The notes: a model not told the origin generated them from the sequence alone. A stretch of 43,975 bases of DNA from Candidatus Nomurabacteria bacterium (GCA_943357245.1 CALRGH010000003.1:1-43975); one strand, 5' to 3'. Counted from the first letter of the stretch, positions 1 through 43,975 are shown. A program made the numbers and translations.

Positions 1-26
1 AAGACTATCATTACTAAAAAATAAAT

Positions 27-947
27 ATGTCCTCACGGCGCAATCTAGAATCGCCTGCGCTTGTGCAGAAAAAACGTCACTCGCGCAGACGAAAAATTCG
101 TATTGGTATGGCACTCGTTGTTGTCTTTTTCGGTGGCCTTGTTGCACTGACACGACTCCCATTAATTCGTGTCTATACAGTGACTGTGCAAGGATCGGAA
201 ACAGTATCAGTTGTTGATGTGCAGACCTATATACAAAGTCGCCTTTCTGGATATTATGCGTGGGTTATTCCTAAAAATAACAGCGTCATTTTTTCATTAC
301 TTCGACGTGAAAAAGTTGCAAGTGGCACACTTGCAACTTTTTCACGCCTCGAGACAGTAGACATGACCCTAGCAACCAAAAAGACAATGACGGTGACTAT
401 TACCGAGCGTAAACCCGCAAATTTATTTTGTGTACCGATGCCAGACGAAGTGATTCCTGAGGAATGTTATTTTGTAGATGATCGTGGATATATTTTTGAT
501 AAGGCGCCGTATTTTTCGGGAAGTGCGTATTTTAAATTTTATAATCCGTTTATATCCGGTGATATTATTACAGAACGAGTGTTTGATCCTGTGTATTTTA
601 GAGACGTGCAAACAATACTCGCATCCCTTAAAGGAACGCTTTTGACACCGATATCAGTTGTTGTGATGAGCGATAAAGAGTACAAGATAGTATTGAAAAA
701 GACATCAAATACACAAATCGATGCACCCTACATGTATATACGAGGTGATGTGCCTGCGTCGCAGACGGTAGACAATATTAAAGCAGTGCTTGCAAGTCCA
801 GAATTTGCTGATAAGCTAAAGACCCGTCAATCATCACTTTTATATCTTGATGTGCGGTACCCAGACCAAGTGTATTTTAAATGGAATGATGGAACACCTA
901 AACCCCCAACAACAGAATCAGCAGCACCAACCGCAAAAGCTCTCTAA
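27..947 (+). CDS. ftsQ: FtsQ/DivIB-like cell division protein (single TM, POTRA-like region)
   Basis: 306-aa ORF; basic N-terminus, one TM segment (IGMALVVVFFGGLVAL), then POTRA/FtsQ-like extracytoplasmic region (LIRVYTVTVQGSETVSVVDVQTYI...TVTITERKPANLFC). Confidence 0.6.
   Translation: MSSRRNLESPALVQKKRHSRRRKIRIGMALVVVFFGGLVALTRLPLIRVYTVTVQGSETVSVVDVQTYIQSRLSGYYAWVIPKNNSVIFSLLRREKVASGTLATFSRLETVDMTLATKKTMTVTITERKPANLFCVPMPDEVIPEECYFVDDRGYIFDKAPYFSGSAYFKFYNPFISGDIITERVFDPVYFRDVQTILASLKGTLLTPISVVVMSDKEYKIVLKKTSNTQIDAPYMYIRGDVPASQTVDNIKAVLASPEFADKLKTRQSSLLYLDVRYPDQVYFKWNDGTPKPPTTESAAPTAKAL
306..346. repeat. Perfect intragenic hairpin, 19-bp arms and 3-nt loop (GCA), inside the ftsQ-like ORF
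   Basis: cgtgaaaaagttgcaagtg-gca-cacttgcaactttttcacg; arms are exact reverse complements. Confidence 0.95.
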
Positions 948-1995
948 TAGTTTTTGGGATAATTTGCCCACGCCGTTTTTTGCTCTTGCGCCGATGGCAG
1001 ATGTCACTGATGCGGCATTTCGACAAATCATTACTAAATACGGTAAGCCAGATGTCTTATGGACAGAATTTGTATCGGCAAATGGATTGAATAGTCCAGG
1101 AAGGGAAGCATTGCTTGTTGATTTGAAATATTCCCCAAATGAGCGACCGATTGTTGCGCAGTTTTTTTCTGCGGATCCTGAAAATATGTACCAAGCGGCG
1201 GTACTGGCACGAGAACTCGGGTTTGATGGTATCGATATCAATATGGGTTGTCCGGATAAATCGATTGAGAAACAAGGTGCAGGTGCGGCGATGATAAAAA
1301 CACCAGAGATTGCAGTAGAAGTGATTCGTGCAGTGAAGCGCGGTGCGGGCGATTTACCTGTGTCAGTGAAAACACGCACTGGATTTACAAAAAATGAAAT
1401 AGATACATGGATTCCGCTTTTGCTTGCGGAAAATCTTGCAGCGCTTACGATTCATGCGCGAACGCGTAAAGAAATGTCGAAAGTACCGGCACAATGGGAG
1501 CATGTGGCTGAAGTGGTGGACATCAGAAATAAGATGGGTGTTGCGACAAAAATAATCGGTAATGGTGATGTCCGAGATATGGCCGATGCAAAACAAAAAG
1601 CAAAAGAAACAGGATGTGATGGCGTGATGATTGGGCGAGCGATTTTTGGAAATCCTTTTCTTTTCTCTGAAAAAGAAGGCGTAGGAGAAGCGCGTAAAAA
1701 ATCCTTCGGATTTTTTACGCGCTTGCTCACCTTGTTGGGTCTTCAAAAACCTCCCAAATACTGGCACGAAACATCATCCCAAATTCCACTCGAAAAACGT
1801 CTCACTGTTTTTGTCGAACACGCGAAGCTTTTTGAAAAACTCCTAGGACATTCAAAAAGCTTCGCCATTATGCGCAAACATGCAAAAGGATACGTGCATG
1901 GATTTCCCGGCGCTTCCGAACTTCGCACCAAAATAATGGAAGCAAATACGGCAGGGGAACTGGAGCTTGCCATCAGGTCATTTTTAGATAGTTGA
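889..1995 (+). CDS. dus: tRNA-dihydrouridine synthase (Dus family)
   Basis: FFALAPMADVTDAAFRQII, DGIDINMGCPDKSIEKQGAGAAM, TIHARTRKEMSKVPAQWEHV, IIGNGDV, GCDGVMIGRAIFGNPF motifs; start chosen at an internal ATG because the track start (847) overlaps ftsQ by 100 bp. Confidence 0.9.
   Translation: MEHLNPQQQNQQHQPQKLSNSFWDNLPTPFFALAPMADVTDAAFRQIITKYGKPDVLWTEFVSANGLNSPGREALLVDLKYSPNERPIVAQFFSADPENMYQAAVLARELGFDGIDINMGCPDKSIEKQGAGAAMIKTPEIAVEVIRAVKRGAGDLPVSVKTRTGFTKNEIDTWIPLLLAENLAALTIHARTRKEMSKVPAQWEHVAEVVDIRNKMGVATKIIGNGDVRDMADAKQKAKETGCDGVMIGRAIFGNPFLFSEKEGVGEARKKSFGFFTRLLTLLGLQKPPKYWHETSSQIPLEKRLTVFVEHAKLFEKLLGHSKSFAIMRKHAKGYVHGFPGASELRTKIMEANTAGELELAIRSFLDS
1688..1724. repeat. Perfect intragenic hairpin, 17-bp arms and 3-nt loop (TTC), inside dus
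   Basis: aagcgcgtaaaaaatcc-ttc-ggattttttacgcgctt. Confidence 0.95.
1822..1865. repeat. Second intragenic inverted repeat in dus (15-bp arms, 14-nt spacer)
   Basis: gcgaagctttttgaa ... ttcaaaaagcttcgc. Confidence 0.9.
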
Positions 1996-2019
1996 CAAAT
2001 ACCTATAATATGATACAAT
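1992..2019 (+). promoter_or_regulatory. Sigma70-like promoter upstream of the small ORF at 2042
   Basis: TTGACA (1992-1997), 16-nt spacer, TACAAT (2014-2019). Confidence 0.5.
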
Positions 2020-2041
2020 GGTTTTAATAAATTGTTGACCT

Positions 2042-2197
2042 ATGAAAAATCTAAAAAGTATCAGCGCATTTGGCAAAGTTATTGTTTCAATAGTTGTGTC
2101 TTTTAAAAATAAATTGAGTACTGGTCGAAAACGCAACATTTCAATGTTGGACAAGTTACTTGAAGAAAACAAAAAATTGATCAATAACCGCCACTGA
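2042..2197 (+). CDS. Small basic protein, 51 aa (not in ORF track)
   Basis: ATG...TGA ORF: MKNLKSISAFGKVIVSIVVSFKNKLSTGRKRNISMLDKLLEENKKLINNRH; preceded by a promoter-like sequence and followed by a terminator. Confidence 0.45.
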   Translation: MKNLKSISAFGKVIVSIVVSFKNKLSTGRKRNISMLDKLLEENKKLINNRH

Positions 2198-2208
2198 TGA
2201 TACACACC

Positions 2209-2250
2209 ACCGCTCACTGAAAACCGTTTTCATTGAGCGGTTTTCTTTTA
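2209..2250 (+). terminator. Rho-independent terminator after the small ORF
   Basis: accgctca ... tgagcggt followed by tttctttt. Confidence 0.7.
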
Positions 2251-2284
2251 CCTGCATAAATTTTTTTAAAAATTTTGGCGGGTT

Positions 2285-2312
2285 TTGATAAAAGTGCTAC
2301 GGCAGGTATAAT
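2285..2312 (+). promoter_or_regulatory. Promoter of dnaX leader
   Basis: TTGATA (2285-2290), 16-nt spacer, TATAAT (2307-2312). Confidence 0.6.
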
Positions 2313-2319
2313 TCTTTCC

Positions 2320-2388
2320 ATGTCACACCCCAGTAGCAGAGCAGAGCTCGCTACGGGGCGGGCGTATCACTCTATGCATAATGAATAA
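2320..2388 (+). CDS. Putative 22-aa leader ORF overlapping the dnaX start
   Basis: ATG 7 nt after TATAAT; MSHPSSRAELATGRAYHSMHNE*; its stop lies 3-7 nt inside dnaX (dnaX ATG at 2381). Confidence 0.35.
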   Translation: MSHPSSRAELATGRAYHSMHNE

Positions 2389-3412
2389 TTTAGTTTTATA
2401 TCGTAAATACAGACCAAGTACTTTCAAGGAAGTCATCGGTCAAGAACGCGTAGTATTACCATTGGTCGCATCGCTCGCGAGCGGCGAAATTGCCCACGCA
2501 TATTTATTGACCGGTTCGCGAGGAGTAGGTAAGACGACGATTGCACGCATCATTGCCCACGAACTTAAAACAAATCCGAACGATATAACCGAAATGGATG
2601 CAGCATCAAACCGCGGTATCGATGATATTCGCGAACTTCGCGATGGCGTTCGTACATTGCCATTTGATTCAAAATACAAAGTCTACATTATCGATGAAGT
2701 GCACATGCTCACCAAAGAAGCATGGGGTGCACTTCTGAAAACACTCGAAGAACCACCTGCACATGTCGTGTTTATTCTCTGTACCACCGAACTTGAAAAA
2801 GTGCCGGAGACTATTGTTTCTCGTTGTCAGACGTACCGATTTACGGCTCCAACAGAAACGGTCCTTGCAAAACTCGCGATGGATGTTGCCAAAAAAGAAG
2901 GCTATACGCTTGATGCAGAAACAAGTGCGCTTATTGCAACACTTGGTGACGGTTCATTTCGCGATACGCTCGGATTATTGCAAAAAGTATTAACGAGTAC
3001 GGATGGGAAAAAGGTGAATATTGATGACGCCGCGAAAGTCCTTGGTGCACCACAAGTGGAAGTGATAGAAACATACATCACCGCGCTCGCGCAAGATTCG
3101 CTTGATGATGCACTCTCTGCACTTCACCAATTCGAACAAGCAGGCGGCGATGCTGGATTGTTTGTAGAATTATTGCTCGGTAAATTACGTCTCATCTTGG
3201 CTGCGCGCTATGCGAAAGGTTACTTTGCTGAACTCAAAAAATCGCACAGCGAGAGGGAAGTGCAGTTCGCCGAAAACTCTGCTGATACCAAAAGCCCTCG
3301 TCTTACCTCAAAAACCCTTGAACTTTTTTTATCTGCATCCCAACAAGTAAAACATTCACCTCTCCCACTTCTCCCTCTCGAACTTGCAACCATGGAATTA
3401 TTCTCTGCGTAA
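2381..3412 (+). CDS. dnaX: DNA polymerase III subunit gamma/tau
   Basis: YRKYRPSTFKEVIGQERVV, Walker A GSRGVGKTTIARI, DAASNRGIDDIRELRD, YIIDEVHMLTKEAWGALLKTLEEPP. Confidence 0.95.
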   Translation: MNNLVLYRKYRPSTFKEVIGQERVVLPLVASLASGEIAHAYLLTGSRGVGKTTIARIIAHELKTNPNDITEMDAASNRGIDDIRELRDGVRTLPFDSKYKVYIIDEVHMLTKEAWGALLKTLEEPPAHVVFILCTTELEKVPETIVSRCQTYRFTAPTETVLAKLAMDVAKKEGYTLDAETSALIATLGDGSFRDTLGLLQKVLTSTDGKKVNIDDAAKVLGAPQVEVIETYITALAQDSLDDALSALHQFEQAGGDAGLFVELLLGKLRLILAARYAKGYFAELKKSHSEREVQFAENSADTKSPRLTSKTLELFLSASQQVKHSPLPLLPLELATMELFSA

Positions 3413-3489
3413 CTTTCCTCCACTTTTATAAAAGGGGAGGTGCCGAGTCCTCGAGGCGGAGGGGATATTTCGCTGTGGATAACCGTACA

Positions 3490-3519
3490 TAGGATACAGG
3501 TTATACTACCTGTATCCTA
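3490..3519. promoter_or_regulatory. Perfect 12-bp inverted repeat flanking a TATACT hexamer (operator-like), upstream of an HTH gene
   Basis: taggatacaggt-TATACT-acctgtatccta. Confidence 0.55.
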
Positions 3520-3542
3520 CCTAGTGTATATTTCTATTTCTT

Positions 3543-4232
3543 ATGATTAAAAAAGAAGAGGAAAAAAGAAAAGCGATTGCGATGCGGAAAAATGGGAAGA
3601 CCTATGCTGAAATTCTTTCGGTGATTCCTGTTGCAAAATCAACCCTCACGCTCTGGCTTCATGATGTCGGTATGGCTATTCATCAGAAGCAACGAATTAC
3701 TGACGCAAGAATCGCCGGACAGAAACGAGGTGCCCTAGCAAAGCACAATATACGCGTGTTACTTCAAAAGAAAATAATAAATACCGCTAAAGCTGAAATT
3801 GGCAAGATTTCAAAAAGAGAACTCTTCTTAATAGGTACTATTTTATACTGGGCCGAGGGTTCCAAAGAAAAAGAGTGGTGTCCTGGCTCCCGATTAGTCT
3901 TTAGTAATATGGATCCGAAGATGATACGAGTATTTTTGAAATGGCTCACTGATATAGCCAAAGTACCTAAAAATATGATAGGATTCCAAATATATTTTCA
4001 CAAAGACCATAAACGAAGGCTTGAAGAGGTTATTAGTTATTGGCAGAAAATAACTGGATTTCCAAGAGAATCTTTGAAAAAAGTATATTTTAAGACCAAT
4101 AAAGTACAGACTACAAACAGAAAAAATGTTGGTGATCAATACTACGGATTATTACGAGTCATTGTCGGTCGAAGCTCTGAACTTGTTCGTAAAGTTGCAG
4201 GATGGACCAAGGGGATAGTAGAAGCTATGTAA
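3543..4232 (+). CDS. HTH-containing protein of unknown function, possibly LAGLIDADG-like
   Basis: N-terminal HTH (AIAMRKNGKTYAEILSVIPVAKSTLTLWL); LFLIGTILYWAEGSKEK, VFSNMDPKMIRVFLKWL and YYGLLRVIVGRSSELVRKVAGWTKGI segments. Confidence 0.4.
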   Translation: MIKKEEEKRKAIAMRKNGKTYAEILSVIPVAKSTLTLWLHDVGMAIHQKQRITDARIAGQKRGALAKHNIRVLLQKKIINTAKAEIGKISKRELFLIGTILYWAEGSKEKEWCPGSRLVFSNMDPKMIRVFLKWLTDIAKVPKNMIGFQIYFHKDHKRRLEEVISYWQKITGFPRESLKKVYFKTNKVQTTNRKNVGDQYYGLLRVIVGRSSELVRKVAGWTKGIVEAM

Positions 4233-4251
4233 TGTGTCATGTGTGTAGAGC

Positions 4252-4322
4252 TGGGGGATCGTCTAACGGCAGGACTTCTCCCTTTGAAGGAGAATATTTA
4301 GGTTCGAGTCCTAATCCCCCAG
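4252..4322 (+). tRNA. tRNA-Gln (anticodon TTG)
   Basis: Acceptor TGGGGGA/TCCCCCA, anticodon stem TCTCC/GGAGA with loop CTTTGAA, T-arm TTAGG-TTCGAGT-CCTAA; no encoded CCA. Confidence 0.9.
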
Positions 4323-4427
4323 CTTTGTACAGATGATGTTGAATTTTTGAACGGAAATCGAAAAGTAAGAGAATTTCGAAGTTGCTAGTCTAGGTTTAAC
4401 CTTAACGTATAGTTTTAAATGTAAATT

Positions 4428-5288
4428 ATGTTAAAGAAGGAACAATTAAAAACAAGTGTGCAGAATATCGAGGAATTTTTAACAAAAACAGGTTTTATTC
4501 TTGAAATGGAAGTTGCAGAGCTTTTAGCAAAAAAAGGCTATAGTGTTGGGGTAAATAAATATTTTCATGATTATGATGAAGACAAAAATAGAGAGATTGA
4601 TATAATTGCAACAAAGAAAGTCGGAGAAGTTCTTTTAGTTTTAGTAATAGAGTGCAAGCAAAGTTTAATTGATGACTGGATTTTTATCTGTTCTGATAAG
4701 AGACCATCGCGATATTATCAGTATCTAAAACATACACCAGAAGCTATAGATAATAGTAAGACAAAGATATTTAATCACTTTTCTGTTTTAGATTATTCAT
4801 CGCAGTTGGCGCAGAATCACATTATCAGGGGTAAATCTAAGAAAAAATCAACCTCAATGCAGATTGACACATGTCTTGAAAAATTACCAAAGGCACTTGT
4901 TGATTTTGTTGATTCAAATAAAGAGATAAATGTCCGTAAAATTTATTTGCCCGTAGCTGTTTTTAGTGGCAACATTTTTACCGCTCAATATAGTAAAAAA
5001 TTACAGGTAAAAAATACGGAATGGGTTCAACATGAATCTTTTTTTGAATCTGAAAATTATTTACATCATTACGAGTCCAGTCTTTTTTTAATGAAGTCCC
5101 CTTATGAAATCTCGCCACCAGAAAAATCAAAACCCAATTCAGCAATAGCTCACACAAGCCAAAATATAGGATATAAATATTTGATTGATTTTACAACAAA
5201 GAAAGGTTTATCTAAATTAATATTAAGAGTTGAGGCCGATATTTCTAAAATAGATTTAACAAAGTGGCCGATTCAAGAGAAAAAATAA
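4428..5288 (+). CDS. Hypothetical protein with PD-(D/E)XK nuclease-like motif
   Basis: EVAELLAKKGYSV...REIDIIATKKVGEVLLVLVIECKQS; low-GC gene. Confidence 0.45.
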   Translation: MLKKEQLKTSVQNIEEFLTKTGFILEMEVAELLAKKGYSVGVNKYFHDYDEDKNREIDIIATKKVGEVLLVLVIECKQSLIDDWIFICSDKRPSRYYQYLKHTPEAIDNSKTKIFNHFSVLDYSSQLAQNHIIRGKSKKKSTSMQIDTCLEKLPKALVDFVDSNKEINVRKIYLPVAVFSGNIFTAQYSKKLQVKNTEWVQHESFFESENYLHHYESSLFLMKSPYEISPPEKSKPNSAIAHTSQNIGYKYLIDFTTKKGLSKLILRVEADISKIDLTKWPIQEKK

Positions 5289-5357
5289 TTAATGCAAACA
5301 ATCATCAAAAAAGTTGATCCGGGATGGTTTGAGATGACTGTAAAGAAAAAATAATCC

Positions 5358-5876
5358 ATGTCTAAAATAAAACTTCCAAAATCAGATAGAAAAAGAGCGC
5401 TCATTCTCGTTGATATTCAGCACGGATTCATTAAGCGTTGGGACAAATCATTTGAGAAAAATCTAAGATCACTTTTTGCTCAAGAAACATATGATTTGTA
5501 CGTCGAGGCAACATTTCATGCAGAAAAAGGATCGCTCTGGGATAAACAGACCAAGTGGACATTTCCGTACGAGCCGACCGCACCATGGGGGCTAGAGCTA
5601 TTGAAAGGAAAAAAAGTGGTAAAGGTGAAAAAGACTACCCGATCTACGTTTAAAGGCAATATAAAACTCGAGGCTTTACTAAAGAAAAATAAAATTGAGG
5701 AAGTACACATTGTAGGATTTGATACCGGAAGTTGTGTCTACGCAACCGCGCAAGAATCATTCGACAAAGGATTTTTTACGTATGTCATTGAAGAATGCAC
5801 GGGTTCGAGCGACGGACTAAAGATGCACAAAAATGCAATTAGCGTGTTGCGACGACTTGGACTAACGAATCATTAA
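5358..5876 (+). CDS. Isochorismatase-family cysteine hydrolase
   Basis: RALILVDIQHGFI, K...TFKGN..LEALLKKNKIEEVHIVGFDTGSCVYATAQESFDKGF. Confidence 0.8.
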   Translation: MSKIKLPKSDRKRALILVDIQHGFIKRWDKSFEKNLRSLFAQETYDLYVEATFHAEKGSLWDKQTKWTFPYEPTAPWGLELLKGKKVVKVKKTTRSTFKGNIKLEALLKKNKIEEVHIVGFDTGSCVYATAQESFDKGFFTYVIEECTGSSDGLKMHKNAISVLRRLGLTNH

Positions 5877-5894
5877 AAATGCTATACTCCATTT

Positions 5895-6638
5895 ATGGAA
5901 AACGAACAAAATTTTTTTGAAAAACGAGGAGATCGCATTTTTACCAAAGAGGAAGTCTTGGCGACCATTGGTCGTTTTGCAGAAGGCAAGGAGGTGACTC
6001 GTGAAAAATCTGACGAGCATGGACTTGCAGTCCTTGAGGTTACCGTAGAAGGAGGAGAAGGCAAAACAACGGAATATCAATATACAAGAAAAGGACGGCT
6101 TTTAAACAGTGGTGGTGCCATAGAAGGATCAACGTCTATTAATGCTTATTATTATGAAGACGGGATGCCAACAGGCACAGAAGTGGTTAGTATGTATAAC
6201 GAGGAAACAGGAGTATGGGAAGATTCAAAAAAAGTAACGATTGATGAAGAAAAAGAAGCACTTGCGGTGTTGCAAGTAAAAAATAAAGAAGAAAGTAATA
6301 CAGCATCCCTTGAACAAACAAGTACAACAGAATCAAAAGAAACTGGGCTGGAAATTGTCGAATTTGAAACGATGATGGCCGATTTTGAGAAGGAACATCC
6401 TTTGGAGGCACTCCTTGCGATTACTGAACTTAAGGTAGAAGATGCTCCCAATCATCCTGTTCGAGAACCAGCAAGAAAAGCGCTCATTCCTATCATTGCA
6501 AAATATGAAGTTTTGAAAAAAGAAACAACTATTACCGATGAGCAATTGGAATTATTGGAAGCTAAGCGTAAGAAATTATCAATGGCAGTTGGTTTGATTG
6601 ATATTAAAACCAATAAAATTGATCACACAAGAATGTAG
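5895..6638 (+). CDS. Hypothetical acidic protein
   Basis: 247-aa ORF; TATACT 6 nt before ATG. Confidence 0.55.
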   Translation: MENEQNFFEKRGDRIFTKEEVLATIGRFAEGKEVTREKSDEHGLAVLEVTVEGGEGKTTEYQYTRKGRLLNSGGAIEGSTSINAYYYEDGMPTGTEVVSMYNEETGVWEDSKKVTIDEEKEALAVLQVKNKEESNTASLEQTSTTESKETGLEIVEFETMMADFEKEHPLEALLAITELKVEDAPNHPVREPARKALIPIIAKYEVLKKETTITDEQLELLEAKRKKLSMAVGLIDIKTNKIDHTRM

Positions 6639-6639
6639 T

Positions 6640-6894
6640 ATGTATTTCATCTACATACTCCAATGTGCCGACAAGACATTGTATGTCGGTTCCACGAATA
6701 ATTTAGAGAAGCGACTGCATGCGCACAACAATTTAAAAAACGGTGCGCATTATACAAAAATTCGCCGGCCGGTGACACTTGTGTACTCCGAAAAAGTAAA
6801 AACGTATGCGAAAGCTCGCAAACAGGAGGCTTTATTAAAGCGATTGTCTCGTGCTGAAAAATTGGCACTCATTAAAAAATATAAAAACAAATAG
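6640..6894 (+). CDS. GIY-YIG nuclease domain protein (UPF0213-like)
   Basis: MYFIYILQCADKTLYVGSTNNLEKRLHAHN; start moved from the track start 6598 to ATG 6640. Confidence 0.9.
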   Translation: MYFIYILQCADKTLYVGSTNNLEKRLHAHNNLKNGAHYTKIRRPVTLVYSEKVKTYAKARKQEALLKRLSRAEKLALIKKYKNK

Positions 6895-6946
6895 ATTGTG
6901 TGGATATACCACCAAAAAGAGTTTTTTATTTTGCTAGAATAAGACT

Positions 6947-9900
6947 ATGTCAAGCTTGGTACAAAGATTGACTATGCGCACGAAGCGCTTATTTGGTTTG
7001 TCTAAAAAAAAGCACCATCATATTAATACTGGTGCCTCTTTGTCGATGCACGAAGAAAAAAAGATTTCTCTTTTCCCTCGCATGTCTCATCATGGATTTG
7101 TACATATTCCTCGCCAACATCATCGTCATGTAAAAAATAAATATAAACTGCCACTAAGTATTATGGTGGGGGGAGTGCTACTTCTTGTCATTGTATTTGG
7201 CTATAAAATTCGCGCAGATGTAACAAAAGTAAATTTCTATGCAAGCACTTGTGCTGGTGGATGGGAACATCCTGAATATGCATCAGGCGTTGCTCAAGTA
7301 TTTGAAGGAGGTCAGACTTTTTCAAAAGAAAATTCAGCATTTCTTGCTAATAGTACAGGAGAGATTACCTGTGCTGATTTTAAAGGAGATATTCCTCTCG
7401 ATGCAACTCCTCAAAAAATAGTGGTGAAAATGTCATGGCTTTTGACGGATGACGCGCTTCCTGATAAAGAACCATTTAATACGATTCCTGAAGTAGAGGG
7501 TGGAGAAACACACGAAATTTCAGATACAGATACCGAGGCTACTCCGTCATCAGAAGTTCCACCGTCCGAGTCATCAAGCGACGAAGTTCTTCAAGATACA
7601 ACGGAACAAAAAGAATCACCACAAGAAACACTTCCTGGTCCTGATGCATCCGAGACTCCTGTGGAGGAACAAAATCCTACACCTCCTGATGGTGCTGTGC
7701 AAACATTTTTGTGGAATTCGTTCAAGCCACAGGTAGTATATGCAGAAGATACTCCCGTAGAATCAGTTGTCCAAGAGGAAGTTGTAAGTGATATTCCGTT
7801 AGAAGTTACAGAGGAAATAGTGCCAAGCGATACAGCTGAACAAGGCGATATTGTTCCTGTTCCGGGAGGAGAGGAATCAGTGTCCGAAGTTGCGGTTGCT
7901 GATGATTTTCTAGAAGTGTCGTACAGTCTCGATGAGCTTACTTGGAAAAAAATAGGTACGGTAGGTGGAGCTCATTGGGAAGATGCAACATTTCAAATCG
8001 ATGACCCCGCTATTATACAATCTGGAGATATATCAAACATTAAAATAAAAATTGCTACGTTAGCTACCATAGATACACCTCCTGTTGTGTATTTAGATAG
8101 TGCGTATATAGAAGTCGAATATGAAATAGCGCCTCCTGTTATTGCGCCGACAATCGCGCTTACGGATGCATCGAGTATGATTTTTGGCGTCACTGATTTT
8201 AGTGCACAAGATGCGCCGACATTTACTGTTCGTGACCCTGCACTTTCGGCAATTGAAATTGCTGGTCTCATAGAAAAAGGTGATGCAAAAGTGATTGAAG
8301 ACACAGAAGGCGTATTTGCTGAACTTTTAAATAAACCAGATGCGCCGATGTTTATACCCGCGATTCCTGATGTGTTAGAAGAAATGCTTCCAAAAGCACC
8401 ACTACCAGCGGATTCGTCCGGAGAAACTATTCCTCTTGAAGAAGACATCCTCATTCCTGATGAAATACCGATTGTACCAATCGCGCCCGATGATGCAGCA
8501 CCAGCACCAGAATCAAAATCGAGTGATATTATTTCTCTACTACATCAAACGATCACTAAAAAAATACCAACAATCGCGACAACCGAGATAGTTGTACCAG
8601 ATGCACCTCGCCCGCGGTACACGACTATCACTCATAAAAAAACACCATCGTTTTTTGTAACCAAAAAAGCATTTGCGGAAGATGTAATTGTGCCACCTAC
8701 GCAAGCCGTGGTATTGGATGCAGATGGAGAACTGACTGATATTGTTGCTACGGTGAGTACCAATATTACTGATGGTGTACCACAACAAGAAGTGTCTATT
8801 GAACGGCCGTCGCGATCATTTCGTCCTGGTACCTATATCCTCAGGGTTTCTATGACAACGCCAGACGCTATTATTGTGTCCGAACAGGATTTTACCTGGG
8901 GCGTGCTTGCTATCAATACAGATAAATCATTGTACAAACCAGGTGACACTGCGTATTTACAAATGGGCGTGCTCACTGATCAAGGGCATACTGTTTGTGA
9001 TGCTGATCTTACGCTTGCTATTACGACACCAAGCGGTGCGGTGACTCAGTTGGACACTAGAGATGGATCTATTGTGCGTGAAGAAATGTGTGGGCCGGAT
9101 AATGTGATCAATGTGCCAGATTATTATGGCTATTATCGTGTCGGTGGTGTTGGTACGTATACTATGACCCTCACCGCGACAACAGGAAATGGTACAAAAA
9201 CAATTCAAGATTCGTTTGTCGTTTCTGCTGCGTTTCCTTTTATCGTCAGTCGCACAGGACCGACGCGTATCTATCCGGTCGTAGCATACGCAATGTCTAT
9301 TAATGTTTCTTCGGATGACGCGTGGTCTGGAACTGTCACTGAACGTGTACCGGCAAGCTTTGAAATCATATCGTCGGATGTCGGTTTACCATATGACAAT
9401 ATTGAAAGAGAAGGTGATACTAAAATTATTTCATGGAATGTGTCACTTCTTGCTGGGCAAGAAGTGACACTCGGATATTATTTTAATGCGCCAGACATTA
9501 GTCCAGAATTTTATTTGCTCGGTAAAATAAAATTAACAGACACCAATAGCGCAATTTCGTTCGAAGAATTTCGCAACTGGCAGATCGCATCTGATGCAGC
9601 GTGCAGTTCTCAGTCAGGTGGTGGTAACTGGAGTGACACCAGTAAGTGGTCATGTGGCCACGAACCAACTACTGCTGATGCGGTGACTATTGTTAGTGGT
9701 TCTGATATGACGGTGAATGTTGGTACACAAGCGGTGACAAGTGTCACGATCAATAACGGCGCAACACTGTACGGCGGTTCGAACACACTCACGATTGGCA
9801 CGACGTCGGGAACAGCCTTCACCAACAATGGCACGTTTAATGCAGGAACAGGAACCGTTACCTTTAGTGGTGCAGCAGCGATTACTCTTTTATCTGGTAC

Positions 9901-12900
9901 GTTTACCGGTAGTAGTGCATTTTATAATTTGCAGATGACACCAGCTATCTCGACGACCTCACGTACATACACTGCAGGTACCGCGTTCAATGTTGGTAAT
10001 AATTTGACCGTCAACCCATCATCAGCATCTGTCAGATCGCTCACGCTCACACTCTCTGGTACCACGACAATCACTGGTACACTCACTGTGACAGGGACAA
10101 CTTCTGCCACTGGGACACTCGATACAGCTAGTGGTTCAAACTATGCGCTCTCATTTAATAATATTGTCATTGGCACAGGATCAACAACAACCATCCGCGG
10201 TTCTTTAGTTACTGTGACAGGAACAAGTGGCACACTTATTTCAAATAGTGGTACATGGACTGCTCCAATAACACCATCGACCGTGACCCTTTCCGGTAAT
10301 GGTGATGCGACAGTTTTAAGTGGTACGACAGCAACATTTTTTAATCTTACTTCTTCCGGTACCGGCACAAAAACGCTTGGTGTCGCTATGACGGTGAGTA
10401 ATGTCTTTACTATAAGTGGTGGTACTTTTGCAGCGAGTTCGTATGCGATTACACTTTCTGGTACAACTGGAACACCATTTGTAAATTCGGCGACATTTAG
10501 TGCAGGGACAGGAACTGTCACCTACACAGGAAATAATACAGGTGGCAATACGACTGTCTTGAGTGCAACGTATTATAATGTGACGGTTAATGCCGCAGAG
10601 ACTTTTGTACTTGGTGGTGCGATTGTTGCAAATGTTGCAGGAAAAGTATTAATTACAAATGGTACTCTCGATACTGTTTCGGGAAGCAGTTATGCTATTA
10701 CCGCAGGATTTTTAGAAGTCGCCAATCTTTCAACAGCAATATTTACACCAAATGCCTCAGTTATTACTTTAAACGGCACATCTGGTACACTTTTTACGAA
10801 AGGTGCGAACGGTGTCTATAACGTAGGAACAGCTGAATTTGTTGTGACAAGTGCATCAGGGACACCTATATTTAGTTCTCGTTCACTTTCATATCATAAA
10901 ATAACAATAAATGCTGATGCGACTATTATAAATTCTGGCGCAGCAATTACTATGTCGAGCACTGATGCTAGTAATAAATTTTATGTACAAAAAGGCGTGT
11001 TTAATGCTGCAGAATATGGAGTTACTGGTACAGCAAATGGAACATTTCAAGTAGATGCCGGTGCTGGTTTTTGTGTGATTGGGACAATTGCTTCAACAAA
11101 TGCGACATGTAATAGTGCAGCAGGAAATACGAACATCGCTGCTGTTTTTCCAGCAAACTATACAAATGCAAATATTACTTTAGCGGCGACTTCGACTATT
11201 TATTATAACAATAATCGAAACACGGTATTATCTCCAACGCCAACATATGGAAATGTGACTGTCGCACCCGTAATGACGGCTTCACGAACCGCTACATTTT
11301 CAGCAGGAGCAGTTACAATAAATGGAAATCTCACGGTAAACCCTTCTGGAGGTGGAGTCGCTTATTCAAATACGGTAACCTATGGTTCTGCTGGGCTTAC
11401 TGTTGTGGGTGCGGTCACTTTGAGTGGCACTAGTTCAGGATATTCAATTCTCGATACAGGAAGTGCTTTGAATTACCCTCTCACGGCGGGTTCCGTCAGT
11501 ATTGCTGCTAGTTCAAGTCTTCTGATTAGAAATTCTACATTTACAATCACGGGAACCTCCGGCACACTGCTTGCAAATGCGGGTACATTTACTGCAGGTG
11601 GAACATCGACAACAGTCTTTTCTGGGAATGGTTCTGCTACTATAAATTCTGGAGCACTCGATTTTAATACACTCACATTCTCCGGAACTGGTACGAAAAC
11701 GCTCGGTGCTGCGATTTCAGTTTCAAGTAGTAAGACAATGACTGTGTCTGCAGGGACATTTGATCCAAGTACGTATCTGGTGACAGGTTCCGGTACGAAT
11801 ACGCTCACCGTTTCAAATGCGACAATCGCTGTTGGGGCGTCGACATTCGCAGGAAGTTATTCTGCAGGATTCGGCACGGTGAATTTGAATGCTGGTTCAA
11901 CAGTTGATTATAATTTGGGTGGCACGCAGACAGTGGATAGTTCGAAAACATACGTGAACTTAACCATTTCAACAAGTGGTACAAAAAGTTTGAATGCAAC
12001 GACAACAGTCACCGGCACACTCACCGTAAATGGCGGAACACTTGATACGGTCAATGGATCAGGATATACCGTTACTACGGTCGGGCTTACGATTGGTGCA
12101 TCAGGTACGTTCCGTGCGCGCACTTCCGCAGTTACCGTAACAGGTAGTTGGACAAATGCAGGAACATTTACCGCGGACACTTCGACAGTGACATTCAACG
12201 GTGGCACAACCGCAACAATTTCTGGTACGACATCTTTTTACAATCTTACGATCACGCACTCTGCCGCGAAAGAAGTTAATTTTGCATCTTCCGGTGCGCC
12301 TGTGTATACAATTACGAATACATTTACGGCAACTGGGCATGCTGCTGCGCTTATCAAACTCTATTCCGATGCGACGCCAACTGCATGGCATTTTCATCCG
12401 ACAGGAACGGCCTCCGCTGATTATGTGGATGTGAAAGACAGTACGTGTGATTCTGGTTCAGTGACCGTTGATCCGCTAACGAATTTTACTAACAGTGGCA
12501 ACAACGGATCCTGTTGGGGAACTGTTGTGCCCACCATTACGTTTTCAAACTCTGATGACACGATTGGTTTTGGCCCTCTGACGTCAGGTGCGGTACGATA
12601 TGCGACAGGAGACACCTCTGGTTCTAGTTCTGATTCTGTTGCGCATAGCTTTGTCGTCACGACAAATGCAACAAACGGATACACGCTCACGTATAAAGGA
12701 CCGACACTAACATCCGGTGCAAATACGATTGCTGTCGGAACAGCGCTTGCCACAGGAGGGACTCCTGGAACTGCACAATTTGGAATTTCTGGAGCACTTA
12801 CAGGAAGTGATACTGGCGCAATGGCGACAAATTATAATCATGCGACACCAAAATGGACATATGTTGATAATACAACAACGACTCTTGCAAGTTCAACAGG

Positions 12901-13012
12901 AGCAGTGACGTCCGATACCATAAATATGCATTACCAATCAAATATTTCATCAGTGACACCGGCTGGTTCTTATCAGACAATGATTACGTATATACTTACC
13001 GGAAATTTTTAA
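6947..13012 (+). CDS. Giant membrane-anchored cell-surface repeat protein (2021 aa)
   Basis: His/Lys-rich N-tail, TM (LPLSIMVGGVLLLVIVFGY), acidic Pro/Ser/Glu-rich linker, MG2/Ig-like segments, then ~1000 aa of degenerate Gly/Thr/Ser repeats (..GTSGT.F.N.GTFTAGTGTVTFSG..FYNLT..); TAGAAT 6 nt before ATG. Confidence 0.85.
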   Translation: MSSLVQRLTMRTKRLFGLSKKKHHHINTGASLSMHEEKKISLFPRMSHHGFVHIPRQHHRHVKNKYKLPLSIMVGGVLLLVIVFGYKIRADVTKVNFYASTCAGGWEHPEYASGVAQVFEGGQTFSKENSAFLANSTGEITCADFKGDIPLDATPQKIVVKMSWLLTDDALPDKEPFNTIPEVEGGETHEISDTDTEATPSSEVPPSESSSDEVLQDTTEQKESPQETLPGPDASETPVEEQNPTPPDGAVQTFLWNSFKPQVVYAEDTPVESVVQEEVVSDIPLEVTEEIVPSDTAEQGDIVPVPGGEESVSEVAVADDFLEVSYSLDELTWKKIGTVGGAHWEDATFQIDDPAIIQSGDISNIKIKIATLATIDTPPVVYLDSAYIEVEYEIAPPVIAPTIALTDASSMIFGVTDFSAQDAPTFTVRDPALSAIEIAGLIEKGDAKVIEDTEGVFAELLNKPDAPMFIPAIPDVLEEMLPKAPLPADSSGETIPLEEDILIPDEIPIVPIAPDDAAPAPESKSSDIISLLHQTITKKIPTIATTEIVVPDAPRPRYTTITHKKTPSFFVTKKAFAEDVIVPPTQAVVLDADGELTDIVATVSTNITDGVPQQEVSIERPSRSFRPGTYILRVSMTTPDAIIVSEQDFTWGVLAINTDKSLYKPGDTAYLQMGVLTDQGHTVCDADLTLAITTPSGAVTQLDTRDGSIVREEMCGPDNVINVPDYYGYYRVGGVGTYTMTLTATTGNGTKTIQDSFVVSAAFPFIVSRTGPTRIYPVVAYAMSINVSSDDAWSGTVTERVPASFEIISSDVGLPYDNIEREGDTKIISWNVSLLAGQEVTLGYYFNAPDISPEFYLLGKIKLTDTNSAISFEEFRNWQIASDAACSSQSGGGNWSDTSKWSCGHEPTTADAVTIVSGSDMTVNVGTQAVTSVTINNGATLYGGSNTLTIGTTSGTAFTNNGTFNAGTGTVTFSGAAAITLLSGTFTGSSAFYNLQMTPAISTTSRTYTAGTAFNVGNNLTVNPSSASVRSLTLTLSGTTTITGTLTVTGTTSATGTLDTASGSNYALSFNNIVIGTGSTTTIRGSLVTVTGTSGTLISNSGTWTAPITPSTVTLSGNGDATVLSGTTATFFNLTSSGTGTKTLGVAMTVSNVFTISGGTFAASSYAITLSGTTGTPFVNSATFSAGTGTVTYTGNNTGGNTTVLSATYYNVTVNAAETFVLGGAIVANVAGKVLITNGTLDTVSGSSYAITAGFLEVANLSTAIFTPNASVITLNGTSGTLFTKGANGVYNVGTAEFVVTSASGTPIFSSRSLSYHKITINADATIINSGAAITMSSTDASNKFYVQKGVFNAAEYGVTGTANGTFQVDAGAGFCVIGTIASTNATCNSAAGNTNIAAVFPANYTNANITLAATSTIYYNNNRNTVLSPTPTYGNVTVAPVMTASRTATFSAGAVTINGNLTVNPSGGGVAYSNTVTYGSAGLTVVGAVTLSGTSSGYSILDTGSALNYPLTAGSVSIAASSSLLIRNSTFTITGTSGTLLANAGTFTAGGTSTTVFSGNGSATINSGALDFNTLTFSGTGTKTLGAAISVSSSKTMTVSAGTFDPSTYLVTGSGTNTLTVSNATIAVGASTFAGSYSAGFGTVNLNAGSTVDYNLGGTQTVDSSKTYVNLTISTSGTKSLNATTTVTGTLTVNGGTLDTVNGSGYTVTTVGLTIGASGTFRARTSAVTVTGSWTNAGTFTADTSTVTFNGGTTATISGTTSFYNLTITHSAAKEVNFASSGAPVYTITNTFTATGHAAALIKLYSDATPTAWHFHPTGTASADYVDVKDSTCDSGSVTVDPLTNFTNSGNNGSCWGTVVPTITFSNSDDTIGFGPLTSGAVRYATGDTSGSSSDSVAHSFVVTTNATNGYTLTYKGPTLTSGANTIAVGTALATGGTPGTAQFGISGALTGSDTGAMATNYNHATPKWTYVDNTTTTLASSTGAVTSDTINMHYQSNISSVTPAGSYQTMITYILTGNF
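9440..9470. repeat. Intragenic perfect hairpin (14-bp arms, loop TGG) in the giant surface gene
   Basis: gtgtcacttcttgc-tgg-gcaagaagtgacac. Confidence 0.9.
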
Positions 13013-13085
13013 TTTCTGTGTATAACTTTTCAATGTTTTTAAATAAAATACTATATAATTAAACCAATACCAGATAGCATATTTT

Positions 13086-14180
13086 ATGAAATTTATTTTA
13101 GTAACAAAAAACAAAATTATCTCATCGATTCTTATTATCGGGGTCATCTTTCTTACCTCAGGTATTTTTCCGAATATTGTTTTTGCCGCAGCGCTCACGA
13201 GCGTTAAAGATACGATGAGTACGCAAGCAAAAAATACTGCTGCTGACCATACCCTTACGTGGACACTGGCTTCTGGAAGTACAACAGCATTAAATGCAAC
13301 TATTACGGTTGATTTTGTGCAAGCAGATATTGTCGCTTCGGGTACATGGCAGACTACTGATTTTGCATTTACAGATAACGTGCGAAGTGCAGCAGCTCCT
13401 GCTTCTGTTGGCACAGGTGCCGCATCTTGTTCCGGATCTTCGGCAGACAATTATATTGTGAACATTACCGCAGCAACCAGCACCTTTGTCATTACAACAT
13501 GTACAGGGTGGACAACGTCTGCTGCAACGACAGCAACCACTTTTGTTATTAAAGGAGCAACAGGGGGCACAGGTGCGCTTACTAACGCAAACGCTGATAC
13601 GAACTCCTCACTTGTTTCTATTACAAACGGCGTGAACGATACAGATAGCGGTAGTGCAGCTATTGTTATTGAAACTAATGCAGTTGTGACCGTGTCAGCA
13701 ACCGTGAATCCAACACTTACACTCGCTATTGATTCTGCTTCAGTATCGCTCGGTACGCTCTCTACTAGTGCCGCGGGTACGGGAACGAACCAAATCGATA
13801 TTGCCACCAATGCTGGTGGTGGATTTCTCTTAACATATAATGGTGCGACACTCACTTCAGGTGCCAATACCATTGCGGTGTATTCTAGTGCAGCATCAAG
13901 TCCGGGTACTGCTGGTTTTGGGGTAAATCTAAAAGATAATGCAACACCAAACATTGGGTCTGATGCGACAACTAACTCCGGTGCAACCTGTACACCAGCA
14001 GCGAACTATAACACCGCGGACGCTTATAAATTTGTAGCAAGTACGACGACAAATTTGACGAGCATGAGTGCTGCTGCTGATTGCCGATTTATCGTGTCCT
14101 ATGTTGCGAACATTGCGTCAACCACACCAGCAGGTTCATATTCGACCGCAATTACCTATATCGCTTCAGGCACGTTTTAA
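13086..14180 (+). CDS. Secreted surface protein sharing its C-terminal module with the 2021-aa protein
   Basis: Signal peptide; C-terminus ..LTYNGATLTSGANTIAV...TTPAGSYSTAITYIASGTF parallels ..LTYKGPTLTSGANTIAV...VTPAGSYQTMITYILTGNF of the upstream protein. Confidence 0.8.
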   Translation: MKFILVTKNKIISSILIIGVIFLTSGIFPNIVFAAALTSVKDTMSTQAKNTAADHTLTWTLASGSTTALNATITVDFVQADIVASGTWQTTDFAFTDNVRSAAAPASVGTGAASCSGSSADNYIVNITAATSTFVITTCTGWTTSAATTATTFVIKGATGGTGALTNANADTNSSLVSITNGVNDTDSGSAAIVIETNAVVTVSATVNPTLTLAIDSASVSLGTLSTSAAGTGTNQIDIATNAGGGFLLTYNGATLTSGANTIAVYSSAASSPGTAGFGVNLKDNATPNIGSDATTNSGATCTPAANYNTADAYKFVASTTTNLTSMSAAADCRFIVSYVANIASTTPAGSYSTAITYIASGTF

Positions 14181-14183
14181 CTT

Positions 14184-15212
14184 ATGAAAAAAGTTTTCAG
14201 TACAGCAACACTTTTTCTTATAGTGGCATTCGTTGCTGTCTTGTTACCAATACATCGTACTCATGCGCTCACCATTACGCCTATTCGACTTGAGATTAAT
14301 GGTAATCCCGGTCAGGTGCTCTCACAGCAGATGACGCTTATTAACGAGCAGAATGTGCCCGCGACTTATTATGTGTCGTATGCAAATTTTGAAACACGTG
14401 GAGAGACAGGAAGTCCGTCATTTGTTGATGCTACAGACGATCTCGGTACATGGATGAGTGCTCCTTCCTCTGTTACCGTTCCTGCAAAGACATCAATTAT
14501 CGTGCCGATACAGATTACGATTCCGCGCGATGCAAATCCAGGTGGTCATTTCGCTTCTATTTTTTGGGGGACTGTTGCACCAGATGCTGCATCAGGTCAA
14601 GTGGCTATCGGTACAAAGATGGGTCTACTTGTACTGCTTCGGGTAAACGGTGAAATTAATGAAGAGGGAGGTATTTTGGAATTCTCAACAAAAGACGCAC
14701 GCACATTTTTTACCGCGCTTCCAATTTCGTTTCAATATCGGTTTCAGAACGCTGGTGATGATCGTATCAAACCGACAGGTGATGTGATAATCAAGAATAC
14801 GTTCGGCATGGTGGCAAAAAAAATTTCAGGTAATCCAGTAGAAGGAAATATCTTACCGAGAAGTATTCGAAAATTCGAAACTGTGTGGGAAGGGAAAGAC
14901 GGGGCAACACCAAAAGAAGATATACGCCAGGGAAATTTTTTTACCAAAGCGCAATATGAGTGGCGTAATTTTGCATTTGGACGGTATCGCGCAACAATGG
15001 CACTTTCTTATGGAACAAAAAATGAAGTAGCAACTAGTACATTCGCGTTTTGGGTTTTTCCGTGGCATCTTTCTCTTGTGTCGCTCATCACGGCACTCGT
15101 GCTCTTTTTTATAAGTCGCATGATGATCCGACGATACAATCGATGGGTTATCAAACAAGCGCGAACCATGATGAAGCGTGAATCAGAAAACGCTCATGAA
15201 AAAGAAAAATAA
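14184..15212 (+). CDS. DUF916-like membrane protein (WxL-associated family resemblance)
   Basis: Signal peptide; ITPIRLEINGNPGQVLSQQMTLINEQNVPATYYVSYANFE, IPRDANPGGHFASIFWG, KMGLLVLLRVNGEI; C-terminal TM and basic cytoplasmic tail. Confidence 0.6.
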   Translation: MKKVFSTATLFLIVAFVAVLLPIHRTHALTITPIRLEINGNPGQVLSQQMTLINEQNVPATYYVSYANFETRGETGSPSFVDATDDLGTWMSAPSSVTVPAKTSIIVPIQITIPRDANPGGHFASIFWGTVAPDAASGQVAIGTKMGLLVLLRVNGEINEEGGILEFSTKDARTFFTALPISFQYRFQNAGDDRIKPTGDVIIKNTFGMVAKKISGNPVEGNILPRSIRKFETVWEGKDGATPKEDIRQGNFFTKAQYEWRNFAFGRYRATMALSYGTKNEVATSTFAFWVFPWHLSLVSLITALVLFFISRMMIRRYNRWVIKQARTMMKRESENAHEKEK

Positions 15213-16107
15213 CAATACGCGTACGTTGTTTTTACAGATGTGCTTGTTGTGCGCTTGCGCACTCCTTGTGTATCCTCTTACTTCATTTGGGGACGTGTCT
15301 GTTACTGTTTCTGCTACCGTGCCGGGAGTCGTTGGTGGAGGAGGTGGAGGAGGTGGGGGTGGGGGTGGCGATACATCTCCTACCTCGGTTATTTTTTCTG
15401 GGCGAGCATATCCGCTTTCGCGGGTTATTGTTTTGAAAGATGGACAAGAAATTATTAATACGATAGCTGGCCCTGATGCAAAATTTTCTGTTTCTGTTTC
15501 AGGACTTTCAAGTGGCACGTACACATTTTCTATTTTGAGTGAAGATGGACAAGGGCGTCGTTCAACACTGTTCACTATTCCCATCTTAATTACTGCAAGT
15601 GTAACGACGACTGTCTCTGGTATTTTCTTGGCACCGACCATCGCAATCAATAAACAACAAGTAAAACGCGGTGAGACGCTTACTATTTTTGGTAAAACAA
15701 CTCCAAATGCTTCGGTGTCTATTGAAGTGCATTCAAGTCATGAAATTTTTGCCTCAGTACCCTCAGATGCAAGTGGTGCCTATTTGTACAATTTAAATAC
15801 GATGCCACTAGAATATGGTAGTCATAGTACAAAATCAAAAGCGACACTGCCAACAACCCTAACAAACGAAACAAGTTCATACAGTAATGCGCTCGCCTTC
15901 TCCGTAGGAAATACGACGATTGAAAAAAACGTGCTTTGTCCAGGAAAAGGAGATATCAATAATGATTGTCGAGTCAACCTTCTTGATTTTTCTATTATGG
16001 CGTTCTGGTATCGTCGTCCAGCACCACCACAAAACGTGGATTTAAATACTGACCGTTCAGTGAGCATTGTTGATTTTAGTATTCTTGCGTTTTACTGGAC
16101 GGGGTAG
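15196..16107 (+). CDS. Secreted protein: Gly12 tract, Ig-like domains, C-terminal dockerin-like duplication
   Basis: Signal peptide, VGGGGGGGGGGGGD, Ig-like strands, then KGDINNDCRVNLLDFSIMAFWYRR...VDLNTDRSVSIVDFSILAFYWTG (two dockerin-like repeats); start set to ATG 15196. Confidence 0.75.
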   Translation: MKKKNNNTRTLFLQMCLLCACALLVYPLTSFGDVSVTVSATVPGVVGGGGGGGGGGGGDTSPTSVIFSGRAYPLSRVIVLKDGQEIINTIAGPDAKFSVSVSGLSSGTYTFSILSEDGQGRRSTLFTIPILITASVTTTVSGIFLAPTIAINKQQVKRGETLTIFGKTTPNASVSIEVHSSHEIFASVPSDASGAYLYNLNTMPLEYGSHSTKSKATLPTTLTNETSSYSNALAFSVGNTTIEKNVLCPGKGDINNDCRVNLLDFSIMAFWYRRPAPPQNVDLNTDRSVSIVDFSILAFYWTG

Positions 16108-16173
16108 TGAAAGTTGGCAAGGCTCCGACATGAGTCGGAGCGCGCTTCGCGCATTGCCAACTTCTACTACCCC
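16101..16173 (+). terminator. Three-way-junction inverted repeat immediately 3' of the dockerin gene
   Basis: ggggtagt/actacccc and aagttggcaa/ttgccaactt outer stems enclosing hairpins gctccgac-atga-gtcggagc and gcgc-ttc-gcgc. Confidence 0.7.
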
Positions 16174-16205
16174 GGGACCCGGGTAGTTTGGTTAGATACC
16201 AATTT

Positions 16206-16226
16206 ATGAAAAAAGATACACTATGA
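16206..16226 (+). CDS. Putative 6-codon leader ORF (MKKDTL) overlapping the cohesin gene start
   Basis: ATG 7 nt after TAGATA; stop TGA overlaps ATG at 16223 (ATGA). Confidence 0.3.
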   Translation: MKKDTL

Positions 16227-17125
16227 AAAAATTAATTACAATCACCTGTTGCATTATAGTAAGTACATTCCTTTTCTTTGGAGTGACGTTATCAGTACAT
16301 GCTTCAGAAATTCTTTTTCAAACACCCACACAAACGCTTGGTGTCGGTGATGAATTTGCGGTAACTGTTGTGCTTACGCGTCCAGATGCACAAGTAAATG
16401 CTATTACGGGCGATATTACCTTTGATGATACGACGCTCTCTGTTGTTCGAGTGCTTTCTGCAAATTCCATTGTTACGGGATGGGTAGAGGCACCGCATGT
16501 GTCAGGCAATGCAGTTGTTTTTTCTGGGATTATGCCGGGTGGGTATACATCAGTGATTGACGCGACAACAGGGAAAGATTTACCAGGTACTATTGTCACG
16601 ATTATATTTCGTGTAGAGCAAGCAGGTGTCGGGACACTCCAATTTACTGATGTGCACCTCTACGGTAATGATGGACTAGGTACTGAAATTCCAGCACAAT
16701 CGACAGCACTCAGGATTGCATTTAGTACTGAAGGATCCGGACGCACTGTTGCAAGTAATGACACGATTACACCCGAAACGTTTACTCCAACCATTATGCG
16801 TGATCCAAATCTTTACGCGAACAAGTTTGTTGTTGTCTTCGCTACTACCGACAAACAAACGGGGATTGATTTTTATGAAGTGAAAGAAGGTGATCTCGAA
16901 TGGACACGTGCAGTGAGTCCGTATTTGCTTGTTGATCAAAAAATAAAAGGAATAGTAAAAGTAAAAGCAGTTGATCTTGCAGGAAATTATTACATCAGCA
17001 CAGCAGAAACGCCATCTACATCTTCAAAATCAGTATTTCTTATTCCACTGTTCGCGTTGTTTGTTGTTTGTGTACTGGTATATCGCGCTGTTGTGCGATA
17101 TCATAAAGAGAACAGCACATCATGA
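16223..17125 (+). CDS. Cohesin-domain membrane-anchored protein
   Basis: Signal peptide; QTLGVGDEFAVTVVL...NAITGDITFDDTTLSVVRVL...VVFSGIMPGGYT...GTIVTIIFRVEQAGVGTLQFTDVHLYGNDGLGTEI; C-terminal TM. Confidence 0.75.
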   Translation: MKKLITITCCIIVSTFLFFGVTLSVHASEILFQTPTQTLGVGDEFAVTVVLTRPDAQVNAITGDITFDDTTLSVVRVLSANSIVTGWVEAPHVSGNAVVFSGIMPGGYTSVIDATTGKDLPGTIVTIIFRVEQAGVGTLQFTDVHLYGNDGLGTEIPAQSTALRIAFSTEGSGRTVASNDTITPETFTPTIMRDPNLYANKFVVVFATTDKQTGIDFYEVKEGDLEWTRAVSPYLLVDQKIKGIVKVKAVDLAGNYYISTAETPSTSSKSVFLIPLFALFVVCVLVYRAVVRYHKENSTS

Positions 17126-18018
17126 AAGCAAAAATAAGTATTATTGCACTTTTTCTATTCCTCTCACTCATCGCACTGCATGCACATGCGGCAAATTTGA
17201 ATTTCTCGCCTGCATCTGGTACCTATACCGAAGGGAGTACGTTTTCTGTTTCAGTTTCCGTCGTCAGTCCAACACAATCTATCAATGCTGTTTCTGGAAC
17301 GATTACTTTTCCCAATGATAAATTGCAAGTTGTTTCGATTTCAAAATCAAATTCGATTGTCAGTTTTTGGTCACCAGGATTTCCTTCATTCTCAAATAGT
17401 GCGGGGAGTGTTTCGTTTGAAGGCGTGATATTTAATCCTGGATATGTAGGTGCAAATGGAAAAATTATCACCATTACCTTCAAAACCAAAGCATCTGCTG
17501 GTAGTGCAAGCGTGGTATTCGGACGTGGTTCAGTTTTAGCAAACGATGGTCAAGGAACGGAAGTCATCTCGTCACTTGGAAGTGCTGTGTTCTCGTTGAC
17601 AGCTCGTCCTGTTGCAGAACCGAAGGTGATAGAAGAGTCAACGACACCAGAAGAAATTCAATTGCCAATTGAAGAAGTTATTACTGTGTCGCCTGTACTA
17701 CCTGTAGTATCCTCTCCTGTTATCGTACAAGCACCTCTGCCGTGGTATAGCAGTCCTATTGCCATGGCTGTATTTGGTGCTAGTATGTTGCTTTTGCTTC
17801 TCTTGGTAATACATTTCGGTCGCAAATATCATGTATTACGTCGCACTATCGGCGAAGCATTTCTTGAAGAAGAACAGCAAAAAAACAAAGTGTTAAAATT
17901 CTTAAAATCCGATGTCATCAAGCGCATGGCGATAATCAAGAAGTTGAAATATGACAAAAAACTTACGCCGGAAGAACAAGATATTATTCTAGATATTGAG
18001 AAGAAATACGAGATATAA
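17122..18018 (+). CDS. Second cohesin-domain membrane-anchored protein
   Basis: Signal peptide; NLNFSPASGTYTEGSTFSVSVSV...INAVSGTITFPNDKLQVVSI...VSFEGVIFNPGYVGANGKIITITFKTKASAGSASVVFGRGSVLANDGQGTEV; TM then ~75-aa charged cytoplasmic tail; ATGA overlap with the previous gene. Confidence 0.75.
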   Translation: MKAKISIIALFLFLSLIALHAHAANLNFSPASGTYTEGSTFSVSVSVVSPTQSINAVSGTITFPNDKLQVVSISKSNSIVSFWSPGFPSFSNSAGSVSFEGVIFNPGYVGANGKIITITFKTKASAGSASVVFGRGSVLANDGQGTEVISSLGSAVFSLTARPVAEPKVIEESTTPEEIQLPIEEVITVSPVLPVVSSPVIVQAPLPWYSSPIAMAVFGASMLLLLLLVIHFGRKYHVLRRTIGEAFLEEEQQKNKVLKFLKSDVIKRMAIIKKLKYDKKLTPEEQDIILDIEKKYEI

Positions 18019-18072
18019 TACATCTCACCGTTTTTTACAAAAATGTGATGGGGGAGTATACTTTAATTAGAA

Positions 18073-18936
18073 CTATTTTTTATTTTCTCGAAGTTCGTTA
18101 GTGTTCTCGTTCTTTTTCCTCGTAAGATATTTTGATTGTGCCTCAGGAATAAAACGCACCATAATACCTTGTGCCTCTAAATCTTCTTTTTTGAAAAAAC
18201 CATGTTCAATAGAAAAATGTTTTTCTGAAAGAATAATTCCTTCGGCAAATTTTTCTGTTTTAAGTTGGTTGAATAATTGTACTCCCATTTCTGCTACCAG
18301 TTTTTCATCAATTGCCCACGTGTCACCAAAGTCAGGATGGTCGGCTATTTTTTGTGCAGAATCACCAAATGGTCCTGGATAGAGGAGTGCAATGTGTACA
18401 TGCTCTGCTGTCTCATGCAGTGTTCGTAAATATGCATCAACTTCTGCTTTTGTTTTGCCGTATTCGTTACTTGAAGGAAATGCCTCACCACGCTTTTCTG
18501 CGAGAGAAGCCGTAGAGCTTACAAAGACAATTCGAAGGGGGTGGTCTTGTTTTTGTTCGAGTGTTTGTTCAACGAGTGAAGTGTTTCCTCGGACATTAAG
18601 ATCGTGGAGTGCTTTTTTTGAAGTATCATCGGTTAAGTTTTCATCAAATAAAAAATTACCAGCATTTAAGATAAGCCCATCAATAGGTGCGTTAAAAAAA
18701 TCTGTTGCTTCGCCGAGCAATCGTTTAATGTCTTCCTCTTTACTTGCATCGCCTGCGCTGATATGAAGGCGTCCTTGCCACTGCGGCTGTTCAGTAATCA
18801 TTTGCTGCTCCATATCACCAGGTGTGCGAGAAAAACCAAAGACTTGTGCTGTTGGATTTTTTGTGAGAAATGTTTCAAGGAAAGCCTTACCAAGTCCACG
18901 TGAAGCTCCTGAAATAAAAATATGTTCTGTGTGCAT
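18073..18936 (-). CDS. SDR-family oxidoreductase
   Basis: HIFISGASRGLGKAFLETF, LILNAGNF, VFVSSTAS...SSNEYGKTKAEVDAYL. Confidence 0.85.
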   Translation of the reverse strand: MHTEHIFISGASRGLGKAFLETFLTKNPTAQVFGFSRTPGDMEQQMITEQPQWQGRLHISAGDASKEEDIKRLLGEATDFFNAPIDGLILNAGNFLFDENLTDDTSKKALHDLNVRGNTSLVEQTLEQKQDHPLRIVFVSSTASLAEKRGEAFPSSNEYGKTKAEVDAYLRTLHETAEHVHIALLYPGPFGDSAQKIADHPDFGDTWAIDEKLVAEMGVQLFNQLKTEKFAEGIILSEKHFSIEHGFFKKEDLEAQGIMVRFIPEAQSKYLTRKKNENTNELRENKK

Positions 18937-18997
18937 GAGTACAGTCTACCGTTTTTGTCACACAACAGAAAGAGCTACAAAATGATATACTTTATAT

Positions 18998-19591
18998 ATG
19001 TCATTTCTTGATCCAACAACTATTCTCACTGCAACTGGTTACGTCGGTCTCTTTTTAGCAGTATTTGCAGAGACAGGACTTTTAATTGGGGTGATGCTCC
19101 CAGGAGATAGTTTATTATTCGTTGCTGGATTTTTGGCGTTCACAAGTAATTTACATATTGTGTGGGTGATCGTCATCGCTTTTACCGCTTCCGTGATTGG
19201 CGATAGTACGGGGTACATGATTGGTAGAAAATATGGTCCTGCGGTTTTTGCTCGAGAAGAATCTTTCTTTTTTAAAAAATCATATGTAGAGCGCGCACGA
19301 CTTTTTTATGAAAAACACGGCGCAAAAACCATTGTCCTTGCGCGATTTATGCCAATCATTCGCACATTCGCGCCATTATTTGCCGGTATCGGAGGAATGA
19401 AGTACTCGCTTTTCTTTTTTTACAATGTTGTTGGTGGTGCATTGTGGACACTCTCGATGTGTCTCTTTGGTTATTTTTTAGGAAAAACAGTACCAAATGC
19501 AGACGCGTATGTATTACCCATCGTGATTGGACTCATTATTGTCTCGATGCTTCCAGGAGTTATCAAGCTTATCATGAGTAGAAATAAATAA
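18998..19591 (+). CDS. DedA family membrane protein
   Basis: FAETGLLIGVMLPGDSLLFVAGFLA, IGDSTGYMIGRKYG, FYEKHGAKTIVLARFMPIIRTFAPLFAGIGGM. Confidence 0.9.
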   Translation: MSFLDPTTILTATGYVGLFLAVFAETGLLIGVMLPGDSLLFVAGFLAFTSNLHIVWVIVIAFTASVIGDSTGYMIGRKYGPAVFAREESFFFKKSYVERARLFYEKHGAKTIVLARFMPIIRTFAPLFAGIGGMKYSLFFFYNVVGGALWTLSMCLFGYFLGKTVPNADAYVLPIVIGLIIVSMLPGVIKLIMSRNK

Positions 19592-19649
19592 ACATCGATT
19601 TTTATTACTTGCTAGTACAATAAAGATGGTATACTTATCTTAATACATT

Positions 19650-20516
19650 ATGAAAAAAATTTTTGTAACAATTATTTTAGTCAGCACTTTTTTATCTACC
19701 CATATTGCTTTTGGAGCGGGTTCTATTTCGTTTATCGAACAACCGCTTTGGTTTTCAAGTGACACTTTTACGGAAGGGCAGACCGTTTCTATTTATACAG
19801 CACTTTTTAATCAAGAACCGAGTCATCTTACGGGGACTATTTCTTTTTATGATAGGTCTGTATTGTTGGGTGAAAAACAATTCACCATCAAACCTCGTAC
19901 CGTAGAAACTCTTTCGTTTGATTGGAAAGTAATTCCAGGGGAACATGTTATTTCTATCACTGTTGCAAAACTCTCTCGAATTAATGCGCAGGGAGTAAAA
20001 GAGTCAATTAGCAGTACCCCTATCACTATTGAAAGTAAGAAAATAACAGTTGGAAACACACCGACACAAACAGAGGTACAAGAAACACTTCCAACCACAG
20101 CAACAGAAGTACTTAATCAGGTAGACAATGCTCAAGAGAAAGCTGCCTCATTCATCCCCGCGCCTATTAGAAAAGTTGCTGAGGCTGTTTTTTCTGGTAT
20201 AGAAAAATTTAGAAGTGATACTGCGCTTGCGGTGAGTACAAATCGCAATACATTAAAATCTCAAATAATTGATCAAGAAATAAAAGAAGCTGCAGATAGT
20301 ACAGGAGATAATGCTATTGCTAAATATGAAGGCAATGTCGGTCAACACACCGTAGATGCAAAATCTGCGTTTTCAAAACCATTTGAACAGGTACGATTAT
20401 TTTTTCTCAATCTTGGGACAATGTTTTTCTCAAATAAATTTTTGTTTTATGGCATAAGCGCACTCTTTATCTATATGGGTATTCGAGCAATTGTCTTGTT
20501 TATTCGTTCAAGATAA
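19650..20516 (+). CDS. Exported protein with CARDB/Ig-like domain and C-terminal TM
   Basis: Signal peptide; FSSDTFTEGQTVSIYTALFNQEPSHLTGTISFYDRSVLLGEKQFTI; C-terminal hydrophobic helix. Confidence 0.65.
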   Translation: MKKIFVTIILVSTFLSTHIAFGAGSISFIEQPLWFSSDTFTEGQTVSIYTALFNQEPSHLTGTISFYDRSVLLGEKQFTIKPRTVETLSFDWKVIPGEHVISITVAKLSRINAQGVKESISSTPITIESKKITVGNTPTQTEVQETLPTTATEVLNQVDNAQEKAASFIPAPIRKVAEAVFSGIEKFRSDTALAVSTNRNTLKSQIIDQEIKEAADSTGDNAIAKYEGNVGQHTVDAKSAFSKPFEQVRLFFLNLGTMFFSNKFLFYGISALFIYMGIRAIVLFIRSR

Positions 20517-20517
20517 A

Positions 20518-20821
20518 CCTCCACACCAAACAACCTTAAGAATTATGTTCTCGCTGTATATTTTAAAAAGTTTAAAAGACGATAATTTGTACATTGGATC
20601 AACGAACGATTTGAAACGTAGATTGGGAGAACATAATTCAGGAAAAGTGGAATCAACTAGATTTAGGAGACCACTTAAACTCGTATACGCAGAAGCCTAT
20701 TCCGTTGAGGATGAGGCGAGGAAACGTGAACATAATCTTAAGTTGCGTGCAAAAGTGTGGAAACAACTTTCTCTTAGAATAAAGAAATCTCTCGCCTCAT
20801 AAGGTTGTTATGGTGTGGAGG
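20518..20821. repeat. Inverted repeat pair flanking a GIY-YIG gene
   Basis: 20518-20538 cctccacacca-a-acaacctta versus 20800-20821 taaggttgt-ta-tggtgtggagg; 20 paired bases with a 1/2-nt bulge. Confidence 0.85.
20545..20802 (+). CDS. GIY-YIG nuclease domain protein
   Basis: MFSLYILKSLKDDNLYIGSTNDLKRRLGEHNSGK; start moved from the track start 20491. Confidence 0.9.
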   Translation: MFSLYILKSLKDDNLYIGSTNDLKRRLGEHNSGKVESTRFRRPLKLVYAEAYSVEDEARKREHNLKLRAKVWKQLSLRIKKSLAS

Positions 20822-20862
20822 TAAACTTTTTCAATTCTTTATAAAAACTGTATAATGCGTTA

Positions 20863-21126
20863 ATGGTATTACGAATCATCGCCACCATTTGTGTAATCGG
20901 CGCATTACTTCTTGCGCCTTATTGGTTATTTATTGCGCTACTTATACTCGCTTGCCTGCTTCTACCCCTGTATATCGAAGGAGCTATTATCGCACTTGTA
21001 CACGATGCTTTTTTTAGTGCAACAGACGGACAACTGTTTGGTTTCAGATCTCTTACCTTTTTAATTGCCGTCGTGAGTATTACGGTTGTGTATATAGTAC
21101 GTAGAACAGTGCGAAAACGAACATAA
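20863..21126 (+). CDS. Small membrane protein in the MreD position before PBP2
   Basis: 87 aa with 3 hydrophobic segments; TATAAT 6 nt before ATG; stop overlaps the start of PBP2. Confidence 0.6.
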   Translation: MVLRIIATICVIGALLLAPYWLFIALLILACLLLPLYIEGAIIALVHDAFFSATDGQLFGFRSLTFLIAVVSITVVYIVRRTVRKRT

Positions 21127-22853
21127 TGATACGATTCAGAAAAAAAAGGAGAATAAGAACAGATTTCGTTGAGCCTGACGAAATTTTTATTGATGCAAAA
21201 AATTTACCTGAATTTGACACACATCAATTTGAGGGTCGCATAGGACAATCGATTAGCAAAAAGACAATCATCACGCTCGGTATTATTTTTTTGATATTAG
21301 GAAGTGTTGGTGTTGGCAAATTAACGCTTTTGCAATTGGTACACGGACAAACCTATTTTGAAAAAAGTGAAAAGAATAGTCTTGATCAGAAACCAATTTT
21401 TGCAAATCGAGGCGTCTTTTATGATCGCAATGGATTGCAATTAGTAAAAAATGTATTTCCAGAAACACGGGCACTTTCGGTAGATGAGGGCATTCGTGCA
21501 TCAACAATGGAAGATGTGCCTAAACGTGATTACTATGATGCACCAGGATTTGCGCACGTGCTTGGCTATGTGAGTTATCCAAAACAGGACAACAATGGTG
21601 CGTATTGGCAAACAGAAGTAATTGGTAAAAGCGGTGCAGAGAAAGAATTTAATGACATGCTTGCAGGGAAAAACGGGAAGACACTTTTTGAACGTGATGC
21701 ACACGGTAACAGTATTTCAGAAAATCAGATTGATGCACCAGAAGATGGTAAAAATATTACCCTTTCTATCGATGCGCAACTGCAGGCAAAACTTTTTAGT
21801 GAGATGCAGTTATTTGCGGAAGCACATGATTTCTCTGGAGGTACAGGTATTATTATGAATGTAGAAAATGGGGAATTACTCGCACTGACAAATTATCCAG
21901 AATTTGATTCCGAAATCGTGTCTCTTGGGCATGATGCAACAAAAATAAAAGAATATCTGACTGATACTAGAACTCCATTTTTAAATCGTGCAATTGCAGG
22001 GCTCTACACACCAGGATCTATTGTGAAGCCATTTGTTGCTATGGGAGTGCTCGAAGAAAATATTATTGATCCGTACAGACAAATTCTCTCAACAGGACAG
22101 ATAGAAATTCCTAATCCGTACGATCCCGAATTGAAAACCATTTTCAAAGATAACAAAGCGCACGGACTTGTTGATTTGCGTCATGCTATTGCGGTGTCTT
22201 CAAACGTATATTTTTATGAAGTCGGAGGTGGCTATAAAGGGCAACAAGGACTCGGTATTGATCGGATTAATAAATATCTGACCCTTTTTGGGTTAGGTGA
22301 AAAAACAGGTACAGACATTGAAGGTGAAGCAGATGGTGTCATTCCAAATCCCGAGTGGAAAGCAAAACGATTTAATGGTGACATATGGCGTATTGGTGAT
22401 ACGTATAACACCGCAATTGGTCAGTATGGAGTGACGGTGACACCGCTTTCTATGGTGCGTGCAGTCGGAGCAATTGCAAATAACGGCACATTACTTACGC
22501 CAGTGATTCAAAAGGAGACAAAAGGAAAAGTTGAAACATTACCGTTTGAGTCTGAGAATTTCAACATAATCCACGAAGCAATGCGTTTGTGTGTGACTGA
22601 CGGCACGGGACAAACATTGAATACTCGTGATGTCGAGGTCGCAGTAAAAACAGGAACCGCGCAAGTTGGTATTTCAAAAAATTTACTTAACTCTTGGAGT
22701 ATGGGATTTTTCCCGTATGAAAATCCGAAGTACGCATTTATTATCATGATGGAACGTGGACCAAAAGAAAATCAGACGGGTTCATCTATTGTGATGCGTC
22801 ATGTGCTTGATTGGATGGCAGTGGAGGCGCCGGAATATTTAAAGAGCGAGTAA
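21126..22853 (+). CDS. mrdA: Penicillin-binding protein 2
   Basis: RGVFYDRNGLQLVKN, PGFAHVLGYVSYP, YTPGSIVKPFVAMGVLEE, SSNVYFYEVGGGY, VKTGTAQVG. Confidence 0.9.
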   Translation: MIRFRKKRRIRTDFVEPDEIFIDAKNLPEFDTHQFEGRIGQSISKKTIITLGIIFLILGSVGVGKLTLLQLVHGQTYFEKSEKNSLDQKPIFANRGVFYDRNGLQLVKNVFPETRALSVDEGIRASTMEDVPKRDYYDAPGFAHVLGYVSYPKQDNNGAYWQTEVIGKSGAEKEFNDMLAGKNGKTLFERDAHGNSISENQIDAPEDGKNITLSIDAQLQAKLFSEMQLFAEAHDFSGGTGIIMNVENGELLALTNYPEFDSEIVSLGHDATKIKEYLTDTRTPFLNRAIAGLYTPGSIVKPFVAMGVLEENIIDPYRQILSTGQIEIPNPYDPELKTIFKDNKAHGLVDLRHAIAVSSNVYFYEVGGGYKGQQGLGIDRINKYLTLFGLGEKTGTDIEGEADGVIPNPEWKAKRFNGDIWRIGDTYNTAIGQYGVTVTPLSMVRAVGAIANNGTLLTPVIQKETKGKVETLPFESENFNIIHEAMRLCVTDGTGQTLNTRDVEVAVKTGTAQVGISKNLLNSWSMGFFPYENPKYAFIIMMERGPKENQTGSSIVMRHVLDWMAVEAPEYLKSE

Positions 22854-22888
22854 GTAGATAGTAGTAAATAGTAAATAGGTTCGAACAG
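22851..22888. repeat. Stop-codon-rich repeat, copy 1, starting at the mrdA stop codon
   Basis: taagtagatagtagtaaatagtaaatag-gttcgaacag; first 3 nt are the TAA of the ORF ending at 22853. Confidence 0.9.
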
Positions 22889-22978
22889 AAAACTGTCTCA
22901 GTGTGTCATCCCGGCGGAGGCCGGGAACCAGGCTGTTTTTGTTTGATTTTTATTATCTTTTTTGCTAAAGTACGATTA

Positions 22979-23446
22979 ATGCAAACGACATCAGAATTTA
23001 TATCAAGTGAGCGCCGTATTGAACTTGAAAAAGAGCTCAAAGAACTCCAAACAGTACAACGAAAATCAGTTATCGAAAAACTCGAATTCGCTAAGTCACT
23101 TGGCGACCTTTCAGAAAATGCGGAATATCACAGCGCGCGCGAAGAGCAGGCGCGTCTTGAAGAGCGCATCGCAAAAATAGAATATGTTTTAAAAACATCA
23201 AAAGTGATGGAACGACATTCAAGTTCCACTGTCGAAATCGGTTCGACAATAGTGATTAAAAAAGAAGGTTCGAGTGATCCCCTGAAAGTGTCTGTCGTTG
23301 GGACAGAAGAAACAGACATGCTAAAGGGTTACATCTCGCACCGATCTCCACTCGGTGCGGCTCTTTTAGGAAAGAACAAAGGCGATACAGTGAAAGTAAA
23401 TACACCAAAAGGAGCGATAGGGTATACGATAATTAGCATAGAGTAG
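22979..23446 (+). CDS. greA: Transcription elongation factor GreA
   Basis: ELEKELKELQ...AKSLGDLSENAEYHSAREEQARLEERI...SHRSPLGAALLGKNKGDTVKVNTPKGAIGYTIISI; start set to ATG 22979. Confidence 0.9.
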   Translation: MQTTSEFISSERRIELEKELKELQTVQRKSVIEKLEFAKSLGDLSENAEYHSAREEQARLEERIAKIEYVLKTSKVMERHSSSTVEIGSTIVIKKEGSSDPLKVSVVGTEETDMLKGYISHRSPLGAALLGKNKGDTVKVNTPKGAIGYTIISIE

Positions 23447-23458
23447 GGTTTAGAAAAC

Positions 23459-23495
23459 ACAAAAGTGAGGCAAACTTTGTTTGCCTCACTTTTGT
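23459..23495. repeat. Perfect hairpin 3' of greA (17-bp arms, loop TTT)
   Basis: acaaaagtgaggcaaac-ttt-gtttgcctcacttttgt, followed by cattccgga. Confidence 0.9.
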
Positions 23496-23550
23496 CATTC
23501 CGGACAAGCTTGTCGCCGTTCACTCTTCACTGTATACTTATCACTATTAT

Positions 23551-25032
23551 ATGGCCTCATTAGAAGAAATGCGCGCAGAGCGCTTGAAGAAATTAGCATT
23601 ATTAAAAACCGCTGGCATGGATGCATATCCTGCATCTATTTCGCGCGATATGAGCATTGCGGATGCAATTGCGCAGTTTGATACACTAGTTGATACTGAC
23701 AAGCAAATCTCGCTCGCAGGACGCGTGATGTCTATTCGCGGGCAAGGTGCGATTTTATTTGCAAACCTTTTTGATGGCACCGGCACTTTCCAGCTCTTTT
23801 TGAAAAAAGATGGCATGCCAGAAGATATCTTCGCCCTTTTTGTAAATACGGTAGACATGGGCGATTTTATTTCTGCCACAGGAACCTTCATCACGAGTAA
23901 AACTGGAGAGAAAACACTTCTTGTTTCCGGTTGGTCCATGGCATCAAAATCACTCCTTCCATTACCAGAAAAGTGGGCAGGACTTTCAGATGAAGATGAA
24001 CGGCTTCGCAAACGATACTTGGATGCTATTGGCAATCCAGAACTCTTTGCACGATTCCACAGTAGAGCAAACATCATCAAATATATCCGTGCATTTTTTG
24101 ATGCAAAAGGGTTTATGGAAATTGAAACACCTATTCTCCAAAATCAAGCTGGTGGTGCGATGGCAAAGACATTCAATACCCATCACAATGATTACGATAT
24201 GGACATGGTACTCCGCATCGCAATGGAGCTTGAGCACAAGATGATGATGGTTGCGGGCTATAATCGCATTTATGAAATCGGCAAAAATTTCCGCAATGAA
24301 GGCTCTGATCCAACACACATCCAAGAATTTACGATGATGGAATGGTATGCCGCGTATGAGACACTTGAGACGAATATAAAGTGGACCGAAGAATTACTCA
24401 AAGGACTCGCAAAAGACGTCATAGGGAAAATGTCTTTTATGATTGCAGGGGAAGATGGCGAAAAAGTCGAAGTGAATTTCGATGGCGTGTGGCCACGCGT
24501 TCGATTTGGTGATTTGCTCAAAGAAAATGCAAATCTTGATATGCAATCTGCAAGTGTGGATGATATCAAAGAATCAGCAAAAAAGTGGGGTATGGATGCC
24601 AAAGAAATCGCAACGACAGGTCGTGCGAATTTGCTCGACTTTATTTATAAAAAATCTTCTCGCAACAAAATAGTCCAACCGACATTTGTCATGGATTATC
24701 CCGGAGAATTAAAACCGCTCGCACAGCAAAATTCGGATGGTACTGCCTGCGTCGCACAGCTCATAATCTGCGGCGCAGAAATCACAAACCAATACGCAGA
24801 GCTTGTAAATCCAATTGTCGAACGCGAACTCTTCGAATCCCAAGCAAAAGCAAAAGCAGATGGAGACGCAGAAGCTATGGGTATGGATGAACGATTCCTT
24901 ACAGCAATGGAGCACGGTATGCCGCCAATGACTGGTTTTGGTCTTGGTATTGATCGTCTCGTTGCACTTCTTACCGAACAAGACAATCTCCGCGAAGTGA
25001 TTTTCTTCCCGATAATGAGACCAAAACAGTAA
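23551..25032 (+). CDS. lysS: Lysyl-tRNA synthetase, class II
   Basis: MSIRGQGAILFANLFDGTGTFQLFLKKD, RKRYLDAI, FMEIETPILQNQAGGAMAKTF, RIYEIGKNFRNEGSDPTHIQEFTMMEWYAAY, GFGLGIDRLVALLT. Confidence 0.95.
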   Translation: MASLEEMRAERLKKLALLKTAGMDAYPASISRDMSIADAIAQFDTLVDTDKQISLAGRVMSIRGQGAILFANLFDGTGTFQLFLKKDGMPEDIFALFVNTVDMGDFISATGTFITSKTGEKTLLVSGWSMASKSLLPLPEKWAGLSDEDERLRKRYLDAIGNPELFARFHSRANIIKYIRAFFDAKGFMEIETPILQNQAGGAMAKTFNTHHNDYDMDMVLRIAMELEHKMMMVAGYNRIYEIGKNFRNEGSDPTHIQEFTMMEWYAAYETLETNIKWTEELLKGLAKDVIGKMSFMIAGEDGEKVEVNFDGVWPRVRFGDLLKENANLDMQSASVDDIKESAKKWGMDAKEIATTGRANLLDFIYKKSSRNKIVQPTFVMDYPGELKPLAQQNSDGTACVAQLIICGAEITNQYAELVNPIVERELFESQAKAKADGDAEAMGMDERFLTAMEHGMPPMTGFGLGIDRLVALLTEQDNLREVIFFPIMRPKQ

Positions 25033-25066
25033 GTAGATAGTAGTAAATAGTAAATAGATTCGAACA
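25030..25066. repeat. Stop-codon-rich repeat, copy 2, starting at the lysS stop codon
   Basis: taagtagatagtagtaaatagtaaatag-attcgaaca. Confidence 0.9.
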
Positions 25067-25069
25067 AAG

Positions 25070-25108
25070 CACAGAGCGGGAGAAAGCGAAGCTTTCTCCC
25101 GCTCTGTG
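25070..25108. repeat. Perfect hairpin 3' of lysS (18-bp arms, loop GAA)
   Basis: cacagagcgggagaaagc-gaa-gctttctcccgctctgtg. Confidence 0.95.
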
Positions 25109-25206
25109 TCATTCCGGACGCAGCGATAGCGGAGATCCGGAATCCATCGCGAATGAGCGAAGCAATGGATCCCCGGTTCTATCTGCGACAGATAGCCCGA
25201 GGATGA
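25107..25206. repeat. Compound palindromic element (GTCATTCCGGA...CCGAGGATGAC class)
   Basis: attccgga...tccggaat, ccatcgc...caatgg, ctatctg-cga-cagatag sub-hairpins between gtcattcc and ggatgac. Confidence 0.7.
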
Positions 25207-25221
25207 CAGAAAACAAATTAA

Positions 25222-25251
25222 AAAAGCCGAATCAGAGACGATTCGGCTTTT
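25222..25251. terminator. Bidirectional terminator
   Basis: aaaagccgaatc-agagac-gattcggctttt. Confidence 0.75.
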
Positions 25252-25259
25252 AGTTTTAA

Positions 25260-25631
25260 TTAGTCTGCAATTTCAAATTCTTGGTTTGTAGCAAAATAGA
25301 AAGTAGGATGAAGTCCTTCTTCGAACTTCTTATTTGGATGAAATTCATAACGAGGAAGCCTTTCTCCTGTATTAAAAATAACATCCACAGTATCAAATCC
25401 AAAATTAGATACTGACCCATGTTGAAGTTTCATTTTTACAGTCTCGCCATTTCTAGGCATTTCTAAGAAATGAAGAGTTGGTCCATTTTCATTACCAATC
25501 CCAACAGGACACATAGTTGTTTTCGCACAGAGTGCAATAGTATCAATTTTTATTTTTATTTGTGGCATAACAAATGTTTTCTTCACTATACTCATTCTTT
25601 TGTACCTGTCAAATATTTTAGAACCTAACAA
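25260..25631 (-). CDS. Hypothetical protein
   Basis: 123-aa ORF (alternative start at 25595); discrete gene ending next to a terminator. Confidence 0.5.
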   Translation of the reverse strand: MLGSKIFDRYKRMSIVKKTFVMPQIKIKIDTIALCAKTTMCPVGIGNENGPTLHFLEMPRNGETVKMKLQHGSVSNFGFDTVDVIFNTGERLPRYEFHPNKKFEEGLHPTFYFATNQEFEIAD

Positions 25632-25701
25632 CTAGAAACTAGAACCTTGCTCTGCTATACTTGTCTTGTCTCTACTTACTACTAACTATTTACTACTTAC
25701 T

Positions 25702-26112
25702 ATGTTGTTACAAATCATCATCGCTGTTATTGTCTCTATGATCCTTGGTTTTATTTGGTACGGACCGCTTTTTGGAAAAGTGTGGGGTAAAATTGTGGGA
25801 GTTGATATGGAGACTGCGAAAAATGATCCAGAAGTGAAAAAGCGTATGCCGTTAATGGCTGCAACTAATATGGCGCTTTCACTTGTTACTATTTTTATGC
25901 TCGCGGTTATTTTCAAACGACTTGACGTTACTGATGTGACAACAGGTGTTCGTGTCGCATTTTTTCTCTTCGTTGGTTTTATTTTTCCTCTCATAGGTAC
26001 GTTTGCTCTTTGGAGTAGTAAATCGCGCCGTCTCGCATGGGAAATGTTTTTCGTGATGATGGGCTATCAGCTTATTATGTTTGTATTTTACGGGATTATT
26101 CTTTCGTTTTAA
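25702..26112 (+). CDS. DUF1761-like membrane protein
   Basis: IIIAVIVSMILGFIWYGPLFGKVWGKIVGVD, four hydrophobic segments; start set to 25702. Confidence 0.75.
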   Translation: MLLQIIIAVIVSMILGFIWYGPLFGKVWGKIVGVDMETAKNDPEVKKRMPLMAATNMALSLVTIFMLAVIFKRLDVTDVTTGVRVAFFLFVGFIFPLIGTFALWSSKSRRLAWEMFFVMMGYQLIMFVFYGIILSF

Positions 26113-26387
26113 GGAAACAAAAGAAAGGGTATAGGATTTAGCGTCTAGGGTATAGAAACAATCTACCGCGGAAGGATTCTAAAGCCTTGCGCAGTGCGGC
26201 GGCACGAGCAGAGCAATTTTTCAGCAGAAAAATATGCGTGCTTTAAAATCCTTTCGCAAAAACCTTTTTTTGGTTACTTTTTCGCGGAGAAAAAGTGACA
26301 AGACTACTTTTTTTGACAAAAAGTCATTTTTGACTCCGAATTATAGAAGCGTTTCCACCGCCAGTGCTACAGTGCTATACTCTCGAC

Positions 26388-27509
26388 ATGAAAACGATTA
26401 TCAAGAAAATAGGTGTGAGCGCTTGCGTAGCACTTGTTGCGGTATTAACCGCATCTCATTTAGTAGTAGCGGAGACAGGTAGTGTAAAAGTTGATACAAA
26501 AGCAGTAGTCGCTGTCCCTACACTTACTAGCGTCGTATCAAACGATGATATTCCTGCAGATTTTAATGGACTTACCTTTCGTTCAAGTGCATTCCACGCG
26601 AAAGCAGTAACTCTTTTTGCTGCATCACTTGCAGCTGAAGTTGCTGGCAAAACAGACGATGCAGAATACTGTGAAGCCGTAGACCGTGCCTTTATGCGCC
26701 AAGCGCCACTTGTCCGTGCATCATTTGCTTGGGATGCAGAAAGTTATAAAGATTCATTTTCCGCTATAGATAAAACTGTCGCTGAAAAACAATATGGCGC
26801 TGATGGGGTAAATGGCTATGTTGCTATTGGGACCGAAGTTGCAGGACTTACTGCAAAAGAAGGTGCACTTGTTGCAATCCAAGCATCTCGCGCAAAAGCA
26901 ATTATGCGTTCAAGCATGCTCGCATTATTACTCGATGGAAAAGCAAATGAGACAACGATTGCAAATTTGAAGTCACTCTATAGTGCAGGAGAACGCTGTG
27001 TAGCTTTTTTCTCAAATGATACAAAAACAACAGAGGTACTTGCAAAAACACACAAAATTGTCCTTGAAGAATCAGTTACTGTTACTGTAGATGAGACAGT
27101 GAGTGTTAGTGCTAAAGATTTGACCGGCGAAGCACGCACTGTTCCAAAAGTAACGTCTGTTGGTACACGTACAGAGCTCCGTGAGTACTCGCTTGCAGTT
27201 CTTGCAAACAATCCTGAAATTCGGAGTATTACTGCCACAAAAGATGTAGTAACGGTAAAATTTGTTGAACGAGGCCGATTCCTTGGATTTATTCCAACGT
27301 GGATTACTCGTAAAGTGACCGTTACACCAACCGATATAAAATTTGCAGGTGCTGCACTTTCCAAAAAATCAGGTAATTATGTACAAGCTGATTTGAAGAC
27401 TGCAATTGATGCTGTTGTAAAATCAGGAGATACATCATTCTCAAATACAACACAAGCAATGATTATCGGTACGGTTGTCGGCTACATCGAAACACCAGTT
27501 ACTAAATAA
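26388..27509 (+). CDS. Secreted protein of unknown function
   Basis: Signal peptide MKTIIKKIGVSACVALVAVLTASHLVVAE; TATACT 6 nt before ATG 26388. Confidence 0.65.
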   Translation: MKTIIKKIGVSACVALVAVLTASHLVVAETGSVKVDTKAVVAVPTLTSVVSNDDIPADFNGLTFRSSAFHAKAVTLFAASLAAEVAGKTDDAEYCEAVDRAFMRQAPLVRASFAWDAESYKDSFSAIDKTVAEKQYGADGVNGYVAIGTEVAGLTAKEGALVAIQASRAKAIMRSSMLALLLDGKANETTIANLKSLYSAGERCVAFFSNDTKTTEVLAKTHKIVLEESVTVTVDETVSVSAKDLTGEARTVPKVTSVGTRTELREYSLAVLANNPEIRSITATKDVVTVKFVERGRFLGFIPTWITRKVTVTPTDIKFAGAALSKKSGNYVQADLKTAIDAVVKSGDTSFSNTTQAMIIGTVVGYIETPVTK

Positions 27510-27529
27510 ATCCTCATTTCGAAATAGAA

Positions 27530-27566
27530 ATAAAATCCGACACTCGTCAAGAGTGTCGGATTTTAT
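27530..27566 (+). terminator. Rho-independent terminator
   Basis: ataaaatccgacactc-gtcaa-gagtgtcggattttat followed by attttg. Confidence 0.85.
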
Positions 27567-27633
27567 ATTTTGTATTAGAATACTCAGTCGACACTCTTTT
27601 AATTAAAAAACAAATAAAACCCCATAAATAAGT

Positions 27634-28779
27634 ATGACAAAGACAAAAAATTTACTCATCAAAAAAAATGAAAATCACAGTAAAGGATTTTCAAGTGCCA
27701 CTGCACGATACGCGCGCAAATTTTTTAAATCAGAATACGGTGTGCGTATTTCTTTTGACGGCTGTATGGATGGCCGTGTGTATTTTTCAACAATAACTGG
27801 TATACAAGCTGGATATATTGATGAAACATTTAAAGTTGCCGGTACAAAATTTGAACTTGGTCATCCGTATTTTGGGCAGATCAAAGAACAATGGTGCCGT
27901 GGGAATATTTCGCAAGGATTTCGGTCATTGCAAATCATTTCGTACCATTTTTCTGCATCAGACAAACATCTTGGTTGCAAAGGACATGGGTATGACACTG
28001 AAAAAGCGCGACAGTGGACATGTAATCTTGCAGAACAGTATCGTATTATGCACGACACTGAAGGTCAAAGATTTTTGCCGATTGTTGTTGGAATTGAAAC
28101 AGATTCCTGTTCACTTGTTATTCATGGAAAAGATCCAAGTCAGACATTTGAAGTGCTGAAGTATCAAGATGCATCAGCGGAAGACATCAAAGAACAATTA
28201 TTTGATTTATTTCCAGGAGCTGCGGATCAGTTACTCTCTGTTGTTGTTGAATTTATTTTAGGTAATCAAAAATACATTCACACACATTCACAAGCAGTGA
28301 TTAAAAAATTAGTTACTGCTGATCATGCTGAACGGGTACTTGCGCTCGGTCGTGGTATTGAATGGGTTTTTCAAACAACTGATGAACAGGCTGATGCTCC
28401 ACTCAATAATTTTGCGCTTTGGGTGTGTCCGTTTACTGATGATTACAAAGTGCATATCGATGTAGCATTTGATGTATTAGCGGGAAATATTGAAAAAGGG
28501 AATATTGATCCCGAAGATGGTATCGTATTTCTTTCATCAGGTATGTATGGCGCCAAAGAATGGGATCCTAGCAAAGAACACGCATTGTTTAAAGCAGATT
28601 TTTTTGAACGAGTTATAAAAGATCGTTTTAAAGAATCAAAATCTTTTGAGAAATTACTTCCATATGTAACTTTCTTACAAGTGGTGATTAATCGTCAAAC
28701 TCGTGAGATGGAAATTATCAAAGAAGAAATTGCAAAAGAAGTAATGGTCGCAAAGGAGCAATTAGTTGAAGCTAATTAA
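27634..28779 (+). CDS. Carbonic-anhydrase-like protein (beta-class/CsoSCA-like Zn motif)
   Basis: FDGCMDGRVYFSTITG (CxDxR) and YHFSASDKHLGCKGHG (HxxC) resemble the beta-CA zinc motifs; no carboxysome genes in the window. Confidence 0.45.
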   Translation: MTKTKNLLIKKNENHSKGFSSATARYARKFFKSEYGVRISFDGCMDGRVYFSTITGIQAGYIDETFKVAGTKFELGHPYFGQIKEQWCRGNISQGFRSLQIISYHFSASDKHLGCKGHGYDTEKARQWTCNLAEQYRIMHDTEGQRFLPIVVGIETDSCSLVIHGKDPSQTFEVLKYQDASAEDIKEQLFDLFPGAADQLLSVVVEFILGNQKYIHTHSQAVIKKLVTADHAERVLALGRGIEWVFQTTDEQADAPLNNFALWVCPFTDDYKVHIDVAFDVLAGNIEKGNIDPEDGIVFLSSGMYGAKEWDPSKEHALFKADFFERVIKDRFKESKSFEKLLPYVTFLQVVINRQTREMEIIKEEIAKEVMVAKEQLVEAN

Positions 28780-28792
28780 AGACTATCCAAGT

Positions 28793-28828
28793 AAACCCCA
28801 CCGTATACGGTGGGGTTTTTGTTTTTTT
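28793..28828 (+). terminator. Rho-independent terminator
   Basis: aaaccccaccg-tata-cggtggggttt then tttgttttttt. Confidence 0.85.
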
Positions 28829-28850
28829 GAGATAGCGTATAATCAAATAT

Positions 28851-30776
28851 ATGGAAGCATTTGATGAAGCGTACAAAGAGTTAAACAAAGCCCAAAAAGA
28901 AGCGGTGGATACCATTGAAGGACCAGTCATGGTTATTGCGGGTCCGGGAACAGGGAAGACGCAAATCCTCACGCTTCGTATTGCAAATATTCTTGCGAAG
29001 ACCGACACCGAACCAGAAAATATTTTGGCGCTGACGTTTACCGAAGCCGCGACCCACAACATGCGCCGTCGGTTGGCAGAGCTTATCGGCAATAGCGCCT
29101 ATCGCGTTGTTATAAATACCTTCCATGGATTTTGTAATGATATCATTCGCCGATTTCCAGAAGATTTTCCACGCATCATTGGTTCAAAAAGTATTACTGA
29201 AGTGGATCAAGTTGCAATTATCGAAACCGTCATAGAAGAAGGTGATTTTGTATTACTTAAACCATTCGGTGATAAATTTTTATATGTCCGCGATATTGTC
29301 GGCTCTATTAGTGAGCTCAAACGAGAAGGTGTCACGCCAGAAGATTTTGCAGAGCGTATAAAAGCTGAGCAAAAAGAATTTGCACATATTCCGGATCTTT
29401 ATCACGACAAAGGTGCGCACAAAGGCAAGATGAAAGGCGATTATCAAAAGCTTGAACGAAAATTATTAAAAAATGAAGAACTTGCGCGGGTGTACCAGCT
29501 CTACCAAGATGCGCTTACCGAGAAAAAACAATACGACTTTAATGATATGATTTTGGAAGTCAAAAAGGCATTAGAGCAAAATAAAAGTCTTCTGCAAATA
29601 CTCCAAGAAGAACATCAATATGTGCTTGTCGACGAACATCAAGATACCAACAATGCGCAGAACAAGATTGTAGAGCTTCTGATGAGCTATCACTCCTCAC
29701 CAAACCTATTTGTCGTGGGAGATGAAAAGCAGGCAATCTTCAGGTTCCAAGGTGCGTCACTTGAAAACTTTCAGTATTTTAAACACAGCTATCCGAAGGT
29801 GAAATTAATCACGCTTACGGAAAACTACCGCTCCACCCAAACAGTGCTTGATACGGCGGAGCGGCTCCTTGCTTCGCAATCACCGCTCCGCAAAAATGCT
29901 CCTCATACTGAATTACCTATTCGCATCGCTGAATTTGCGACTGATGCAAGCGAACGATATTTTATTGCGCATGATATACAAGAGAAAATCAATCCGCCAA
30001 ATCCGCCAGCTGGCGGAGGCGGAGGTGTGGCTCCAGAAGATATTGCGATTTTATATAGAAACAACAAAGATGCATTTCCAATTGCGCGAGATCTAGCACG
30101 GCTTGGCATCCCGCACACTATCGAATCTGATCAAGAGTTGTTTACTCAGAGCGATGTGCGCACCCTTTTAATAATACTTGACGCTGTCGCAAATTATGGA
30201 AAAGAAGAAAAGATTACTGCACTTCTTCACTTGCCACTATTTGCTATTGACCCACTTGATACGTACAAAACACTCCGTAAGGCCGCAGATTTGCGAAAAA
30301 ATAATCTTTACGATTTACTTGATACAAGCGAAGTAAAAGATATTGCAGAACTGGGTATCAAATTGAAAAATTGGGTAAAAGAAAGTAAAAAAATAGATCT
30401 GTTGAATTTCTTCGAACACATTATTCGCGATTCAGGATTATTGGAAGATATGCTTGGCTCCGGAAATGCCGGCGAGCGATTTGATGCGGTAAATGCGCTC
30501 TTTGATGAAGTGAAGCAATTAGTTGAAATAAAAAATGACGCAACACTCGCTGACTTCTTTGTCTATATTGAAACAATTAAAAAACACAAACTATTCTTAA
30601 AACGAAAAGCGCAGGGCAATGCAAAAGGCAAAGTCCGTCTCATGACTGCACATCGCTCCAAAGGTCTTGAATTCGCACACGTCTATATCATCCGTGCCCA
30701 AGATGGCATTTGGGGAGGGAAGATAGATAGGGATCGATTGCCGTTGATTGAAAGTGTGTATAAATTGGTAAAATAA
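28851..30776 (+). CDS. UvrD/PcrA-type helicase, N-terminal fragment ending after motif V
   Basis: LNKAQKEAVDTIEGPVMVIAGPGTGKTQILTLRIA, VLVDEHQDTNNAQ, FVVGDEKQAIFRFQGA, LTENYRSTQTVL, VRLMTAHRSKGLEFAHVYIIRAQDGIWGGK; lacks motif VI. Confidence 0.9.
   Translation: MEAFDEAYKELNKAQKEAVDTIEGPVMVIAGPGTGKTQILTLRIANILAKTDTEPENILALTFTEAATHNMRRRLAELIGNSAYRVVINTFHGFCNDIIRRFPEDFPRIIGSKSITEVDQVAIIETVIEEGDFVLLKPFGDKFLYVRDIVGSISELKREGVTPEDFAERIKAEQKEFAHIPDLYHDKGAHKGKMKGDYQKLERKLLKNEELARVYQLYQDALTEKKQYDFNDMILEVKKALEQNKSLLQILQEEHQYVLVDEHQDTNNAQNKIVELLMSYHSSPNLFVVGDEKQAIFRFQGASLENFQYFKHSYPKVKLITLTENYRSTQTVLDTAERLLASQSPLRKNAPHTELPIRIAEFATDASERYFIAHDIQEKINPPNPPAGGGGGVAPEDIAILYRNNKDAFPIARDLARLGIPHTIESDQELFTQSDVRTLLIILDAVANYGKEEKITALLHLPLFAIDPLDTYKTLRKAADLRKNNLYDLLDTSEVKDIAELGIKLKNWVKESKKIDLLNFFEHIIRDSGLLEDMLGSGNAGERFDAVNALFDEVKQLVEIKNDATLADFFVYIETIKKHKLFLKRKAQGNAKGKVRLMTAHRSKGLEFAHVYIIRAQDGIWGGKIDRDRLPLIESVYKLVK
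30002..30017. repeat. 16-bp perfect palindrome, copy 1, in the helicase ORF
   Basis: tccgccagctggcgga; encodes part of NPPNPPAGGGGG. Confidence 0.9.
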
Positions 30777-30777
30777 A

Positions 30778-30805
30778 AAACCAGCTTGTATTGCTGGTTT
30801 TTTTA
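30778..30805. terminator. Terminator-like hairpin at the left end of the helicase-gene insert
   Basis: aaaaccagc-ttgtatt-gctggttttttt. Confidence 0.7.
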
Positions 30806-30822
30806 ACTAATTCAAATTTTGG

Positions 30823-31371
30823 TTATTTTTTTATTACCGCAAAGATCCAGTCATTGTGAAATCCATTTTTAGGGTTCATTGTATTTCCTGCTGAACATAC
30901 AATTCTAAGATTGTCTTCGCCGTGATAATGAATACCATGGGGTGTAAGCCATACCTGTTTACCTTTAGAATTTATTAGTAGATTTTTTTCATCTAAAAAA
31001 GCAGTGTCAAAATAAAATCTAACAGTTTCTCGCGGATATTGTGTGAGAAAACCTAATAAATAAGGTGCTGGTGCAGGTTTAAAGCCTCTTCTATTTATTT
31101 CTATCAAGATTTCTCCCAGCAAAAAAGAATCGTAGCCAGGTTTCTTCATTGAAATAAAAGTAACTAATTCAGGTTTTGTTTCAGGACTTTGAAACTCTAA
31201 TTGAGAGCGCAAAACATTATTGTTTAATCCCCATTTTAGATTAAATTTTTCTAAGTTATCTTTAATATTATTTTCAGGGGTAATCAGAAAACTAGGTTCT
31301 GACTCCCTTAATTTTTCAGTTTCCTTTTCCATTTTTTGTTGTTTTAATGAGCTTTGATAATATAGTATCAT
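30823..31371 (-). CDS. Hypothetical protein lying antisense inside the split helicase gene
   Basis: 182-aa ORF, compositionally protein-like (..GEILIEINRRGFKPAPAPYLLGFLTQYPRETVRFYFDTAFL..). Confidence 0.65.
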   Translation of the reverse strand: MILYYQSSLKQQKMEKETEKLRESEPSFLITPENNIKDNLEKFNLKWGLNNNVLRSQLEFQSPETKPELVTFISMKKPGYDSFLLGEILIEINRRGFKPAPAPYLLGFLTQYPRETVRFYFDTAFLDEKNLLINSKGKQVWLTPHGIHYHGEDNLRIVCSAGNTMNPKNGFHNDWIFAVIKK

Positions 31372-31427
31372 ATTTATGTATAAATGTCAACTAAACCAAA
31401 CATCAATAAAATTGATAGAATAGAGAG

Positions 31428-32558
31428 GTGAAAAAAGAGAGTAAAAAAATAGAAAAGGAAAAGGCGACCCTAAATCCTGTGAGCCCACAGGATCGGGGAA
31501 CCGACGATGAACGACGATTATTTTACGTCGCGCTCACTCGGGCAAAAGAATCGGTGACGATTACCTATGCGCGCGAAGATGCGGAACGACGAGAGACACT
31601 GCCGTCGGCATTTATCGATGAAATTAAATCTGAGCTAGTAGAGCAAGTAGCGACGGAGGAATGGGAGGAGAAATTTAAGGACGATAGAGGGTTTCAGTTT
31701 CAATCTACCTCACCCCAGCCCTCTCCTTATCAAGGAGAGGGGGACGGACAAGACAACAAAGCATTCGTTCAAGAACTATTCGATAAGCAAGGGCTTTCAC
31801 CAACGGCGCTTAATAATTATTTGGAATGTCCATGGAAATATTTTTATCAAAATCTTATTCGTATTCCGTCTGCGCCGACCATCCATCAAGCGTATGGTAT
31901 TGCCGTGCACGCTGCACTCCAAGATCTTTTCTCAATATTAAAGAAGGAAGATAAAGGTAAGTCATTCTTGCTCGACAGTTTTGAAGGACATCTGAATCGC
32001 CAATTCGTATCAGAACGAGATAGAGTGTCACTCCTCGAAAAAGGAAAAAAGTCTCTCGGCGGCTGGTATGACACGTATAGTGAGTCATGGAATATCAATG
32101 TGAACACAGAATTTAGAATTAACGGCATTATGCTTGGTACTGTCCGCCTTACGGGAGTGCTTGATAAAGTAGAATTTATCGAAGACAATATTGTAAACGT
32201 GGTGGATTATAAAACAGGAAAACCAAAGACACGCAATGACGTGATGGGAAATACCAAATCTTCAAACGGTAATTATTATCGTCAGCTCGTGTTTTATAAG
32301 TTACTACTCACACATTTCAATGATGGTGCCTACAGTATGCAATCCGGCACGATTGATTTTATAGAGCCGGATGACAAAGAAAATTATCATAAAGAAACAT
32401 TTGAAATTTCAGATGAAGAAGTTCGTGAGCTTACGACCACAATCCAGAGAGTTGCCGACGAAATTACAACACTCGCATTTTGGGATACAACCTGCGAGAA
32501 TAGTCCGCCAGCTGGCGGATGTGAGTTTTGTAATTTGCGGTCTTTGATGAAAAAATAA
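31428..32558 (+). CDS. UvrD-type helicase C-terminal fragment (motif VI) plus PD-(D/E)XK nuclease domain with Cys cluster
   Basis: GTG start 6 nt after TAGAAT; TDDERRLFYVALTRAKESVTI, LSPTALNNYLECPWKYFYQNLI, VVDYKTGKPKTR, CEFCNLRSL. Confidence 0.85.
   Translation: MKKESKKIEKEKATLNPVSPQDRGTDDERRLFYVALTRAKESVTITYAREDAERRETLPSAFIDEIKSELVEQVATEEWEEKFKDDRGFQFQSTSPQPSPYQGEGDGQDNKAFVQELFDKQGLSPTALNNYLECPWKYFYQNLIRIPSAPTIHQAYGIAVHAALQDLFSILKKEDKGKSFLLDSFEGHLNRQFVSERDRVSLLEKGKKSLGGWYDTYSESWNINVNTEFRINGIMLGTVRLTGVLDKVEFIEDNIVNVVDYKTGKPKTRNDVMGNTKSSNGNYYRQLVFYKLLLTHFNDGAYSMQSGTIDFIEPDDKENYHKETFEISDEEVRELTTTIQRVADEITTLAFWDTTCENSPPAGGCEFCNLRSLMKK
31474..31493. repeat. Intragenic hairpin in the C-terminal helicase fragment
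   Basis: atcctgtg-agcc-cacaggat. Confidence 0.85.
31719..31741. repeat. Intragenic palindromic element (CCCTCTCCTT-ATC-AAGGAGAGGG)
   Basis: 10-bp perfect arms, 3-nt loop; encodes the low-complexity STSPQPSPYQGEGD. Confidence 0.9.
32504..32519. repeat. 16-bp perfect palindrome, copy 2, in the nuclease fragment
   Basis: tccgccagctggcgga; identical to 30002-30017. Confidence 0.9.
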
Positions 32559-32572
32559 TTAATTTCTTTGCT

Positions 32573-32615
32573 ATACCCCCACACCAACTTTTAAAAAAGT
32601 CTGGTGTGGGGGTAT
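32573..32615. promoter_or_regulatory. Long hairpin overlapping the putative -10 of the PilM/FtsA-like gene
   Basis: atacccccacacca-acttttaaaaaagtc-tggtgtgggggtat; TATACT at 32613-32618, ATG 32627. Confidence 0.7.
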
Positions 32616-32626
32616 ACTATATCTGT

Positions 32627-33799
32627 ATGAATCTTTTTGGTATTTCTTCTAAAAACCACACCGAACTCATCATCGATATCGGCTCTTCGAGTGTCGGTGT
32701 TGGATTTGTCCAATATGCACAAGATGCGCTTCCTCGTATTCTTTTTATCACCCGTAAAGAAGTGCTTTTTGATGAGTCTGTAGACGCAACACATATTTTA
32801 GAAAAAACGGCGAACTTACTCGATATTGCACTCCGCGAGGCAACTACCGGTGCGCATTTTACTCATCCTGACCGCATCACCATTTCACTTGCTGCGCCAT
32901 GGTACGCAAGTCAAGTGCGCAGTGTTCGGTATACCGATGATGGAAAAAAATTTAGAGTGACGAAATCTCTTGCTGAAGGACTCATTCAAACAGAATATAA
33001 AGCATTTCTCAAAGACCTGCAGGCGTCGCCTTTTTTTGATGCACTTAATGCTGAAATAATTACGAACAGTGTTGTGGATTCAAAAATAAATGGGTATAGC
33101 ATCAAAGATCCACTGGGTTCACAAGGCACCTCATGTGCATTTGATGTATATTTTGCAGTAGCTTCACGTGACGCGAATAAACGATTCCACGCGCTTGTGC
33201 AGGAATATTTTCCTCGTGCACGACATATTCGGTTTACTGCATTTGGATTTGCATCATGGCTGGCCTTTCGAACTATATTTCCGCACACCGATGAATATCT
33301 TTTTTTGGATATAGGTGGAGAAATTACTGATGCAATGGTAGTGCGGGACATGGTTCCTCGGAGTGGTGGTTCATTCCCATACGGTAAACACACCATGCTC
33401 CGCGCATTCGCTACGGCAACAGGCTCGGAAGGTGAGCACACACTTTCGTTATGTAATTTGTATCAAACGCACATGCTTGGTGAAAAAGAACGTACCACTA
33501 TCGATGCAGTGCTCCAAACCACTCGCAAAGAATGGCATACCAAACTCGAGACTGCTATTGAGACAATAGAAACAGGGTTGTTGCCGTACAAAGTATTTGT
33601 CACCATCGATGCAGACTGTGCGCCGTGGTTTTTGGAAATGTTACGCAATCAAGCACTTCGACAGTTTGTTGATACGTCGCAACAGTTTGACGTCACCTTA
33701 ATTGATGCAAATGTCGTGCAATCATATGTTACAATAGAAGCACAAGCATCTCCTGACTCGTTTATTATATTGCTCGCCATTGCAAATAACACTCTATAA
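32627..33799 (+). CDS. PilM/FtsA-like actin-fold ATPase
   Basis: ELIIDIGSSSVGVGFV ... EYLFLDIGGEITDAMVV; start set to 32627. Confidence 0.7.
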   Translation: MNLFGISSKNHTELIIDIGSSSVGVGFVQYAQDALPRILFITRKEVLFDESVDATHILEKTANLLDIALREATTGAHFTHPDRITISLAAPWYASQVRSVRYTDDGKKFRVTKSLAEGLIQTEYKAFLKDLQASPFFDALNAEIITNSVVDSKINGYSIKDPLGSQGTSCAFDVYFAVASRDANKRFHALVQEYFPRARHIRFTAFGFASWLAFRTIFPHTDEYLFLDIGGEITDAMVVRDMVPRSGGSFPYGKHTMLRAFATATGSEGEHTLSLCNLYQTHMLGEKERTTIDAVLQTTRKEWHTKLETAIETIETGLLPYKVFVTIDADCAPWFLEMLRNQALRQFVDTSQQFDVTLIDANVVQSYVTIEAQASPDSFIILLAIANNTL

Positions 33800-33804
33800 A
33801 TATT

Positions 33805-35199
33805 ATGCCAAAAAAAATAGAAGATATTATTTCATCATCAAAAAAGCGCACACCCTCAAAATATTTTAGTGAGCTTGCTCGTGCTACGAATAAACATCTT
33901 GAAAAGGAAATTGAACACGCACATCCTCATAGAAGTGTAACCAAAGAACACACTCATGCATTTATCAAAGAAGATGAATTTGGAAATGTAGAAGAAGAAG
34001 TCATTACCCGAAAAGTAACTCGTGAAGCAGTTGATGCAAGTCGCACGGCACCACGAAGTGGTAAGTCTCTCGTCTTTATGGTTACTGGTGCACTCGTTGC
34101 GCTGGTCCTTGGTATCTCGCTCTTTATTTCAGGAGCTACGATTACTATTGTCCCTCGTAGTGCCACGCTTCAACTGGACGATACATTTACTGCGGTTAAG
34201 GATGGAGTAGGAGAAGTCTTGCCGTATGAGATAGTGGCTATTTCTAAAGAAGAAAATGGGACACTTGTATCTAGTGGCTCAACAAATGTTGCAACGAAGG
34301 CAACGGGTAAAGTAATTTTGTACAATGCATTTAGTGCAACTGCTCAAAAGCTACTTATCAATACTCGTTTGACTGCGACAAATGGCAAAATCTATATGAC
34401 GGATACTGCAGTGGCTATTCCAGGGTATAAAAAAGTAGGCACCAAAATTACGCCAGGGGCTGTAGAAATTGCGGTCACTGCACAAGATGCCGGGTCAGGT
34501 GGAAATACAGGATTGACTGATTTTACGATTACTGGATTTAAAGGAACACCAAAAGCAAAAGGATTTTACGGTCGCGGGAAGACAGAAATGACAGGAGGTG
34601 CAGAAGGAGAGCGATTTACCGCGACGACAGAGGAGCTTGCAACTGCACAAAAAGCACTTGGAGCAACGCTGCAGACAACTATTATTGAAAGTCTTACTCA
34701 TGAAATTCCGGAAGGGTACGTACTCTTTCCAAATTCTGTAGTTATTACAGAAGATCCAACTGCCACTTCAATAAATAGCGTGACGAAAGATATTCCTATT
34801 AAAGTAAAAGCAACTGCGTACGCATATATTTTTAATCGAGAAAAGTTGACTGAAAAGATCGCAAAAACACTGCTTCCTGATTATGATAAAGAAGACGTGC
34901 TTCGTATTAGTAATATTGATCAAATTATCTTTACTGGAATTGCTCCTGTGCCAAAGACACCAACGGATACAACTCCGCTTACATTCAAATTATCTGGCAC
35001 CGCAAAATTTATTTGGGATATTGATGTGGAAGCACTTAAAACTGCTGTGGTTAATACAAAAAAGAGCGCCGTGCTTAGTTATTTGACTGAAAATAGAGGC
35101 GTGCTTCGTGCTGATGTTGTAGTCCGACCGTTTTGGCAAAACAAACTACCAAAAACAACAACGCACATTGAGGTGATTATTAAAAACCCCTTTGAATGA
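33805..35199 (+). CDS. Single-pass membrane protein, possibly baseplate-J-like
   Basis: TM (LVFMVTGALVALVLGISLFISGATITIVPR) and extended extracytoplasmic beta-rich region. Confidence 0.5.
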   Translation: MPKKIEDIISSSKKRTPSKYFSELARATNKHLEKEIEHAHPHRSVTKEHTHAFIKEDEFGNVEEEVITRKVTREAVDASRTAPRSGKSLVFMVTGALVALVLGISLFISGATITIVPRSATLQLDDTFTAVKDGVGEVLPYEIVAISKEENGTLVSSGSTNVATKATGKVILYNAFSATAQKLLINTRLTATNGKIYMTDTAVAIPGYKKVGTKITPGAVEIAVTAQDAGSGGNTGLTDFTITGFKGTPKAKGFYGRGKTEMTGGAEGERFTATTEELATAQKALGATLQTTIIESLTHEIPEGYVLFPNSVVITEDPTATSINSVTKDIPIKVKATAYAYIFNREKLTEKIAKTLLPDYDKEDVLRISNIDQIIFTGIAPVPKTPTDTTPLTFKLSGTAKFIWDIDVEALKTAVVNTKKSAVLSYLTENRGVLRADVVVRPFWQNKLPKTTTHIEVIIKNPFE

Positions 35200-35245
35200 T
35201 GTTGACTCGTCCATTATTTTTTGATAGTATATATTTCGTTCACCG

Positions 35246-35461
35246 ATGAGCGATAAAAGTATTCCAACCGTACGCGGTATTGTCATAGAAGCCCTTCCAA
35301 GCACGCTCTTTCGAGTGCAGCTTGATTCGACTTCGGAGGTACAGCTTGCATACTTGGCGGGGAAGATGCGCATGCATCGGATTAAGATTTTGGTAGGCGA
35401 TAAAGTAGAAGTACTCCTTGACCCCTACGGCGGTAAAGGACGTATTGTCAAAAGATTATAA
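35246..35461 (+). CDS. infA: Translation initiation factor IF-1
   Basis: RGIVIEALPSTLFRVQLDSTSEVQLAYLAGKMRMHRIKILVGDKVEVLLDPYGGKGRIVKRL. Confidence 0.9.
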   Translation: MSDKSIPTVRGIVIEALPSTLFRVQLDSTSEVQLAYLAGKMRMHRIKILVGDKVEVLLDPYGGKGRIVKRL

Positions 35462-35533
35462 GTACGCTATACTAGGGTTCCCGATTTGCCCGAGTGGTAA
35501 TACGCGGTCTAGCCCTCTTTTTTATTTTATATA

Positions 35534-35644
35534 ATGAAAGTACGATCTCGAGTCAAAAAAATGTGTGCTAAATGTAAAATCGTCTCTCGAGGCGGTCATT
35601 TGCGTGTTATTTGCGACAACCCTAAACATAAACAAAAACAATAA
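35534..35644 (+). CDS. rpmJ: 50S ribosomal protein L36 (not in ORF track)
   Basis: [36 protein letters not shown]. Confidence 0.95.
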
Positions 35645-35650
35645 AATCCC

Positions 35651-36031
35651 ATGCGTATCCTCGGTATTACTCTCCCAAATGAAAAAAGAATGGAAATTGG
35701 CCTTACTGTCCTTTATGGTATTGGTATTCCTCGTGCTCGCGCTATTTTGAAACAAGCAAAAGTGCCTGTTGCAACGAAAGGTAAAGACCTTACAACTGAT
35801 CAAGAAAACGAGATTCGTAAAATTGTTGAATCACTCAAAATTGAAGGAAACTTGAAGCGTGAAGTATCTGCAAATGTGAAGCGTTTGAAAGATATCAAAG
35901 CATATCGAGGTGTTCGTCATATGCGCCGATTACCTGTTCGTGGCCAACGCACAAAGACAAATTCTCGCACTGTCAGAGGTAATGTTCGTAAGACTATGGG
36001 ATCTGGACGACGTAAAGAATCAAAAACATAA
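35651..36031 (+). CDS. rpsM: 30S ribosomal protein S13
   Basis: MRILGITLPNEKRMEIGLTVLYGIG...GVRHMRRLPVRGQRTKTNSRTVRG. Confidence 0.95.
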   Translation: MRILGITLPNEKRMEIGLTVLYGIGIPRARAILKQAKVPVATKGKDLTTDQENEIRKIVESLKIEGNLKREVSANVKRLKDIKAYRGVRHMRRLPVRGQRTKTNSRTVRGNVRKTMGSGRRKESKT

Positions 36032-36039
36032 TTAATACC

Positions 36040-36486
36040 ATGGCCAAGAAAACAACCGCAAAAACAGAAGAAGTAGTAGTCGAAGAAGGAGTTCCAAAAA
36101 CTCCGGAAGTTACCGTTGCAACAAAGACACCAAAGAAGAAAATCACCCAAGCAGTACTTCACATTCAAGCAACATTTAATAACACCAAGGTTGTCCTTAC
36201 TGATAAAGGAGGTAATAGTATTGCATGGAGTTCATCAGGTGCACTTGGTTTTAAAGGTGCAAAAAAGGGAACACCGTTTGCTGCAGCAAAAGTGGGCGAT
36301 ATTCTCGCAGAAAAAGCGGAAGCAATGGGCATTAAAGAAATCGAAGTAATAATCCGTGGTGTTGGTTCAGGTCGTGAATCAGCTATCAGATCATTTATTG
36401 CTCGAGGATTTGATGTAAGTAATATCAAGGACATGACCCCTGTCCCATTTAATGGACCAAAGGCTAAAAAGCCTAGACGAGTATAA
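36040..36486 (+). CDS. rpsK: 30S ribosomal protein S11
   Basis: HIQATFNNTKVVLTDKGGNSIAWSSSGALGFKGAKKGTPFAA...DMTPVPFNGPKAKKPRRV. Confidence 0.95.
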   Translation: MAKKTTAKTEEVVVEEGVPKTPEVTVATKTPKKKITQAVLHIQATFNNTKVVLTDKGGNSIAWSSSGALGFKGAKKGTPFAAAKVGDILAEKAEAMGIKEIEVIIRGVGSGRESAIRSFIARGFDVSNIKDMTPVPFNGPKAKKPRRV

Positions 36487-36491
36487 TTTTT

Positions 36492-37097
36492 ATGAAAACA
36501 GGTAAACAATACAAAATCTGCCGACGTCTCGGTAGTCCAATATATGAGAAATGCCAAACGGCTAAATTTGCGCAATCAGTAGCGCGCAAAGGTGGTCGTT
36601 CTGACAAAAAGCCAAAGCAGCAAAGTGATTTCGGCTTGCAACTTATCGAAAAACAAAAGGTTCGTTTTTCATATGGTGTCTCAGAAAAACAATTTTCAAA
36701 CTATGTAGAAAAAGCAGTGGAGACAAAAGGAGTTCCTCCAACAGAAAAACTTTTTGAACTTTTGGAACGACGACTCGACAACGTTGTCTACCGATTAGGT
36801 CTCGCATCAACACGCGCACTCGCTCGTCAGTTGGTCTCCCATGGTCACATTACCGCTAATGGACGCAAAGTTACGATTCCTTCATACCAAGTAGTGCACG
36901 GCGATATGATTTCAGTTCGTGATGGTAGTCGTAAAAGTGCACTCTTTACTGATATGGCAAAGAAATACACGACATACACATGGCCAAACTGGCTCACCTT
37001 CGATACAGAAAAGCTTACTGGCACCATTGCAGGCTCACCGAAAAATGCCGACAGTGCGCTCAATTTTAACGCCGTGCTCGAATATTACACTCGTTAA
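36492..37097 (+). CDS. rpsD: 30S ribosomal protein S4
   Basis: QLIEKQKVRFSYGVSEKQFSNYVEKA, ELLERRLDNVVYRLGLASTRALARQLVSHGHITANG. Confidence 0.95.
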   Translation: MKTGKQYKICRRLGSPIYEKCQTAKFAQSVARKGGRSDKKPKQQSDFGLQLIEKQKVRFSYGVSEKQFSNYVEKAVETKGVPPTEKLFELLERRLDNVVYRLGLASTRALARQLVSHGHITANGRKVTIPSYQVVHGDMISVRDGSRKSALFTDMAKKYTTYTWPNWLTFDTEKLTGTIAGSPKNADSALNFNAVLEYYTR

Positions 37098-37147
37098 AAC
37101 CCTTTTATTTAGTATCCATTTAGTAATTAATAAGTAACATCAAATTT

Positions 37148-38140
37148 ATGGTAGATCCACAAATTATACTTCCCACAAAACCACGTGTCGTTACCGAAGA
37201 TGGCGCCAAGGGAGTCTATGAGATCGATAACCTATATCCGGGGTATGGACATACGCTCGGCAACAGTCTCCGCCGTATCATCCTCTCCTCACTTCCAGGA
37301 GCGGCTATTACGACTATCAAAATTGATGGCGTCGCCCATGAATTTTCAACAATGGCAGGCGTAAAAGAAGATGTTATTGCTATTATACTCAACCTCAAAA
37401 AAGTGCGATTTAAGATTGCTTCTGAGGGTTCTTTCACAGTGTCGCTTAAAGTAAAAGGTCCTAAAGTATTGACTGCAAAAGATATTGATGTACCAGGACA
37501 AGTAGAAGTCATGAATGAAGAGCAATACATTGCAGAAATCACTGAAAAAGGAAAGTCTCTTGATATCGAACTTACGGTTGAATCAGGTCTTGGGTATGTG
37601 TCAAAAGAAGTCCTCCAAAAAAATAAAATGGAAGTTGGCACCATTGCTGTTGATGCTATTTTTTCACCAATCCGCCGTGTTGCCTACGAAGTAGAAAACA
37701 TGCGCGTTGGCGATAAAACAAACCACAATCGTCTCCGCATTACTATCGAAACAGATGGTAGTTTGACTCCTCGCGAAGCGCTTGATCGTTCTGTTATGAT
37801 CATGATCGAACAACTCCACGCAATGCTCGGTTCTCACATGAATCTTGAAAAAGAAGCTGCAGTTGCAGAAGTTACAGAAGAAGCACCAAAAACAAAGAAG
37901 GCAAAAGAAGAAGTATCTAGTGAAGGAAAAGAAGACATGACAGATGTCTTGAAAACTCGCATCGATACAATGCCACTTCCTGCACGCATTTTGGCATCTC
38001 TCCAAAACGCAAATATCCGAACCATCGGCGGTCTTGCTCGCAAGAAGAAAGAAGACCTGCTTGAAATCGAAGGTATGGGCGAAAAGGGAATTTTAGAAAT
38101 TAAAAAGGCACTCGAAACATTCGGCCTTTCCCTTAAATAA
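37148..38140 (+). CDS. rpoA: RNA polymerase subunit alpha
   Basis: PGYGHTLGNSLRRIILSSLPGAAITTIKIDGVAHEFS...C-terminal alphaCTD. Confidence 0.95.
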   Translation: MVDPQIILPTKPRVVTEDGAKGVYEIDNLYPGYGHTLGNSLRRIILSSLPGAAITTIKIDGVAHEFSTMAGVKEDVIAIILNLKKVRFKIASEGSFTVSLKVKGPKVLTAKDIDVPGQVEVMNEEQYIAEITEKGKSLDIELTVESGLGYVSKEVLQKNKMEVGTIAVDAIFSPIRRVAYEVENMRVGDKTNHNRLRITIETDGSLTPREALDRSVMIMIEQLHAMLGSHMNLEKEAAVAEVTEEAPKTKKAKEEVSSEGKEDMTDVLKTRIDTMPLPARILASLQNANIRTIGGLARKKKEDLLEIEGMGEKGILEIKKALETFGLSLK

Positions 38141-38185
38141 TTCTGTATTCCTACTTACTACTATCTACTAACTACTTACTAATTT

Positions 38186-38539
38186 ATGAGACACCACAAC
38201 AACGTCAGAAAATTTGGAAGAACGAAGAACCAGCGCAGCGCTCTTATGAAAGGGTTGGTGATTTCTCTTGTCCGCCATGAACGTATCACAACCACCGAAG
38301 CAAAAGCTCGTGAACTCCGTCCATACATGGAAAAGTTGGTCACTAAGGCAAAAACAAACACCGTCGCATCAAAGCGTATGGTGCTTGCTCGGGTCTACAA
38401 TTCCCCAACTGCAACAAAGAAACTTTTTGATGTCCTTGCGCCAAAATACGCTGACCGAAAGGGTGGCTATACACGCATCTTGAAATTGCCGGTTCGCAAG
38501 AGCGATGCAAGTAAGATGGCTATCATCGAATTTGTATAA
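38186..38539 (+). CDS. rplQ: 50S ribosomal protein L17
   Basis: MRHHNNVRKFGRTKNQRSALMKGLVISLVRHERITTTEAKARELRP. Confidence 0.95.
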   Translation: MRHHNNVRKFGRTKNQRSALMKGLVISLVRHERITTTEAKARELRPYMEKLVTKAKTNTVASKRMVLARVYNSPTATKKLFDVLAPKYADRKGGYTRILKLPVRKSDASKMAIIEFV

Positions 38540-38572
38540 TTTCTCATTTTAAGCTAGGATACACATACCCAC

Positions 38573-38920
38573 ATGAAAAACCTCACTATAGACGCAACAG
38601 AAAAATCAATCGGACGAGTCGCTGCAGAAGCGGCGCAATTCCTCATGGGTAAGACAGATCCTTCTTATGAACGTAACAAAGTGAGTGCGGTCAAAGTAGT
38701 TATCGACAATGCAGGTAAGACAAAAGTATCTGACAAGAAGGGAATTGAGAAAGAATACGAACGATACTCTGGTTATCCAGGTGGTTTCCGTACCCTTTCT
38801 CTCGCAGAGACAATCGAGAAAAAAGGTTTTACTGAAGTCTACCGTCTCGCAGTGTACGGCATGCTCCCTCGCAACAAACTCCGCCCAATCATGATGAAGA
38901 ATTTAACTATCAACGAATAA
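38573..38920 (+). CDS. rplM: 50S ribosomal protein L13
   Basis: IDATEKSIGRVAAEAAQFLMGK...YRLAVYGMLPRNKLRPIMMKNL. Confidence 0.92.
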   Translation: MKNLTIDATEKSIGRVAAEAAQFLMGKTDPSYERNKVSAVKVVIDNAGKTKVSDKKGIEKEYERYSGYPGGFRTLSLAETIEKKGFTEVYRLAVYGMLPRNKLRPIMMKNLTINE

Positions 38921-38924
38921 TACA

Positions 38925-39341
38925 ATGGCTACTGCTACAAAATCAGCAAAGAAATATATCGAAACAATCGGACGCCGTAAGACGTCTACTGCTCGCGTGC
39001 GAGTTACTCCAGGCGGCAAAGGCGCATTTTCAATAAATGATAAAGATGTTGCTACTTATTTTCCAACAAAAGAATTAACAAAAGTAGTGCTCGGTGCATT
39101 CGCAGAAGTTGATGCACTAGATAAATTTGATGTTACCGTAGTCGTACAAGGTGGCGGTAGTCACTCACAAGCAGAAGCAGTCCGTCACGGTATTGCTCGT
39201 GCACTCATCATTGATGATGAAGAAAGTAATAAAAAGAAATTAAAACACGCTGGATTTTTGAAACGCGATCCACGTTCAAAAGAACGCCGCAAGTTCGGTT
39301 TGAAGAAAGCTCGAAAATCACCTCAGTGGTCAAAACGTTAG
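38925..39341 (+). CDS. rpsI: 30S ribosomal protein S9
   Basis: YIETIGRRKTSTARVRVTPG...VVQGGGSHSQAEAVRHGIARAL...RDPRSKERRKFGLKKARKSPQWSKR. Confidence 0.95.
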   Translation: MATATKSAKKYIETIGRRKTSTARVRVTPGGKGAFSINDKDVATYFPTKELTKVVLGAFAEVDALDKFDVTVVVQGGGSHSQAEAVRHGIARALIIDDEESNKKKLKHAGFLKRDPRSKERRKFGLKKARKSPQWSKR

Positions 39342-39513
39342 CGTAATAAAAACATCTCCGATAGGAGATGTTTTTATTTGGATCACTGAGGTGTGAGAAG
39401 GGGGTCGGGGAAACTCCGGTTTCCCCGTGAAGGAAGGCAGCGAGTGATAACGAGTGTTGGAAAACCGTGGGTTTCCAAGGAGCCGGAGGCGACCTCAGTG
39501 GTCAAAACGTTAG
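39320..39513. repeat. 22-bp direct repeat of the rpsI 3' end bracketing a palindrome-rich insert
   Basis: acctcagtggtcaaaacgttag at 39320-39341 and 39492-39513; partial inverted copy cactgaggtg at 39382-39391. Confidence 0.9.
39348..39375 (+). terminator. rpsI: Terminator after rpsI
   Basis: aaaaacatctcc-gata-ggagatgttttt. Confidence 0.85.
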
Positions 39514-39550
39514 ACAACAAAAAATCCCCATTTGGGGATTTTTTGTTGTC
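39513..39550 (+). terminator. Second terminator-like hairpin, abutting the duplicated rpsI tail
   Basis: gacaacaaaaaatcccc-attt-ggggattttttgttgtc. Confidence 0.8.
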
Positions 39551-39590
39551 ATTTTTTACAATAGTGGTACTATTTCTAAAACCCCTCATC

Positions 39591-39788
39591 ATGGCTACAA
39601 AAAACAAAGAAGAGCAAACTATACAAGTTGTGTATGTTTGCACTCAGTGTGACACTGAAAAAATATATTATGAAAAGGCAGAATGCCTTGGTATCGTAGA
39701 ATCCCAAAAATATTGCACCGGTAAATGTGGCGGAAAATTAATCCTCCACAAAAAGAAAAAAGTCCCCGAGCCGTCGCCCTCTCCGTAG
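39591..39788 (+). CDS. Small Cys-containing (zinc-ribbon-like) protein
   Basis: MATKNKEEQTIQVVYVCTQCDTEKIYYEKAECLGIVESQKYCTGKCGGKLILHKKKK; C-x2-C ... C-x3-C; track start 39393 runs through repeat DNA and is rejected. Confidence 0.6.
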   Translation: MATKNKEEQTIQVVYVCTQCDTEKIYYEKAECLGIVESQKYCTGKCGGKLILHKKKKVPEPSPSP

Positions 39789-39860
39789 GGCGACTTGGTT
39801 TTTTAGAATAAAGAAAATAAGACTCATCCAAAAGAAAGAGAATCAAGTATATAGTTGCTG

Positions 39861-39900
39861 TTTATAGCATTCTGACGCGGTCGCGTCAGAATGCTATAAA
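39861..39900. repeat. 40-bp near-perfect palindrome upstream of grpE
   Basis: tttatagcattctgacgcg-gt-cgcgtcagaatgctataaa; 19-bp arms. Confidence 0.95.
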
Positions 39901-39944
39901 TAAAGATGGTTGTTTTTTTATAGATTGTAGGTATTATGATAATT

Positions 39945-40583
39945 ATGAAAGATGATGAGATGAAAGAAATCAATACAGAAAATGAGCAGACGGATTCACA
40001 GACAGTAAGTGGTATGACAACTGACATGGCAGATATCGCAGATGCAGATGTTGAATTTGTAGAGGAAGATGGCGAAGGGAATACGAAACCGACGGAAAAG
40101 AAGTTGAAGGAAAAACTCGCCAAGGCGATCGAAGAAAAGCAGGAATATTTGAATAACTGGCAGCGAGAGCGAGCGGATTTTCAAAATTACAAAAAAGACG
40201 AGACAACGCGATTGCTTCGCAATCGCGAGATTGCAACAGAACGATTCATCGAAGAGCTCCTTCCAGTGCTTGATGCGTATGACATGGCATTTGCAAACAA
40301 AGACGCATGGGAAAAGGTTGAGAAAAACTGGCGTGTTGGCGTGGAATACATCCACCAACAGCTTTTGAAGGTGCTTGCCGAAAATGGTGTGACGCCGATT
40401 GATGGGAATGTGGGGGATGTTTTTGACCACAATCTTCATGAATCCATCGAGTCTGTTGAGACCGACGATCAGTCAAAAGATCATACTCTTGCCCAAATTA
40501 TTCAATCTGGCTATAAGATCGGTGAGCGGATTTTGCGACCAGTGCGGGTGAAGGTATTTAAATCTAATGAGAGTTCAATTTAA
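39945..40583 (+). CDS. grpE: GrpE nucleotide exchange factor
   Basis: YLNNWQRERADFQNYKKDE...FIEELLPVLDAYDMAF...GVEYIHQQLLKVLAENGVTPID...VGDVFDHNLHESI; alternative start 39936. Confidence 0.92.
   Translation: MKDDEMKEINTENEQTDSQTVSGMTTDMADIADADVEFVEEDGEGNTKPTEKKLKEKLAKAIEEKQEYLNNWQRERADFQNYKKDETTRLLRNREIATERFIEELLPVLDAYDMAFANKDAWEKVEKNWRVGVEYIHQQLLKVLAENGVTPIDGNVGDVFDHNLHESIESVETDDQSKDHTLAQIIQSGYKIGERILRPVRVKVFKSNESSI
40207..40227. repeat. Intragenic hairpin in grpE (9-bp arms, loop TTC)
   Basis: cgcgattgc-ttc-gcaatcgcg. Confidence 0.85.
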
Positions 40584-40989
40584 AAAATATTACTTTCTTG
40601 TTCACTCTCGTACGTGCATGCGATTGATTGGCAAATTTGCTTCTGTTGGAATCAATCCAGTAGCTGCTGCATTTTGGCCTTTCATCTTTATCAACCCTGA
40701 CACACAACAAGAATCACGATATGAAGAAATTATTCGTCAAGAAATTGAATCACTGGTTATATTTGCAGAAATTCTTTATATAGTTGAATATATCTACGCT
40801 CGATACGTTAAAAAATTAGATGCGAAACAAGCATATTATTGGACATCAATGGAACAAGAAGCGCATCGAAATGCAATGAATCCTAATTATTTGAAAGCAC
40901 GAAAACCCTACGCGACATTTAAATATTTTTTTGATAAAAAGTGGTTAGGGCGCATGGAAGATCATCAATTGATTGTAAAGAATTTTTAA
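40567..40989 (+). CDS. Hypothetical protein (alternative start 40618)
   Basis: 140-aa ORF overlapping the grpE end; no family recognised. Confidence 0.55.
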   Translation: MRVQFKKYYFLVHSRTCMRLIGKFASVGINPVAAAFWPFIFINPDTQQESRYEEIIRQEIESLVIFAEILYIVEYIYARYVKKLDAKQAYYWTSMEQEAHRNAMNPNYLKARKPYATFKYFFDKKWLGRMEDHQLIVKNF

Positions 40990-41029
40990 AAGTAAAATCT
41001 TGCATATTTTTAGAATACAAGGTATTGTT

Positions 41030-41192
41030 TTCTAGGCTTTCGGGGCGTAACCCTTCCTTGACCCAAAGAGGATTTCATTTAAAGATGAGATGCGAAGAGG
41101 AAAAAACAATAGTATGACCTTAATGCTCGGGTCTCTTGCGTGGGTAGAGAGAGCACGTAAATACAACAGTCATTCGGCAACGAATGACTGTT
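41030..41192 (+). ncRNA. Candidate structured non-coding RNA
   Basis: Non-coding gap with promoter-like TTGCAT-N17-TATTGT upstream, internal complementarity (tattgtttt/aaaacaata; atttcat/atgagat) and terminal hairpin aacagtcattcg-gcaa-cgaatgactgtt plus U-rich tail. Confidence 0.3.
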
Positions 41193-41195
41193 ATT

Positions 41196-41720
41196 TTATT
41201 TCCCAAAAAGTTCAAACAAAACCTTTTTTGTTTCTTCGTCGAGAGTATCCGTCACAATGATCATCAATTCTGTTGAAAGATTGAGATCTTTTTTAATATT
41301 TATGAAGAGGTGTTCGAAAGGGTAAGGAGAAATCCAGGCGGAATTCTTAAGACAGACAAATCCAGCTTTTTTGAGGAGGTAGCGGAGGGATTCGCGTTCG
41401 TTTTTGCGAGACTCGGGAAGATCAAGGAGAATGATGCGCCATTTGCCGTCCCAGTTTGGGGAAACCAAAGAGCTTCTAGCTTCTAGCTTATAGCTGGTAG
41501 CTTTAGCCCGACCTGACTTAGTAAGGCGAGCGTAGTCGTTCTGGCCCGAATGGACATGTTCTACCAATCCAGCCTCGCGGAGGCCTTTTAATGAGCGGGT
41601 GAGGGCATAATTTGCCTTCTGTGAGCCTTTTTCACCCACTTTGCCTGTAAGTTCGGGCAAAGAAACAGCCGGCTTTTCGGCTAGTATTTTAAGGATTTTT
41701 TTGGAGTAGTCGGACTTCAT
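41196..41720 (-). CDS. Winged-helix protein with PaaX/Cas2-like C-terminal domain
   Basis: wHTH (SKKILKILAEKPAVSLPELTGKV..ALTRSLKGLREAGLVE) followed by WDGKWRIILLDLPESRKNERESLRYLLKKAGFVCLKNSAWISPYPFE. Confidence 0.7.
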   Translation of the reverse strand: MKSDYSKKILKILAEKPAVSLPELTGKVGEKGSQKANYALTRSLKGLREAGLVEHVHSGQNDYARLTKSGRAKATSYKLEARSSLVSPNWDGKWRIILLDLPESRKNERESLRYLLKKAGFVCLKNSAWISPYPFEHLFINIKKDLNLSTELMIIVTDTLDEETKKVLFELFGK

Positions 41721-41785
41721 TACTTGCTCACTTTACAACAAATCTGATTTTATGCAATATTTTTATTTCGTGTTAAAATGTAAGA

Positions 41786-42352
41786 GTGAAAAATAATGTT
41801 GTATATGTTTTTATTGATGCTTCAAATCTTTGGCAAGCACAGAAAGTCAAAGGGAAGCTTTTTGACTTTGAAAAGCTTAAATCATATTTAAAACAAAAAT
41901 TTAATGCTTTAGAATTAGAAGTTTTCTATTACACAGCATACCCTGCCGAAGGCACTCGGGATTATAGTCAAGACGGGAAACATAAATTTTTTACGTACTT
42001 AAACAAAGGACTTGGTTTTACTGTTCGTAAAAAAGAATTAAAAAGGATTGTAATACATCATAATGATATAGGGGACTCTATTCAAGAAAAGGGAAATATG
42101 GACGTGGAAATGACAATTGACGCTATCCACTATTCTGAAAAATATGCCACAGCCGTCTTCTTTACCGGAGATTCAGATTTTTTATCTTTAATTAGTTATT
42201 TACGCAATAAAAGTAAAAAAGTGTATGTTTTTTCATCGAAAAACAATATTTCACAAGAACTAAAAACTGGGTCTGATGGATATTGCGATGTTCTTCATAT
42301 TACAGAAGATATTTGGGGAAGAGACCTCAAACACAGAGAAGAAAAAGACTAA
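41786..42352 (+). CDS. NYN-domain (LabA/DUF88, PIN-like) putative RNase
   Basis: VVYVFIDASNLWQAQ...KGNMDVEMTIDAIHYSEKYATAVFFTGDSDFLSLISYLRNKSKKVYVFSSKNNIS; GTG start 6 nt after TAAAAT. Confidence 0.85.
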   Translation: MKNNVVYVFIDASNLWQAQKVKGKLFDFEKLKSYLKQKFNALELEVFYYTAYPAEGTRDYSQDGKHKFFTYLNKGLGFTVRKKELKRIVIHHNDIGDSIQEKGNMDVEMTIDAIHYSEKYATAVFFTGDSDFLSLISYLRNKSKKVYVFSSKNNISQELKTGSDGYCDVLHITEDIWGRDLKHREEKD

Positions 42353-42360
42353 GAACGAAA

Positions 42361-42384
42361 GCAGCCCTCCTTGCGGAGGGCTGC
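42361..42384 (+). terminator. Hairpin after the NYN gene
   Basis: gcagccctcc-ttgc-ggagggctgc. Confidence 0.55.
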
Positions 42385-42483
42385 CCTTGGATGTAATACC
42401 CCTAAGGTCTAATTTAAAACCTTAAGACCTTTAGAGTATATCAAAAATAAATTAAAAGTCAAAGTTATCCCCATGCTTTCCAC

Positions 42484-42870
42484 TTAGCCTTTATTATATA
42501 CAAGTAACCCTAATTCTTTTCTGAGTGAATGACTACTAAAAATGAATTTTGGATCAAACATACATGCTTTAAGATAATGGTTGAGAGCCGAAATTTTGTC
42601 TTTCCTAAGACCATTTAATCCGAGTAGTTTATTAATAGAGAGATCAATCAGACCACTTGCAATTTTACTGTAAAGAGGTGTTTTATTTAAATTATAAAAG
42701 TCAAAGAATTCTCTCTTTTTCTTTAAAAAAGCAGAAAGTTCTTCATCTGTTAATTTTGGAAACTTATACATAGTATTAATAATAACACGATACTGTTGAT
42801 GCTTCTTGAATAATTCACAGAATATAACTTGACAAAGAGATTCCTGCCTAGTTATACTTACTTTATACAA
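42484..42870 (-). CDS. Hypothetical protein
   Basis: 128-aa low-GC ORF. Confidence 0.5.
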   Translation of the reverse strand: MYKVSITRQESLCQVIFCELFKKHQQYRVIINTMYKFPKLTDEELSAFLKKKREFFDFYNLNKTPLYSKIASGLIDLSINKLLGLNGLRKDKISALNHYLKACMFDPKFIFSSHSLRKELGLLVYNKG

Positions 42871-42909
42871 GTATTTAGCGGTCGCTAAAAGTATGTTAAT
42901 ATATAAAAT

Positions 42910-43056
42910 ATGAAAGAAAAAGAAACCACAAAGTGTTTATGCGAAGATTCTCAATGTGCCAAATGTCTTTTAATAAATTGCAAAGACGAGAATTGTAAGG
43001 TTCACACAAAAGAAAGGAAAGAGAAATTTAGAGAGAGTTATGCAAATAGAAAATAA
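42910..43056 (+). CDS. Small Cys-rich protein, 48 aa (not in ORF track)
   Basis: MKEKETTKCLCEDSQCAKCLLINCKDENCKVHTKERKEKFRESYANRK*; overlaps the start of the next ORF. Confidence 0.5.
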   Translation: MKEKETTKCLCEDSQCAKCLLINCKDENCKVHTKERKEKFRESYANRK

Positions 43057-43291
43057 TTATATAAATATGAATAATGAAAAAATACTAGATGAGATTAAAG
43101 AGAGTACATCATCAATAATGCACTTATTGATTGAAAAGACTAATGTTGAGGAAAACGAGATTGGTTATAACAGAATTAAAAAGATTGACGTGAACTCGGA
43201 CAAGATTGTTGAAATATTATTTTTTATTAAAAAATCAATTATCGTTTTAATCTGTGTTTCCTTTGGAATATTGGTCGCACTTATTTTTTAA
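43040..43291 (+). CDS. Small C-terminal-TM protein
   Basis: 83 aa, C-terminal hydrophobic segment (SIIVLICVSFGILVALIF); alternative start 43067. Confidence 0.5.
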   Translation: MQIENNYINMNNEKILDEIKESTSSIMHLLIEKTNVEENEIGYNRIKKIDVNSDKIVEILFFIKKSIIVLICVSFGILVALIF

Positions 43292-43313
43292 ATAAACAAT
43301 TTATAATTAATAA

Positions 43314-43975
<662 letters not shown>

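Follow-up and report, generated by a model that had tools for sequence, protein, structure and literature searches.

Arrays of TAG at seven-base steps lie against start and stop codons in Candidatus Nomurabacteria and other Patescibacteria

The DNA analyzed (the window) is a stretch of 43,975 nt from Candidatus Nomurabacteria bacterium (GCA_943357245.1, CALRGH010000003.1:1-43975), numbered here from its first base. An mrdA-like open reading frame (21126-22853), whose product has PBP dimerization and transpeptidase domains, and lysS (23551-25032) both end at the first triplet, TAA, of the sequence TAAGTAGATAGTAGTAAATAGTAAATAG. The two copies of this sequence, at 22851-22878 (+) and 25030-25057 (+), are identical over 28 nt with 0 mismatches, and the count expected in the window from shuffled sequences is 0.00. 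An earlier note on this DNA had claimed that the repeat starts exactly at the stop codons of mrdA and lysS, and this was confirmed at 22851 and 25030. The same note had read stop codons in more than one frame; all three frames are in fact closed, because 7 = 1 mod 3 and each heptad carries a stop codon, so that three successive units suffice. Beyond the 28 nt, both copies continue as [G/A]TTCGAACA. The heptad register opens three bases upstream of the stop codon, where the final sense codon of the gene, GAG for mrdA and CAG for lysS, occupies a TAG position.

Five more arrays in the window had gone unmentioned (Table 1). Two belong to the same family, have the opposite orientation and touch the start codons of a DUF1761 gene and of rplQ; the other three have different fillers. 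Ahead of the DUF1761 gene, the array starts at 25672, behind a promoter-like TATACT whose last base is 25661, so that the leader would be essentially the array itself. The array at rplQ sits between two genes of one likely operon. A known RNA family was rejected as an identity for the arrays, as an Rfam search of the window matched only a tRNA. Intrinsic terminators, in which the array would supply the stem and T run, were rejected as well, since the terminator-like stem forms outside the array: the lysS array is unpaired, with a hairpin downstream, and half of the mrdA array pairs, only with a distal T-rich stretch.

Table 1. Arrays and adjoining features in the window
Feature	Position	Strand	Remarks
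Stop-side array, mrdA-like gene	22848..22878	+	GAGTAAG TAGATAG TAGTAAA TAGTAAA TAG; stop TAA 22851-22853 within unit 1
Shared tail GTTCGAACA	22879..22887	+	3' of mrdA-like array; followed by GC-rich hairpin and T run
Stop-side array, lysS	25027..25057	+	CAGTAAG TAGATAG TAGTAAA TAGTAAA TAG; stop TAA 25030-25032 within unit 1
Shared tail ATTCGAACA	25058..25066	+	3' of lysS array
Strong hairpin	25070..25108	+	3' of lysS array; terminator-like score on minus strand, where the T run is TTTG
Other-filler array, farther upstream of DUF1761 gene	25625..25648	-	AAGGTTC TAGTTTC TAGTTGT TAG
Start-side array, DUF1761 gene	25672..25702	-	TAG strand antisense to gene; final base is A of ATG at 25702
TAGGGTT-like array	26125..26155	+	AAGGGTA TAGGATT TAGCGTC TAGGGTA TAG; 12 nt 3' of DUF1761 gene stop
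Start-side array, rplQ, between rpoA and rplQ	38151..38181	-	Ends 4 nt 5' of ATG 38186; TAG strand antisense
TAGCTTW-like array	41470..41500	+	Adjoining gene boundary uncertain

The 28-nt repeat is a member of a heptamer family, (TAGNWAR)3-6 TAG. In its own genome (564 kb, 33 contigs), the original string had 15 matches at up to 3 mismatches, and looser patterns had 46 to 67 overlapping matches; reversed, non-complemented controls gave 0, which puts the repeat far beyond chance. Overlapping matches collapse to 39 arrays in the stretches examined, and the numbers are similar in the two genomes compared, with ∼40 arrays in the source genome and ∼40 in a congener. The spacing is specific to seven bases. 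In 584 kb, 89 arrays contained at least four TAGs at period 7, compared with 0 at periods 4-6 or 8-13 and 3 at period 14. When all 64 trinucleotides were compared at period 7, TAG/CTA ranked first, and 18 arrays with TAG at this period lie outside the TAGNWAR family. TAA at period 7 yielded 0 arrays, though the commonest unit contains TAA, which indicates that retention of TAG is position-specific and amounts to more than homogenized copies.

A search seeded on period-7 self-similarity alone, free of any sequence motif, returned 129 regions, in 76 of which CTA/TAG was the best-conserved triplet; at control periods it returned 8-19 regions (5, 8, 10 and 11) or, where the period is a multiple of the codon, 47-56 (6 and 9). 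Another period-7 search that presupposed no sequence added further families at the same gene edges, among them TAGCARG, TAGGGTT/TAGCGTC and TAGCTTW. One entry in its list, AAAGTTATAAAGTCAT, was excluded, since inspection showed a period of 8. The grammar common to all families is a TAG every 7 nt, with variable filler, on the strand leaving the gene. The proportion of genes with period-7 edges (∼18%) is an overestimate, as it was counted on array-flanking stretches plus further stretches of the congener. The arrays are heptanucleotide tandem repeats in the usual sense (the STRR / LSSR kind): head-to-tail 7-nt units recur clearly more often than by chance and at no other period, they lie mostly between genes, and relatives carry them patchily.

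Positions relative to genes were counted twice in the source genome and its congener. In the first count, where codon statistics decided between alternative readings, start codons accounted for 40 of 78 arrays and stop codons for 26. The stricter count was limited to 72 TAGNWAR arrays, with those at contig ends excluded. In 55 of these the TAG strand has a coding edge at most ∼10 nt from its 5' end (36 starts and 19 stops), and in only 8 is there one near its 3' end. Start codons are therefore abutted about twice as often as stop codons, and in the opposite orientation. Arrays with an edge only on the left (the 5' end of the TAG strand) numbered 48, compared with 1 having an edge only on the right (sign test, p = 2e-13). 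The earlier note had taken the placement to be specific to stop codons, and had named scattered copies as the result that would speak against it. Copies are not scattered, and the exact placement at stops is real, but the edges are of both kinds and most of the assigned ones are starts. For the 22 arrays outside the TAGNWAR family the rule is weaker (10 only-left and 1 only-right, p = 0.01), and several of these stand 14-25 nt from the start codon.

At starts the TAG strand is antisense, and the leader closes with ∼30 nt of the CTA strand, as in CTACTTACTACTATCTACTAACTACTTACTA-NNNN-ATG or CTACTTACTA-4 nt-ATG. Start-side arrays lie 0-8 nt from the start codon with a mode of 4 nt (n = 36), and the spacer to ATG is exactly 4 nt in 18 of the 36 (p = 3e-10 against a uniform distribution over 0-10). 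Note that distances were measured to the nearest in-frame start codon, which favors short values; this bias does not account for the sharp 4-nt mode or for the contrast between left and right. The start calls are credible, in that orthologs align from Met1 (for example rplQ at 100%, rpsJ-like and rpmH-like proteins at 93-95%). Gene names other than those of the checked window genes were assigned by eye from the protein sequence. Also by eye, a -10-like hexamer (TATACT, TATAAT or TATAGT) is often seen ∼10-25 nt upstream of start-side arrays.

On the stop side, the TAG strand is the sense strand. The stop codon of the gene is either supplied by the array, as TAG or TAA, or found up to ∼10 bases upstream; in 19 arrays it falls inside the first unit or adjoins it. 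Next comes a tail, for example GGAGAACAAAA or TTCGAACA, often followed by a terminator-like hairpin. In a few cases, the TAG strand stands immediately 5' of the ATG of the next gene.

The distribution of the arrays is uneven. Within the family of the source organism, TAGNWAR arrays number dozens in some genera and are absent from most, with 14 of 60 relatives positive; (TAGNWAR)3TAG was matched in 34 of 397 genomes of the order, and other families also showed dense spots. Across the phylum, 133 of 380 genomes contain the general pattern (TAGN4)4TAG, a figure to be read with a reversed control that is non-zero in ∼74 of those genomes (hand count), partly because the reversed motif is itself contained, in phase, in arrays such as those of TAGTGAT or TAGATTG. 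The edge rule recurs in other genera and families and elsewhere in the phylum, other classes included, where some arrays are unassignable to an edge. Initiation and termination do not require the arrays, which are missing from most relatives and from the majority of genes. A virus origin was rejected, as the array pattern matches only two IMG/VR contigs.

Comparison of orthologous sites in the source genome and its congener revealed change within a constant position. At the mrdA end, the congener's array is one unit longer. The rpmH-like leader carries an array with different fillers in each of the two, and the YebC-like leader carries one that differs by one change. Arrays present in one congener have no counterpart in the other at the lysS end and at the rplQ, rpsJ-like and DUF1761 starts. 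The filler family can also be swapped at the same edge, as at two gene ends that have TAGTAAG in the congener and TAGCAAG in the source genome. Sites thus gain, lose and swap heptads while the edge position stays, and no clean insertion or intact empty site was seen among the orthologous sites compared in these two congeners. The mrdA-like protein is 88% identical in Candidatus Nomurabacteria bacterium RH-23may17-429 (record CALRCO010000006.1).

These genomes have neither an excess of Shine-Dalgarno (SD) sequences nor an anti-SD. Runs of at least five SD bases occur at positions -20 to -4 in 2.1% and farther upstream in 3.3%; there is no SD excess 5' of genes, and for this reason the idea that the array is an SD in another form was rejected. 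In gene leaders, G is underrepresented between -12 and -1. The 3' tail of 16S rRNA has no CCTCC after helix 45 in the source genome or in 12 relatives; it reads GTGGAATCATTCAAT in the former and mostly GTGGAATAATTCAAT in the latter, where the usual sequence is TGGATCACCTCC. Era, which binds GAUCACCUCC, has been lost in most CPR bacteria (PMC10582724). Ribosomal protein S21, searched as a possible correlate of SD loss, gave only sub-threshold matches in the source genome and its congener.

An organism with neither SD nor anti-SD is the setting in which SD-independent leaders belong. In bacteria with few or no SD sequences, such leaders are G-poor, unstructured sequence 5' of the ATG. They are not known to be tandem repeats or to recur inverted at gene ends, and the arrays described here share the G-poor, unstructured character but differ in both of these respects. 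The CTA strand of the TAGNWAR family is free of G and nearly unfolded. Array leaders are the least folded, with a mean folding energy of -1.30 kcal/mol compared with -4.42 kcal/mol for other genes, a difference that is largely one of base composition yet fits an SD-independent leader.

Heptamer repeats have been described in other bacteria. The STRR of cyanobacteria are heptanucleotide repeats of period 7, with several families per genome, largely intergenic and phylogenetically scattered. The same features are given for LSSR (Mrazek et al. 2007, cited in PMC4679880), and all four are common to the arrays described here. The gene-edge lock and polarity were not found reported for STRR or LSSR in the literature examined, and here one triplet is conserved where the filler is not.

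The closest known system is that of the TAACTGA repeats, found in marine Beggiatoaceae and in some Cyanobacteria and Bacteroidetes (MacGregor 2015, PMC4679880). In Beggiatoaceae there are 169 sets of two to six heptamers, mostly a few nucleotides from start codons; the sets overlie the position of the ribosome-binding site, a role in translational regulation has been proposed, and 132 of 170 sets are directed at a start codon that lacks an RBS (PMC4679880). Shared with the present arrays are short intergenic sets of 7-nt units that contain stop codons and end a few nucleotides before starts, patchiness among relatives, and adjoining genes of no functional class. The two differ in that TAACTGA is a fixed heptamer, whereas the unit here is TAGNNNN (TAGNWAR) with variable filler, and in that the stop-rich strand at starts is sense there and antisense here. 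Regular inverted use at stop codons is new here, and the host belongs to a different phylum and is without anti-SD. We file the arrays as a variant of heptamer repeats outside the TAACTGA family. A literature search, mostly of non-subscription papers, found no work on Patescibacteria or Parcubacteria that describes heptamer repeats or intergenic tandem repeats, and the gene-boundary pattern in Patescibacteria appears to be previously undescribed.

Any account of the arrays has to accommodate their anatomy, position, polarity, phasing and turnover, together with the SD-less context. We tentatively favor the view that (TAGNNNN)3-6 arrays are, in many Patescibacteria, an untranslated gene edge with two faces, an open SD-independent leader at starts and a stop-dense trailer at ends. 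Arrays would arise and change length through slippage or through copying of whole heptads, and would survive because they suit both edges. The CTA strand may provide an open leader, free of G and of start codons, that helps SD-independent initiation, and the TAG strand may provide a stop-dense trailer in which extra stops matter. The orientation rule would then be the outcome of selection on the task of each strand. Against this view, antisense TAG triplets, which are unable to act as stops, are retained at starts; arrays at stops hold their orientation even if the natural stop is upstream of them; and some start-side arrays belong to G-containing filler families. The first two of these are left unexplained and give room for a factor that reads the motif.

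A serious rival, which we nevertheless judge somewhat unlikely, is neutral or selfish heptanucleotide slippage without function, whose products would be purged from coding, promoter and terminator sequence and tolerated solely in UTRs. Whole-unit differences between congeners, as at the mrdA end, and the lack of arrays in most relatives argue for it. So does the abundance of heptamers, which outnumber every other repeat class in many bacterial genomes rich in repeats, with polymerase slippage proposed as their source (Mrazek et al. 2007, cited in PMC4679880). It predicts none of the following: the polarity of 48 to 1, the 4-nt mode before ATG, or the keeping of TAG amid variable filler.

That a candidate nucleic-acid-binding protein reads TAG/CTA at 7-nt steps, in DNA or RNA, and so marks or regulates gene boundaries seems to us improbable. 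With its directional triplet, constant step and unconstrained filler, the array does resemble a multivalent binding site, and, because the same DNA sequence points outward at both edges, a reader at the DNA level would be the simplest account of the geometry. Operon-internal copies such as that between rpoA and rplQ speak against a purely transcriptional role, and the adjoining genes have no obvious common function. Equally doubtful, in our estimation, is the broader proposal that TAG every 7 bases is a Patescibacteria gene-boundary code that helps to define where translation starts and stops, the reader being a dedicated factor or the SD-less ribosomes themselves. What is conserved is position and phase relative to genes, rather than the full sequence of the repeat. 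The motif occurs in about one-third of the sampled genomes of the phylum and is absent in close relatives, which provides natural pairs of genes with and without it for tests of initiation and termination.

Pairing of the stop-side and start-side arrays of one intergenic region as an RNA hairpin, which would couple or shield the translation of neighboring genes, is very unlikely. There are 26 inverted pairs, each within one intergenic region and with gaps mostly of 11-36 nt, but complementarity within pairs (0.836) is close to that between pairs (0.813; permutation p = 0.12), and many arrays have no nearby partner.

Hardly credible is the suggestion of the earlier note that the repeat is an element inserting at stop codons or solely a barrier to readthrough: exact stop placement in 19 of the 55 edge-assigned arrays and stops in three frames after the gene agree with it, but the other 36 stand at starts in the other orientation, with the stop-rich strand antisense, and, where a mobile or palindromic repeat (REP, MITE) would leave a discrete insertion and an empty site, orthologous copies differ in unit number, filler and flanks.

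Heptad repeats lacking TAG were also present at gene edges in two of the compared genomes, as families of the TTAATTC and AATTGAA types in G338 (loci L270 and L209-L214) and of TTAAAAT types in G268 (L203-L206). Gene edges built from heptads therefore extend beyond the TAG grammar. In the source genome (G000), its congener (G001) and a further genome (G028), short intergenic regions were occupied entirely by inverted array pairs separated by gaps of about 12-31 nt, the centres of which were often palindromic (for example, GAATGCATTC).

Within the window, interspersed palindromic repeats of the GTCATCCCGGCGGAGGCCGGGAACCAGG and GTCATTCCGGACAAGCTTGTCCG types formed a second repeat class adjoining the arrays. 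On an IMG/VR contig classed as viral, a long (TAGTNAG)n array lay close to where an open reading frame ends and was followed by a second, ATTTTAC-like array, also of period 7.

The anti-Shine-Dalgarno sequence CCTCC was missing from the 16S rRNA 3' tail of the source genome and of 12 relatives in its order, with GTGGAATAATTCAAT replacing TGGATCACCTCC. Near position 1400, the 16S rRNA gene of the source genome is split by about 1 kb of inserted, intron-like sequence, within which an open reading frame resembles, by eye, that of a LAGLIDADG homing endonuclease.

Coordinates of repeats and 16S rRNA features (G, genome; C, contig; L, locus)
Feature	Source	Position	Strand
Palindromic repeats (GTCATCCCGGCGGAGGCCGGGAACCAGG/GTCATTCCGGACAAGCTTGTCCG types)	window	22904-22935, 23495-23520, 25108-25200	
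Inverted array pair	G000	C2:2314-2390	
Inverted array pair	G001	C50:1609-1689	
Inverted array pairs	G028	L180, L185, L187	
(TAGTNAG)n array and ATTTTAC-like array	L298 (IMGVR_UViG_3300028553_002684)	about 4930-4995	
16S rRNA 3' tail	G000	L136, C7 about 19400-19480	minus
16S rRNA 3' tails	relatives	L300-L311	
Intron-like 16S rRNA insert	G000	L136, C7 about 19500-20560	minus
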